Shown here one piece after another: positions 1 through 52,617 of a stretch of 52,617 nt of DNA; position 1 is the first letter of the stretch; each line of letters starts with the position of its first letter. Source of the DNA: Flavobacteriales bacterium (GTDB lineage Bacteria > Bacteroidota > Bacteroidia > NS11-12g > UBA955); contig CANHRE010000008.1 in the NCBI GenBank assembly GCA_947463095.1, positions 1 to 52,617 on the forward strand, read 5' to 3'. The notes below the pieces were generated by a model that saw only the letters and a list, made by a program, of their open reading frames with translations, was not told the origin of the DNA and did no database searches. The translations under genes and the position numbers were made by a program.

Positions 1-573
1 AAGCTTTTTGTGGCCGCCAACAACTTCAAGGGCCATCGCGATGTCAGCTTTTCCGTGGTTCGCTATGGAAACGTGATAGGTTCCCGTGGCTCTGTAATCC
101 CCTTCTTCCTGTCTCGACGGAAAGACGGCGTGCTGCCCATCACCCACCAAGACATGACGCGCTTTAACATTTCTCTGGAAGACGGTGTCAAGCTGGTATT
201 TTATGCGCTGGGCAACGCCTGGGGCGGAGAAATCTTCGTGCCGCGCATCCCTTCCTACCGCATCATGGACGTGGCTGAGGCCATCGCCCCCGGCGCCCAA
301 CATGAAATTGTGGGCATCCGTCCTGGTGAAAAACTGCATGAGGAAATGATTACTGAAACCGATGCGCTCAACACCATCGAGTTTAAAGACTATTTCGTGA
401 TTTGTCCCAGCATGCCCATCTGGAAGCCGGAAGAACTGGCCACTGCCTTCGGTGGAAAATTGGCAGAATACGGCTTCAAATACAATTCAGGCACCAATCC
501 GCATTTCCTGAGCGTGCAGGAAATACGTGATCAGATTACCGCACACGTAGATGCTTCGTTCAAACCCATCTAA
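1..573 (+). CDS. pseB: UDP-GlcNAc 4,6-dehydratase (inverting), C-terminal part
   Basis: This is the C-terminal 190 residues of a gene that starts before the window; the frame is open from base 1. PseB removes water from UDP-GlcNAc and inverts C5, the first step toward pseudaminic acid. Visible family signatures are RYGNVIGSRGSVIPFF, MTRFNISLEDGV, GGEIFVPRIPS and the near-terminal RPGEKLHEEMI, all typical of the extended SDR dehydratase PseB/FlaA1. The Rossmann NAD(P)-binding motif and the catalytic Tyr-Lys lie upstream and cannot be checked. It is followed 11 bases later by pseC, matching the usual pathway order. A retaining dehydratase of the CapD type is the main alternative, but the short single-domain C-terminus and the neighbours favour PseB. 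Confidence 0.93.
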   Translation, partial: KLFVAANNFKGHRDVSFSVVRYGNVIGSRGSVIPFFLSRRKDGVLPITHQDMTRFNISLEDGVKLVFYALGNAWGGEIFVPRIPSYRIMDVAEAIAPGAQHEIVGIRPGEKLHEEMITETDALNTIEFKDYFVICPSMPIWKPEELATAFGGKLAEYGFKYNSGTNPHFLSVQEIRDQITAHVDASFKPI

Positions 574-584
574 CCCCTGAACGT

Positions 585-1754
585 ATGGATAACCAGGCAA
601 ACCTTTTTTCCATCCCCTATGGTAGACAACACATCACCGAAGAGGATCTGGCAGCGGTGCGCGAAGCGCTGCAAGGCGATTTCCTAACCCAGGGCCCTGC
701 CATTGCCGCTTTTGAAGAGGCTTTTGCTCGGTATGTGGGCAGCAAGTACGCCATCGCGCTGAGCAATGGAACCGCGGCGTTACACCTGTCGGCATTGGCA
801 CTTGGCGTTAAACCCGGAAGCAAGGTCATCACCACGCCCATCACCTTTGCCGCCAGCGCCAACTGCGTGTTGTACTGCGGCGGAGAAGTGGTGTTTGCCG
901 ATATTGACCCCGCTACCGGATTGCTGGATATTCATGCAGTTCAGCGCCTGCTGGAAGCGGCACCCCCTGGCACCTACAGCGGCATCATCCCTGTGGATTT
1001 TGCCGGAAACCCCGTGAACCTTGAAGCCTTCCGCACCCTGGCAGATGCTCATGGACTCTGGATGATAGAAGATGCCTGCCATGCGCCCGGCGGCTCCTTT
1101 ATCGATTCCAAAGGCATTGAACAACGTTGTGGCAATGGCGCCTATGCCGACCTGGCCATCTTCTCCTTCCACCCGGTAAAGCACATTGCTACAGGCGAAG
1201 GAGGAATGATTACCACCAACAGCAAAGAATTGTACGACCGCATCATGGTACTGCGTACCCACGGCATTACCCGCGACCCGGCCATGATGCACGAGCATCA
1301 CGGAGGTTGGTACCACGAAATGCAGGAGCTGGGCTATAACTACCGCATCACCGACTTCCAATGTGCTCTGGGTAGCTCGCAGTTGAAGCGCGCCGACGCG
1401 GGCATGAAGCGACGCAGGGAAATTGCCGCACGCTATGACGCAGCCTTTAAGGATACCCCGCTTAAAACCTTAAGCAATACCGCAGAGAGCAGGCATGCCT
1501 ACCACTTGTATGTGGTTCTTAGCGATCGCCGCAGGGCACTCTATGATTTCCTGCGCGAAAAAGGCATCTACAGCCAGGTGCACTATATCCCCTGCCATAC
1601 CCATCCGTACTACCGCAGCCTGGGGCATCGTGTGGGCGATTATCCGCTCAGCGAAGCCTACTATAGCCGTTGCCTGAGTTTGCCCATGTTTCCATCCATG
1701 AGCGATGAGGAACAAGAATATGTGATACAAACCGTACACTCGTTTTTCGCTTGA
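585..1754 (+). CDS. pseC: UDP-4-amino-4,6-dideoxy-N-acetyl-beta-L-altrosamine transaminase
   Basis: A PLP-dependent DegT/DnrJ/EryC1 aminotransferase of 389 residues, the normal family length. PseC transfers an amino group from glutamate to C4 of the PseB product. The N-terminal IPYGRQHITEEDLAAVREAL block, the ALSNGTAALHLSALAL cofactor-phosphate region, IEDACHAPGG and the FHPVKHIATGEGG motif are visible; Lys199 in that last motif should form the Schiff base with PLP. The start is the ATG at 585, 11 bases after pseB. The stop overlaps the TTG start of pseF by four bases, so translation of the two is probably coupled. Confidence 0.95.
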   Translation: MDNQANLFSIPYGRQHITEEDLAAVREALQGDFLTQGPAIAAFEEAFARYVGSKYAIALSNGTAALHLSALALGVKPGSKVITTPITFAASANCVLYCGGEVVFADIDPATGLLDIHAVQRLLEAAPPGTYSGIIPVDFAGNPVNLEAFRTLADAHGLWMIEDACHAPGGSFIDSKGIEQRCGNGAYADLAIFSFHPVKHIATGEGGMITTNSKELYDRIMVLRTHGITRDPAMMHEHHGGWYHEMQELGYNYRITDFQCALGSSQLKRADAGMKRRREIAARYDAAFKDTPLKTLSNTAESRHAYHLYVVLSDRRRALYDFLREKGIYSQVHYIPCHTHPYYRSLGHRVGDYPLSEAYYSRCLSLPMFPSMSDEEQEYVIQTVHSFFA

Positions 1755-2443
1755 ACAACCTGGCCATCATAGCGGCAAGGGGCGGGAGCAAACGCATTCC
1801 CCGCAAAAACATCCGGAATTTCCTGGATAAGCCCGCGCTATGCTGGCCGGTGAATGCTGCCAAAGCATCGGGCTGCTTCAACACGGTTATGGTGAGTACC
1901 GACGATGCCCTGATTGCCGATACGGCCAGGGCCTGCGGTGCCGAAGTGCCCTTCCTGCGCGAAGCAGCGTCTTCCGGCGACCATGCCACCCTTGCCGATG
2001 TACTCAAGGAAGTGCTGGATGCCTACGCCCTGCGCGGACAGCATTTTGACTTAGTGGGCTTGTTTCTGGCCACGGCCTTCTTTGCCGACCCCGCCATGAT
2101 TCGCCAGGCCTGCGCCTCCCTGCAACAGAATGTCGCCGATGTGGTGATGCCTGTATTGCGCTTTCCTTATCCTGTGCAGCGTGCCCTGATAAAAGACACA
2201 TCCGATTTTATGGACTTCATGCATCCGGAACACGCGCTGACCCGCAGCCAGGACTTGGAAGAGGCCTACTACGACAGCGGGCAGTATTACCTACTCAGAG
2301 CAGCGTCATTTGCGCAAAGCGGTCGCATCATTGCCGGAAGGGTGAAGGGTATGGAAATACCCTGGCATGCCGCCGTTGACGTGGATGAAGAATCCGACTG
2401 GATTCGGGCGGAGCAACTGGCAAAAGCCTTCGGTAAGCCATGA
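1751..2443 (+). CDS. pseF: pseudaminic acid cytidylyltransferase
   Basis: This 230-residue enzyme activates pseudaminic acid with CTP to give CMP-Pse, the donor used by glycosyltransferases. The N-terminus holds the CMP-sialate synthetase signature IIAARGGSKRIPRKNIRNF, followed by VMVSTDD. The start is a TTG at 1751 that overlaps the pseC stop as TTGA; it is the only start that keeps the nucleotide-binding loop near the N-terminus, because the motif begins within six residues. The end overlaps pseG by four bases (ATGA). Sequence alone cannot fully separate a Pse from a Neu/Leg cytidylyltransferase, but the surrounding pse genes decide it. Confidence 0.93.
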   Translation: MNNLAIIAARGGSKRIPRKNIRNFLDKPALCWPVNAAKASGCFNTVMVSTDDALIADTARACGAEVPFLREAASSGDHATLADVLKEVLDAYALRGQHFDLVGLFLATAFFADPAMIRQACASLQQNVADVVMPVLRFPYPVQRALIKDTSDFMDFMHPEHALTRSQDLEEAYYDSGQYYLLRAASFAQSGRIIAGRVKGMEIPWHAAVDVDEESDWIRAEQLAKAFGKP

Positions 2444-3423
2444 CGACCAGCATCTACCTGCGCGCCGACGGAGGTCCGCAAATGGGTTGGGGTCATGTGA
2501 ACCGGATGTGTTCGCTGGCGGCCATCATGAAAGGGCAGGCACCGGTGGTGGCTGTTGCTACGGAAGCAGGGGCTAAAGTGTTTCAACATAACAACAGCGC
2601 TTTTGCAGCGGTGAAAACGCTTGACGCCGACGCTGCAGGCCACTGCTACTCGGAATGGGAAGGAGTGAATACCGAAAATTCCATCCTGGTACTGGATGGA
2701 TATCAATTTGACTATACATATCAGCAGCAGGCCAAAGCCCTTGGTTTTCGGGTGGTGCTGATAGACGACTTTGCCCTCGGCCCTTTTGCCGCAGATATGA
2801 TCATCAACCACGCGCCTGAAAGCCGCAGTCGCTACAGTCAGGAGGGAATCAGGTTTTGCTGCGGAACAGATTACGCGCTGCTGCGCCCGTCTTTTTACCA
2901 GCGCTTTAAGGAGCAGCCGCGCCGCAAGCAACAGGTCCTCGTTACCCTGGGCGGTGCTGACCCGCAGGCGCTGACCGGGCAACTGCTGAACCGCTTGCTG
3001 CCTGAACATCGTAACCTGAACTGGGTGGTGGTATGCACCGACAGCTTTGCACCGGAACACAGGCAACAACTGGAACAGATGGCGGCAGGCAGCGAACATA
3101 TGACCCTGGAATACAATGTTTCTGAAGAAGGCATGCACAGGCTTATGATGCAAAGCAGCCATGCGCTGGTTTCTTCCAGCACAGTGGTGCTGGAGGCCTG
3201 GGCATCAGGGCTGTATCCTGCAGCATTATGCTATACCGAAAACCAGCGCATCATGTTTGAAGGGGTTTGCAATGGCCACTTGGCTTTCCCCTTGCAGGCA
3301 GCTACGGCGCAAAGCGGTTTCCGCGAATACCTTCAAACAACACCTAAGGAACAGGACGGCATGGAAGGCTGGAATCCGCCTGCTGCCATCCGTAATGCCT
3401 TTCAACAACTCATGCACGCATGA
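2440..3423 (+). CDS. pseG: UDP-2,4-diacetamido-2,4,6-trideoxy-beta-L-altropyranose hydrolase
   Basis: PseG is a GT-B-fold hydrolase that releases UDP from UDP-6-deoxy-AltdiNAc to give the free sugar used by PseI. The N-terminal LRADGGPQMGWGHVNRM segment carries the G-x-GH loop with the histidine that is typical of this family. LVTLGGADPQ opens the C-terminal domain, and HALVSSSTVVLEAWASG fits the UDP-binding half. At 327 residues it is of usual length for a stand-alone PseG; some relatives carry a fused acetyltransferase, which here is separate (pseH at 7010). Four-base overlaps join it to pseF and pseI. Confidence 0.92.
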   Translation: MTTSIYLRADGGPQMGWGHVNRMCSLAAIMKGQAPVVAVATEAGAKVFQHNNSAFAAVKTLDADAAGHCYSEWEGVNTENSILVLDGYQFDYTYQQQAKALGFRVVLIDDFALGPFAADMIINHAPESRSRYSQEGIRFCCGTDYALLRPSFYQRFKEQPRRKQQVLVTLGGADPQALTGQLLNRLLPEHRNLNWVVVCTDSFAPEHRQQLEQMAAGSEHMTLEYNVSEEGMHRLMMQSSHALVSSSTVVLEAWASGLYPAALCYTENQRIMFEGVCNGHLAFPLQAATAQSGFREYLQTTPKEQDGMEGWNPPAAIRNAFQQLMHA

Positions 3424-4463
3424 ACAAAACAACCTTCAACGAATTACAGATTGGTCCTGAATTCAGGCCCTTCATCATTGCGGAGCTAAGCGGCAACCAT
3501 AATGGCGAGCTCGAGCGGGCACTGCGCCTGATTGATGCCGCTGCCGATGCCGGTGTGCAGGCGGTGAAGCTGCAAACCTATACCGCAGATACCATTACCA
3601 TGCCGGGAGTATATCGCATTGAAGACCCCAACTCGCTGTGGTATGGCAGAGATTTATATGAATTGTATGAGGAAGCCTTTACGCCCTGGGACTGGCATCC
3701 GGCATTATACGCCCATGCCGCCTCCAGGGGACTTATATGCTTTAGTTCTCCCTTCGACGAAACGGCTGTTGACTTCCTGGATGCCCTGGGCAGCAAGCTG
3801 TACAAGGTGGCATCCTTTGAAAACACCCATACGCCGCTCATCCGCAAGGTTTTGGCTACAGGCAAGCCGATGATTTTGTCCACCGGTGTGATAGACTGGC
3901 CCGAGCTTGACGAAACCATGCAGTTTATCCGAGGTGAAGGGGCAACCGAGGTGGCGCTGCTCAAGTGCACAAGCAACTATCCATCAGACCCCAAAGATTC
4001 CAACCTGCGGGCCATCCCGCTTTTGGCAGAACGCTATCAAACCCTTACCGGTCTGTCCGACCATACCTTGGGTATTGGCGTGGCCATAGCCTCTATCGCC
4101 ATGGGTGCCTGCATCATTGAAAAACACATCACCCTAGACCGCAGTGAAGGCGGCGTGGATGCCGCATTTTCTCTGGAGCCCGCAGAATTCGCATCCATGG
4201 TTCGCGAAAGCACAGATGCCTGGAAAGCACTGGGTGTGCCGGCTCTGGTAACCCACCCCGGCCAGTTGGGCTCAGCCATATTCAAGCGCTCGGTTTATGC
4301 AGCCTGCGATATTGAAGCAGGATCACCGCTGACCGCCGAAAACCTCAGGGTGATTCGCCCCGCCAAGGGCATCCCCGCGAAACGCTATTTTGACATCTTG
4401 GGTAAGAAAGCAAGCCGGCATATTGCCAAGGGAACACCCATCCGGGAAGATTTCTTTTCTTAA
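3420..4463 (+). CDS. pseI: pseudaminic acid synthase
   Basis: A NeuB-family synthase of 347 residues that condenses 6-deoxy-AltdiNAc with phosphoenolpyruvate to form pseudaminic acid. The TIM-barrel part opens with FIIAELSGNHNGELERAL and has VKLQTYTADT, SSPFDETAVDFL, KVASFE and LKCTSNYPS, followed by LSDHTLG and the metal-binding region around IIEKHITLDR. The C-terminal ~60 residues (IRPAKGIPAKRYFDILGK onward) are the SAF/antifreeze-like domain that closes the active site of the partner subunit. The start overlaps pseG by ATGA. A 33-base AT-rich gap separates it from the amidotransferase that follows. Confidence 0.95.
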   Translation: MNKTTFNELQIGPEFRPFIIAELSGNHNGELERALRLIDAAADAGVQAVKLQTYTADTITMPGVYRIEDPNSLWYGRDLYELYEEAFTPWDWHPALYAHAASRGLICFSSPFDETAVDFLDALGSKLYKVASFENTHTPLIRKVLATGKPMILSTGVIDWPELDETMQFIRGEGATEVALLKCTSNYPSDPKDSNLRAIPLLAERYQTLTGLSDHTLGIGVAIASIAMGACIIEKHITLDRSEGGVDAAFSLEPAEFASMVRESTDAWKALGVPALVTHPGQLGSAIFKRSVYAACDIEAGSPLTAENLRVIRPAKGIPAKRYFDILGKKASRHIAKGTPIREDFFS

Positions 4464-4496
4464 CAAAGCAAAAAACAAGCACAAACATCAATCAAC

Positions 4497-5651
4497 ATGA
4501 TAGACCTCAGATACTGCAGCCGTTGTGTATTTCCAGAATCAAAGCCGGATTTGTTCTTCGACGATAACGGCGTGTGCAGCGCCTGTATCGGCGCTGAAAA
4601 AAAGGCCAACGAAATAGACTGGGAACAGCGCCGCAAGGATTTCTTCAGCATCGTTGAGCATTACCGCAAGCCTGAAGGACAGTCGGGCTGGGATTGCCTG
4701 GTGCCCGTGAGCGGCGGTAAGGACAGTACCTATCAGGCCTGGTTTCTGAAGTACGAGTGCGGCATGAATCCTTTGTGCGTATGCTTTGAAACCACCAACA
4801 TCACTGAGCTGGGCCAGCGCAATCTGGACAACCTTTCGGATATGGGGATGGATGTGGTGTACTTCAAGAAAAGCCACCCCGCTTACAAGAAAATGGTGGT
4901 GGAAGGCTTTAAACGGGTGGGCGATGAAATGTGGCCCAACCACCTGGGCATTTTCACCATTCCGGTGATGGTGGCCGTGAAGTTTGGCATACCGCTGATC
5001 GTGTGGGGTGAGAATCCTCAAAAGGAATATGGAGGCCCTCTGGAAAGCATCAAAAACAACGTGCTGGACAGGGCTTGGCTCGAAGAATTCGGTGGCTTAC
5101 TGGGTAACCGTATCCAGGATATGGTAGGTGTTGATGGCCTTACAGAACGCGAACTCACACCCTATTTCTATCCTTCAGAAGAAGAATTGAAGAAGGTGGG
5201 TATTGTTAGTGTTTTCCTGGGCCACTACTTCTTCTGGGACGCCAGAAGGCAACTGGAAATTGTAAAGCAACATGGGTTTTCTGTTAAAGAAGACGGCCCG
5301 GTGGAAGGCACTTATACAAACTACGAAAACCTGGATGAGAAGATGCACGGTCTGCATGATTACCTCAAGTTTGTGAAATATGGATTTGGCCGCGCCACCG
5401 ATCATGCCTGCATTGACATCCGCAACAACCGCCTTACCCGCGATGAAGGGCTTAAACTGGTGAAGCAATACGACGGTAAATACCCGCACCTCAGCATCAA
5501 TGAGTTTATCACATACTCAGGTATGAGCAAGGCGGAAATTGACGCCATCGTTGACTCCTTCACCAATCCTTTGCTGTTCGCCAGGGATGAACAGGGCGCA
5601 TTTTTGAAAGACGAACAAGGCAACCTGATCCGCAACTACGAAGTTCAATGA
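4497..5651 (+). CDS. N-acetyl sugar amidotransferase (PseA/WbuX/WbpG type)
   Basis: A 384-residue PP-loop ATP pyrophosphatase family enzyme. Homologs (WbpG in Pseudomonas, PseA in Campylobacter) turn an N-acetyl group into an acetamidino group with ammonia delivered by a HisH/HisF pair. Two CxxC pairs at Cys7/Cys10 and Cys27/Cys30 look like a zinc site, and the ATP loop SGGKDS is at residues 72-77. The gene sits between pseI and pseH and overlaps hisH by four bases, so the likely substrate is pseudaminic acid or its precursor. The substrate assignment is inference from context. The 33-base upstream gap has no clear Shine-Dalgarno, as is common in Bacteroidota. Confidence 0.9.
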   Translation: MIDLRYCSRCVFPESKPDLFFDDNGVCSACIGAEKKANEIDWEQRRKDFFSIVEHYRKPEGQSGWDCLVPVSGGKDSTYQAWFLKYECGMNPLCVCFETTNITELGQRNLDNLSDMGMDVVYFKKSHPAYKKMVVEGFKRVGDEMWPNHLGIFTIPVMVAVKFGIPLIVWGENPQKEYGGPLESIKNNVLDRAWLEEFGGLLGNRIQDMVGVDGLTERELTPYFYPSEEELKKVGIVSVFLGHYFFWDARRQLEIVKQHGFSVKEDGPVEGTYTNYENLDEKMHGLHDYLKFVKYGFGRATDHACIDIRNNRLTRDEGLKLVKQYDGKYPHLSINEFITYSGMSKAEIDAIVDSFTNPLLFARDEQGAFLKDEQGNLIRNYEVQ

Positions 5652-6253
5652 GTTGTGTAATCATCAACTACGGGATGGGCAATCTGGCTTCTGTGTCAAA
5701 AGCGCTGCGGAAAATCGGCGTGGAGCACAGTATTTCTGCCAATCCCGAAGAGGTGATGCGCGCACAATCCCTCGTGCTGCCCGGCGTGGGATCTTTTCAG
5801 GCGGCCATGCATAATTTAAACGCCTCCGGCTTGTCCGATGCCATCCGGCAGCGCATGAACAGCGGCGATGCCAAACTGATAGGCATTTGTCTGGGCATGC
5901 AGCTGCTGGCCGATACGGGCTTTGAACCGGAACGCTGTGCTGGCCTTGGTTTGATTCCCGGTGAAGTGGTTGAGCTGGAATGCAGCTTGCCAGTGCCACA
6001 TATGGGCTGGAACAATCTGGACGTGCGCAACCCCCTGTATTTTCAGGACCTGCAGGACCTGGACTTCTATTTCGTGCACAGCTATCATTTTAAACCAGCC
6101 CATGAGGCTGATGTAGCTGCACTTACAAACTACGATGGCCCCGTGGTGGCAGCCGTGCAACGCGGCCCCGTGTTTGGCTGTCAGTTCCACCCGGAAAAAA
6201 GCCAGCTCTCCGGATTAAAAGTACTTGAACACTTCTTCACCAAACATGCTTAA
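5648..6253 (+). CDS. hisH: HisH-type glutamine amidotransferase subunit (glycan paralog)
   Basis: A class I glutaminase of 201 residues that would hydrolyse glutamine and pass ammonia to its HisF partner. The nucleophile elbow GICLGMQLLAD, the FVHSYHF strand and the GCQFHPEKSQ segment supply the Cys-His-Glu triad, so it looks active. It overlaps the sugar amidotransferase (ATGA) and the hisF that follows by eight bases. No other his genes are nearby. I therefore read it as the ammonia supplier for sugar amidination (WbuY-like) rather than for histidine synthesis, although use in both cannot be excluded from this window. Confidence 0.9.
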   Translation: MSCVIINYGMGNLASVSKALRKIGVEHSISANPEEVMRAQSLVLPGVGSFQAAMHNLNASGLSDAIRQRMNSGDAKLIGICLGMQLLADTGFEPERCAGLGLIPGEVVELECSLPVPHMGWNNLDVRNPLYFQDLQDLDFYFVHSYHFKPAHEADVAALTNYDGPVVAAVQRGPVFGCQFHPEKSQLSGLKVLEHFFTKHA

Positions 6254-7010
6254 AATACGCATCATCCCCGTATTAACCTTTAATGGTTTTGCGCTGGTGA
6301 AGACCAAGCAGTTCGGAAATCCGCGCATGGTGGGAAACCCCATCCAGGCCGCAAGGGTGTTCAACAGCCGAAATGTGGATGAATTGGTATTCACCGACAT
6401 CACAGCTACCTACAGTGGAAGAAAAATCAACCTGCCTTTTGTGAAGGAAGTGATTGATGAATGTTTCATGCCCGTTACCATAGGCGGAGGCATACGCAGC
6501 CTGGAAGATATTAACGACCTCCTGAAGATTGGCGCCGACAAGGTTTTGGTGAAGAATCTGGCCATCTCCGACCGCAACTTCATAGCACAGGGTGCGCGCA
6601 TGTTCGGTGCTCAGTGCATCAGCGTGGCCATAGATGCCCGCAAAACAGGTTCCGGAAGCTGGGAGCTTTACCGCAAAACACCTACCGGCCTTGATGCCGT
6701 AGAGTTTGCAAGAATGGTAGAACAGGAAGGCGCCGGCGAAATTGTTCTGACCTCGGTAGACCGTGATGGCATGATGCATGGTTTTGATACCGACCTGGTA
6801 AACAGTGTACTCGAGGCCGTGAACATTCCCGTGGTAGCCGTGGGCGGCGGCGGTAGCCCCGATCACTTCCTGGAGCTGTTCCAAAAAACCAACGTCAAGG
6901 CGGCCGGAGCTTCGGCCATCTTTTACTTTACCCAGTTCACTTCTTACGACATCAAAAAGAAGCTGGGTGACCACGGTTTTCCAGCCCGATTTATGGCAGC
7001 CGGCAACTGA
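6246..7010 (+). CDS. hisF: HisF-type cyclase paralog (ammonia channel for sugar amidotransferase)
   Basis: A (beta/alpha)8-barrel protein of 254 residues. The start is the ATG at 6246, inside the end of hisH; an in-frame upstream TTG would only add seven non-conserved residues. Family marks include DELVFTDITAT, PVTIGGGIRS, VAIDARKTG, EIVLTSVDRDG and the phosphate-binding VAVGGGGS. Canonical HisF has an essential Asp at position 11 (IPCLDV); here the sequence is IPVLTF, giving Thr11. Asp in VAIDAR, equivalent to Asp130, is kept. Loss of Asp11 is expected in paralogs that only channel ammonia to a sugar amidotransferase (WbuZ type). The stop overlaps pseH by one base. Confidence 0.9.
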   Translation: MLKIRIIPVLTFNGFALVKTKQFGNPRMVGNPIQAARVFNSRNVDELVFTDITATYSGRKINLPFVKEVIDECFMPVTIGGGIRSLEDINDLLKIGADKVLVKNLAISDRNFIAQGARMFGAQCISVAIDARKTGSGSWELYRKTPTGLDAVEFARMVEQEGAGEIVLTSVDRDGMMHGFDTDLVNSVLEAVNIPVVAVGGGGSPDHFLELFQKTNVKAAGASAIFYFTQFTSYDIKKKLGDHGFPARFMAAGN

Positions 7011-7492
7011 TGATACAAAACCTACATTTTCGTCCTGCCGCCCCTGAAGATTGTACGCTGGTGTATGCCTGGTTTCAGGATCCCATCACCCGCGCCAACT
7101 CCTACAGCAACAATCCTGTTAGCCTGGAAGAACATACGCGCTGGTTTGAAGCCAGAATTCAACAAACGCAGGCGCCCTATCTGATGTTCTATGGCGAAAA
7201 CCAGCCGGAAACACTCATCGGGCAGGTGCGCATCGACATGAAAGCCGAAGGGCCGGTCATCGGCATTAACCTGGCGCCCGAGCACAGGGGTCGCGGATAT
7301 GCAGCGCCCATGTTGCGTATGGCTGCCGAATATTTTTGCAAGAACAACCTGCATCATACACCGATACGGGCATGGATTATGGATCATAACACCGCTTCAC
7401 GTAAAGCATTCGAGGCGGCAGGGTTCAGTTTTGATCATGGAGCAATGGTTTCCGGAATACCAAGCAGGTTATACCTTTATAAACCGCAATGA
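7010..7492 (+). CDS. pseH: UDP-4-amino-4,6-dideoxy-N-acetyl-beta-L-altrosamine N-acetyltransferase
   Basis: A GNAT-fold acetyltransferase of 160 residues. It would acetylate the C4 amine made by PseC, completing the diacetamido sugar that PseG hydrolyses. The N-terminal half has FRPAAPEDCTLVYAWFQDP and the substrate loop NSYSNNPVSLEEHTRWF, close to the PseH pattern. The acetyl-CoA loop appears as APEHRGRGYAAPMLRMA, and IRAWIMDHNTASRKAFEAAGF is the terminal GNAT motif. The start overlaps the hisF stop (TGATG) and the end overlaps the next gene by ATGA. With this gene, all six pse enzymes are present. Confidence 0.88.
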   Translation: MIQNLHFRPAAPEDCTLVYAWFQDPITRANSYSNNPVSLEEHTRWFEARIQQTQAPYLMFYGENQPETLIGQVRIDMKAEGPVIGINLAPEHRGRGYAAPMLRMAAEYFCKNNLHHTPIRAWIMDHNTASRKAFEAAGFSFDHGAMVSGIPSRLYLYKPQ

Positions 7493-8976
7493 AAGTAGTA
7501 GTTTTTAGCACCCATATCATCTGGCCGCAGCATTACGAAACGGAACTGGAAATCATGCAAAACCACCTGGACCAGGGGCATGAAGTAGTTCAGTTGGTAT
7601 GCAACGGCAGCTACGGCATCTGCGACGCCAACCTGGACCACAGCATGTTCAGATGCATGTTCTGTGTGAGCCGAAGAAAAAAAGGTATTTCGTTGCTGGA
7701 AGGAAAGGTGCGTACCAGAGAGGTTCTGGATTATGTGAGCGAAGCCGAAAGGGATGAAGCCGCACAGGTTCGTCACTCCTTCGATTCGCTCGACCACCTT
7801 CAGGAATATCATATCGGCAACTATCCCATCGGATATGCGGTAGGTTCTACCCTGGTTTCCATCCTGCGCGACTCTACCCTTGACGTGAGCAGCAACAATA
7901 CCAGGCTGCGCAATCTGCTGGCCCATGCCGCTTTGACCTATGCAGCCTGCAAAAACTTCCTGAAGGAAGAAAAGCCTGATCTGGTCTATGTGTTCAACGG
8001 CCGTTTGCCTAATCCCAGGGCCATGCTCAGCGCCTGCACAGAGTCCGGTATCGATTGCTTCATCCATGAACGCGGCTACAACTGGATGCACTATGAGGTG
8101 TTTAAAAACCGACTTCCCCAGGACCACCTGTTCATTCAGGAGCTGGTGCGGGAAGCCTGGGAACAAACCCCTGAGCCTGAGCGTTCAGAAACAGGAAATC
8201 GCTTTTACACAGAGCGTAGGAAAGGGCAGGAGCAGGGCTGGTTTTCATTTGTGAAAGACCAGAAAGAAGGCAATATGCCCGATGAGTGGGATGTGGAGCA
8301 GCACAATATCGTGATATTCAACTCCAGTGAGGATGAGTTTATCAGTTGTACCGACGACTGGAAGAACAAGCTCTACATGAACCAGTACAATGCCATCCGC
8401 AAAATATGCAGGGAACTGGAACAGCATCCCGATGTGCGGGTTTACCTGCGTTGCCACCCCAACCTGAAGGGGGCCTCGGAAGCCGAAAAGAATGAGCTGG
8501 AATCCATGAAACTGGAACGCCTGGTGTTTATCGCGCCGGAGTCGTCTATTTCTACCTATGCGCTGCTGGATAATGCTTCAGTGGTGCTCACCTTTAATTC
8601 TACAGTGGGCATTGAGGCTACCTTTTGGGATAAGCCATCCATTCTGGCTGGTCCGAGCCTGTACGACCAGCTGGGCAGCAACTATATTCCCACCACCCAC
8701 GAGGAAGTGATGGAGTTGCTGCTGCGCCGCGATCTACCACCCAAAGGCAAACTAGGTGCGCTGATGTATGGTTATTTTTTCAACTCTTTTGGGAAACCCT
8801 TCCGTTATTTCCAACCTGAACACTTTTCAGGAGGCACCTTTAGGCAGGTGGACCTGATGAAGCCGGTATGGAAATACACACTGCCCAAAACACTGATAGA
8901 TAAAGACCCCTCAGGTCTGAGCTCCCGTTTGATAAACCGCTTATTTCAAAAGCGCATTAAGGGATTTTCTCAATAA
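7489..8976 (+). CDS. capsule-type GT-B glycosyltransferase, candidate pseudaminyltransferase
   Basis: A 495-residue protein with no membrane segment or signal peptide. It starts MKVVVFSTHIIWPQHYETEL, an N-terminal Rossmann strand, and has a cysteine-rich stretch near residues 38-64. The C-terminal half resembles capsule synthesis and CDP-glycerol type transferases: VIFNSSEDEF, a VRVYLRCHPNLKG strand, and VVLTFNSTVGIEATFWDKPS, the typical (S/N)S(T)xGxEA nucleotide-binding end. It is translationally coupled (ATGA) to the last pse gene, so a role in moving pseudaminic acid from CMP-Pse to the growing glycan is a reasonable inference. The donor is not proven by sequence, and other capsule sugars are possible. 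Confidence 0.7.
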   Translation: MKVVVFSTHIIWPQHYETELEIMQNHLDQGHEVVQLVCNGSYGICDANLDHSMFRCMFCVSRRKKGISLLEGKVRTREVLDYVSEAERDEAAQVRHSFDSLDHLQEYHIGNYPIGYAVGSTLVSILRDSTLDVSSNNTRLRNLLAHAALTYAACKNFLKEEKPDLVYVFNGRLPNPRAMLSACTESGIDCFIHERGYNWMHYEVFKNRLPQDHLFIQELVREAWEQTPEPERSETGNRFYTERRKGQEQGWFSFVKDQKEGNMPDEWDVEQHNIVIFNSSEDEFISCTDDWKNKLYMNQYNAIRKICRELEQHPDVRVYLRCHPNLKGASEAEKNELESMKLERLVFIAPESSISTYALLDNASVVLTFNSTVGIEATFWDKPSILAGPSLYDQLGSNYIPTTHEEVMELLLRRDLPPKGKLGALMYGYFFNSFGKPFRYFQPEHFSGGTFRQVDLMKPVWKYTLPKTLIDKDPSGLSSRLINRLFQKRIKGFSQ

Positions 8977-8993
8977 AGTTAACATCTGAATCC

Positions 8994-10868
8994 ATGCCCC
9001 TTATTTCGGTGAATATCCCCCTGTACAATCGGGAAGCCTATATAAAGGCTTGTCTTGAATCTGTGCTGGCGCAGTCCTTCACCGACTTCGAGGTAGTGGT
9101 GTTGGATGATGCGTCTACCGATGCTTCGGCAAGCATTGTAAAGTCATTTCGGGACCCCCGTATCCGTTATTACCGCAACGAAAAAAACCAGGGCATCAGC
9201 GCCACGCGCAACCGCCTGGTAGCGCTTTCTCAGGGGGAATATATTGCTGTGCTGGACAGCGATGACCTTGCCGAGCCCGAGCGACTGATGCAGCAGCTTG
9301 CTGCTTTTCAAAAGGACCCTTCCCTGAGCCTGGTGGCCGGATGTGCCGCTGTTATAGACGCCGATGGTCAACCCACCGGGCAGGTATGGGGCAGCGCACT
9401 CAGCCCGGAAGCCTGCGCCGCACGCCTTCCGTTTTCAAATACCATCCTGCATTCTACTCTGATGGCTAAGAAGGCCTTCCTGGAAGCATTCCCCTACGAT
9501 GCCCAATACAAGAGCGCAGAGGATTATGATGTGTGGCTGCGCGGCGCCTCGGCCGGACACCGTTACCGGGTGCTGGCCGCGGTATTGAGTAAATACCGTG
9601 TTCACGGCAGCAGCGAGAGCATGTTCTTCAGCAGAGAAATACGGCAAAACACCTTGATGGTGGTCAGCGCCCATTGGCAACGCCTGCTCGGAACAAATTT
9701 CGATGATGCTACGCGGGAAGCTTTGGACGACCTGCTGTATAGAAAGGGAACGGCACTTCAAAACCCGAAGTTGAGTTTCGACCTGCTGCACGGATTGTAT
9801 GCGCAAAAGGCTGAAAACGCGCGTTTTTCCCATGCCTTAAACAAAGAAATTTATTACTGGTGGCGTACTGCCATCTACCGATTGCCGCGGTTCACAGTTA
9901 AAAACTGGTTTATACTCCGAAGTCCATTGCTCCGCCTCATGGCAGTGCGCGAAAAAACAGCAATCATCATCAAATGCATATTATTTAAACATAACATTCT
10001 CATGGCCCCATCTCATAATCAGAGAAAACTGGTGTACGACATTGGTTTTCATGATGGGCAGGACACAGCCTATTACCTCAAAAAAGGATATAAGGTAATA
10101 GCCGTAGATGCCGATCAGTCTCTCATTGCCAAAGGCAAGGAACATTTCGCAGGCACACTCAGCTCCGGGCAACTTACGCTGGTGGGTAAAGCAATTTATG
10201 AGCACGACAACCGTGAGGTGGAATTCTATATTTCCGACAACTCGGAATGGAACAGCCTGAACCGCGACTTTGCCGGCCGGAATGAGCTTGCTACCAGAAC
10301 GGAAAAAGTGAGTACCATCAGGCTGGACAGCCTGATAGCTGAACATGGAAGGCCCTACTTCCTGAAGATAGATATTGAAGGTTACGATGTGTTCGCCCTG
10401 CGCACCTTGTCGCCAGAGATGGCCCCGGAGTACATTTCGGTAGAAGCGTTAAGCCTCACGGCAACCCATGTGCCGGATGAGGATGAATCATTGGCCACGC
10501 TTAGGGAACTGCAGCGCCTGGGCTATCAGCGGTTCCGCCTGATAGACCAGACGGAGTTTGCAGCCATGGAGCCCGACAAACCATTTTATGGGGTTAATCG
10601 CTTTGCCAGAGAACCTTTCTGGGCAGGTATTCTGCGCCGTTTTCTGATGAAGCGAGGCTACAGGCTTAAGCGTTACAGCAACAGGGATTGGATTAATGCC
10701 CGCTGCAATCATCATTTCGAATACGGATCGGCAGGGCCCCTGCCGGAGGAACTTGACGGCAGATGGCTGAATGCTCAGGAAGCCGCCAAGGCGCTGCGTT
10801 ACCAACTGGCAGACGCAGTAAAACAGGGCCTGACCGGCTTTTGGGTTGACTGGCATGGAAGAAAATAA
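8994..10868 (+). CDS. GT2 glycosyltransferase fused to an FkbM-type methyltransferase
   Basis: A 624-residue two-domain protein. Residues 1 to ~240 are a GT-A family 2 domain: ISVNIPLYNREAYIKACLES, VVLDDASTD, and the metal-binding DSDD at 88-91. A ~90-residue linker follows. From about residue 340 there is a Rossmann methyltransferase: LVYDIGFHDGQDTAYYLKKG, VIAVDADQSLIAKGKEHF and FLKIDIEGYDVFALRTL near 456-472, which match the FkbM family. The last ~100 residues are basic and unassigned. An in-frame ATG at 10002 (residue 337) sits just before the methyltransferase, so an internal start is possible. It would add a sugar and perhaps O-methylate the product. Confidence 0.82.
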   Translation: MPLISVNIPLYNREAYIKACLESVLAQSFTDFEVVVLDDASTDASASIVKSFRDPRIRYYRNEKNQGISATRNRLVALSQGEYIAVLDSDDLAEPERLMQQLAAFQKDPSLSLVAGCAAVIDADGQPTGQVWGSALSPEACAARLPFSNTILHSTLMAKKAFLEAFPYDAQYKSAEDYDVWLRGASAGHRYRVLAAVLSKYRVHGSSESMFFSREIRQNTLMVVSAHWQRLLGTNFDDATREALDDLLYRKGTALQNPKLSFDLLHGLYAQKAENARFSHALNKEIYYWWRTAIYRLPRFTVKNWFILRSPLLRLMAVREKTAIIIKCILFKHNILMAPSHNQRKLVYDIGFHDGQDTAYYLKKGYKVIAVDADQSLIAKGKEHFAGTLSSGQLTLVGKAIYEHDNREVEFYISDNSEWNSLNRDFAGRNELATRTEKVSTIRLDSLIAEHGRPYFLKIDIEGYDVFALRTLSPEMAPEYISVEALSLTATHVPDEDESLATLRELQRLGYQRFRLIDQTEFAAMEPDKPFYGVNRFAREPFWAGILRRFLMKRGYRLKRYSNRDWINARCNHHFEYGSAGPLPEELDGRWLNAQEAAKALRYQLADAVKQGLTGFWVDWHGRK

Positions 10869-11658
10869 ACGACTGCCCGTATCGGTGCTCATAGGCACCT
10901 GCAATGAAGCACACTTGCTCAGGCAATGTTTGGACAGCGTGCAATGGTGCGATGAAATTATGGTGGTTGACTTGGCTTCGGGCGACCACCCTGAACAGAT
11001 GTTGCGCGGGCATGAACAACTGGAGCGCTACCATCGTGTGGCGCGCATAGAAGACATTTTCCCGGTGTTTATCCCAAGGCTGAAACACCAATGGGTGCTG
11101 TTGATAGACCCGGATGAGGTGCTGGACCCCGAACTGCAACAGCAGTTGCAGGCGTTTATTCCTCAGGCGCCGGAAGATGCCGGCCGCATCAATACACCCA
11201 TACGATACTACTTTAAAAAACACGCACTGAAGGGAACCGTTTGGGGTGGAAGGCGCATCGGACGTTTGCTCATCCACCGCCAAAGAGTCCGTATCTCTGA
11301 TACCGTGCATACAGCCATTACCCTGAAGGAAGATTTCAGAACCCATAAAATCCGGCACGCCGGCAACAATGTGGATCATCACTACTGGATGAGCGGCTGG
11401 AAACAGCTCATTGAAAAACACCGCCGCTACCTGGAAGGTGAAGGCCTGAACATGTACCGCGAAGGGAAACGCTTCAACCTCGCCAAACAACTTTGGTCGG
11501 GCATACAGGCCTTCAAGGAGAGTTTTATAACATGTAAAGGATACCTGGATGGCTTTACGGGCCTGGCCCTAAGCATATTCTGGGCCTGGTATCAAGTAGG
11601 CAAATGGCGCTCGCTGCGACTCCATCAGCGCAGTCTGCAATCACAACAACAAGCATGA
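10855..11658 (+). CDS. GT2 family glycosyltransferase (WaaE/KdtX-like)
   Basis: A single-domain GT-A transferase of 267 residues. It has PVSVLIGTCNEAHLLRQCLD, WCDEIMVVDLASGD and the DPDE motif in VLLIDPDEVLDPELQ, then YYFKKHALKGTVWGG. This resembles the family of LPS-core heptose or glucose transferases such as WaaE. I chose the ATG at 10855; a TTG at 10846 is in frame and would add three residues. It overlaps the end of the GT2-FkbM gene by 14 bases. A hydrophobic stretch near residues 228-240 may be a membrane-associated helix. Acceptor and donor cannot be told. Confidence 0.82.
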   Translation: MEENKRLPVSVLIGTCNEAHLLRQCLDSVQWCDEIMVVDLASGDHPEQMLRGHEQLERYHRVARIEDIFPVFIPRLKHQWVLLIDPDEVLDPELQQQLQAFIPQAPEDAGRINTPIRYYFKKHALKGTVWGGRRIGRLLIHRQRVRISDTVHTAITLKEDFRTHKIRHAGNNVDHHYWMSGWKQLIEKHRRYLEGEGLNMYREGKRFNLAKQLWSGIQAFKESFITCKGYLDGFTGLALSIFWAWYQVGKWRSLRLHQRSLQSQQQA

Positions 11659-12665
11659 ACAAATCAGTACTGCATACCTTGCCCGAAGGCCATACGGAAT
11701 GGCCCAAGATTACGGTGGTTACCCCTTCTTACAATCAGGGTCCGTATATTGAGGAAACCATCCTGTCCATTATCGGTCAGCAATATCCTAATCTTGAGTA
11801 TTTTGTTGTGGATGGTGGAAGTACAGATGAAACCGTTTCCATTATTCGCAAATACAGCGAGCACATCAACTGGTGGGTGAGTGAAAAAGACCGCGGCCAG
11901 AGTGATGCAATTAATAAAGGGTTTAAACGTGCTACCGGCGATATTGTGAACTGGATTAACAGCGATGATATTTTGTATCCCAACGCGCTGTTTCATATAG
12001 CACAAACCTATATGGCCAATCCGGATGCAGGCTTTGTATATGGCAAAACACAGCGCTTCAACAGCGAAGGGCCCATGGAAATGATGCAACACGATGTGCC
12101 CGACCTTCCGCTGATGTACTACTATTATTTCCCATACGGGCAGCAAGGTTGTTTTTATAAACGCAGCATTCTGGAACAGATAGGATACCTGAATGAGTCC
12201 CTGCATTTCAGTATGGACTTCGACCTGTTCATACGGTTGCACCTGCATGCCAGAACGGTTAAAACCGATGTTCTGGTTGGCGGCTTCCGAGACCATGTAG
12301 CCAGCAAAACGAACAACCTTGAGTCCGTGATGGTGCAAGAGAATCTGGGTGTGTTCCGTTGCCTCATGCAGGCCTTCGGCTACACAAAGGGCTTGGATAC
12401 GCTTGCAGCCTGCGGAGCACCTGCACTGGAACTGAACGGCTACAACAACCCCAATGTGTCTTTTACTGAAGCAGAATTGGGCCACATGACCTCAAGGTTT
12501 CTGGTGCGGTACATTTATTTCTCAGAGGTAAACGGCAAGCATCAATACCTGTACCATGCGCTGAAATTCATCAGGCAGCACGACCCTCAGGAATACCAGA
12601 AGAAGCGCAACTACTTTGATCGCTTGTACCGTAAGGCAGCCCTGCTGCGCTTTATAAAATCGTAA
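11655..12665 (+). CDS. GT2 family glycosyltransferase
   Basis: A GT-A transferase of 336 residues. Motifs are ITVVTPSYNQGPYIEETILS, YFVVDGGSTDETVSII, SEKDRGQSDAINKGFKRA and the metal-binding WINSDDILYPNALF. The pattern is that of WcaA-like O-antigen transferases. The ATG at 11655 overlaps the previous stop as ATGA; an upstream in-frame start would give a poor N-terminus. It ends three bases before the asparagine-synthase-like gene. The C-terminal ~80 residues are rich in aromatic and basic residues and probably bind the lipid-linked acceptor, which is inference. Confidence 0.85.
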   Translation: MNKSVLHTLPEGHTEWPKITVVTPSYNQGPYIEETILSIIGQQYPNLEYFVVDGGSTDETVSIIRKYSEHINWWVSEKDRGQSDAINKGFKRATGDIVNWINSDDILYPNALFHIAQTYMANPDAGFVYGKTQRFNSEGPMEMMQHDVPDLPLMYYYYFPYGQQGCFYKRSILEQIGYLNESLHFSMDFDLFIRLHLHARTVKTDVLVGGFRDHVASKTNNLESVMVQENLGVFRCLMQAFGYTKGLDTLAACGAPALELNGYNNPNVSFTEAELGHMTSRFLVRYIYFSEVNGKHQYLYHALKFIRQHDPQEYQKKRNYFDRLYRKAALLRFIKS

Positions 12666-12668
12666 CAT

Positions 12669-14588
12669 ATGTGCGGCATAGCAGGCATATTCGATATTCA
12701 GCATAAAATTTCAAGGGAAGACCTGATGGCCTTCACCGACAGCATGCAGCACCGCGGGCCTGATGGTTCAGGTTATGCTTTGATGAGCGGCAACCATTTG
12801 GGCCTTGGGCACCGGAGGCTTTCCATCCTTGACCTGAGTGAAGCAGGCAGCCAGCCGATGCACCTGCTGCAAGGGCGCTATACCATCGTGTACAATGGGG
12901 AAATTTTTAATTTCCTGGAATTGCGCCGGGAGCTGAAAAGCCTCGGATATTCTTTTGAAAGCGATACCGACACAGAGGTTTTTGCCATAGCCTACCACCA
13001 TTGGGGAACCGACTGCTTTAACCGCTTCAACGGCATGTGGGCGGCAGCCATCTGGGATGAGGTTAACCGCGAGTTGTTGCTAAGCCGCGACCGCTTCGGC
13101 ATCAAGCCGCTGTATTGCTACAGCCGCGAGGGATATCTTGCCTTTGCCAGCGAAACCAATGCCTTCCTGCACCTGAAAGGGCATAAGCGCAGCATCAACG
13201 ACGCCCTGTTTTTAATGAACATTGCTGAGCCTTATGCCCTTGAAGGGGCTTCACTAACACCCTTCCAGGATGTTATTGCCCTTCCACCGGGTCATTTCCT
13301 TCGCTTTGGCATTACAGGCAGCGCCAGCCCGGAGCGCTGGTTCAACCCCAGGCAGTTCCTGACAAGCGAAACAGGCAGCCTGGCCGCGCATGCCAATCAT
13401 TTTAAATCACTGTTTCTGGATGCCGTGTCGCTGCGCCTTCGTGCCGATGTGCCTATAGCCACTGCCCTGAGCGGAGGCCTGGACAGCAGTTCGGTATTTT
13501 CTGCCGTAATTCAGCTGTCGCAACAAGGAAAGCTGGAGCGAACGCCTGCTGATTTCCGTAGAGCCTTCATTGCATCATTCCCGGGTACCGAACTGGACGA
13601 GCTGGAGTATGCCCGCGAGGTGCTGCAACACACCGGGGGGGAAGGAACGGTGATTGAAGTAGATTACGCCAACCTGGCGGCTAAAACGGAACAACTTACC
13701 CGCGCCTTTGACTGCCTGTCGGCCAACCCCCTTACGGCCATACATTCTGTTTATGAAGGCATGGCGAAGGCTGGGTTCAGGATAAGTCTGGACGGTCATG
13801 GCGTTGACGAGATGATGTACGGCTACCGCGATATGGTGGCAGCCACCCTAGAATGGCAGAAATGGAACAGCAGGGAACAGGAAGCAAGAAGCACCTTCGG
13901 TGTTTTGTCTGGTTTGTACGCGCCTGAGTTCAGGCATGAACTGGAACATAAATTCAATAAAGACCTTGCATGGGTAAGCGGCCGCAGAGGTACATTGAAA
14001 CATCGCCTGGGCAAGTTGCTGAAAAGGCCGGTTGGCAGCCTTCAGCCATTCCCCAGCCATCCGTTGGCCGGCCAACAGCTGAAATACCAATGGCCCGTGA
14101 GCGAACAGCAAGGCTATCCCTGGATGGATATGCCCGCGCAAGTTGCCTGGCTGGAGTTCTTTAAAACCACCCTGCCGGCCCTGTTGCGTAATTACGACAA
14201 AGCCAGCATGCTGAACAGTGTGGAAATAAGAATGCCCTTCATGGACTGGAGGCTGGTGATGTACACCCTTTCACTGCCCCTGGAACACAAGCTGGGACAA
14301 GGATATACAAAACTGGTTCTGCGCGAAGCCATGCGCGGCATCCTGGCCGAACCCATAAGAACAAGAACCTGGAAGGTTGGATTTATGAGTCCGGTGCAGC
14401 AATGGTTCAACCAGGGCCTCGGCGACTGGGTGATGGACATCCTGAACAGTCAATCCTTCAGAAACCGCCCCTGGTGGCATACACAGCAGGTGCTGGATTA
14501 TGCCGAAGCCCAGCGCAGGGAAGGCTGGAGCAGGAAAGGCGCCGAACAAGTGTGGAAGCTCATCAACGCGCACCTCATCGCACATTAA
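12669..14588 (+). CDS. asnB: asparagine synthase-type glutamine amidotransferase
   Basis: A 639-residue protein with an N-terminal Ntn glutaminase (Cys2 in MCGIAGIF, then MQHRGPDGSGY, YNGEIFNFLELR) and a C-terminal ATP pyrophosphatase with SGGLDSSS near residue 268. In canonical AsnB a later motif reads SGxGxDE; here it is LDGHGVDEMMYGY, a visible departure that hints at a different acceptor. Proteins like this in polysaccharide loci usually amidate uronic acid carboxyl groups or make related amides. The gene lies in the plus-strand glycan operon between two transferases, so a role in sugar amidation is favoured over asparagine synthesis. Confidence 0.85.
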   Translation: MCGIAGIFDIQHKISREDLMAFTDSMQHRGPDGSGYALMSGNHLGLGHRRLSILDLSEAGSQPMHLLQGRYTIVYNGEIFNFLELRRELKSLGYSFESDTDTEVFAIAYHHWGTDCFNRFNGMWAAAIWDEVNRELLLSRDRFGIKPLYCYSREGYLAFASETNAFLHLKGHKRSINDALFLMNIAEPYALEGASLTPFQDVIALPPGHFLRFGITGSASPERWFNPRQFLTSETGSLAAHANHFKSLFLDAVSLRLRADVPIATALSGGLDSSSVFSAVIQLSQQGKLERTPADFRRAFIASFPGTELDELEYAREVLQHTGGEGTVIEVDYANLAAKTEQLTRAFDCLSANPLTAIHSVYEGMAKAGFRISLDGHGVDEMMYGYRDMVAATLEWQKWNSREQEARSTFGVLSGLYAPEFRHELEHKFNKDLAWVSGRRGTLKHRLGKLLKRPVGSLQPFPSHPLAGQQLKYQWPVSEQQGYPWMDMPAQVAWLEFFKTTLPALLRNYDKASMLNSVEIRMPFMDWRLVMYTLSLPLEHKLGQGYTKLVLREAMRGILAEPIRTRTWKVGFMSPVQQWFNQGLGDWVMDILNSQSFRNRPWWHTQQVLDYAEAQRREGWSRKGAEQVWKLINAHLIAH

Positions 14589-14608
14589 ATCCGGGCAAAA
14601 TCAGAAGC

Positions 14609-15823
14609 ATGCGCATCTTGTACATTTACGGCAATGCCTCCCTGAACGACGGCTCCATCAGGAGCAAGATTGTCAGTCAGATTCACTACCTGAACGAGGC
14701 TGGTATGGCATGTAAGGGCGTATTTTTTTGCAAGGATGTAGAAAGTCCGCAGCAGCTCAACAAAGACATACACTTTCAACCCTTTAGCGCTTCGAAGCAC
14801 CATTGGTTCAAGCGCATCCATCAACAGGGGCTTATGCTGAGCGCCGTAGAGGCCTACCTGAAGGAATATCAGCAGGACTACGACCTTATTTATATCCGTT
14901 ATCCCGGAGCGCACAGTGTGTTGTTGCGCATCATGCGCCGGTATGGAAATAAAATCTGCCTGGAACACAATGCCAAGGAAATCTGGGAAGCCCTGAACCA
15001 ATGGAACCACTTTAAACCTTTCTGGAAACCATCCTCCATGCTGGCCTTTCTGGGATATGTGGTCATCCCTGTGTTTCAGGAGCTGGCCTATGGAATCCCC
15101 ATCCGCAGAAAAGCCCTGATGGGCACTTGTGTGTCGGATGAGATGGCACAATATGAAAAAAGACAGGCCCTGGGTTCCTATGAGCTCTACCCCATCAGCA
15201 ACTCCATTGACCTGGCCAGCAGTCCGCTGCGCCGCGCACCCTCCTTTTCCGGCCACAGGCTCAACATCCTGTTTCTGAAAGGCACCAGTGGCGTGGCGCC
15301 CTGGAATGGCATTGACCGCCTGATCCAATCCATGGAACAATACCGGGGCCCGGTGGCGGTGCATCTGTATATCGCCGGAACCAACAGCGAAGGAGAGTTT
15401 GCCGTGCCGCAAAGTCTGGCAGACCGTATTCATATCAGCGGCTACCTGGACAACAGACAACTGGATACGCTGTTTCATGAATGTCATATTGGTGCGGCTA
15501 CCTTGGCGCTGTTCAGGCACAGGCAGGAAGAAAACGCAGCACTCAAGGTGCGCATGTACGCAGCCCGCGGCATTCCCTTCATTTATGCCTACCGCGATAT
15601 GGATTTGAAAAACCAGCCGGAGGCAGAGGCCTGGAGCTTACAATTTCCCAACAACAACAGCCCCATTGACATGGAAGAAATACTTGCCTTCGCCGCAAAA
15701 GCCCTGCAACCCGGGCACGAAGCCGCCATGCGAAGCTTTGCAGAATCCTGCATGGGATATAATGTGCGCATGATGAAACTGGCCAAAGTGCTCACAAGGA
15801 AATTGAATCATCAAACTAACTGA
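14609..15823 (+). CDS. GT-B glycosyltransferase
   Basis: This 404-residue protein begins MRILYIYGNASLNDGSIRSK, a typical GT4-type Rossmann start; I chose the ATG at 14609 because it lies after the previous stop and gives this N-terminus. Other GT-B features are DLIYIRYPGAHSVLLRIMRR and the central strand RLNILFLKGTSGVAPWNGID. The C-terminal nucleotide-sugar site is degenerate: the usual E(x7)E element is replaced by ATLALFRHRQEENAALKVRM. This resembles a subset of O-antigen transferases with a relaxed C-terminal motif. The donor is unknown. Confidence 0.72.
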   Translation: MRILYIYGNASLNDGSIRSKIVSQIHYLNEAGMACKGVFFCKDVESPQQLNKDIHFQPFSASKHHWFKRIHQQGLMLSAVEAYLKEYQQDYDLIYIRYPGAHSVLLRIMRRYGNKICLEHNAKEIWEALNQWNHFKPFWKPSSMLAFLGYVVIPVFQELAYGIPIRRKALMGTCVSDEMAQYEKRQALGSYELYPISNSIDLASSPLRRAPSFSGHRLNILFLKGTSGVAPWNGIDRLIQSMEQYRGPVAVHLYIAGTNSEGEFAVPQSLADRIHISGYLDNRQLDTLFHECHIGAATLALFRHRQEENAALKVRMYAARGIPFIYAYRDMDLKNQPEAEAWSLQFPNNNSPIDMEEILAFAAKALQPGHEAAMRSFAESCMGYNVRMMKLAKVLTRKLNHQTN

Positions 15824-15839
15824 ATTAAATAATAATTAA

Positions 15840-16580
15840 ATGAGTGATACCCAACCCGGAACCCTAAGTATTGTCATTCCGGCCTACAATGAAGGTAAAA
15901 CCATCCACATGATCCTGGATCGTGTGCGCGCCGTAAGCCTGATTCACCAAATGCGCAAAGAAGTAATCATTGTAAACGATTGCTCGCGCGATGATACTGA
16001 AGAAGCGATTCTGCGCTATGCCGAGGCGCATAAGGATATGCCCATTTCCTACTACAAACACGAAGTAAATAAGGGTAAAGGAGCCGCCATCCACACAGGC
16101 ATAGCCAAGGCTACCGGCGACTATGTAATCATTCAGGACGCAGACCTGGAATACGATCCCGAGGAGTACAATGAGTTGCTGAAACCGGTCTTCAAAGCCA
16201 ACGCCGATGTGGTTTACGGAAGCCGCTTCATGGGCCATCACCCGCACCGCATTCTGTTCTTCTGGCATTCCATAGGCAACAAGTTCCTCACCTTCCTGAG
16301 CAACATGTTCACCAACCTGAACCTTACCGATATGGAAACATGCTACAAACTGTTCCGCCGCGACATCATCCAGTCGCTGAAACTCCGCGAACAAAGGTTT
16401 GGCTTTGAACCTGAAGTAACGGCGCGCATAAGCCGTATACCGGATATCCGCATTTACGAGGTGGGTATCAGCTACTACGGTCGCACCTATGCCGAAGGCA
16501 AGAAAATTGGCTGGAGGGATGGTTTCAGGGCCATCTACTGCATCCTGAAATACAATCTGTTCTTCACCCGCAATAAATAA
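15840..16580 (+). CDS. GT2 polyprenyl-phosphate-type glycosyltransferase
   Basis: A 246-residue GT-A enzyme with [56 protein letters not shown] and the DADLEYDP metal site. [20 protein letters not shown] and the [20 protein letters not shown] block are diagnostic of the DPM1/dolichyl-phosphate mannose synthase-like branch. It has no C-terminal membrane helices. Enzymes of this type usually load a hexose onto undecaprenyl phosphate. It lies 16 bases after the preceding transferase across a very AT-rich spacer. Confidence 0.88.
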
Positions 16581-16593
16581 AATTACATCCCGC

Positions 16594-17835
16594 ATGGCGC
16601 AGCGCGAAAAGCACGCAACACGGCATCTGGTATATTTCGTCGAGGAAATAGAAACCTCGTTTGTGATTCACGACCTGATTAACCTGTCACAGCGTTTTGA
16701 ACACATCTATCTGTTCTGCGGAAATAAGATTCCTGACAAGAGCAAAGTGCCCGCCAACGTGCAGCTATATGAGCAATACATGGATTGGGGCAGGTACAAC
16801 ATGCTCAGGCTGCTGCTTACGAACTTCTTCTTCGTGTTTAACGTGCTGGCTGCCGAAATGTGGAAGGCGAAGAAGTTCATCCCTGTCAGAAAAAATCTAT
16901 CCTCCCTGTTGCTGAACATATTCAAGGCCGATGCAGTGTATGCGCAGCTGAATGCGGCGGGCCTGGGCAAGGAGGAGTTGATGCATGCCCCCTTTTATGC
17001 GTTCTGGTTTTATGATACCAGCTACCTGGGCGTGCTCAGACAGAAATACGGCATACGCAAAACCATCGCCAGGGCGCACAGTGGCGATTTGTACGAAGAC
17101 CATGCATCAAGGGTAAAGCGCTCGGATCTGCGCCATTTTCAGTTGGACAACCTGAGCTATTTGCTGCCTGTTTCCAGGCAGGGCGCGGAGTATATGGCTA
17201 CCACCTATCCCGCCTACCGCCTCAAAATACATACCGTGTATCTGGGTACCAAGGATGGGGGCACCAATCCGCACCAGCCTGAAGGGCTCACCCTGGTAAG
17301 CTGCGCCCGCTTTAACTACCATAAGCGCCTGGATAAAATTGCTCAGGCACTGCTGAACACCCATGTGCCCATCACCTGGATTCATATTGGCGATGAACGG
17401 CTGGGCCAGGATATCCAGGGCATGTCCGAATACCTCAAGTTGAGAAAGCAATTGGAAGCGCTGCCCAATGTTCAGCTGCGTCCAACGGGCGCTATGGACA
17501 ATGCCGATATTTTCAACCTGTACCGGCAGCAGCCGGTGAGCCTGTTCATTAGCCTTTCAGAGAACGAAGGCATTCCGGTAAGCATTATGGAAGCCATCAG
17601 CTTTGGTATTCCGGTGATGGCTACCGACGCCGGAGGCTGTCGCGAAATTGTAAACGAAAAAACAGGCGTGCTGCTGCCCGTGGATGTAAGCGTTGAAGCA
17701 GTGGGGCGCAACCTGGACGCATTTGCCAACGCTGCCTTGAATAACCCAGAGTTCAGAAACCAGGTGCGCCGATTCTGGTCCGGCCACTTCTCGGAAGAAC
17801 ACAACTACCAGACACTCATGAACTATTTATGCTGA
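16594..17835 (+). CDS. GT4 family glycosyltransferase
   Basis: A GT-B transferase of 413 residues. The C-terminal half contains LVSCARFNYHKRLDKIAQAL, ITWIHIGDERLG and the nucleotide-sugar site SLSENEGIPVSIMEAISFG followed by PVMATDAGGCREIV, the classical GT4 E-x7-E pattern. The N-terminal half has a hydrophobic stretch near residues 72-90 that may contact the membrane. The ATG at 16594 is 13 bases after the previous stop. A 45-base gap separates it from the second sugar amidotransferase. Donor and acceptor are unknown. Confidence 0.86.
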   Translation: MAQREKHATRHLVYFVEEIETSFVIHDLINLSQRFEHIYLFCGNKIPDKSKVPANVQLYEQYMDWGRYNMLRLLLTNFFFVFNVLAAEMWKAKKFIPVRKNLSSLLLNIFKADAVYAQLNAAGLGKEELMHAPFYAFWFYDTSYLGVLRQKYGIRKTIARAHSGDLYEDHASRVKRSDLRHFQLDNLSYLLPVSRQGAEYMATTYPAYRLKIHTVYLGTKDGGTNPHQPEGLTLVSCARFNYHKRLDKIAQALLNTHVPITWIHIGDERLGQDIQGMSEYLKLRKQLEALPNVQLRPTGAMDNADIFNLYRQQPVSLFISLSENEGIPVSIMEAISFGIPVMATDAGGCREIVNEKTGVLLPVDVSVEAVGRNLDAFANAALNNPEFRNQVRRFWSGHFSEEHNYQTLMNYLC

Positions 17836-17880
17836 TGAAAAACACCCCACTCTCCCCACAAAAAAACCCACAAAAAACCT

Positions 17881-19038
17881 ATGCAGGCTGAACAACCCAT
17901 ACAGCAAACCTGTACCCACTGCCTGCTGAGCAGTGCCGATACTGAAGTAATCAGCTTCAATAACGACGGTGTTTGCTCCTATTGCACCGGCTACGAACAA
18001 ACCATCAGGGCGTTCAACAAACATGCAGACGCTCCTGAAGTACGGTTAAACCGTATGGTTTCAGACATGAAGGCCAAAGGCCAGGGACAGCGCTACGACT
18101 GCATCCTGGGGCTGAGCGGCGGAACCGACAGCACATACCTCGCCTGGTGGGCACATCAGCAAGGCCTGAGGCCGCTGGTGGTGCATATGGACAATGGTTG
18201 GAACAGCGAACTGGCCGTGAAGAATATTGAGAACATCTGTACCCGCCTCGGCTGGGATTTACATACCCATGTGATCGATTGGGAAGAGTTCCGCGAGTTG
18301 CAGCTGGCCTATTTAAGGGCCGGTGTTATAGATATCGAGGTGCTTACCGACCACGCCATCTATGCCGTGATATACAGGCTGGCACGCAAGTACAACATCA
18401 AATACACCCTGAATGGCTTTAACTATGCCACCGAGGCCATCATGCCTAAAGGCTGGACATACAATAAACGCGATTACGAAAATATTCGCGATATATACAA
18501 GAAATATGGAAGCGGTAAAAAGCTGAAAACCTATCCGCACCTGGGCTTTTCGGGTGCATTATGGTACCACCTTTTCCTGAAAATTGAGAACGTAAATGTG
18601 CTGAATTACCTACCCTACAACAAGGAAGAGGCAAAGAAAATCATCACCGCCGAATTGGGCTGGCGCGACTATGGAGGCAAGCACTTTGAAAGTGTATTTA
18701 CCAAGTTTTATCAGATATACATTTTGCCTGGAAAATTTGGCGTGGACAAGCGCAAATGCCACCTTTCCAACCTGATTTGTTCCGGACAGATTACCAGAGA
18801 ACAGGCGCTGGAAGAACTGAAGATGCCCCTGTACGACGAGGCCGAACTTCGCGATGAGAAACAGTTTGTGCTTAAAAAATTTGGCCTCAGCGAAACAGAA
18901 TTTGATGCCATCATGAACGGTCCGGTGCGCAAACATGAAGCCTTCAAAACCGATAAGGTGTTGTGGCAGCGCTATTTTAAATTCATCGGCCTGTTGAACG
19001 GCTGCTTAAAGGCAATCGGACTCAGGCGCAAGTCCTGA
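17881..19038 (+). CDS. second N-acetyl sugar amidotransferase
   Basis: A 385-residue paralog of the enzyme at 4497. It keeps the two cysteine pairs (Cys11/Cys14 and Cys32/Cys35) and the PP-loop SGGTDS at residues 79-84, with Thr replacing Lys of the first copy. Other family blocks are LVVHMDNGWNSELAVKNI and LSNLICSGQITREQALEEL. No hisH/hisF pair lies beside it; the pair at 5648-7010 might serve both enzymes. It is followed by a PIG-L deacetylase. This suggests a second amidino-type or related modification in the glycan, on a sugar other than that handled by the first copy. The substrate is unknown. Confidence 0.85.
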   Translation: MQAEQPIQQTCTHCLLSSADTEVISFNNDGVCSYCTGYEQTIRAFNKHADAPEVRLNRMVSDMKAKGQGQRYDCILGLSGGTDSTYLAWWAHQQGLRPLVVHMDNGWNSELAVKNIENICTRLGWDLHTHVIDWEEFRELQLAYLRAGVIDIEVLTDHAIYAVIYRLARKYNIKYTLNGFNYATEAIMPKGWTYNKRDYENIRDIYKKYGSGKKLKTYPHLGFSGALWYHLFLKIENVNVLNYLPYNKEEAKKIITAELGWRDYGGKHFESVFTKFYQIYILPGKFGVDKRKCHLSNLICSGQITREQALEELKMPLYDEAELRDEKQFVLKKFGLSETEFDAIMNGPVRKHEAFKTDKVLWQRYFKFIGLLNGCLKAIGLRRKS

Positions 19039-19087
19039 GGGCTGTAAATTGTAACATCGAATAAATTCAAATACATCCCCACGAACC

Positions 19088-19726
19088 ATGATTGAAATAA
19101 AGAATACAAGAGTTTTGGTGCTTGCACCACATACCGATGATGCAGAACTTGGTTGCGGAGGTACCATTGCAAAGCTTCTGGATCAGGGTAATGAAGTGCA
19201 CTGTGCAGCCTTCTCCGCCTGCCAGCAATCTGTCCGACCGGAATTCCCCCCGGACATCCTGATCCGCGAAGTGAGGGAAGCATCGTCGCTGCTGGGTATT
19301 CCGGAACAAAACCTGCATCTTTTTGATTATGAAGTCAGAACCTTCAACTTCCGGAGGCAGGACATCCTGGATACCATCCTGACATTGAAAAAGAAAATTG
19401 ACCCCCAGGTGGTGTTTATCCCTTCGGTGAATGATGTACACCAGGACCATTACACCATAGCACAGGAAGGATTGCGCGCCTTCAAGCTCTGTATTTTATT
19501 CAGCTATGAGCTTCCTTGGAACAACCTTACCTTTCAATCAACCAGCTTTTCCATCCTGAGTGAAGCCCATCTTGAGCGCAAGATTGCGGCCATCAAGGCC
19601 TATAAATCGCAGTCCCACCGCGCGTACATGACCGACGAATTCATTCGGGGCTGGGCGCATATGCGCGGAGTGCAGATTCAGGAGCGTTATGCCGAGTGTT
19701 TTGAGATGGTGCGCATGAAATTTTGA
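19088..19726 (+). CDS. PIG-L family N-deacetylase
   Basis: A 212-residue zinc deacetylase of the PIG-L/LmbE family, whose members remove acetyl groups from GlcNAc-like sugars or related substrates. The zinc and catalytic motif is visible as LAPHTDDAELGCGGT (His15, Asp17, Asp18), and the second zinc motif as VHQDHY near residues 117-122. Most relatives have PHPDD; Thr16 here is a mild variation. No signal peptide is seen, so it should act in the cytoplasm on a nucleotide- or lipid-linked sugar. It begins 49 bases after the second amidotransferase, in the same direction. Confidence 0.87.
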   Translation: MIEIKNTRVLVLAPHTDDAELGCGGTIAKLLDQGNEVHCAAFSACQQSVRPEFPPDILIREVREASSLLGIPEQNLHLFDYEVRTFNFRRQDILDTILTLKKKIDPQVVFIPSVNDVHQDHYTIAQEGLRAFKLCILFSYELPWNNLTFQSTSFSILSEAHLERKIAAIKAYKSQSHRAYMTDEFIRGWAHMRGVQIQERYAECFEMVRMKF

Positions 19727-20197
19727 AGTAAACGTAATCCTGCCGTAATCCTCTGCACAGCATAAAGCAATGTTCAAATTTGTATTTTCGAACAGCATTC
19801 CGCAGGAACATCCATACATGAAGAAGATGATAACATCGAGAAGCACAAGTTTCAGTAAACCATGAAGGCAGGATCATTTCTGTTGTACAACTTGTTCACC
19901 TTCCACGCCAACGGAGTCAACAGCAACGGTGAGCAGCGTCGCTGTATGGACAATGTGCTGTACAAATTGTTCATGAAGACCCAGTTTCAATGGGATCAGG
20001 CACTCATGGCTCATGGTTATAAGGATCATCTGAGTGAAGGTATACGTAAACCATTAGGCTTTCACAAAAACCCTGCGCCTTCACTTGAGGCCTATGATCT
20101 GGAAGCAACACACTGAAATGACGCACCGTGTGAAAACCGTGTACGGCATTGAATTAAAAGATGCTTAAATTTCGGCCATATTTGGATATCAGACAAC
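19727..20197 (+). other. gene-poor stretch with short ORFs
   Basis: This 471-base stretch between the deacetylase and the LbH acyltransferase holds no recognisable gene. It contains a 15-residue ORF (19818-19865) overlapping by ATGA an 84-residue ORF (19862-20116), then a 16-residue ORF (20118-20168) two bases later. A TAAATTTC sequence at 20166-20173, one base from the Bacteroidota -7 consensus, lies 24 bases before the next start. The pattern could be a decayed gene or a small-protein locus. Neither can be decided by eye. Confidence 0.5.
19862..20116 (+). CDS. small unrecognised protein
   Basis: An 84-residue ORF, preceded by a 15-codon ORF that overlaps it by four bases in the way coupled genes do here. 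The predicted protein starts MKAGSFLLYNLFTFHANG and is rich in His, Lys and aromatic residues, with no signal peptide or membrane helix. I do not recognise the family. Codon use looks plausible for a real gene, but it could also be a remnant of a larger gene lost between the deacetylase and acyltransferase. Confidence 0.35.
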   Translation: MKAGSFLLYNLFTFHANGVNSNGEQRRCMDNVLYKLFMKTQFQWDQALMAHGYKDHLSEGIRKPLGFHKNPAPSLEAYDLEATH

Positions 20198-21103
20198 ATG
20201 AACTCCTTACGCCCCGAACAGCTTGCCGATGAACTTTCCCTGGTGATATTGGGAACATCGACAGCGACCATTTCCGGCATAGGATTTCCGGGAAATCACG
20301 ATGAGCACAGCCTGTGCTGGGCGGGAAGTGAGGAGGTGCTGAACGAGTTCACCAGTGGCTATGTCATTGTGAGCCAAACGCTGCAGCACCTGCAAAGTGA
20401 ATACCCTCACCTTTGTTTGTTGAGCACCATGGAGAAGCCCCGTTTGGTTTATGCGCGTGCCTACATGCGCTATTTTCATGAAACTGCCGAACCTGATAAC
20501 TATGTGGGTATCCACCGCGCCAACCCGGATATCAGTGTAGGTGATAACGTTTTTATCGGAAGTGATGTGAGCATCGGAAAAGGTACGGTGATTCACTCAG
20601 GCTGCGCCATACTTTCCGGAACCACCATTGGCAACAACTGCATCATCCGCAATAACACCAGTCTTGGAACTGAAGGGCTGGGATTGGAATTTGACGAGCT
20701 GGAAGGCCGATACATCCCCTTTCCCCAAATTGGCCGTGTAGTGCTGGAAGATTATGTGGACATAGGCCCGCACAGCACCGTTCGCCGCGCAGCAATGGGC
20801 GCAACGCATGTTGGATACGGAAGCAAAATCGGCTCTTTTGTGAACATAGGCCATAATTGTACCATTGGCCCGCATTGCATCCTCACCAGCCATATTTGTA
20901 TAGCCGGCTCGGTGCAGGTAGGCGCCTATTCGTTTATCAGCATCGGTACCACCATCCGCAACAAAGTTCAAATTTCCGATCATGTGGTTATCGGACAAGG
21001 TAGTGTAGTAATAAAAAGCCTTCCGGAACCAGGAACTTACTTTGGTCATCCCGCCGTAAAGGTTGAAGTCAGCGGCTCGAAACCACAAACCGAGGACTCC
21101 TGA
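20198..21103 (+). CDS. left-handed beta-helix acyltransferase (LpxD/NeuD-like)
   Basis: A 301-residue protein. The first ~105 residues are a non-repetitive N-terminal domain. From about residue 110 come hexapeptide repeats: ISVGDNVFIGSDVSIGKGTV, GTTIGNNCIIRNN, IGSFVNIGHNCTIGPHCILT and VQISDHVVIGQGSVV, ending in FGHPAVKV. The layout resembles LpxD (N-terminal domain plus helix, GHN-containing loop), but its place in a glycan locus suggests an acetyl or other acyl transfer to an amino sugar. It may act after the PIG-L deacetylase. The next gene starts three bases after its stop. Confidence 0.8.
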   Translation: MNSLRPEQLADELSLVILGTSTATISGIGFPGNHDEHSLCWAGSEEVLNEFTSGYVIVSQTLQHLQSEYPHLCLLSTMEKPRLVYARAYMRYFHETAEPDNYVGIHRANPDISVGDNVFIGSDVSIGKGTVIHSGCAILSGTTIGNNCIIRNNTSLGTEGLGLEFDELEGRYIPFPQIGRVVLEDYVDIGPHSTVRRAAMGATHVGYGSKIGSFVNIGHNCTIGPHCILTSHICIAGSVQVGAYSFISIGTTIRNKVQISDHVVIGQGSVVIKSLPEPGTYFGHPAVKVEVSGSKPQTEDS

Positions 21104-21106
21104 TAG

Positions 21107-22381
21107 ATGCATAAGCCTGAATCGAGCATACCCAGTGCGGTGTTGATTGTAAACTACGATCTGGGTACCCGCAACGGAGTTGGAGGCAGACGCTGGGCCT
21201 TATTTGGCAGAGCCTTGCTCGAGGCAGGAAATAAAGTACATTTTCTCACCACCAGAAAAGAACTACCGGAAGAACTTCAATCCTGGCAAAGCCAGATCCA
21301 CCAACTTAACTCACAGTACCCAGGCATCATCAATACCGTTCCTACAAGCCTTCAAGGAAAGCTGGCTTACAAGCTGTCCCTTTTGCGGATGCGGCTCAGC
21401 ACCAAAGGAACCGTTTTCGATTTGGGAAATCGCGATAAGCAGGTGCTTCTGCAACAATGCCGGTCCCTGATTAAAAAGCATCACATCCGCGTCTGTATCT
21501 TCACCGGCGCCCCCTTCAGCTACCTCTACTACGGAACACTGCTGAAGAAGGAATTTCCAAACTTGATATTGGTCAGCGATTTCCGCGATAAATGGACCGA
21601 AGGCTTCAACTATGGAATGCGTACCCTCAGCAAGTCCAGAAGAACCTATGAACAAGACTGCGAGCGGGCAGTGGTAGAACAATCTGACCTGGTAACCGTA
21701 GCCAGTGAAGATATTGCAGATTACCTGAAAAACATCCACCACCGCGATTACCTGCTCCTGTATAATGTGGTATCACCCATCCTGCACGAACCTACTGAGC
21801 AGAAAAACCCCAGCAACAAGCCTGCAGACCGCTTCCACATCGCTCACGTGGGGAATATTTCTGATGGTTGTGAAGTGCAAACAGAGCACTTCCTGAATAC
21901 CCTGAAAGTACTAAGCGTAACTCATCCAGGCAGATTTACACTTTCTCTGGTGGGCTGCCCCAATGAACAAATGGTGCAGCAATTTAGGCAGGCCGATATT
22001 CCTGGAGTGAACATTGTAGGCAGGCTTCCTCAGCAAGAATTGGGCTCCTTTATGAGTGATGCCGATGCCTTTCTGGTGTTCAACAGAGAAGTCTTGGCTA
22101 AGAGCATTCCTACTAAATTTTTCGACTACATCATATTCAGGAAGCCTTTAATCGCCTATAAATTGAAAGGAAAATTGTCAGAACTCATTACGAATAAACA
22201 ACTGGGATTGCTGCTTGACCACAACAAACCCGCTGAAGTAGCCGCCCAATTGCTGACGGAACTGGCCGGAGGAGCGTATCCTTTCAACCAGGATTACTCT
22301 AATGAAGAATTCACTTCCGAATTCCAGATGGAAGTACTTAAAAAGGCTTTGATGCCGCTGCTCAACAGACAACCGGTTTGA
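21107..22381 (+). CDS. GT4-like glycosyltransferase, paralog A
   Basis: A 424-residue GT-B-type protein. Near the N-terminus it carries the unusual block GVGGRRWALFGRALLEAG, then FTGAPFSYLYYGTLLKKEFP and SDFRDKWTEGFNYG. The C-terminal half has RFHIAHVGNISDG and DADAFLVFNREVLAKSIPTK, where the second glutamate of the usual E-x7-E is not obvious. It is clearly paralogous to the gene at 23298, which shares all these blocks. The start at 21107 lies three bases after the acyltransferase stop. Proteins of this pattern are usually labelled glycosyltransferase; the donor is unknown. Confidence 0.75.
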   Translation: MHKPESSIPSAVLIVNYDLGTRNGVGGRRWALFGRALLEAGNKVHFLTTRKELPEELQSWQSQIHQLNSQYPGIINTVPTSLQGKLAYKLSLLRMRLSTKGTVFDLGNRDKQVLLQQCRSLIKKHHIRVCIFTGAPFSYLYYGTLLKKEFPNLILVSDFRDKWTEGFNYGMRTLSKSRRTYEQDCERAVVEQSDLVTVASEDIADYLKNIHHRDYLLLYNVVSPILHEPTEQKNPSNKPADRFHIAHVGNISDGCEVQTEHFLNTLKVLSVTHPGRFTLSLVGCPNEQMVQQFRQADIPGVNIVGRLPQQELGSFMSDADAFLVFNREVLAKSIPTKFFDYIIFRKPLIAYKLKGKLSELITNKQLGLLLDHNKPAEVAAQLLTELAGGAYPFNQDYSNEEFTSEFQMEVLKKALMPLLNRQPV

Positions 22382-22411
22382 ACAGGCGGTGCCGAGCAGA
22401 AAAAACCGCGT

Positions 22412-22891
22412 TTAATTAGATTTTTTGTAAGGTCGGGCCGGATTACCGAACCAAATTTCACCCTCGGGAATATCCTTGTTCACAAACGACAGGCTTCCAG
22501 TTACTACATTATCGCCCAAGGTTATGCCATGCTGTAATACTGTGTTCGTGCCTATAAAGCAATTGCGGCCAATTTTGGCTCCGCCAATCTGCAACTGACC
22601 GGTGTTCAGGTTGTTGGTCATCACCTTCGGACATATGTAGGTTCCATCACCAACCTCTACACCCCGTGCTAAGATGGAAGCGTAGCGCACAGTTACATTA
22701 TTTCCCACCTTGCAATCACCAGAGGTTGATACCCTGGAATCGATGTAACAGTGTTCACCGATAATGGTATTCTTGCGCAATTCAACATAGTTTTTAATGG
22801 TTGTATTGTCGCCAATAACCACCCCCTCTTCGATAACGCAATAGGCACCGATGGAAACGTTTTTTCCGATGACTGCTTTTTCTGAAATCAT
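22412..22891 (-). CDS. hexapeptide-repeat acetyltransferase
   Basis: A compact left-handed beta-helix protein of 159 residues on the strand opposite its neighbours. It starts MISEKAVIGKNVSIGAYCVI and continues with repeats such as GVVIGDNTTIKNYVELRKN, GNNVTVRYAS and NCFIGTNTVLQHGITLGDNV, ending IWFGNPARPYKK. Relatives include WbbJ-type and UDP-sugar N-acetyltransferases. The chosen ATG follows a perfect TATCTTTG promoter element 22 bases upstream; extending the frame further upstream would add unrelated residues. It stops 30 bases from the end of the convergent transferase gene. Confidence 0.8.
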   Translation of the reverse strand: MISEKAVIGKNVSIGAYCVIEEGVVIGDNTTIKNYVELRKNTIIGEHCYIDSRVSTSGDCKVGNNVTVRYASILARGVEVGDGTYICPKVMTNNLNTGQLQIGGAKIGRNCFIGTNTVLQHGITLGDNVVTGSLSFVNKDIPEGEIWFGNPARPYKKSN

Positions 22892-23297
22892 GATTATCAG
22901 GTTTTTACGCAAGCAAAGATAAGAACGCAATAAAAATTTCCTGAAAAAACATCTGCCTTTCGAGGAAAGCTTCGACAATGGTATTGAACATACGATTTCA
23001 TTCATTTTTACCCCAACATGGCGGATGCATAACTGAAGCCATTCAAGCGCCTGCTTCTCATATTGAACTAAATGCAAAACCACTTAAAATTACCTTACCG
23101 AGCTGGGTATTTGTAAGATACTATGGGATATTTGCAGCGTATAGCAGCAGCGTTACGGCAACAGGCATTGTTCAATTACACGCTGGTGGATCGTTGTTTA
23201 TTCGTTCGGAGGTGAATGCATTCCATCAGATAATGAACCTGAACATGAAGGATTCCCGCATTCGCGGTACATTAACGCAATTTTTTAACCTGACATA
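22892..23297. other. divergent intergenic region
   Basis: A 406-base gap between the minus-strand acetyltransferase and the plus-strand paralog B. A 107-residue plus-strand ORF (22978-23301) runs through it, but I see no family motif, and it overlaps the next start in another frame. The minus-strand promoter at 22914-22921 is the only clear signal. The AT content looks higher than in the flanking genes. It may be the scar of the insertion or duplication that separated the two paralogs. Confidence 0.45.
22914..22921 (-). promoter_or_regulatory. Bacteroidota -7 promoter element
   Basis: On the minus strand this reads TATCTTTG, a perfect match to TAnnTTTG, 22 bases before the acetyltransferase ATG. 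A clear -33 TTTG is not seen at the usual 19-21 base spacing, although a T-rich run lies there. Confidence 0.5.
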
Positions 23298-24563
23298 TTG
23301 ATCAAGGCAGTGGAATCTGACCCTATACTTATTTTAACCGGGAAACTTGGCACCAGGCATGGGGTGGGCGGCAGACGCTGGGCGCTCTTTGGCCGCAGCA
23401 TGCTTTCTGCCGGAATCAATGTGCAGATCGTTACCGCACAACAGGACATTCCCGAAGAGTTTATTGATTACAAGGATCATGTACACCGATTCAATTCTTC
23501 CTATCCGGTAATTCTTCAAAAAGGCCCCAGCAGTTTTATTGGCAAGCTTTACTATCGTATGGCCTTGATGCTGATGAAATTAAGGGTACAAGGAACTGTT
23601 TATGATACCGGTGTTCTGGATATACCTCGGCTGCTTGATCTGTCGCGCAACATCATCAGAAATCACCATATTAAATACGTGGTGTGCACGGGGGCACCCT
23701 TCAGTTATTTGTACTGCGGGGCACTGCTGAAAAAGGAATTCCCTCACCTGGTGCTGTTAAGTGATTTCCGCGACCGGTGGACCATCGGCTTTCATTACGG
23801 CATCAGCGCCCTGAAACCAAGGCGCTTCGCCTTTGAAGTTGCGCGGGAAAAGGAGGTGCTTCAAGCCTCCGATGTGGTAACGGCCGCCTGTCCTGATATC
23901 ATTGCCTACCTTGCCGCTATCTGTCCCGGAAACTACCACCTCATCCTAAACCCCGTTTCTGACCTGCTGAATCCGGTGGTCCCGGAAAATGCCGCTGCCA
24001 ACAAAGCCTTTACCATCACCTGCGCGGGGAACATAGGCCGTGGCTGTGAACCGGTATTCGAACATTTCCTCGATAATGTAAAAGTACTAAATGAACGTTG
24101 TCCCGGACAGTTTCGATTCGTATTTATAGGCAACGGCGACAAAGAAATGGAGCTGATTATGAACCGCACCCCGCTGCCCAATATGGAACGTCACCCCTAC
24201 ATGGAACAGGATCAGTTGGCAACCTACCTTTCAGCATCCCACGCGTTTTTGCTGTTTCAAAGGCCGGAAATGGTGAACAGTGTGGCTACCAAAGTGTTCG
24301 ACTATATCAAATTCCGTAAACCGCTTATCGCCTGTATTGGTCCCGGTATGTTGAGCGACATCATGAAACAGGGGCAACTTGGCTACATCATGGACCGGAA
24401 TCTGGATGCCGAAACCTTTGTTTCAGATATGATCAAGTTGAAGGATGGTAAATGGCCTTTTAATAAAGACTTTGACTACTCCGAATACACACTGGATTAT
24501 CAGGTGCGGAAGGTATTAAACATCCTTTCAGCAGCTGGAAAGAACAAAGAAGCACCTCGATAA
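23298..24563 (+). CDS. GT4-like glycosyltransferase, paralog B
   Basis: A 421-residue paralog of the gene at 21107. Shared blocks are GVGGRRWALFGRSMLSAG, CTGAPFSYLYCGALLKKEFP and SDFRDRWTIGFHYG. The C-terminal half has FTITCAGNIGRGCEP, FRFVFIGNGDKEMELIM and SASHAFLLFQRPEMVNSVAT. The start is either the TTG at 23298 or the GTG at 23310; no ATG lies near. The pair probably arose by duplication and now adds two different or successive residues, which is inference. It is separated from paralog A by an inverted acetyltransferase gene. Confidence 0.75.
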   Translation: MIKAVESDPILILTGKLGTRHGVGGRRWALFGRSMLSAGINVQIVTAQQDIPEEFIDYKDHVHRFNSSYPVILQKGPSSFIGKLYYRMALMLMKLRVQGTVYDTGVLDIPRLLDLSRNIIRNHHIKYVVCTGAPFSYLYCGALLKKEFPHLVLLSDFRDRWTIGFHYGISALKPRRFAFEVAREKEVLQASDVVTAACPDIIAYLAAICPGNYHLILNPVSDLLNPVVPENAAANKAFTITCAGNIGRGCEPVFEHFLDNVKVLNERCPGQFRFVFIGNGDKEMELIMNRTPLPNMERHPYMEQDQLATYLSASHAFLLFQRPEMVNSVATKVFDYIKFRKPLIACIGPGMLSDIMKQGQLGYIMDRNLDAETFVSDMIKLKDGKWPFNKDFDYSEYTLDYQVRKVLNILSAAGKNKEAPR

Positions 24564-24630
24564 GTACTGTTTCCTGCCGAAAATCAGGCTTATGAATGGA
24601 GAAACATCAGATAGTCCGTGGAGCTCTTCT

Positions 24631-24638
24631 TAAATTTG
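24631..24638 (+). promoter_or_regulatory. Bacteroidota -7 promoter element
   Basis: TAAATTTG, a perfect TAnnTTTG match, ends 14 bases before the ATG of the cupin-like gene, predicting a very short leader. No convincing -33 TTTG is present, only a G/T-rich segment upstream. Confidence 0.5.
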
Positions 24639-24652
24639 CATAAACAATCACC

Positions 24653-25657
24653 ATGAGCGCTCAGCTTTTTGAACACCATCCATACATAGAGCAGTTGAAA
24701 AAACTCAATCAGACCTATGAAAATCGTGCTGAATTCCACAGCCACGCAGGTGCTATTCTGCAGGAAATGGGTGCAGATAAGGAGTTTTTGAAAACAGTGG
24801 TCAAGCGGAATTTCGATGATGAAGGCTACAAGACTCAAGTTTGGAGTCAGTATAACATCCCATTCCTGTATATATATGAATGCACGGATTTTCATCTGAA
24901 GATACATTTCTTTCCGGCCATGAAAGACTTCACAACTGGTCAGGCCGCGCATTGCATCCACCACCACAACAACTACATCCTTACCACTGCCGCTATTTAT
25001 GGCAGCGGTTATGAAACCATGTTGTTTGATAAAAAGGTAGAGGTGGATGAAAAAACACTGGAAACACGGATGCGTGTAGCAAAGCACTTTACCCAACAGG
25101 AGCACCCTGTACACACCATCGATGCCTGGGAACCCCATGTGGTATTCATGCCTCCGGCCTACAGCACCACGCTGCAGCTGTGGACAACCGACAAAAAACG
25201 CACTACCGATGGGCTGCGCAGCAATCCCATCCTCAAAGCCCTTAAAATGCCCATTCGTAAGGTGATTTATTGGTGCGGTCTGGATCGCGCAGTGGGCATT
25301 TCCGCGCAAAAAACCTATCAATGGTATCCGGAAGGCGATCATTTCAAAGCCATCCTGGAAGATGAATACTTTGGTCCAACAAGAAATGCTAAGGGCCCTG
25401 AGGTAGATCTGTGGAGCATGCAAAACGTGTTCATCTTCATCCAGCGTATGGGCATTGCCGATATGGACTACCTGCGCGAAGTGCGGCAGCGCGCCGACAC
25501 GCCGGTGGCTTATCTGCCTTGGCTGGATATGTTGCTCGCGGGGGAACTGATTCCCGATACCTGGCACCGCGACAGCATCAACATCCCCCGTAAAACCTAT
25601 CGGGCAGAAGATATCTACAGCGCTGCCCACATGGAGCCGCTGCCCATCAACGGCTGA
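24653..25657 (+). CDS. uncharacterised protein with cupin-like histidine motif
   Basis: A 334-residue soluble protein that I do not assign to a named family. Near residues 100-125 it has AAHCIHHHNNYILTTAAIYG followed by GYETMLFD, and later VHTIDAWEPHVVFMPPAYST. Together these look like the two metal-ligand halves of a cupin barrel (HxH...E and a later His), as in cysteine-dioxygenase-like proteins. The C-terminal ~100 residues are rich in Trp, Tyr and acidic residues with no motif I know. It has its own promoter element and sits between two transferases, so it may modify a sugar or a lipid-linked intermediate. The function is open. Confidence 0.6.
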   Translation: MSAQLFEHHPYIEQLKKLNQTYENRAEFHSHAGAILQEMGADKEFLKTVVKRNFDDEGYKTQVWSQYNIPFLYIYECTDFHLKIHFFPAMKDFTTGQAAHCIHHHNNYILTTAAIYGSGYETMLFDKKVEVDEKTLETRMRVAKHFTQQEHPVHTIDAWEPHVVFMPPAYSTTLQLWTTDKKRTTDGLRSNPILKALKMPIRKVIYWCGLDRAVGISAQKTYQWYPEGDHFKAILEDEYFGPTRNAKGPEVDLWSMQNVFIFIQRMGIADMDYLREVRQRADTPVAYLPWLDMLLAGELIPDTWHRDSINIPRKTYRAEDIYSAAHMEPLPING

Positions 25658-25682
25658 TGTTCGCCTGCAAGCGGGCTTAACG

Positions 25683-25690
25683 TACCTTTG
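25683..25690 (+). promoter_or_regulatory. Bacteroidota -7 promoter element overlapping the gene start
   Basis: TACCTTTG matches TAnnTTTG exactly. A TTG start at 25688 would lie inside it, whereas the GTG at 25697 is six bases downstream, near the expected transcription start. This favours the GTG and suggests a leaderless or nearly leaderless transcript. Confidence 0.45.
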
Positions 25691-25696
25691 CTGTCC

Positions 25697-26887
25697 GTGC
25701 GCATCATCTATTTTTCCCCCCATCCTACGCATGACATTGTAAGCGAAGTTGGCTACAGCACACACCAGCGAGAAACCATCAAGGCGTTTAAAAACCTGGG
25801 TCATGAGGTGCTGCCTGTGGTGATGGGTGGTACCATCCCCGAACAGAAAAAACAATTTACGCAGGAAGGACCCCGCCGGTCTTTGAAAGAATTGTTGAAA
25901 AAACGCCTGCCCGCCGTGTTTTACAATGCCCTGAAAGATGCAGGTATCCGTAGGTTCGACCGCCAGGCTGCGGCAAAACTCGAAGAAGCTGTACAGCACT
26001 TTCATCCGGACCTGGTGTATGAACGAAGCGAATACATGCAGGATTCCGGAATGCGCATATGCCGCAAAGCCGGTATTCCGCATTTTCTTGAGGTGAATGC
26101 GCCCTTCATGGAAGAAATGCGCCACTGGGAAGGCAACTCACTCCTGCACCCGCTGGGCCATGCCATAGAAAAGCGGAAAATACATGCCGCCACGAAGGTG
26201 TTTGCGGTATCTACCTCGCTCCGCGACTTCCTGGCCCGCCGTTATCAATACCCCGCTGCGCAAATCAGCGTCATCCCTAATTGTATCGATCCGGAATCAG
26301 TAATGTTGGATCCGGCCCATGCCGACGCCTTGCGCCAGCAATGGAATTTATACGGTAAACAGGTGGTTGGATTTGTGGGGTCGTTTTTCCCGCATCATGG
26401 ACTTGACGACCTCATTAAGGCCTTTGCGCCGGTTGCACAGGAATTCCCCGATGCCGTCCTGCTCATAGTTGGTGGCGGCATGAACGAAGAAGCCCTGAAA
26501 CAACAGGCTACCAAAACCCTCGGACAGGGAAGGGTCATCTTTGCCGGAAAGGTTCCGCACAGCAGCGTATACCATTACATCTCCCTGATGGATGTTACCG
26601 TTATGCCCAAAAGTAACTGGTATGGCAGTCCGATGAAAATATTCGAATACGGCATCCTGGGCAAAGTGGTGGTGGCACCAGATAATGGCCCTGTGAATGA
26701 TGTGATGACCCACGGCAAGGACGGCTGGCTGGTACAACCCGGGGTTCCGGCGCTGGCCGATGCCCTGAAACACCTGCTTGCCCACCCGGCGCTCAGAACG
26801 GAAATGGGCGCTCATTTCAGAGATAAAATCCTCAACACTTATACATGGAATCAGCAGGCAGCATACATCCTGAGCCATTTCGCATAG
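25697..26887 (+). CDS. GT4 family glycosyltransferase
   Basis: A GT-B transferase of 396 residues. From the GTG at 25697 it begins (V/M)RIIYFSPHPTHDIVSE, the expected first strand. Later motifs are DLVYERSEYMQDSGMRICRK, ISVIPNCIDPESV, VVGFVGSFFPHHGLDDLIKA and LLIVGGGMNEEAL. The nucleotide-sugar site reads VTVMPKSNWYGSPMKIFEYG, with VVVAPDNGPVNDVM after it; this is the MKxFEYxA-type GT4 subfamily. It overlaps the next gene by 43 bases. The donor is unknown. Confidence 0.86.
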   Translation: MRIIYFSPHPTHDIVSEVGYSTHQRETIKAFKNLGHEVLPVVMGGTIPEQKKQFTQEGPRRSLKELLKKRLPAVFYNALKDAGIRRFDRQAAAKLEEAVQHFHPDLVYERSEYMQDSGMRICRKAGIPHFLEVNAPFMEEMRHWEGNSLLHPLGHAIEKRKIHAATKVFAVSTSLRDFLARRYQYPAAQISVIPNCIDPESVMLDPAHADALRQQWNLYGKQVVGFVGSFFPHHGLDDLIKAFAPVAQEFPDAVLLIVGGGMNEEALKQQATKTLGQGRVIFAGKVPHSSVYHYISLMDVTVMPKSNWYGSPMKIFEYGILGKVVVAPDNGPVNDVMTHGKDGWLVQPGVPALADALKHLLAHPALRTEMGAHFRDKILNTYTWNQQAAYILSHFA

Positions 26888-28014
26888 CCCTGATTTCCGA
26901 TGGCCTGTTTCCCCTGAGCATCGGTGGGATGCAGAAGCATACTACAAGGCTGGCCGCGCACCTGGCCGATGCCGGTGCTGAAGTGCTGCTATTTCACCCG
27001 CACCACAACCTGGAGCCTGGTAAACTGTTTACAGAGCAGCAATTGCAACGCATCAGCTGTATCTATGTTGCCTGGCCGTCAGCGCCTGCTTTTCCAGGTC
27101 ATTACCTCCTGCAGAACTACCGCTACAGCCGGGCAGTTCACCGCATCCTTCGCCAGGAACAGCGCATAATAGACGCCGTTTATGTGCAGGGGTTCAGCGG
27201 CTGGAAAACAATTAATGCCGGATTAAACCGCATCCCGGTGGTGTTAAACCTGCACGGTATGGAAATGTTCCAAACCCTTCGGGGCAGGAAGAACAGGATG
27301 CATGGCCTGTTGCTGCGCCCGCCCGCCCGCAAACTCATGCGCAGGGCTGATGCCGTGGTGTCGCTGGGCGGAAAATTGTCAGACATCATCAGGCGCCTGG
27401 CTCCCGGACAAAAAATCATCGAACTGCCTGTGGGTATTGACGCCGCATGGCTGGGTCAAAAGCCGGTATCAACGCATGGGCAGGAACGCCGGGTGCTGTT
27501 TGTAGGACGCTATGAATGGCGCAAAGGCCTGGATGTGTTGAACAGCGTTATTCCCGAGCTGCTTGCCGAATCGCCCGTCCCTGTCTCGTTCAGGTTTATT
27601 GGCGACATACCCGCGCAACACCGCATACATAGCCCCGCCGTTCATTATTACGGGCCGATGCGTGATGAGGAACACATACGTTCCATCTACCAAAGTTCGG
27701 ATGTGCTGGTATGCCCTTCCTACAGCGAAGGAATGCCCACGGTAATTCTGGAAGCCATGGCTCTTGGCTTGCCGGTGGTGGCCACGGATGTGGGTGCTGT
27801 TGGGCTGCTGGTTTCTGATGCCAATGGGCGCCTCATTGAACCTGGCAATGCCCCTGAGCTAAAACAGGCGCTGATGGCTGTGCTCACAAGCACGGACCGG
27901 GAACTGCAACAGATGCAGCAGGTTTCTGCAGAAAAGGCGGCAGACTTCAGCTGGGAGCGTGTTGCTCGTTTAAGCCTTCAGGGTTTACAGGAGCTGAAGC
28001 GGACGCTGGCTTAG
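26845..28014 (+). CDS. GT4 family glycosyltransferase
   Basis: A 389-residue GT-B transferase. It has ALISDGLFPLSIGGMQKHTT with the glycine-rich acceptor loop, VVLNLHGMEMFQTLRGRKN, VLFVGRYEWRKGLDVLNSVI and the E-x7-E site PSYSEGMPTVILEAMALG followed by PVVATDVGAVGLLV. The ATG at 26845 is the only reasonable start and lies 43 bases inside the preceding gene. Its 3' end overlaps the convergent polymerase-like gene by 68 bases. It is a textbook GT4 with unknown donor. Confidence 0.88.
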   Translation: MESAGSIHPEPFRIALISDGLFPLSIGGMQKHTTRLAAHLADAGAEVLLFHPHHNLEPGKLFTEQQLQRISCIYVAWPSAPAFPGHYLLQNYRYSRAVHRILRQEQRIIDAVYVQGFSGWKTINAGLNRIPVVLNLHGMEMFQTLRGRKNRMHGLLLRPPARKLMRRADAVVSLGGKLSDIIRRLAPGQKIIELPVGIDAAWLGQKPVSTHGQERRVLFVGRYEWRKGLDVLNSVIPELLAESPVPVSFRFIGDIPAQHRIHSPAVHYYGPMRDEEHIRSIYQSSDVLVCPSYSEGMPTVILEAMALGLPVVATDVGAVGLLVSDANGRLIEPGNAPELKQALMAVLTSTDRELQQMQQVSAEKAADFSWERVARLSLQGLQELKRTLA

Positions 28015-29320
28015 TCCGGTACTTAATCCATGGCACCTTGATGTTGCCCTTGGCAATCTGATAGGTATAGTAATACATGAAAATAAATAGGAAAAATCCA
28101 TTCCCGAAATAGCTCCCGGTACGAACCAATCGTACCACAATGAGGATAAAAATACCCTGGTTCACAATATTCAATTCCCGCAGATGGGGATTCTTCATCT
28201 GCTTCTTGCCCATAAAGAAACGGAACAGGAAGAAGAACAACATAAACAACCCGAAAAGCCCAGTTTCAGACATCAAACGCAGGAATAAGCTGTTAGCGTC
28301 AAACTTGTTGAAGGTGCCGAAACGCTCCGTGAAGTCCGTAGGGAAATACTTGGCAAAGGTGATGTCGTAATTGATAGGGTGTGAACCCAAACCGGAACCA
28401 AATAAGGGATTCCTCTGGAAGCTTTCTTTAGCGATGATGTAGTTGGTATATAGCGCAAAGGTGCTGGAATTTACCTTCGACATTTTTTTAACGTCAATGC
28501 CTCCATCCTCAGACTGAAACATGGATAGGGTGTCGTCCACCCGCACCTGGAACTCATAAAACGCATCTTTAAGGTTGTTGTAAAAGGCAAAAAACAGAAT
28601 GATAATTAAGGGCATTAAAAAGAACTTCAAACGACCTTCAATGATGCTGAAGTAATTGGCGCTGTACATATACATCACCACCATAAGAATCAGCCCCATG
28701 TAGCCAGCCGAGGAAAAAGTCAGCACGAAACAAACAAAGATGACACCGCCTTTGATTAAATTAGCAATGTTATATCTGTACTCAGCCTCGTTTATCAGCC
28801 TGTATAAACAATAGTAGAGCGCGGGCATCAGGGCCACGGCCAGGAAGTAAGGCTCTCCCATAATGGAGTAAACACGGTATAAGCCCGTGGTGGTGGTTTT
28901 CACCTTTTGTGTAATCTGAATGCCGTTCAGCAGCAATGCTTCAACAAACAAACCCCAAAGGGCTACCCAGAAGGCTACATTCAGGTAGATGTTGAAGATT
29001 TTCATGATGTTGAACTGATTGGATTTCAACAAGAGGTAAAAGGCAATGGCTGAATAGGTAATCCCCAGGAACTGTTTCACAAGGTGAAACCCGAGGGTGT
29101 CATAGGCATTGCATACGGCAAGGCTGATGGCATATAAAACAAGCATGAACCAGGTGAACCAGCGAGGAAGCAAATTCAAACGCTGGTTCCTGATAATTAC
29201 CGTGATGATGAATACCAGATAAATCAGGTAATAGTAATAAAAGTCAAAAGGGTTCCGGAAGAAAAAGAAGTCGTCCATGAACACGGAACAAACCATCAAT
29301 AGGGTTAATAGCCTGAACAT
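27947..29320 (-). CDS. O-antigen polymerase/ligase-like membrane protein
   Basis: A 457-residue integral membrane protein with about ten hydrophobic helices. The region FRNPFDFYYYYLIYLVFIIT near the N-terminus is part of the first helices. A large extracytoplasmic loop (about residues 250-340) contains FQRNPLFGSGLGSHPINYD, which matches the G-x-G-x-H motif of the Wzy_C/O-antigen ligase superfamily. It would polymerise repeat units or ligate them at the periplasmic face. It is the last gene of a three-gene minus-strand unit, three bases after the deacetylase stop. The C-terminal tail overlaps the GT4 gene on the other strand. Confidence 0.82.
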   Translation of the reverse strand: MFRLLTLLMVCSVFMDDFFFFRNPFDFYYYYLIYLVFIITVIIRNQRLNLLPRWFTWFMLVLYAISLAVCNAYDTLGFHLVKQFLGITYSAIAFYLLLKSNQFNIMKIFNIYLNVAFWVALWGLFVEALLLNGIQITQKVKTTTTGLYRVYSIMGEPYFLAVALMPALYYCLYRLINEAEYRYNIANLIKGGVIFVCFVLTFSSAGYMGLILMVVMYMYSANYFSIIEGRLKFFLMPLIIILFFAFYNNLKDAFYEFQVRVDDTLSMFQSEDGGIDVKKMSKVNSSTFALYTNYIIAKESFQRNPLFGSGLGSHPINYDITFAKYFPTDFTERFGTFNKFDANSLFLRLMSETGLFGLFMLFFFLFRFFMGKKQMKNPHLRELNIVNQGIFILIVVRLVRTGSYFGNGFFLFIFMYYYTYQIAKGNIKVPWIKYRTKPASASAPVNPEGLNEQHAPS

Positions 29321-29323
29321 CCT

Positions 29324-30205
29324 TTATGATTTGTTTATCGTGTTTAGCTTGTTGAATGTTTCAATATCGGTCTTCCAGCGACCCCATTCGCGGCGGCTGC
29401 ACGCGTACTTCACAGCTCCGTGAAGCCAGAAAGGTTCAACGTTTACCCGCTTGACAAACAAGGGATTTTTCTCTTCAGCATTGCTCCCGGCGAAGGTGCT
29501 GTGGAAAAAACGGTAATGTTGGCCAATCATCTGCAGTGCTGTTTCAGAAACGCTTTGCAACGAGTTGAATGGGGCACAGAAATGCATGGTCTCTTGCTGC
29601 AGCAGCTGGTCCAGTACCTCTTTAGATTGGACAATTTCCCGCTGAAGCTGATGTTCATCCTGCTCCTTGCTCATGGTATGACTCATGCTGTGTGAGCCTA
29701 CAATATGCCCGCGTGCTACCAAGGCCTTCAGTTCATCTGTGCGCAGGGCACAAAAATCCTCAGGCTGATGGTCGTAGTGCGGGTTGATGATGCGCCGGAT
29801 GTGCGCACGGTAGTAAGGTTCCTGCTGGTCGTCTGGCAATTGAAAGAAATCGGGAACGGTAAAAAACAAGCCGCGAATGCCATATTCTTCCAGCACCGCC
29901 GCGGCCTGAAGATTGTTGCGCAAGCCGTCGTCGAAGGTGAATACCACGGCAGGTCTTGTTGCTATAGTCGTTCCTCGGCCATCATAGAACGTGTCAATAA
30001 AGGAGGCCGATTCCAGGGAAAAATGCTTGCCCAACAAATCCAGTAAGCCCCTCAGTCCATCGAGGTAGGCATAAGGTGTGCTGTGTAAGTTCAATACCAG
30101 CAAATCACCCGGGCGCTGCGGGTAGCCACTCAACGGAAACATCAGGGTTCCCAGCACCGATTTGACGAGGTGTGTGAACGGGTGCAGTTTTGATGTATAA
30201 TGCAT
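29324..30205 (-). CDS. polysaccharide deacetylase (NodB-type, CE4)
   Basis: A 293-residue enzyme. The NodB motif TFDDG is at residues 90-94, and the metal-binding H-x3-H is seen as SHSMSH (His172 and His176). FCAPFNSLQSVSETAL would correspond to the later arginine/proline motif, though the usual RxP is altered. There is no clear signal peptide. It is placed between a GNAT acetyltransferase and the polymerase, so it may remove N-acetyl groups from a sugar of the polymer or its lipid-linked unit. The spacing to both neighbours is three bases, so one mRNA is likely. Confidence 0.86.
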   Translation of the reverse strand: MHYTSKLHPFTHLVKSVLGTLMFPLSGYPQRPGDLLVLNLHSTPYAYLDGLRGLLDLLGKHFSLESASFIDTFYDGRGTTIATRPAVVFTFDDGLRNNLQAAAVLEEYGIRGLFFTVPDFFQLPDDQQEPYYRAHIRRIINPHYDHQPEDFCALRTDELKALVARGHIVGSHSMSHTMSKEQDEHQLQREIVQSKEVLDQLLQQETMHFCAPFNSLQSVSETALQMIGQHYRFFHSTFAGSNAEEKNPLFVKRVNVEPFWLHGAVKYACSRREWGRWKTDIETFNKLNTINKS

Positions 30206-30208
30206 GGC

Positions 30209-31150
30209 TTACCAGGTGTCAATATCGCCGCGCATCATGTTCCAACGCTCCGGCTGGAGGCCTTCTGTTTCCCCGGTGAAACTCAAATTGATAAAGTGCA
30301 CGCGTTTTTTGGTTTTGAAAAACAGATCCTCCGCAGCTTTTGCCGTTTCTGATCCGCAGGCAGGATTCACGGCAATGCTTGCAAAAACCGTACTGCCTTC
30401 CCTGCGCAGGGCGCGAAGCAGGTCTTTAATGGCTGCGCCAATGAGCGAAGCAGGAGCCTTGCCGGCATATATCTTGCCGATGATGGCTTCGTTGAAGCCC
30501 TTGCGCACCCCCATGCGGAATTGGATGTTTATGGTTTGACCTTTGCTGTGGTATTGATGCCACCAGGAGTCCCATTCAGGCATGAAATCTTTGCGGTAGT
30601 TCCAGAATTCAGGGTCGGCAGCGGTTTGCATCAACCCGTCAGATTCAAGCTTTTCGGGTACTGCAACAGAAAATGCAGCACCCTTGAATGGCCTGCGCCG
30701 TAAAGTCGCCAGGATGTTTACAGGCCTGATATACCAATGCATGTCAAACACGTGTTTCCACCCTTTCTTTACAAAGGCCGGCTTGGATGCAGGTACCGGA
30801 AAGCCAATAAGATAGTCGGCATGATCTTCTTCACCCGCCTGCTTCATCCCATCGAGCAGGGTGGCAAAAACGCCTCTGCCACGGAAATCGGGCGACACCA
30901 AAACACCTAAAATCTGATAGCTGCGGCAGCCTTCACCTGCGCCACTTAGGGGCCAATGGATGTAGGAAACCATGCCGGCAAGAGCAGCTCCTTCAGTAGC
31001 CAGTAAAATGCGATGCCTGCCCTGCTGGATGGGATGTTCATACAAGGCGTCAAAACGCTTGATAAACCAGGACTCCATGAAGGGATATTCATGCAAGGTC
31101 AGCCGGATTACCCGTTCTTTCCAGGACGGGTCGTATAATTGAACACGCAT
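30209..31150 (-). CDS. GNAT family acetyltransferase
   Basis: A 313-residue protein starting MRVQLYDPSWKERVIRL at the ATG 31150; a further 14 codons upstream would overlap the promoter and are unlikely. The acetyl-CoA loop is LGVLVSPDFRGRGVFATLLD, and YLIGFPVPASKPAFVKKGWK follows. The second ~150 residues form another domain seen in Bacteroidota glycan-locus GNAT proteins. Since the next gene is a deacetylase, the pair may exchange N-acyl groups on a sugar, but that is inference. Confidence 0.8.
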   Translation of the reverse strand: MRVQLYDPSWKERVIRLTLHEYPFMESWFIKRFDALYEHPIQQGRHRILLATEGAALAGMVSYIHWPLSGAGEGCRSYQILGVLVSPDFRGRGVFATLLDGMKQAGEEDHADYLIGFPVPASKPAFVKKGWKHVFDMHWYIRPVNILATLRRRPFKGAAFSVAVPEKLESDGLMQTAADPEFWNYRKDFMPEWDSWWHQYHSKGQTINIQFRMGVRKGFNEAIIGKIYAGKAPASLIGAAIKDLLRALRREGSTVFASIAVNPACGSETAKAAEDLFFKTKKRVHFINLSFTGETEGLQPERWNMMRGDIDTW

Positions 31151-31174
31151 GGATGTACAGAAAAACCTGTCAGG

Positions 31175-31182
31175 CAAAGGTA
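31175..31182 (-). promoter_or_regulatory. Bacteroidota -7 promoter element
   Basis: The minus strand reads TACCTTTG, a perfect TAnnTTTG, 24 bases before the GNAT start. It lies in the 61-base divergent gap with the plus-strand GT4 and would drive the three-gene minus unit. Confidence 0.5.
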
Positions 31183-31211
31183 ACGCCAACAAGCATAATA
31201 CAGGCGCATCA

Positions 31212-32276
31212 ATGAAGGTGGTGGTGATATTCAGGGAGCTGGCTCCCTATATGCTGGCCTGCCTGCGCGCTGCCGCGGCGAAATCAGGGCAGGAAATGCT
31301 GGTTTTTTGTTTGCCCGTGAATCCTGAAGCACCTTTTGATTTCGGGGAACAGCCCGGCCTGCGCATCATCGACAGAACTTTATTTTCTGCCCAAGAACTG
31401 GAGCAGCGCATCAGGGAAGCAAAGCCCCAGCTTGTGTTTATTGCCGACTGGACCAACACCGCCGTGCTCAGGGCTGCCTGGAGGCTGCGAAAAGAATGTG
31501 TGCTCACCACCGGTTTCGACAACCACTATACCGGTGCCCTGAAACAGCGTTTGCTCGCCCTGGGAGCCTCTTGGCTCTTTCCCCGCTTGTTCCGCCATGT
31601 GTTTATTCCCGGAAAGCCCCAGCGTCGCTTTGCCGAAAAACTGGGCTTTGAACCGAATCAGATTACCGAAGGCGCCTATACCGCCGATACAGCCCTTTTT
31701 GCCGCACATGCTTCTGCTTTCGAGCATCAGAAAGCACAACATTTCCCCCATCGTTTTCTTTGCGTGGCCCGATACATCCCTGCCAAAGGTTTGGATACGC
31801 TGTGGGAAGCTTTTGCAGAAGCCAAACAGGAATATCCCTGCGACTGGGAACTGTGGTGTGCCGGAACGGGTGCACTTTGGGAACAGCGCAGGGAACACCC
31901 CGCCATCCGCCACCTCGGCTTTGTACAACCCGCCAACATGGGGCCTGTTATAGCCGATACCGGTGTATTTGTGCTGCCCAGCATTTTTGAACCCTGGGGT
32001 GTGGTGGTGCATGAATACGCTGCCGCTGGTTTCCCCCTGGTGCTTTCAGATGCCGTAGGCGCAGCCTCTGCCTTCCTGAAACAAGGCAGCAATGGCTATA
32101 CCTTCGCCGCATCCAATAAAGAAAGCCTCAAAGCCGCTCTGCTGCACATCATGAGGGCCACTGACCCTGAACTGCAGCGCATGGCTGAAGCCAGCCGGAA
32201 TCTGGCCGCAGCCAATAGTCCTGAAATTTGGGCAGTACGCTTCCTGGATATGGGTAAATCGTTTTCAAACGAATAA
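31212..32276 (+). CDS. GT4 family glycosyltransferase
   Basis: This 354-residue transferase begins MKVVVIFRELAPYMLACLRA at the ATG 31212; an in-frame ATG at 31149 would overlap the divergent GNAT start. Motifs are HVFIPGKPQRRFAEKLGFEP, RFLCVARYIPAKGLDTLWEA and the nucleotide-sugar site VLPSIFEPWGVVVHEYAAAG followed by PLVLSDAVGAASAFL, a clear GT4 pattern. It opens the second plus-strand glycan operon and is followed after 24 bases by the second AsnB. Confidence 0.87.
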   Translation: MKVVVIFRELAPYMLACLRAAAAKSGQEMLVFCLPVNPEAPFDFGEQPGLRIIDRTLFSAQELEQRIREAKPQLVFIADWTNTAVLRAAWRLRKECVLTTGFDNHYTGALKQRLLALGASWLFPRLFRHVFIPGKPQRRFAEKLGFEPNQITEGAYTADTALFAAHASAFEHQKAQHFPHRFLCVARYIPAKGLDTLWEAFAEAKQEYPCDWELWCAGTGALWEQRREHPAIRHLGFVQPANMGPVIADTGVFVLPSIFEPWGVVVHEYAAAGFPLVLSDAVGAASAFLKQGSNGYTFAASNKESLKAALLHIMRATDPELQRMAEASRNLAAANSPEIWAVRFLDMGKSFSNE

Positions 32277-32300
32277 CATAAAAACCGCAACTTCGCAGAG

Positions 32301-34157
32301 ATGTGTGGTATCAACGGCATAGCAGGTCTTGACGACATTTTCCGCCTCAACGACCGGCTGGTGCACATGAACAACGCCATCCGGCACCGCGGCCCCGACG
32401 ACCGGGGTATTTTTACCACGCCCGGCTGCGGTTTGGCCCATGTGCGGCTCAGTATTATTGACCTTTCTGCCGAAGGTCATCAGCCCATGCACAGCCATGA
32501 TGGCCGATATACCCTGGTGTTTAACGGGGAAATCTACAATTACAAACTGCTCAAAAAGCAACTGGCCGACTACCCCTACAAGAGTCAGACCGATACAGAG
32601 GTCATCTTGGCCGGCCTGTGTCGCTGGGGCCTGGACGTGATTGCAAAGCTGGAAGGGATGTTCGCCGTGGCCATCTGGGACCACCAAAGCCAAACGCTTA
32701 CCCTGGCCCGCGACCACCTCGGAAAAAAACCACTGTATTACGCCCATGCCGACGGCAAGTTGCTGTTCAGCTCTGAAATACGCGGCCTGCTCGCTTCCGG
32801 CTTGGTACCCCACGAATTGGACCCGCAGGCGCTGGCAGAGTTTTTCTCCTGGCAAACGGTGCACGCGCCCAATACCATCCTCAAGGGAGTAAAACAACTG
32901 ATGCCCGGTACTCAGCTAAGCTGGCATCAGGGCACCATCACCCGTCAGCGCTATTTTGAGCTGCAGGATTGCCGCCATAAGTTCAAGGTTACAGGCCCTT
33001 ATGAACGGGTGAAGAAGGATGTGAACAGGTTGCTTGTGGAAGCAGTTGAAAAACGCATGGTGAGCGATGTGCCCCTGGGAGCCTTCCTGTCTGGTGGCAT
33101 AGACAGCAGCATCATCGTAGCCCTCGCCTCCGCCTTTCGCCCCGGCGAACTGCAAACCTTCAACATAGGGTTTCAGGAAGAAGCGTTTAATGAAGCAGCC
33201 ATCGCCGCTCAGGTAGCCCGCAAGTTCAACACCCGCCATACCGAAATAATCCTTACCCCGCAGGAAATAGAACAGGATGTGCTGAAAGCCCTCGATGCCA
33301 TGGATTTTCCCACTACGGATGGGGTAAACACCTATGTGGTGTCAGGCGCTGCCAAGCGTGCAGGCATCACCGTAGCACTTTCCGGCCTCGGCGGCGATGA
33401 ACTGTTCGGCGGCTATTGGATGTTCCCGCTCTCCCAGCGCATGCAGCACATGAAATTCCTGGGTAAGCTGCCCGTATCCCTGCGCCGCATGTTTGCCGAT
33501 TGGTACCGCCGCCTGAAACCAGGAACCCGCTCCGACAAGCTTTACAGCATCATGAGCCGCCCCGGATTCTCCTTCCAGGAATGGTACCCCGAACTGAGGC
33601 GCATTACCGATGAAGAACGACTTTCCTCACTCATCAGCAGCGCCCCTTATCAAACCGCTGCCGATGCCGTATCGCACATCAAGAGCGAAGGTAATGTGGT
33701 TACAGAAGTTACGCTGGCAGAACTGCAAACCTATCTGCCCAACATCCTGCTGCGCGACAGCGATCAGATGGCTATGGCACACGCCTTCGAAATCCGTTGC
33801 CCCTTCCTCGACCTGTCCTTGCTGGATTATGTGCTGTCGCTTCCCGATGCATTCAAACCGCTGAAGCCAGGTAAAAAACTATTGCTCGACACCTTCGGAC
33901 ACCTTTTGCCTGAAGAGGTATATAATAGACCCAAAATGGGTTTCACCTTCCCCTGGGAAGAATGGCTCCGCGGACCTATGGCCGGCCTGGCCGAAGAAGG
34001 CATCATGTCCCTGAAAGAAATTTCCGTGGTGCAGGGCCGTGAAGTAGAACAACTGTGGCACCGCTTCCGCTCAGGCGACAAAACTTTGTCATGGGCAAGG
34101 GTATGGGTGTTCATCGTTATGGGCCATTACATACGCAGAAATAAACTGACCCTTTGA
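32301..34157 (+). CDS. asnB: asparagine synthase-type glutamine amidotransferase
   Basis: A 618-residue AsnB with Cys2 (MCGINGIAGL), IRHRGPDDRGIF and FNGEIYNYKLLKKQL in the glutaminase domain. SGGIDSS starts near residue 264 and LSGLGGDELFGGYWMFPLS lies in the synthetase domain. Unlike the copy at 12669, the SGxGxDE motif is intact. The SGLGGDELFGGY form is common in amidotransferases of exopolysaccharide loci. Its four-base overlap with the following GT4 (TTGA) and its place in a glycan operon favour a role in amidating a sugar acid. A true asparagine synthetase remains possible. Confidence 0.88.
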   Translation: MCGINGIAGLDDIFRLNDRLVHMNNAIRHRGPDDRGIFTTPGCGLAHVRLSIIDLSAEGHQPMHSHDGRYTLVFNGEIYNYKLLKKQLADYPYKSQTDTEVILAGLCRWGLDVIAKLEGMFAVAIWDHQSQTLTLARDHLGKKPLYYAHADGKLLFSSEIRGLLASGLVPHELDPQALAEFFSWQTVHAPNTILKGVKQLMPGTQLSWHQGTITRQRYFELQDCRHKFKVTGPYERVKKDVNRLLVEAVEKRMVSDVPLGAFLSGGIDSSIIVALASAFRPGELQTFNIGFQEEAFNEAAIAAQVARKFNTRHTEIILTPQEIEQDVLKALDAMDFPTTDGVNTYVVSGAAKRAGITVALSGLGGDELFGGYWMFPLSQRMQHMKFLGKLPVSLRRMFADWYRRLKPGTRSDKLYSIMSRPGFSFQEWYPELRRITDEERLSSLISSAPYQTAADAVSHIKSEGNVVTEVTLAELQTYLPNILLRDSDQMAMAHAFEIRCPFLDLSLLDYVLSLPDAFKPLKPGKKLLLDTFGHLLPEEVYNRPKMGFTFPWEEWLRGPMAGLAEEGIMSLKEISVVQGREVEQLWHRFRSGDKTLSWARVWVFIVMGHYIRRNKLTL

Positions 34158-35281
34158 AGCACATCCTGGTGTTTATCGACTGGTACGAGCCCGCCTTTCG
34201 CGCCGGGGGTCCGGTGCGCAGCGTGGTGAACCTCATAGCACGCCTGAAAGAACGCTATCGCTTCAGCGTCGTTACTTCCGTATACGACTACGGAAGCAGC
34301 GAACCCATGAAGGGCATCCAAGCCAACACCTGGACTCCCGGAAAACAAGGAGAACACATCTGCTATCAGTCCAAAGGAGGCTTGCTGAATGCCATCAGAC
34401 ACATCAAAAGCACACAGCCTGACCTGGTTTACCTGCAGGGCATCTTCTCATTTCATTATTCCCTGTTGCCGCTGCTGGCCGCTCAATGGTGCAGAAAGCC
34501 CATCGTGCTCGCACCCAGAGGCATGTTGCATCCAACGGCGTTGCAGTTCAAAGGAGGCCGCAAGCGACTGTTCCTCCGCATGGCTTGGAGCCTGGGCCTG
34601 TTTCGCAAGGTGCGTTTCCAGGCCGTTGATGATTTTGAAGCCGATTACATTAAAGCCGTCTTTCCTGGTGCACATATCCTGAGGGCTACCAATTTGGCAG
34701 CGCTGCCCAACAAGCTGCCTCCACTGGAGCGCGAGGCATCAGCAACACTGAAGCTGGTCAGTGTGGCGCGTATTTCTCCAGAGAAGAACAACCTGTTTGT
34801 ACTCCAACTGCTGCAATCACTGGCGTTTCCGGCAGAAGTGGTGTTCTACGGAGCACCTGGTAACGACGAGCGCTATGTGACGGCCTTCCGCGAGGCGTTC
34901 ACCCAGCTGCCTGGGCACATCCACGCGCGGTGGGAAGGGTTTCTGGACCCCGAAGCCCTTCAGCCTGAACTGAGAAAAGCACACTGGTTTATCCTGCCCA
35001 CCCTGGGTGAAAACTTCGGCCATGCTATCTTTGAGGCGCTGGCGGCTGGACTCCCGGTGATGATTGGAAACAATACACCCTGGAAAAACCTTGCCGAGCA
35101 GCAGGCAGGCTGGGACCTGGAGGTGCAAAATACTGATTCCTGGCTGCACATGCTCAGCAATGCCTATCGGATGGACAGCGCAAGCTACCGCAACATGAGC
35201 ACTGCCGCCATGAACTTGGCACAGACACAGGCAGCGGCCGACAGCGCTTTCACCCAATACCAGAACCTGTTTGGCGTATGA
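34154..35281 (+). CDS. GT4 family glycosyltransferase
   Basis: A 375-residue protein that starts at TTG 34154, overlapping the asnB stop. The N-terminus HILVFIDWYEPAFRAGGPVR contains the acceptor-loop GGP pattern seen in many GT4 enzymes. LVYLQGIFSFHYSLLPLLAA, VLAPRGMLHPTALQFKGGRK and LVSVARISPEKNNLFVLQLL follow. The nucleotide-sugar site is PTLGENFGHAIFEALAAGLP, an intact E-x7-E. Transferases with APRGML are frequent in exopolysaccharide loci. It is coupled to the acetyltransferase that follows by ATGA. Confidence 0.88.
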   Translation: MKHILVFIDWYEPAFRAGGPVRSVVNLIARLKERYRFSVVTSVYDYGSSEPMKGIQANTWTPGKQGEHICYQSKGGLLNAIRHIKSTQPDLVYLQGIFSFHYSLLPLLAAQWCRKPIVLAPRGMLHPTALQFKGGRKRLFLRMAWSLGLFRKVRFQAVDDFEADYIKAVFPGAHILRATNLAALPNKLPPLEREASATLKLVSVARISPEKNNLFVLQLLQSLAFPAEVVFYGAPGNDERYVTAFREAFTQLPGHIHARWEGFLDPEALQPELRKAHWFILPTLGENFGHAIFEALAAGLPVMIGNNTPWKNLAEQQAGWDLEVQNTDSWLHMLSNAYRMDSASYRNMSTAAMNLAQTQAAADSAFTQYQNLFGV

Positions 35282-35826
35282 AAACAAACCTTGAAGCCTT
35301 CGACAACAGCCATTATCACTCCGGCGCCGGACGCTTGAAGATGATCTTGTGGTACCTGGCTAATGCCCTACTGATGAACAGTGCACTGCCCTTCAGCGGC
35401 ATGAAAGCCCGAATGCTGCGGCTTTTTGGCGCACGCATTGGGAAGGGTGTGGTGCTGAAACCTTATATCAACATTAAATACCCCTGGAAACTGGAAATAG
35501 GCGATCACTGCTGGATAGGTGAACAGGTATGGATTGATAACCTCGACCAGGTGCGCGTGGGCAGCCATGTCTGCATTTCTCAGGGCGCCATGCTGTTGTG
35601 TGGAAACCACAACTACCGCCGCAGCACTTTTGATCTGATTACCGGACCCATCACCCTGGAAGATGGGGTGTGGATAGGCGCAAAAACGGTGGTCTGCCCA
35701 GGCGTGCTTTGCGGCAGTCACAGCGTATTAACGGTGGGCTCCGTGGCAACAAAAAACCTCGAAGCCTATACCATCTGCGCCGGCAACCCCGCAGCCGCAG
35801 TGCGCAAACGGGAGGTGAACGCATGA
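35278..35826 (+). CDS. WcaF-like O-acetyltransferase
   Basis: A 182-residue left-handed beta-helix acetyltransferase of the maltose/galactoside O-acetyltransferase superfamily. The N-terminal NSALPFSGMKARMLRLFGAR is the typical helical lead of colanic-acid WcaF-type enzymes. The coil repeats include IGKGVVLKPYINIKYPWKLE, IGEQVWIDN and the catalytic-histidine segment LLCGNHNYRRSTFDL, then DGVWIGAKTVVCPGVLCG. It would acetylate a hydroxyl of the glycan. It overlaps both neighbours by four bases. Confidence 0.88.
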   Translation: MKTNLEAFDNSHYHSGAGRLKMILWYLANALLMNSALPFSGMKARMLRLFGARIGKGVVLKPYINIKYPWKLEIGDHCWIGEQVWIDNLDQVRVGSHVCISQGAMLLCGNHNYRRSTFDLITGPITLEDGVWIGAKTVVCPGVLCGSHSVLTVGSVATKNLEAYTICAGNPAAAVRKREVNA

Positions 35827-36581
35827 AGGTATCTGTAATTACCGCCACCTATAACTCGGCGGCCACCCTGAAAGAAACCATCGACTCGGTAATGGCTCAG
35901 GACTATACCAATCTGGAGTATATTGTGGTGGATGGCAACAGCAGCGATGGAACCCAGGAACTGGTGCGCTCCTATGGCTCGGCTGTGCATCAGTTTGTTT
36001 CTGAACCAGACCGGGGCATCTACGATGCGCTGAACAAAGGCATCGCCATGGCCGGAGGCGACATCATCGCGCTGCTGCACAGCGATGATGTGTTTGACCA
36101 CCCCGGCATCATCAGCAAGGTTGTTGAACAATGCTCAAGAAGCAAGGCATCCATGCTGTGCACCGATGTGCAGATCTGTGACCCCGACAACATGCAGCGC
36201 GTGCGCCGCTATTATTCATGCACACGCTGGAAACCCTGGATGTTCCGCATTGGCCACCAGCCGCCGCACCCGGGCTGTTTCGTGCGCCGGGAACTCTACC
36301 AACAGTTCGGAACCTTTGACCTTTCCTACAGGATTTCTGCCGACTTCGACCTCCTGTTGCGTTTCATCCTGAAACACAAAGTACCTGTGGAATTTCGCAA
36401 CTTTGTGAGCGTGCGCATGCGCGATGGAGGCACCAGCAATGCCGGACTGAAGGCGCGCATGAAGGCAAACAGGGAAGACCATCTTTCACTCAGGAAAAAC
36501 GGGTATTTCAGCTTTTTGCCCCTCATTTATCTAAAATATGTACTCAAAGCATTTCAATGGCTGAACAAGCGGAAGGCGTAA
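35823..36581 (+). CDS. GT2 family glycosyltransferase (WcaA/WcaE-like)
   Basis: A GT-A transferase of 252 residues starting MKVSVITATYNSAATLKETI at the ATG 35823, which overlaps the WcaF-like stop. Family motifs are YIVVDGNSSDGTQELVRSYG, SEPDRGIYDALNKGIAMAGG and the metal site LLHSDDVFD, with ISADFDLLLRFILKHKVPVE later. It closely follows the pattern of colanic acid WcaE and similar enzymes. Its last 25 bases overlap the start of purK. Confidence 0.9.
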   Translation: MKVSVITATYNSAATLKETIDSVMAQDYTNLEYIVVDGNSSDGTQELVRSYGSAVHQFVSEPDRGIYDALNKGIAMAGGDIIALLHSDDVFDHPGIISKVVEQCSRSKASMLCTDVQICDPDNMQRVRRYYSCTRWKPWMFRIGHQPPHPGCFVRRELYQQFGTFDLSYRISADFDLLLRFILKHKVPVEFRNFVSVRMRDGGTSNAGLKARMKANREDHLSLRKNGYFSFLPLIYLKYVLKAFQWLNKRKA

Positions 36582-37738
36582 CATTTCCTTATCGGGGAAC
36601 CATAGGCATTATCGGCGGCGGGCAACTGGGCAAAATGCTCATTGAAGCCTCTCGTCCCTGGAATGTGAAGAACATCGTGTTGGAACAGGATGTGGCATGT
36701 CCGGCAGCGGCGGTTGCCGACCAGGTAATCTGCGGCAGCCTGAATGACCCGGCAGCCCTGCGGAGCCTGGCAGCAAACTGCGATGTGCTTACTTTTGAAA
36801 TCGAACATGTGGGCGTGGAAACCTTGTTGGAACTGGAACGCGAAGGCAAGCGCATTATTCCTTCCCCAAAGGTTTTAGACATCATACGCGACAAAGGCCG
36901 ACAGAAACAATGTTACTATGACCACGGTCTGCCCACCACCTCATTCAGGCTGGTGGAAAGCCCCGCCGACTGGAAGGCTGCCTGCACCGAACTTCCGGGT
37001 ACACGCCTGGTGGCTAAGTGCCGCACCGGGGGTTACGACGGCAGGGGCGTGGACATCTTCAGCCGCGAAGCACTGATGGATGACAGCTACCGGCCGGCAT
37101 TTGAAGCGCCTTCGCTGCTCGAAGTGTTTGTAGAAGATGCGCTGGAACTGGCCGTGATTGTGGCCCGCGATGAACAGGGTAACACCTGCACCTGGCCCGC
37201 CATCCAGATGGAGTTTCACCCTACTGCCAACCTGGTTGAATTTCTATTTATGCCGGCAGAGGTTCCCGCTTCGCTGGAAACAAAAGCCCGGAACATCGCC
37301 ATGGACGCCGTCAGCGCCCTGAATGGCGTGGGTGTTTTTGCCGTGGAACTGCTTTGCAACGGAGATGAAGAAGTGTGGATCAACGAAACAGCCCCCCGGC
37401 CCCACAACAGCGGCCACCATACCATAGAAGCCTGCTATACCAGCCAGTACGAGCAGCTGAACCGCATACTATGCGGATTGCCTTTGGGCGACCCTTCCCT
37501 CATCCAGCCGGCGGCCATGATCAACCTGCTTGGGCCGGAAGGCCTGGAAGGTGATTATCGCCTCAGCGGTGCCGATGAAGCACTTGCCATCTCCGGTGTG
37601 TACATTCATTTATACAACAAGAGCAGCATTCGGGCGATGCGCAAAATGGGACATGTTACGGTGATGGCTGATCATATGGAGGCTTTGAAGGCCAAAGCTT
37701 CCAAGGTCCGCGAGCTGCTGCGCTTCGTTCCTGCCTGA
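36557..37738 (+). CDS. purK: 5-(carboxyamino)imidazole ribonucleotide synthase
   Basis: A 393-residue ATP-grasp enzyme of purine synthesis; it uses ATP and bicarbonate to convert AIR to N5-CAIR. The N-terminal IGIIGGGQLGKMLIEASRPW, CDVLTFEIEHVGVETLLELE, VAKCRTGGYDGRGVDIF and NETAPRPHNSGHHTIEACYT blocks are all diagnostic. The gene overlaps the preceding glycosyltransferase by 25 bases, so it is probably co-transcribed with the glycan operon. No purE is seen in the window. It ends ten bases from the convergent frr stop. Confidence 0.95.
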   Translation: MAEQAEGVTFPYRGTIGIIGGGQLGKMLIEASRPWNVKNIVLEQDVACPAAAVADQVICGSLNDPAALRSLAANCDVLTFEIEHVGVETLLELEREGKRIIPSPKVLDIIRDKGRQKQCYYDHGLPTTSFRLVESPADWKAACTELPGTRLVAKCRTGGYDGRGVDIFSREALMDDSYRPAFEAPSLLEVFVEDALELAVIVARDEQGNTCTWPAIQMEFHPTANLVEFLFMPAEVPASLETKARNIAMDAVSALNGVGVFAVELLCNGDEEVWINETAPRPHNSGHHTIEACYTSQYEQLNRILCGLPLGDPSLIQPAAMINLLGPEGLEGDYRLSGADEALAISGVYIHLYNKSSIRAMRKMGHVTVMADHMEALKAKASKVRELLRFVPA

Positions 37739-37748
37739 GCGGAAACAA

Positions 37749-38306
37749 TTATACCGTCATGATTTCTTTTTCCTTCTGAAGGGTGGCCTCATCGGTCTTT
37801 TTGATGTAAACATCAATCAGCTTTTGCACGTCCTCTTCACCGGCTTTTGCTTCATCCTCACTAAGGCCGTCCTTTTGAAGCTTTTTAATCTTCTCATTGG
37901 CTTCCTTGCGCAGGTTGCGGATGCCCACCTTGCCGTGTTCTGCCTCCTGTTTCGATAGTTTCACCAGTTCTTTCCTGCGCTCTTCCGTAACAGGAGGAAT
38001 GTTAATGCGGATGGTGTCACCATCGTTGCTGGGTGCGAAGCCCAAACTGGCATTGATGATTGCCGTTTCTACCGGGCGAATTAGGCTTTTATCCCAAGGC
38101 TGAATGACCAAGGAGCGCGAATCAGGCGTGGATACGTTGGCAAGCTGGGCCAGAGGTGTCATGGCTCCGTAATACTCTACCATCACGCTGCCCAACATAT
38201 CGGGACTGGCTTTTCCGGCCCGCAAACGGTTGAACTCACTAAGGGTGTGCTGCAGGTTTTTTTCCAGGGTGCTCTGGAGCTCGTTGATAATCTGGCTTAC
38301 ACTCAT
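37749..38306 (-). CDS. frr: ribosome recycling factor
   Basis: RRF, 185 residues, normal length. It splits the post-termination ribosome with EF-G. Sequence marks are LQHTLSEFNRLRAGKASPDM, VMVEYYGAMTPLAQLANVS, LVIQPWDKSLIRPVETAI and IRINIPPVTEERRKELVKLS, with the two-domain layout intact. It lies alone on the minus strand, between purK (convergent) and tatA (divergent). In many Bacteroidota pyrH precedes frr; here it does not. Confidence 0.97.
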   Translation of the reverse strand: MSVSQIINELQSTLEKNLQHTLSEFNRLRAGKASPDMLGSVMVEYYGAMTPLAQLANVSTPDSRSLVIQPWDKSLIRPVETAIINASLGFAPSNDGDTIRINIPPVTEERRKELVKLSKQEAEHGKVGIRNLRKEANEKIKKLQKDGLSEDEAKAGEEDVQKLIDVYIKKTDEATLQKEKEIMTV

Positions 38307-38372
38307 GGCCTAACTTTCGTCGCGAAAATAATGTCTGTAAAGGTTTTCGGATGCTATTGCCTGAGGTTTTGC

Positions 38373-38380
38373 TATTTTTG
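38373..38380 (+). promoter_or_regulatory. Bacteroidota -7 promoter element
   Basis: TATTTTTG, a perfect TAnnTTTG, 14 bases before the tatA ATG. The best -33 candidate is not at the standard distance, so only the -7 part is supported. Confidence 0.55.
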
Positions 38381-38394
38381 AGGAAATTTTAACC

Positions 38395-38607
38395 ATGAAT
38401 CATCAAGTTTTTTTGCTGCTCGGCTCTCTGGGCACTACTGAAATCATTCTGATTTTACTCATTGTGGTGTTGATGTTCGGAGGTAAAAAAATCCCCGAGT
38501 TGATGCGCGGCCTGGGTAAAGGTATCCGTGAATTCAACGATGCCAAGAATAATGTAAAGCGCGAAATCGAAGAATCGGCAAAAGACCAGCCGGCTGACAA
38601 GAAGTAA
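38395..38607 (+). CDS. tatA: Sec-independent translocase subunit TatA
   Basis: A 70-residue protein with a short N-terminal membrane helix (IILILLIVVLMF), the conserved FGGKKIPELMRGLGKGIREF hinge and amphipathic helix, and a charged C-terminal tail ending DQPADKK. This is the TatA/TatE pattern. TatA forms the pore ring of the twin-arginine export system in the inner membrane. tatC is not in the window. It is followed 19 bases later by gatA. Confidence 0.95.
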   Translation: MNHQVFLLLGSLGTTEIILILLIVVLMFGGKKIPELMRGLGKGIREFNDAKNNVKREIEESAKDQPADKK

Positions 38608-38626
38608 GGTTTAAAAAGCTGCTTCT

Positions 38627-40063
38627 TTGTATTCGTACACCCAATATTCCCGGCTCCGCGCCGATTTGGAAGCGGGAGCCTGTTCCTGCAGGGCACTTGT
38701 AGAACAGTGTTTGCAAGCCTGTGAAACGCACAAAAACCTGAATGCCTTTCTGGATCTTTATGCAGATGAAGCGCTGCTAAGGGCCGATCAACTCGATGCC
38801 CAATTCCGCGCAGGGCGAAACCCCGGGAAGCTGGCCGGAATGGTCATTGCGCTAAAGGATGTCATCTGCTATAAAGATCATGAAGTCAGCGCTTCCAGCA
38901 AGATCCTCAAGGGGTTTAAAAGCCTCTACAACGCTACCGTTACCGAACGACTGCTTCAGGAAGGTGCCATCATTATTGGCCGCACCAACTGCGACGAATT
39001 CGCCATGGGCGCCAGCAATGAAAACAGTGCCTTTGGCCCCGTGCTCAATGCTGCCGATCCCTCACGTGTTCCCGGTGGCTCTTCGGGGGGCAGCGCCGTT
39101 GCCGTGCAAACCGGTATGTGCCATGCAGCCCTGGGTTCCGACACCGGGGGATCCATCCGTCAGCCTGCCGCTTTTACAGGCACCGTCGGCCTGAAGCCTA
39201 CATATGGCCGTATCAGTCGTTGGGGCCTGCTGGCCTATGCTTCCAGCTTCGACCAGATTGGGCCTATGACCCTCACCGTGGCCGATGCCGCGCTGCTGCT
39301 GGAAGTGATGGCAGGCCCGGACCAACATGACGCCACCTGCTCCACACAAACTGTTGATGCCTACACCCTGGCCCTGGACGAGGCTCCGGAAAAACCCCTT
39401 CGCATAGCCTACCTTGGCGACGCACTTGATCACCCAGGCCTGGATACGGAAATACGCCTGCGCAGCTTCGACCTGTTTGAAACGCTGCGCAGCCAGGGGC
39501 ATACCGTAGAAGCGGTATCCTTCCCATACCTGGATTATATGGTGCCCTGCTACTATGTGCTTACCACGGCAGAAGCTTCGAGCAACCTGTCGCGCTATTC
39601 CGGGCTCACCTACGGATACCGCAGCCCCGCAGCCCACGACCTGGAATCTACCTTCAAGCGCTCCCGCAGCGAAGGCTTCGGCCCCGAAGTGAAAAGGCGC
39701 ATCATGCTCGGCACCTTCGTATTGAGCAGCGACTACTACGATGCCTACTACTCAAAGGCCCAAAAGGTACGCCGCGTTATCCGCGATAAAACCGCAGCCC
39801 TGCTCGAACAATACGACTTCCTGTTGCTGCCTACCACCAGTACCCCGCCCTTTAGGCTGGGCGAAAAGGCCAGCGATCCCATTGCCATGTATCTTGCCGA
39901 CCTGTTTACCGTGCAGGCCAACCTGGCAGGCAATCCCGCCATTTCCATACCGGCAGGTACCAACAGCGCAGGTTTGCCCTTCGGCATGCAGGTAATGGCA
40001 GGCAACTTTAAGGAAGCTGCCATGCTTCGGTTTTCCGACTATCTTTCCCGGCTGTTGCCCTGA
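38627..40063 (+). CDS. gatA: Asp-tRNA(Asn)/Glu-tRNA(Gln) amidotransferase subunit A
   Basis: A 478-residue amidase-signature protein. GatA hydrolyses glutamine and supplies ammonia to GatB for tRNA-bound amide formation. The Ser-cisSer-Lys triad is seen in MVIALKDVICYKD (Lys), PGGSSGGSAVAV and LGSDTGGSIRQPAAFTG. No ATG is available before the conserved N-terminal helix, so the start is the TTG at 38627. The stop overlaps the next start by one base (TGATG). gatB and gatC are not in the window. Confidence 0.95.
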   Translation: MYSYTQYSRLRADLEAGACSCRALVEQCLQACETHKNLNAFLDLYADEALLRADQLDAQFRAGRNPGKLAGMVIALKDVICYKDHEVSASSKILKGFKSLYNATVTERLLQEGAIIIGRTNCDEFAMGASNENSAFGPVLNAADPSRVPGGSSGGSAVAVQTGMCHAALGSDTGGSIRQPAAFTGTVGLKPTYGRISRWGLLAYASSFDQIGPMTLTVADAALLLEVMAGPDQHDATCSTQTVDAYTLALDEAPEKPLRIAYLGDALDHPGLDTEIRLRSFDLFETLRSQGHTVEAVSFPYLDYMVPCYYVLTTAEASSNLSRYSGLTYGYRSPAAHDLESTFKRSRSEGFGPEVKRRIMLGTFVLSSDYYDAYYSKAQKVRRVIRDKTAALLEQYDFLLLPTTSTPPFRLGEKASDPIAMYLADLFTVQANLAGNPAISIPAGTNSAGLPFGMQVMAGNFKEAAMLRFSDYLSRLLP

Positions 40064-41367
40064 TGCGTATTTTCGTTCTGCTGTTCTTCTTCGCGGTACA
40101 GGCAGCACAGGCCCAAACCGATGTGTACATCAAAAGAATAGCAGCCCTGTGCAACCAGGGCTTACCCTGCTTCTACAACGAACAGGTAGATGCCGAGATC
40201 TTATATTGGCTGCAAAACGAAGAAGACTATACCTCCTACATGTTGGGTCGCAGTGAAGCCCTGCTCGCGCCAGTAGATAAAGCCCTGGCGGAACGTGGCC
40301 TTCCCGGATTCCTGCGCTACATCCCCATTGCCAATACCAACCTGGCCTACGACTATTCCGGCTACGACGGCGCCTCCGGTTCCTGGCCGCTCTCATTTGC
40401 CATTGCTAAGCGCTACGGATTGAAAATCAACTCCTATGTCGACGAGCGACGCAGCCGCGAAAAAGCCGCTAATGCCGCCGCCGCGTATCTGTCAGACTTG
40501 TACCGCATCTACCGCGACTGGAAAAAGGTGATTGCCGCCTTTCGCATCGGTCCTGTGGAACTCAATAAGGCCATTCGGCTCTCAGGAAATTCGCTGAACT
40601 ATGACAGCATTCACAACTTCCTGCCCGAAGTATATCAGGCCCCGGTGGTCCGATTTATGGGGATGTTGTACATTTTCAATTTTCATTCCCTGCATGGAAT
40701 TAAACTGAAGCAATATGTTCCGGAAGTGGCCGATACCGTTTGGTCTTCCTGTGCCATGTCGTTTAAAGTGCTTGAAGATAAATTGCCTATTAAAGGCGAA
40801 GACCTGCGTTTTTTTAATCCCGTGTTGCGCGGCGCATACATTCCGCATTACTTCGAACCAACGCAGTTTTATCTGCCTGTAGGTTACGGTGCGCGCTACA
40901 TTAAAATCCGCGATTCCATATGCATGGAAGTATCGGAAAAGAAATACCCACCCCTGCCGGCCATCACCGAAACGGGTATTTCTCCGGATACCGTGTTCAA
41001 ACAGGCAATCATCATCGAACAGCCTCGTCCCGGTGGGCCTGCGCCCCAATACGACACAGTGGTGCGTGTGATAGACTCGGTAACATACATAGAAATCCGA
41101 CCGCATGTGGCGCCTAAGCCTGCCGCCGCTCCGGAAGGGAAAGTATGGGTCTATTACACCGTTAAGTCGGGGGATGCCCTGTATACCCTGGCGGATATTT
41201 TCGACTGCACCGTTGCCAATACCCGCAAATGGAACGGCTTGGGCAGCAACGCCATTTCAACTGGTCGTAAGCTGAAGTTTTATGTCTCCGCCTCTAAAGT
41301 TGCCTATTATCGGAAAATGAATGCCATGAGTCTGGCACAGAAGCGCAGTACTGCCGGTCGCGACTAA
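40063..41367 (+). CDS. MltD-like lytic transglycosylase-domain protein with LysM, catalytic Glu absent
   Basis: A 434-residue exported protein with a signal peptide ending near AQAQT. The middle resembles MltD (GH23): RYGLKINSYVDERR, AAAYLSDLYRIYRDWKKVIA. C-terminal residues ~360-410 form one LysM repeat (YYTVKSGDALYTLADIF), which would bind peptidoglycan. The GH23 catalytic Glu (LxLVESxF) is replaced: aligned on GLWQ/GSWP, the position is Asn91 in IPIANTNL. The later AAYNAGP motif reads AAFRIGP. I therefore expect a binding or scaffold protein rather than an active enzyme. It is coupled to gatA. Confidence 0.82.
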   Translation: MRIFVLLFFFAVQAAQAQTDVYIKRIAALCNQGLPCFYNEQVDAEILYWLQNEEDYTSYMLGRSEALLAPVDKALAERGLPGFLRYIPIANTNLAYDYSGYDGASGSWPLSFAIAKRYGLKINSYVDERRSREKAANAAAAYLSDLYRIYRDWKKVIAAFRIGPVELNKAIRLSGNSLNYDSIHNFLPEVYQAPVVRFMGMLYIFNFHSLHGIKLKQYVPEVADTVWSSCAMSFKVLEDKLPIKGEDLRFFNPVLRGAYIPHYFEPTQFYLPVGYGARYIKIRDSICMEVSEKKYPPLPAITETGISPDTVFKQAIIIEQPRPGGPAPQYDTVVRVIDSVTYIEIRPHVAPKPAAAPEGKVWVYYTVKSGDALYTLADIFDCTVANTRKWNGLGSNAISTGRKLKFYVSASKVAYYRKMNAMSLAQKRSTAGRD

Positions 41368-41376
41368 GTAAGGTAC

Positions 41377-43623
41377 ATGATGAGATTGTTCACACGCAGA
41401 ATCCTGTTGTTTTCTTTTTTCAGTGCTTCGGTGCTTGCGGCCGCACCCGCTGATACCCTGAGCCAGGCGCGCCAACTGAAGGTGTTGCACACCCGTGAGC
41501 ATATCCAGATTGATGGCATGCTTGATGAGGCCATATGGAATCAATATTCAGGCAGCGGTGCGCGCTTTATACAGCACTTCCCTTACGACACCGGCCGCAG
41601 CCAAACCCAAACGGAGGTGATGATGGCCAGCGATGAACACAATCTATATGTGGCGGTGGTTTGCCGCGATGCGCATCCGGAGCGCCCTTACGTAATTCAA
41701 AGCCTGAAGCGGGACTTCTCCTTTCCGGTGAGCGATGCCTTCAGCATGGTCATAGATCCATGGAATGATGGTCAGAATGGATTTTCTTTTGGCGTGAACC
41801 CCATGGGTGCCCAACGCGAAGGCTCGGTGGAAGGAGGCGGTAACTTCGGGGTTACCACGGCCTGGGATCAAGTGTGGTATAGTGAAGTGAAACGCTATGC
41901 CGACCATTGGGTGAGTGAATGGAAGATCCCCTTCCGCTCATTGCGATTCCCTGCCGGCGTGGCCAGATGGAAGGTGAACTTTGCGCGCAACAACCTCAAA
42001 ATAAACGAAACCAGCACCTGGGTTTTGGTGCCGCGCAACTTCAATGTGGCCAACCTCAGTTTTACCGGCGTGATGGAGTTCGAGAAGCCGCCACAACCGA
42101 AAAAAGGCGTGAATGCCGTACTTATTCCTTATGGCATCAACCGTGTAAACAGGGATTATGCCAGAAATAAACCGGGCACCGTGGAGTGGAATGGCGGCGC
42201 CGATGCTAAAGTGGCCATCAGCAGCGCCCTGAATCTTGACCTTACCGTCAACCCTGACTTCGCTCAGGTAGATGTAGATGTACAGCAAATCAACCTGTCG
42301 CGTTTCTCGCTGTTCTTCCCGGAGCGAAGGCAATTCTTTATAGAAAACAGCGACTTGTTCGGAAGCTTTGGCTTCAGGCAGATACGCCCCTTTTTCTCCC
42401 GCAACATAGGGTTGGAAAAAGGAAAGGTCATCCCCATACGCGCCGGGATGCGCCTGAGCGGGAAATTAGGAACAGATTGGCGCATTGGCGCATTGACTGT
42501 TCAAACAGGCGCTCCTGCTGGCCTGAACACCACCAGCAACTACACCGTAGCCACCGTGCAACGCAAGCTGTTCAGCTCCAGCAATGTTTCCGCAATCATG
42601 GTGAACCTGCAGGGGTTTAAGGAGGGACGTATGCAGCAGGGCAGCTACAACCGAATCTTTGGTGTTGACTACAACCTGATCAGCAAGAACAGCCGTTGGC
42701 GTGGAAAGGCCTTTTATCACCACAGCTTCTACCAGGGCAGCAATGCCAGGAATAGTGCCAACGCTCTATGGTTACAATATGCTGAGCCAAGGTTCTACCT
42801 GGAATGGAACCATGAATACGTCCATTCCGGTTATCGTGCCGACGCGGGTTTTGTGCCGCGCACCTCCGTGTACGATGCCGGAACAGGCCGCACCCTGCGC
42901 ATGAGCTACCTGAGGCTGGAACCTATGGCTGCCAAAACCTGGTATCCTAAAAATGGGCCATTCAACAACATCAGGCTGAATTTATACAACAGCAGTTATC
43001 TGGACAGTTCATTCCGCGGCAATGATGTGCTCACGGATATTGGTCCACAGTTTACTTTCCGCAACACTATGAGCCTGAGTGCAGGCCTCATAAAGCAGTT
43101 TATCAGGCTCTATTACCCGAATGACCCCACCGGTGTTTCCGACACCTTCCTGCAGGCCGGCAGCTATAGCTTCAGCAGGGCCTATCTGCGCATGAATTCT
43201 GATATCCGCAAGCGACTGAGCGGCAGCATTGAGGTTTCAGGCGGCGGTTTTTATACCGGATCAAACCAGAGTGTGCGTGGCGAAGTAAACTACAGGGTGC
43301 AGCCCTGGGGCATCTTAAGCCTCACGGCCAGGAATGACCATATCTATATGCCCGAGCCCTATGGTCGTACCTTCCTTACCCTCATTGGCGGAAAGGCAGA
43401 GCTGAGCTTCACCAACAACCTGTACCTGACCACTTTTGTACAATACAATACCCAGGCGCGTAACTTCAATGTGAACAGCCGCCTGCAATGGCGTTTTCGC
43501 CCTATGAGTGATCTGTTTGTGGTGTATAGTGAAAACGACCGCACTTCTGGCTACGGCTTCGGGCTGCGCGGCGTTAAAGACCGCACCCTCGTGGTGAAGA
43601 TGCTCTGGTGGCTAAATACCTGA
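41377..43623 (+). CDS. DUF5916 family protein (CBM9-like domain plus beta-barrel)
   Basis: A 748-residue exported protein. After a signal peptide (cleavage near AAAPADT) there is a carbohydrate-binding-module-9-like domain: IQIDGMLDEAIWNQYSG, NLYVAVVCRDAHPERP and DAFSMVIDPWNDGQNGFSFG. From about residue 240 it matches DUF5916, with the block NPDFAQVDVDVQQINLSRF followed by SLFFPERRQFFIENSDLF. The rest has alternating aromatic strands that fit an outer-membrane beta-barrel. Such proteins are common in Bacteroidota and of unknown function; a role in binding or uptake is only inferred. It starts nine bases after the MltD-like gene. Confidence 0.88.
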   Translation: MMRLFTRRILLFSFFSASVLAAAPADTLSQARQLKVLHTREHIQIDGMLDEAIWNQYSGSGARFIQHFPYDTGRSQTQTEVMMASDEHNLYVAVVCRDAHPERPYVIQSLKRDFSFPVSDAFSMVIDPWNDGQNGFSFGVNPMGAQREGSVEGGGNFGVTTAWDQVWYSEVKRYADHWVSEWKIPFRSLRFPAGVARWKVNFARNNLKINETSTWVLVPRNFNVANLSFTGVMEFEKPPQPKKGVNAVLIPYGINRVNRDYARNKPGTVEWNGGADAKVAISSALNLDLTVNPDFAQVDVDVQQINLSRFSLFFPERRQFFIENSDLFGSFGFRQIRPFFSRNIGLEKGKVIPIRAGMRLSGKLGTDWRIGALTVQTGAPAGLNTTSNYTVATVQRKLFSSSNVSAIMVNLQGFKEGRMQQGSYNRIFGVDYNLISKNSRWRGKAFYHHSFYQGSNARNSANALWLQYAEPRFYLEWNHEYVHSGYRADAGFVPRTSVYDAGTGRTLRMSYLRLEPMAAKTWYPKNGPFNNIRLNLYNSSYLDSSFRGNDVLTDIGPQFTFRNTMSLSAGLIKQFIRLYYPNDPTGVSDTFLQAGSYSFSRAYLRMNSDIRKRLSGSIEVSGGGFYTGSNQSVRGEVNYRVQPWGILSLTARNDHIYMPEPYGRTFLTLIGGKAELSFTNNLYLTTFVQYNTQARNFNVNSRLQWRFRPMSDLFVVYSENDRTSGYGFGLRGVKDRTLVVKMLWWLNT

Positions 43624-43633
43624 GCTCAGGTAT
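43616..43633. terminator. 18-bp perfect palindrome between convergent genes
   Basis: ATACCTGAGCTCAGGTAT is a perfect inverted repeat without spacer. It spans the DUF5916 stop codon and ends three bases before the convergent thioesterase stop. A second palindrome, GTTTAAAC, follows directly (43634-43641). It could form a hairpin acting as a bidirectional terminator, though there is no long T run. Confidence 0.4.
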
Positions 43634-43635
43634 GT

Positions 43636-44073
43636 TTAAACTGCCGAAATACGAAAAACCTCAGGCGTTGCCGCAGTAAAGGGAACCACCTTCCGTTGTG
43701 TGTAGTCGAAAGCTACCATACCGGTTCGGGCCAGCGCAACAATACGTTCGCTGCCTTCCTCACTGATGCGGTAGTAAACGGCAAAACTGCGCGGACTTTG
43801 TTCGTCAATGAACAACTCGAAGCGCAGGTGCTCCGCCAGGAAGGCTTCCGATTTAAACTCCAGGGCAAGGTCGGCCTGAATCAGGCCGGTGCCGAAAAAG
43901 TTCAAGTCGTCGGGGCAGCCCAGGTCAGCGAAATAACGCACCCGTGCTTCGTGCAGAAAACCCGCCAGCTTGTCGTTGGCCAAGTGCTTGCCATAGTTCA
44001 GGTCGGTAACACGCACCGTGATGGTGGTGCTGAATACCGGTACACCGGAAATGTGCAATTTCACCCTGGCCAT
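43636..44073 (-). CDS. hotdog-fold acyl-CoA thioesterase
   Basis: A 145-residue protein of the 4-hydroxybenzoyl-CoA thioesterase (hotdog) family. The helix region VTDLNYGKHLANDKLAGFLH is the conserved family segment, followed by RYFADLGCPDDLNFFGTGLI and the strand DLALEFKSEAFLAEHLRFEL. It would hydrolyse an acyl-CoA; the substrate cannot be told. It lies five bases after the tail-specific protease and is probably the last gene of a three-gene minus-strand operon. Confidence 0.87.
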   Translation of the reverse strand: MARVKLHISGVPVFSTTITVRVTDLNYGKHLANDKLAGFLHEARVRYFADLGCPDDLNFFGTGLIQADLALEFKSEAFLAEHLRFELFIDEQSPRSFAVYYRISEEGSERIVALARTGMVAFDYTQRKVVPFTAATPEVFRISAV

Positions 44074-44078
44074 ATGCC

Positions 44079-46166
44079 TTATTTCCAGTCGTTGAGCAGC
44101 AGGACTGCCTGTTCCATCATAGCGTCGCGCTTGTAGGGCTTCATCCAGTCGCGTCGCTGGGCAGACTTGGCCTCATCTTGTTGCACGGCGTCCATGTCGG
44201 ATTGCAGTGGCTTGATGTCGCTTAGTGAAGACTTATAAGATGTATCGCTGTATCGTTTATTTTCGATGATGCGTTTACTTTCCTCTTCAGCATAGGCGGA
44301 AAGGCTTAGCGGATATTCCGTCACTTTACGGCGTTGATCAAGCACAGCGGCATATTCCTGCACCAGTTTATAATGCGGGCTGGCTGACACACGTGTTTGC
44401 GCGCCGGCTATCAGGCCGCTGCGGTTGCTGTAGTTGAAGGCCTCATATCCGGCGGGTTTGATTTTGTCAAACTGCATGGCATATTTCTGTTCCTTTTCAC
44501 CCATCTCCATAAAGTCGTAGGCATCGGGAATCACCACATCGGGGGTAACCCCCACCAGTTGGGTAGTACCGCCGTTGATGCGGTAGAACTTTTGAATGGT
44601 TACTTTCACCGAGCCCATGCCGGCGTTCTGGCGGGTATCAAAAACATTGCCTGCACCCAGGTTGAAAAAGGTCTGTACGGTTCCTTTGCCAAAGGTGGAT
44701 TTGCTGCCAACAATGATGGCGCGGCGATAATCCTGCATGGCGGCTGCCAGAATTTCGGAGGCAGAAGCACTGAAGGCGTTGGTGAGGATGACCAGGGGGC
44801 CGTCCCAAACAACCTGCTCATCATAATCGCTCAGCACTTCTACATCGCCCTGGCGATTGCGTACCTGCACCACAGGACCGGCTTTGAAAAACAGGCCTGC
44901 CATCTCTACGGCATCGCGAAGGCTGCCGCCGCCGTTGTTGCGCAAATCGAGCACTATGCCCTTTACGCCCGCATCCCGCAACTTGAACAACTCGCGGCGC
45001 ACATCTTCTGCAGAACTGCGGCCTCCGCGTTCGTTGAAGTCGGCATAGAAGCTAGGAAGGTTGATGACTCCGAAGGTTCTTCCGCCGAATTCGGTGACTG
45101 CACTCTTAGCGAAACCTTCTTCTATGATCACCACATCGCGAACAATGGGGATTATCTTGATGCTGCCGTCGGGCTTCTTAACGGTTAAGCGCACTTCGGT
45201 ACCTTTCTTACCGCGGATCAACTGTATGGCGTCGTCAATGTCCATGCCCACCACGTCAACAGGATCTCCGGCGGCCTGGCCTACCTTCAGAATTAAATCG
45301 CCTGCCTTCAGTTCGCCCTGGCGATAGCTGGCGCTGCCCGGTACAATGCGTTCCACCTTGATGTAGCCGTCGCGTTCCACAAGCGTGGCACCAATGCCTT
45401 CCAGCTTGCCGCTCATGCCTATGTCAAAGTTCTGCTTGTCTGCCGGTGGGAAGAAATTGGTGTGCGGGTCGTATATCTCGGTAATGGAGTTGATATAAAA
45501 GGAAATTTTGTCTTTGCGGTTCATGCGGCGCAGGCGCTTAAACCAGTCGTTGTTGGTTTTCAGCACCTCAGCGCGGGCGCGAGATTCAATGCTGTCCGCA
45601 GGGAGTTCCTTCACCGTGGTATCCTTGCGCAGCAGCGCCTCCTTCTGCTGTTCACTCTTGCGATAGCTGCGCTCCAGGATGTTGTACTTCAGCGCCTTGC
45701 GCCAATTTTCCTGAAACTCCTTGTCGTCTTTGGCATATTTAGGATGCTCGTTGTCGTAGTTCCAGGTTTCTGTGTTGTTAAAGCTGAAGGGTTTCTGCAG
45801 CAGGGTGGTATAGAGCGTTTCGGCCTGATTCATGCGCCGGGAGAAGAGGCTCCAGGCGGTATCCATAAATTCATAACTGCCACGCTTGATCTGATCGTCC
45901 AGTTGGGTGCGGTATTTCTCCAGCTTACGCATATCCTGCTGGGTGAAGAAACGGCGCTCGTTGTCCAGCTTATCCAGGAAGTTGTCGAAGATGTTTGCCG
46001 ACAGTTCGTCGTTGAGTTTTACAGGTTGGTAATGGTGAATGTTCAGTTGTTCGATAACGCCTTCCAGGAGTTCAGATTCACCGCCTTGTCTTTTGCTGGA
46101 ACAGAATACAAGAAAACTGAATAATGCGATGGGGAAGAGGGGTGTGATGAGGTTTCTGGATCTCAT
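44079..46166 (-). CDS. prc: C-terminal processing (tail-specific) protease
   Basis: A 695-residue S41 peptidase. The N-terminal membrane segment ends in FLVFCSS (Cys22), a possible but imperfect lipobox. A PDZ domain is seen from IGATLVERDGYIKVERIVPG to AGDLILKVG. The S41 core contains GIVLDLRNNGGGSLRDAVEM, FSASASEILAAAMQD (catalytic Ser around 468-470) and STFGKGTVQTFF (Lys494). A long N-terminal helical domain and a C-terminal region match Prc/Tsp of E. coli rather than shorter CtpA. It acts in the periplasm on protein C-termini. It starts four bases from the M49-like gene stop. Confidence 0.95.
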   Translation of the reverse strand: MRSRNLITPLFPIALFSFLVFCSSKRQGGESELLEGVIEQLNIHHYQPVKLNDELSANIFDNFLDKLDNERRFFTQQDMRKLEKYRTQLDDQIKRGSYEFMDTAWSLFSRRMNQAETLYTTLLQKPFSFNNTETWNYDNEHPKYAKDDKEFQENWRKALKYNILERSYRKSEQQKEALLRKDTTVKELPADSIESRARAEVLKTNNDWFKRLRRMNRKDKISFYINSITEIYDPHTNFFPPADKQNFDIGMSGKLEGIGATLVERDGYIKVERIVPGSASYRQGELKAGDLILKVGQAAGDPVDVVGMDIDDAIQLIRGKKGTEVRLTVKKPDGSIKIIPIVRDVVIIEEGFAKSAVTEFGGRTFGVINLPSFYADFNERGGRSSAEDVRRELFKLRDAGVKGIVLDLRNNGGGSLRDAVEMAGLFFKAGPVVQVRNRQGDVEVLSDYDEQVVWDGPLVILTNAFSASASEILAAAMQDYRRAIIVGSKSTFGKGTVQTFFNLGAGNVFDTRQNAGMGSVKVTIQKFYRINGGTTQLVGVTPDVVIPDAYDFMEMGEKEQKYAMQFDKIKPAGYEAFNYSNRSGLIAGAQTRVSASPHYKLVQEYAAVLDQRRKVTEYPLSLSAYAEEESKRIIENKRYSDTSYKSSLSDIKPLQSDMDAVQQDEAKSAQRRDWMKPYKRDAMMEQAVLLLNDWK

Positions 46167-46169
46167 GGT

Positions 46170-47822
46170 TTAGTTGCCTATACTGTTAATGCCTTGTTCA
46201 AAATAAATGTCTACAGGGATGCCGCCTTGCTCCAGCCTGCCCAGGTCGCCCTGCAACCCGGTGCCAATGATGCCTTTGCTTTGTAAGAGGTTTGCGGCGG
46301 CTGTTTCTGAGCCATCTCCCTGTATCTGTAGCAAAAGCCCTGCCAGTTCGTAAACGGCCTGCCGCATTTGTTTCACATTCACTTTATAGGTCCCTGCCTG
46401 GTCGCGGGTGATAGCGCCGCGTTCAAGCAGGTGGTTGAAGGTAATCATGTTGGCTTTACCGTGTGCGCTGGAGGCGCCAAAGCGTACAGAACGGAACACG
46501 CTGGAAACGAAGGTCACATAATAATCTTCCAGGGTTCCTTCACTAAGGGTGCCTTGTTCCAGCAGCTGTGTGACCATGTACAAACCCAGCACGTCGGCCT
46601 TACATTCTTCAATAGCAGCATAGGTGGCGCCCAATGCTTCACGAACAGTCTTTTCGCCATTGATGGTATTCTTCACACCCAGTCCATGGGCTACTTCGTG
46701 GAACATCACGTTGGAAAAGAAGGCATTGAAGGTGATATGGCTGCGCTGCTTCTTGCTGATAAGCATAGTGCTGATGGGAACCACCATGCCATCAAACTTG
46801 GCCTGCATTACATTGCGTATCTGTGTGCGGCGGGTACCCAGCTCCTGCTGTATGCGCTCGTCGTTGGGTAAGTTTACCGCAATGGTTTTACTTCCCGCAT
46901 TGCAGTCGCCTGCGTAAAACAGAGCATCAAACACGGCCAGCTGGCTGTTTGAATTTCCTACCTGCTCCTGCTTATATTTAGCTTCGACGGGAAGCTGCTC
47001 CTGCAGCCAGGGAAGCATGGCGATGTATTTCTCCAGGCGGCGACTCCATTCCTGGTCGCGCACCATTACGTAAGCCTCAAAGGCGGTTTTGGTGCCGAAC
47101 AGTTTGTCTTCGTAGTTCTCAATTGGCCCGATGATCAGGTCGAACTTATTCTCCTTCATCGTCAGCCAGTATCGGTCGCTGATGTCAAAATTGCCCGTCA
47201 GCAGGTCGTTGGCGCGCAAGCGCAGGTACACGCTGAACTCCGGATCTGAGGCCTGCAGTGCGTTGGCAGCATGGAACATCTGCTCGGTCATGTAGCGCAA
47301 CTCTACAGCATAGGCCTCGGTATAGGGAATCACCTTTACCCTGCCAAACTCATCGCGTTGCAAGATGGAGTAGGGACTGTTTTTAAGCGGGTCTGCCAGC
47401 TTGTTGAACTCTTCCTTTGAAAGGCTGGCAGGGTACAATCCCGAGCCCAAGGGTTTCGCCCCATATTCGGCCATGAACGGCTTGTCGTCGTTCAGTCGGT
47501 CCCAGGGTCCGTAGTTCAAACGGAAATACGCCTTCATCATGGAATCATTACAGCGGGATAAGGCCGCATCGCGGTCGCCGAAGGCCTGTTTCCAGAAGAT
47601 GGCATCCGCTTGTCCGGCCGCGCCAATAAGCATCTTCAGGGCCTCGCGTTCCGCCTCGGTGCTTTGCTGCAAGTTGGCGGTAAGGGCTACCTTTCTGTAT
47701 CTGCCCATGGCCCGGGCAGCATCAAAGCCCGGCACAGGTACGCACTGTGCTAAAGCATCGTGCAGCTGCGACATGGCAAAGCATAATAGCGCAACGTGTT
47801 TCAGTTGGTTCAGGTACTTCAT
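46170..47822 (-). CDS. M49 (dipeptidyl-peptidase III)-like metallopeptidase
   Basis: A 550-residue exported protein. The ATG at 47822 gives a signal peptide ending near ALAQC; a TTG 18 bases upstream is less likely. Zinc ligands appear as MFHEVAHGLG (His375, Glu376, His379) and IEECKADVLGLY (Glu405/406). Classical DPP III has the hexapeptide HExxGH; this protein has the pentapeptide HEVAH, as in a minority of bacterial M49 enzymes. EECKAD fits the family's second motif. It heads the minus-strand operon with prc. Substrates are presumably peptides in the periplasm. Confidence 0.82.
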   Translation of the reverse strand: MKYLNQLKHVALLCFAMSQLHDALAQCVPVPGFDAARAMGRYRKVALTANLQQSTEAEREALKMLIGAAGQADAIFWKQAFGDRDAALSRCNDSMMKAYFRLNYGPWDRLNDDKPFMAEYGAKPLGSGLYPASLSKEEFNKLADPLKNSPYSILQRDEFGRVKVIPYTEAYAVELRYMTEQMFHAANALQASDPEFSVYLRLRANDLLTGNFDISDRYWLTMKENKFDLIIGPIENYEDKLFGTKTAFEAYVMVRDQEWSRRLEKYIAMLPWLQEQLPVEAKYKQEQVGNSNSQLAVFDALFYAGDCNAGSKTIAVNLPNDERIQQELGTRRTQIRNVMQAKFDGMVVPISTMLISKKQRSHITFNAFFSNVMFHEVAHGLGVKNTINGEKTVREALGATYAAIEECKADVLGLYMVTQLLEQGTLSEGTLEDYYVTFVSSVFRSVRFGASSAHGKANMITFNHLLERGAITRDQAGTYKVNVKQMRQAVYELAGLLLQIQGDGSETAAANLLQSKGIIGTGLQGDLGRLEQGGIPVDIYFEQGINSIGN

Positions 47823-47946
47823 GCAGCGTTTAAACGCCAAAGTTCAGGGAATGTGTTCGTAAATCTTTGTTTTTTTGTTTTCGCTTTGTTAAAAGCTGCG
47901 CAGTTTAACCGCAACTCCAACAAACATTCAGTATACTTTAACGGTT

Positions 47947-47989
47947 CTTCCATCGTTGACTTGTCTGAAGGCTTTATTGGTGATGGAAG
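47947..47989. repeat. 8-bp inverted repeat in the divergent region upstream of the GNAT-like gene
   Basis: CTTCCATC (47947-47954) and GATGGAAG (47982-47989) can form an 8-bp stem with a 27-base loop, and CGGTT/AACCG outside extends it imperfectly. The ATG at 47983 lies inside the right arm, so the hairpin could limit start access. Confidence 0.4.
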
Positions 47990-48975
47990 TGGAGTCGAAC
48001 CGCTCTATACAGCGGGCCGCAACAAAGGAACTGGGATTGCATACTGCAGCAGCCATTGGCGCTCTTCGTTGCGGAAGTTTGTCGCCCCAGCTTCCTGAGT
48101 ACAGCGTGTTGCCTTTAGAATTGACCCGTCTTCGTAGCCTGCTCAGCGGCCCCTTATCATTTGCATTACTCCGCTTGTTGCACCGCGAATCGCGCCTGCT
48201 GTACGCCGGACGGCTGCATTACCCCGACGTGCTGAGCACCCCGCTGGTGCAGGATTCCATGCCCGCGCTGGGCTCCCTGATGCGCAGTGAACAAATGAAC
48301 TATGCGTTGGCACCGGGCACCGTGGACCTTCCAGGGTGGGTGCGCTTCCGCACCGAACCCGTGATGCGGCTGAACCTCGATTCCGCCTGGAACCAGTTCT
48401 CAGATTACCTGGCTGCCTTGAACAGCAAACACCGCGTTAAAGCCAGACGTGTACAAGCCTTGTCGCAGGAGCTTACGTATAGCCTGCTGGATCTTCAGGA
48501 TTTGCGGACCAACAGGCATTTATTGGATGGTTTATTTACCGACCTGAAGCAGCGCCTGCCTTTCATGTTGGGTGTTATCAATACCCGCTTCTTCGAAGAA
48601 CAGGCTGAACACTATGGCAACCGGCTGCAATTGCGCCTGTATTCCTTGGGCGATAAGGTCGTTGGGTTCATTTCCCTTTTGCAGCAGGATGGGGTTTTAT
48701 ATGCCCTGCACGCCTGTGCCGAACCCGAGGAAAACAAGCGCTTGCATGTCTATCAGCGGATGCTCTATGATGCGTTGGATCTGGCCATCAGGCAGCGTTG
48801 TACATCATTGCATATGGGCAGGACGGCAGCGGGCATCAAGTCATCCATTGGTGCCGAGCCCTTGCCAGGGTTTTACAGTGTGTATGCCCGCGGAAGCCTG
48901 CGGCGCCTGGCCTTGCGCATCCTGGCGCGCTGGGCAAAGCCAGAACAACAGCCCATCCGTAAGGCGTTCCGATAA
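47983..48975 (+). CDS. GNAT/BioF2-like (CelD-type) acetyltransferase-domain protein
   Basis: About 330 residues. The core from FRTEPVMRLNLDSAWNQFSD through YLAALNSKHRVKARRVQALS is the pattern of BioF2-like acetyltransferase domains (CelD/FemAB-like GNAT fold). LRLYSLGDKVVGFISLLQQD and the final LHMGRTAAGIKSSIGAEPLP support this. The start is uncertain: a TTG at 47956, the ATG at 47983, or a GTG at 48106 that would remove a poorly conserved N-terminus. It lies divergent from the M49 operon and is followed after 19 bases by the C1 peptidase. Confidence 0.7.
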   Translation: MEVESNRSIQRAATKELGLHTAAAIGALRCGSLSPQLPEYSVLPLELTRLRSLLSGPLSFALLRLLHRESRLLYAGRLHYPDVLSTPLVQDSMPALGSLMRSEQMNYALAPGTVDLPGWVRFRTEPVMRLNLDSAWNQFSDYLAALNSKHRVKARRVQALSQELTYSLLDLQDLRTNRHLLDGLFTDLKQRLPFMLGVINTRFFEEQAEHYGNRLQLRLYSLGDKVVGFISLLQQDGVLYALHACAEPEENKRLHVYQRMLYDALDLAIRQRCTSLHMGRTAAGIKSSIGAEPLPGFYSVYARGSLRRLALRILARWAKPEQQPIRKAFR

Positions 48976-48994
48976 AAAAGCACATTTTTGCATC

Positions 48995-50200
48995 ATGAGA
49001 ACATTCATGCTGCTGTTGGCCGCCGCCATCATTGCTGTTCCGAATACCAAAGCCGGCGATACGCTGCGCAACAAGGCGGGCAGTAAATACATGTTTACCC
49101 GCAAAGCCGACCTGCAAGCCACGGCTGTGCGCAACCAGTGTCAGACCAGCACCTGCTGGAGCTTCAGCACCATCAGCTTCCTGGAAAGCGAACTGCTGCG
49201 CCAGGGTAAGGGGGTGCATAACCTCAGCGAGATGTTCGTGGTGCGCCATGCTTATTTCGAAAAGGCCATCATGTACTTGCGCATGGACGGCGACCATCGT
49301 CTGGATGAAGGCGGTGAAGCCCACGACGTGCCGCTCATCATCAGAAAATACGGCATCGTTCCTGAAGAAGCGTACCGCGGGCTGGCTTACAAAGGCAATG
49401 CTTCCGACAGCACCCATAACCATGGCGAGTTGCGCGCCGCCATCAAGGCCCTGGTTGATGCGTACAAGCCATTCGCCGCCTCCGGAAAGCTCAGCCCCTC
49501 GTGGCTGCAGGCCCTGAATGGGCTCCTCGATGCCTACTTGGGTAAACTGCCGGAAACCTTTTCCTATAGCGGAAAAACTTACACGCCACGCAGCTACGCC
49601 GATGCCCTCGGCCTGAAGATGGACGACTATGTGTTCCTCACCTCTTTCACTCATCAGCCCTACTACAAACCCTTCGTGCTGGAAATCCCCGACAACTGGA
49701 GCCTGCAAAGTGCTTGGAACCTTCCCCTGGATGAGTTTACCGAGATGGCCTTCCGCTCGCTGGACATGGGTTATACCTTCGCCTGGGCCGCAGACGTGAG
49801 CGAGAAAGGGTTCTCCTTCAAAGACGGTATTGCCATCCTGCCCGCCCACGACAGCCTGGTGCGCAGCAAGGCTGAACCGGCGCGCTTTGTGCAGGGAAAG
49901 TCGCTCAGCGCCTTCGACCAGCCGTGCCCGGAGCTCAAGGTGGATGAGCAGCTGCGCCAGCATTACTACGACTACAAACAGACCACGGATGACCACGGCA
50001 TGCAAATGACCGGATGGTACACCACCCCCGACGGGAAACGCTGGTTCCACATGCGCAACAGCTGGGGCAACGGCAACTACCTGAGCGGATACCAGATGGT
50101 TTCAGAATCCTATTTCCGAGGGAAGACGATTTCCATCATGGTGCACAAGGATGTGCTGGGAAAGAAGCTCAGCGAAAAACTTGAGCTGGAACTGGATTAA
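48995..50200 (+). CDS. secreted C1B peptidase (bleomycin hydrolase/PepC-like)
   Basis: A 401-residue cysteine peptidase with an N-terminal signal peptide (MRTFMLLLAAAIIAVPNTKA). The catalytic Cys54 is in VRNQCQTSTCWSFST, His334 in DDHGMQMTGW and Asn355 in MRNSWG, so the papain triad and the oxyanion Gln are complete. Length and the long helical insertion match aminopeptidase C/bleomycin hydrolase; most members are cytoplasmic, whereas this one should be exported. The ATG at 48995 lies after the preceding stop; a longer frame upstream overlaps that gene and is spurious. A CATTTTTG sequence just before the start is one base off the -7 consensus. Confidence 0.92.
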   Translation: MRTFMLLLAAAIIAVPNTKAGDTLRNKAGSKYMFTRKADLQATAVRNQCQTSTCWSFSTISFLESELLRQGKGVHNLSEMFVVRHAYFEKAIMYLRMDGDHRLDEGGEAHDVPLIIRKYGIVPEEAYRGLAYKGNASDSTHNHGELRAAIKALVDAYKPFAASGKLSPSWLQALNGLLDAYLGKLPETFSYSGKTYTPRSYADALGLKMDDYVFLTSFTHQPYYKPFVLEIPDNWSLQSAWNLPLDEFTEMAFRSLDMGYTFAWAADVSEKGFSFKDGIAILPAHDSLVRSKAEPARFVQGKSLSAFDQPCPELKVDEQLRQHYYDYKQTTDDHGMQMTGWYTTPDGKRWFHMRNSWGNGNYLSGYQMVSESYFRGKTISIMVHKDVLGKKLSEKLELELD

Positions 50201-50233
50201 ACAATGTCAAACAAAAGCGAACGTTATCTGCAT

Positions 50234-50356
50234 ATGAAGAAGTACCTAACAGTTGTCCTGATCCTGATGACGGCATTATTGCTGTTTCAGGCCTGCGCCT
50301 CCAAAAAAGGCTGCAATACTAAGGGCAAGAAGAGGACAGAAATGGGATGGATGTAA
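50234..50356 (+). CDS. small lipoprotein
   Basis: A 40-residue ORF, starting MKKYLTVVLILMTALLLFQA with the lipobox cysteine at position 21 (LFQAC). The mature part would be only 20 residues, with a second Cys27 and several Lys/Arg. An in-frame ATG at 50204 would add ten residues, but the second ATG gives the expected lipoprotein signal. It overlaps the phosphatase start by ten bases, so the two are probably coupled. The function is unknown. Confidence 0.6.
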   Translation: MKKYLTVVLILMTALLLFQACASKKGCNTKGKKRTEMGWM

Positions 50357-50832
50357 CCCGCGTACTCTTTGTTTGCCTGGGGAATATTTGTCGCTCGCCG
50401 CTGGCGGAAGCCCATTTTATTGCCCATACGGAACGAAAAGGTACGGCGCACCTGTTTGTTTGCGACAGCGCCGGCACCAGCAACAACCACGCAGGAGCGC
50501 AACCAGACCGGCGCACCCTGATCAATGCCGCTTCGCACGGCCTGGAAATCAGTCACCAAGCCCGGCAGGTGCGCAGGGAAGATTTCTTTTCCTTCAACGT
50601 TCTGGTGGCCATGGACCAGCACAACCTTAGCCACCTGGAGCGCATGAAGCCTGCCAACACAGCCGCCCGGCTGATGCTGCTGCGCGACCTGGACGATACA
50701 GATCCCGGCGCTGACGTGCCCGACCCCTGGTATGGCGGAGCGGAATTATTCGAAGAGGTGTATCATTTGCTGCATCGCTGCACGGAACGACTGCATGAAC
50801 ACCTGCACCAACAAGAACACCCTGCATTATGA
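50347..50832 (+). CDS. low-molecular-weight protein-tyrosine phosphatase
   Basis: A 161-residue LMW-PTP. The P-loop VLFVCLGNICRSPLAEA (C-x5-R) is complete, with the following serine. The acid loop is seen as DVPDPWYGG near residues 125-133. Such enzymes dephosphorylate BY-kinase-type tyrosine kinases in capsule export, but no Wzc-like kinase is in the window, and a housekeeping role is as likely. The gene overlaps the DUF1569 gene by four bases (ATGA). Confidence 0.94.
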   Translation: MDVTRVLFVCLGNICRSPLAEAHFIAHTERKGTAHLFVCDSAGTSNNHAGAQPDRRTLINAASHGLEISHQARQVRREDFFSFNVLVAMDQHNLSHLERMKPANTAARLMLLRDLDDTDPGADVPDPWYGGAELFEEVYHLLHRCTERLHEHLHQQEHPAL

Positions 50833-51293
50833 AACACTTTATTAAACTGCTGGAAGCCCTTCGGGAGGACAGTATTCCCCTTTGGGGAACCCTGCAGCCA
50901 CAGGCCATGGTGGAACACCTCACCCTCGGCATTAAAATAGGAAACGGCACCTTAAGACCACGCAATCCTGTTCCTTGGGATGATTATGACGATGCCCGTA
51001 AGGAGCAGGTGGCCAAGTTCACCAATTCTGAAACGCCCTTCTCCCGAAACATCATGAACCCCATGATGAAAGATCAGCCCTTTCAAACGCGTAAACCTAA
51101 TTTGCAGGAAGCGAAAGACTGGTTTGCCGAAGAATTGGGCACCTTCATTCAATATTGGGAAGACCAGCCGGATGCTGTGCCCATGCATCCCACGCTCGGC
51201 CCGATGGGCCACCGTCAATGGCAGCTGTTTCAACAACGACACATCACGCACCACTTTATCCAGTTTGGGCTGATGCCGGATCAGGGTGCCTGA
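50829..51293 (+). CDS. DUF1569 / DinB-like protein
   Basis: A 154-residue protein with a four-helix-bundle look. The segments IPLWGTLQPQAMVEHLTLGI and PTLGPMGHRQWQLFQQRHIT, followed by HHFIQFGL, carry histidines in the positions expected for a DinB-superfamily metal site (His near the end of helix 2 and an HxxxH in the last helix). DUF1569 members have unknown function; some may be thiol-dependent transferases or hydrolases. It is coupled to the phosphatase and overlaps the convergent T9SS gene by 13 bases. Confidence 0.8.
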   Translation: MKHFIKLLEALREDSIPLWGTLQPQAMVEHLTLGIKIGNGTLRPRNPVPWDDYDDARKEQVAKFTNSETPFSRNIMNPMMKDQPFQTRKPNLQEAKDWFAEELGTFIQYWEDQPDAVPMHPTLGPMGHRQWQLFQQRHITHHFIQFGLMPDQGA

Positions 51294-52213
51294 AACAGGG
51301 TAAGGCGCGCCGAGCTGACAAAATCCTGCTGCGCAACCTCCAGGTGATATACGCCGTTGGATAAAGCGTGCACGCTCAGGTTCAATTGCCTGTTCGCAGA
51401 AGTTCCGCAAGCCCGCAAACGGCCATTGCTGTCGAAGATGCGGTACCGGAAAGGCTGAGTATCGGGGAGCGCCACATGCACAAAATCACCCGCCTTGGCG
51501 GGGTTCGGATAAACAGAAATTTGCTCCGGAACCTTTTGCCATACGGAGGAAGGGGCCCAGAAAGGCTTGTCGGTAACCAGGTTGTCCAGCCAGAGTACGC
51601 TGCCCGGTTGTCTGGGCTTCTTCCCGTCTAAAACCGATTTGCTGCTGGTACAAACAACCTGCACGGAGTCGGGCAAACCCGGCAGCAGCCAATAGACGGG
51701 GACTTCAATGCGGGTCCAGGAAGTAATTTTTCGCCCTTCTATGTGAAAAGCTACACCCACATTTTCCTTCACACCCACACTCTTGTTGCGGGTGAAGAGC
51801 ATTACCAACGCCGCAGAATCACCCGGAGCAGGCAGGTATTTCATGTAGAAGCTGAACTTGGTCGGCTTTTGGTTGGCAGGGAAGCCAGGACTCAGGTCGC
51901 GCTCGCCCATCGTGATGATGCCGGCGATGGTATCGCTGAACTGCAAGTCTTTGGAAGTACATGCCAGGGTGCTGATGCGCGCCGCCACTTTGCCCGATAC
52001 CGGTGAAGAATCTGGCGCTACAAAGGGCAGACATCCGTATTCCGATACCAGGTTAAAGGTATTCCAGTAGAAAGGTTCGTAATAAGTTCCCGTGAACACC
52101 CAGTCTTCAAAACCTGCATTGGGGATTTCGCTTTGCTGGGCCTGAAGAGTTCCGCGTGAGCCCGGTACTAAAGCAGAAAGGCAAAGCAGAGTTAATAAAA
52201 GCGGTAAGCGCAT
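51281..52213 (-). CDS. T9SS cargo protein with type A sorting domain
   Basis: A 310-residue exported protein with a signal peptide near ALVPGSRGTLQAQ. The central part (IPNAGFEDWVFTGTYYEPF onward) resembles carbohydrate-binding/PCMD-like beta-sandwich domains, with LPGLPDSVQVVCTSSK and VLWLDNLV. The C-terminal ~75 residues are a type IX secretion sorting domain: ISVYPNPAKAGDFVHVAL, FRYRIFDSNGRLRACG and NGVYHLEVAQQD. It should be carried across the outer membrane and possibly anchored. A TTACTTTG element lies a few bases before the ATG. Confidence 0.87.
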   Translation of the reverse strand: MRLPLLLTLLCLSALVPGSRGTLQAQQSEIPNAGFEDWVFTGTYYEPFYWNTFNLVSEYGCLPFVAPDSSPVSGKVAARISTLACTSKDLQFSDTIAGIITMGERDLSPGFPANQKPTKFSFYMKYLPAPGDSAALVMLFTRNKSVGVKENVGVAFHIEGRKITSWTRIEVPVYWLLPGLPDSVQVVCTSSKSVLDGKKPRQPGSVLWLDNLVTDKPFWAPSSVWQKVPEQISVYPNPAKAGDFVHVALPDTQPFRYRIFDSNGRLRACGTSANRQLNLSVHALSNGVYHLEVAQQDFVSSARLTLFQAP

Positions 52214-52501
52214 GATTCAAAGTAAGGGAATTCTCATAGAAATAAGAATCTGGGATGATTCAATGATGAATTCAGAGATGTAAAGGGCTTGAATCACTGC
52301 TGTCCAAAACACTTTTTATTGAACAGTTAGTGTGTTGATTATCAAGTAGTTAGCTGACTGTTTTTGACGTTTTTGATTTATAACCGCAACCACCTAATGA
52401 ACAATTGAGGAATGGTTCTGGAAGAAAAAAACAAGTCTCTATTCCAACAACAGCTAAATATTAGTTTGGATAGATATCATGTTACAATAATCGCTCCATA
52501 A
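52214..52501. other. AT-rich intergenic region
   Basis: A 288-base gene-free stretch, visibly richer in A/T than anything else in the window. I see no tRNA, clear promoter beyond the one for the T9SS gene, or long repeat. The change in composition suggests the edge of a differently acquired segment. Confidence 0.5.
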
Positions 52502-52617
52502 TTAAATCACACCGTTCATTAAGTAGAATGGATATTGGTAAAAAATATGAGTACATACTGCCATACGATGGCTATCTTCACCATTAAGATTACCCCAGTT
52601 TACGATTTGTCCTTTAT
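52502..52617 (-). CDS. C-terminal tail of an unrecognised gene
   Basis: On the minus strand the frame is open from the window edge to a TAA at 52502-52504, giving 37 residues with NWGNLNGEDSHRMAVCTHIF near its start and ending in NGVI. The sequence reads like real protein, but I cannot assign a family. Its AT-rich codons contrast with the rest of the window. It may belong to an accessory gene that continues beyond the window, or be chance. Confidence 0.35.
   Translation of the reverse strand, partial: KGQIVNWGNLNGEDSHRMAVCTHIFYQYPFYLMNGVI

Follow-up and report, generated by a model that had tools for sequence, protein, structure and literature searches.

Transferases of pseudaminic acid (Pse) are hard to predict from sequence. 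A proven one is KpsS1 (GT118) of Acinetobacter baumannii, a retaining Pse5Ac7Ac transferase. KpsC (GT107) and WbbB (GT99) are retaining Kdo transferases. In the accessible part of PMC12887879, CMP binding by sialyltransferases and by GT99/107 is attributed to a (K/R)XHP motif, the nucleophile is placed in a QXXXD motif, and the general base of KpsC is given as Glu66; the structure 8csb is assigned there to WbbB. In Tannerella forsythia, a wzx-like gene is followed by pse genes in some strains and by leg genes in others, gtfS being located farther downstream (accessible parts of PMC6120980 and PMC6388019). The BFO_1060 family (NCBIfam NF046086) is probably that of the T. forsythia GtfS-type Pse/Leg transferases, as indicated by a length of 445 aa and by the motifs given in the accessible part of PMC6388019. 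A literature search, judged mostly by titles and abstract starts, returned no report of a nonulosonate transferase with a cysteine cluster.

The gene considered here is carried by a 52,617-nucleotide stretch of a Flavobacteriales genome (hereafter the window; the genome is denoted G000). Its 495-aa product, which we label GT_Q, is encoded at positions 7489-8976 of the plus strand from an ATG start codon and is a candidate nonulosonate (Pse) transferase. GT_Q is not a chance ORF, since homologues at 23-40% identity exist in other genomes. It closes the run pseB (3′ part)-pseC-pseF-pseG-pseI-wbuX-hisH-hisF-pseH-like. An earlier, sequence-only reading had described a 495-residue protein joined by a four-base overlap to a pse operon ending in pseH. 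The ORF and the overlap are confirmed, the upstream ORF ending at 7492 and sharing the bases ATGA with the start of GT_Q. The operon is confirmed as well, with PseC, PseF, PseG and PseI all above their NCBIfam cut-offs. All genes of the run are on the plus strand. The first, pseB (10-573), is cut by the contig start and was recognised by homology to PseB-like ORFs of related loci. It is followed by pseC (585-1754; TIGR03588, 477.7 bits), by pseF, encoding the CMP-Pse synthetase (1751-2443; TIGR03584, 220.5 bits), by pseG (2440-3423; TIGR03590, 160 bits) and by pseI, encoding the pseudaminic acid synthase (3420-4463; TIGR03586, 420.4 bits). Then come the gene of a wbuX/pseA-type N-acetyl sugar amidotransferase (4497-5651; TIGR03573, 367.5 bits) and the two other genes of the amidation module, a hisH-type glutaminase gene (5648-6253; TIGR01855, 211.2 bits) and a gene for a hisF-type, WbuZ/AglZ-like subunit (6225-7010; TIGR03572, 259.7 bits). 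WbuX and HisH pass their cut-offs; HisF, with a cut-off of 299.7 bits, does not. The naming of the gene at 7010-7492 as pseH stands in part: its product is a GNAT acetyltransferase resembling PseH (TIGR03585, E 9.3e-13), but its 48.5 bits miss the 93.1-bit cut-off and it is called here PseH-like only.

The pseBCFGI(H) operon would make CMP-activated pseudaminic acid, and because of this operon a Pse derivative is the likely donor of GT_Q. Since wbuX, hisH and hisF are inserted within the pse operon both in the window (4497-7010) and in the related genome G395, an acetamidino modification is also probable; the WbuX-HisH-HisF module would most likely add it before transfer. The Azospirillum relative (L026) likewise has a neuB-hisF-hisH-wbuX arrangement, which suggests an amidino-nonulosonate as donor in both cases. 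On the 3′ side of GT_Q are found a GT2-FkbM fusion gene, more GT2 genes, asnB, GT4-like genes, a second wbuX and a PIG-L gene. The acceptor glycan could be built by the GT2/GT4 enzymes encoded there. Directly after GT_Q, at 8994-10868, Pfam recognises a GT2 domain joined to an FkbM methyltransferase domain. The second WbuX-type amidotransferase and the PIG-L protein are encoded at 17881-19726, with no hisH/hisF of their own adjoining. Farther on, at 24563-26845, Pfam recognises nothing in the longest ORF, of 511 aa on the minus strand, which may be spurious.

The cysteine-rich N-terminal stretch pointed out in the sequence-only reading corresponds to a Cys4 element, C-x6-C-x10-C-x2-C (7600-7665, plus strand, codons 38-59). 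Its four cysteines, C38, C45, C56 and C59, are invariant in 15/15 aligned relatives, and no other cysteine is invariant across them. The element may bind metal, probably in a structural zinc site, and the N-terminal domain that carries it could bind the acceptor; no Pfam match covers this half of GT_Q. The other residues invariant in the alignment are G115, S120, N170, G171, E194, W224, E283, R321, H323, P324, N325, Y357, S371, G374 and E376. Several belong to motifs, all on the plus strand: E-R-G (8068-8076, codons 194-196, with E194), R-C-H-P (8449-8460, codons 321-324), and FNSTVGIEATFW (8593-8628, codons 369-380, with S371, G374 and E376). The last one had been taken for the end of the protein; actually, about 115 residues come after it. 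GT_Q is alone among the 34 contig proteins scanned in having the signature R-x-H-P followed by ST-x-G-x-EA (searched as [KR]xHP, then ST-G-E).

The idea that GT_Q is a glycosyltransferase of the capsule (KpsC/KpsS-like) type is supported, together with the CMP-binding signature R-x-H-P. The Capsule_synth family PF05159 is matched weakly, at 21.2 bits for a gathering threshold of 20, over residues 310-396 only; 9/13 relatives match it with E no higher than 0.01. The BFO_1060 family model gives 37.6 bits for a cut-off of 200, over residues 294-394, and GT_Q is therefore not counted as a member; 10/13 relatives match this model, again with E no higher than 0.01. The GT_Q family profile matches PDB entries weakly, best KpsC (E 0.034) and 8csb/5fa0 (E 0.039), the latter being recorded in the PDB as an N-acetyl glucosaminyl transferase. 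AlphaFold on the single sequence gave a pLDDT of 34.5, and the GT-B fold is putative.

A comparison with known Pse and Kdo transferases, which the sequence-only reading had proposed, revealed similarity to KpsS1, KpsS and KpsC, but without full-length correspondence to KpsS1 and without QXXXD. By profile comparison, GT_Q matches the BFO_1060 family with a probability of 97.1% over 226 columns. The probabilities for KpsS1 (95.3% over 109 columns, in the C-terminal half only), for Escherichia coli Nissle KpsS (82.2% over 258 columns) and for Nissle KpsC (74.9% over 89 columns) are less sure because each of these was a single sequence. An unrelated GT4 profile gave 0.2% with GT_Q and 0.1% with KpsS1. 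The Nissle proteins were named from their place after kdsB and from their sequence, their record saying only capsule biosynthesis protein; KpsS1 was picked out in the A. baumannii pse locus by Y131-E132, which fits the Glu132 given in the accessible part of PMC12887879. As for the BFO_1060 family, it occurs in 10/247 genomes, with NeuB within 10 kb in 8/10 and at 14.5 kb in one (coordinates compared by hand, that of the last one not being listed).

In the C-terminal domain, R321-C-H323-P324 corresponds to the (K/R)XHP motif, with R, H and P invariant in 15/15 sequences. Together with S371-T-x-G374-x-E376, it would bind CMP. E194, in H-E-R-G, aligns with the E-E-G of KpsS, the same motif as E66-D-G of KpsC, and might thus be the catalytic base. 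Considering mechanism only, and in a manner compatible with nonulosonate transfer, one may ask whether GT_Q works with retention through covalent double displacement, as the GT99/107/140 enzymes do. The similar C-terminal half and the position of the E-x-G base would fit. However, QXXXD is absent from the C-terminal domain, where the relevant strand reads NIVIFNSSEDEF, the sole QxxxD of the protein being at residue 24. Nor do the aligned relatives have an invariant Asp near that place, the only invariant residue nearby being E283 (8335-8337, plus strand, codon 283). Such a mechanism is unlikely. For lack of QXXXD, GT_Q was not assigned to GT99, GT107 or GT140, though (K/R)XHP and a Glu66-type base are present. 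The absence of QXXXD does not exclude retention, because KpsS1, a retaining Pse transferase, has no QXXXD on the corresponding strand either.

Relatives of GT_Q are rare. A single-sequence search at E 1e-10 found them in 8/395 genomes of the phylum, its own included. Single-sequence search of near relatives gave 5/57 and profile search of the family 6/70. Outside the phylum, they were seen on a cyanobacterial plasmid (NIES-970), on an Azospirillum plasmid and on a 9.2-kb contig labelled phage. The 14 other aligned relatives are 23-40% identical to the window copy. A scan of genome contigs gave one match, 88% identical over 124 residues, on the same contig as in G395; the viral contig scans done for structure modelling contained none. 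The 9.2-kb contig (L027, MT836676.1), labelled bacteriophage, carries GT_Q with ORFs resembling bacterial polysaccharide genes and is possibly a mislabelled bacterial fragment. In G365 (L020:9766-17148), a 2461-aa ORF fuses a GT_Q-like domain with GT2-like domains. Nine partial profile matches (E 6e-7 to 2e-26) were left out of the family count. A nonulosonate synthase lies within 10 kb of five of them (G261, G107, G158, G366, G373) and not of the other four (G226, G078, G035, G260), the view being limited to a 6.6-kb contig in G260 and to 6.7 kb on one side in G035. The family so defined is rare and apparently uncharacterised.

Sixteen loci, including that of the window, were viewed for linkage to nonulosonate genes. 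A NeuB/PseI/LegI synthase is encoded within 10 kb in 11/16: the window, G395, G396, G397, G414, G461, G178, G289, G141, NIES-970 and Azospirillum. In G275 and G283, pseB and pseC adjoin GT_Q and pseI is on another contig, bringing the linkage to 13/16. An ORF between pseB and pseC in G283 (L014:7336-8172) has a TSPPY motif and resembles a DNA methyltransferase. The three loci with no nonulosonate gene in view are those of G341 (a 3.4-kb contig), of the 9.2-kb contig and of G365 (20 kb viewed), whose synthases are on other contigs. The GT4 gene at 16594-17835 served as control. With an identical E limit it gave seven matches in genomes other than its own, and a synthase lies within 10 kb in 2/7 of these loci. 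Against this small control, the Fisher test gives p 0.026 for nonulosonate genes (13/16 versus 2/7), p 0.052 when the window is left out, and a weak p 0.17 for the synthase alone (11/16 versus 2/7). All 8/8 phylum genomes with GT_Q have NeuB, for 235/395 overall (Fisher p 0.024). Among 72,556 plasmid records, GT_Q occurs in two, both NeuB-positive, and NeuB occurs in 91. The expectation that GT_Q would stay with pse genes across genomes is supported in several distant genomes.

It may be imagined that this linkage reflects no more than shared surface-glycan clusters and that the sugar moved by GT_Q is another one of the glycan repeat, taken from a nucleotide diphosphate donor. The sub-threshold C-terminal Pfam match to Epimerase_2, the UDP-GlcNAc 2-epimerase family, would agree with this, as would the control GT4 gene lying near NeuB in some of its loci and the downstream GT2/AsnB/GT4 genes, which are also kept in own-family loci. 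But the genes that loci outside the own family have in common are mainly those for nonulosonates, ABC-type exporters, PIG-L and WbuX. In addition, (K/R)XHP is a motif described in CMP-sugar transferases (accessible part of PMC12887879), and KpsS1 ranks with the best profile matches. A different sugar thus appears improbable, and GT_Q is, on its sequence and context, likely a nonulosonate transferase.

Which nonulosonate is transferred can be approached through the synthases. The PseI-type synthases of the window, G178 and G289 pass the TIGR03586 cut-off, and those of G396, NIES-970, G275 and G283 score higher as PseI-type than with a Leg-type query. The G414 and Azospirillum synthases pass the NeuB_NnaB cut-off; the G141 synthase, cut by the locus edge, reaches 385 for a cut-off of 400. 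G397 and G461 resemble G414, and we take their ptmE/ptmF/ptmA-like genes to belong to the legionaminate route. Within the own family, GT_Q is preceded by a pse cassette in G000, G395 and G396 and by a leg-like one in G397, G414 and G461, and the following GT2 genes are kept whichever cassette precedes. In the tree, the Pse/Leg labels require two changes or more, the Pse-linked copy of G396 clustering with Leg-linked copies and not with the window copy. Cassette swaps and tree grouping together indicate that GT_Q follows nonulosonates; the tree alone cannot give the donor. With Leg/Neu-type cassettes replacing pse in G397, G414, G461 and G141, the family is not Pse-specific. Of the pseudaminyltransferase first proposed, the link to nonulosonates therefore holds and the specificity of the family for Pse does not, Pse still being the best donor for the window copy. 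Homologues without pse genes, which had been named as arguing against the proposal, do occur in part, but they have another CMP-nonulosonate pathway adjoining.

The genome of the window has a second nonulosonate synthase locus, on contig C52 (L078:658-3555), with neuB, neuC-like and cytidylyltransferase (neuA)-like genes. GT_Q might serve this other sugar, or accept both. A second neuB-type locus is also present in G396, G397 and G414 of the own family, downstream on the same contig. GT_Q is the only PF05159 match in G000 (95.66% complete), no match to the BFO_1060 family or to the MptE/Maf-like PF01973 was found in this genome, and these searches thus left no transferase for the C52 sugar. 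No GT52 was found there either, in a search whose control also gave no signal. The other glycosyltransferases of the contig with a Pfam match are GT2/GT4-type. Against service to the C52 sugar, GT_Q overlaps the pse operon, and of the genomes having a single NeuB (G178, G289, G275, G283, G341), the four that were typed, all but G341, have a PseI-type one. Such a role is quite improbable. We rather consider it likely, from sequence and gene context, that GT_Q transfers a CMP-Pse derivative, probably acetamidino-modified, onto a surface glycan. In this scheme, GT_Q would be a cytoplasmic GT-B-type enzyme attaching the derivative to the growing glycan; we infer the CMP-Pse donor, the amidino modification, the base role of E194 and the acceptor.

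With respect to the described systems, GT_Q shares a half-protein profile with the BFO_1060 family, which has K-x-H-P, S-T-T-A-L-E and E-G motifs and linkage to nonulosonate synthases, but lacks the N-terminal Cys4 element. With KpsS1, it shares the C-terminal nucleotide-binding half and a Pse operon context. However, KpsS1 has the Y-E132 base where GT_Q has F-N170 (aligned by eye), YE occurring in GT_Q only at 16 and 202; KpsS1 has K-D-H-K in place of (K/R)XHP and is also without Cys4. The similarity not being full-length and the Y-E base (Glu132) being absent, GT_Q was not placed in GT118. (K/R)XHP, the E of E-D-G at E194 and the S-x-x-G-x-E region are common to GT_Q and to KpsC and WbbB; the QXXXD nucleophile of these enzymes is not, and the sequence matches are weak (PDB E 0.03-0.04). 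We tentatively suggest, with the odds slightly against, that GT_Q founds a new glycosyltransferase family, composed of nonulosonate transferases with a metal-binding Cys4 in the acceptor domain, switching between Pse and Leg donors along with the cassette and dispensing with the nucleophilic Asp of their Kdo-transferring relatives. If nonulosonate transfer by GT_Q and its relatives were correct, the rule Cys4 + FNGR + HExG + RxHPNL + FGSTxGIEA would identify transferases for some Pse and Leg clusters. Moreover, the GT_Q copies of G396 and of G414, G397 and G461, 51-54% identical yet linked to different donors, could teach what sets donor choice. The exchange of cassettes at GT_Q loci is of the same kind as the pse/leg exchange between strains of T. 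forsythia.
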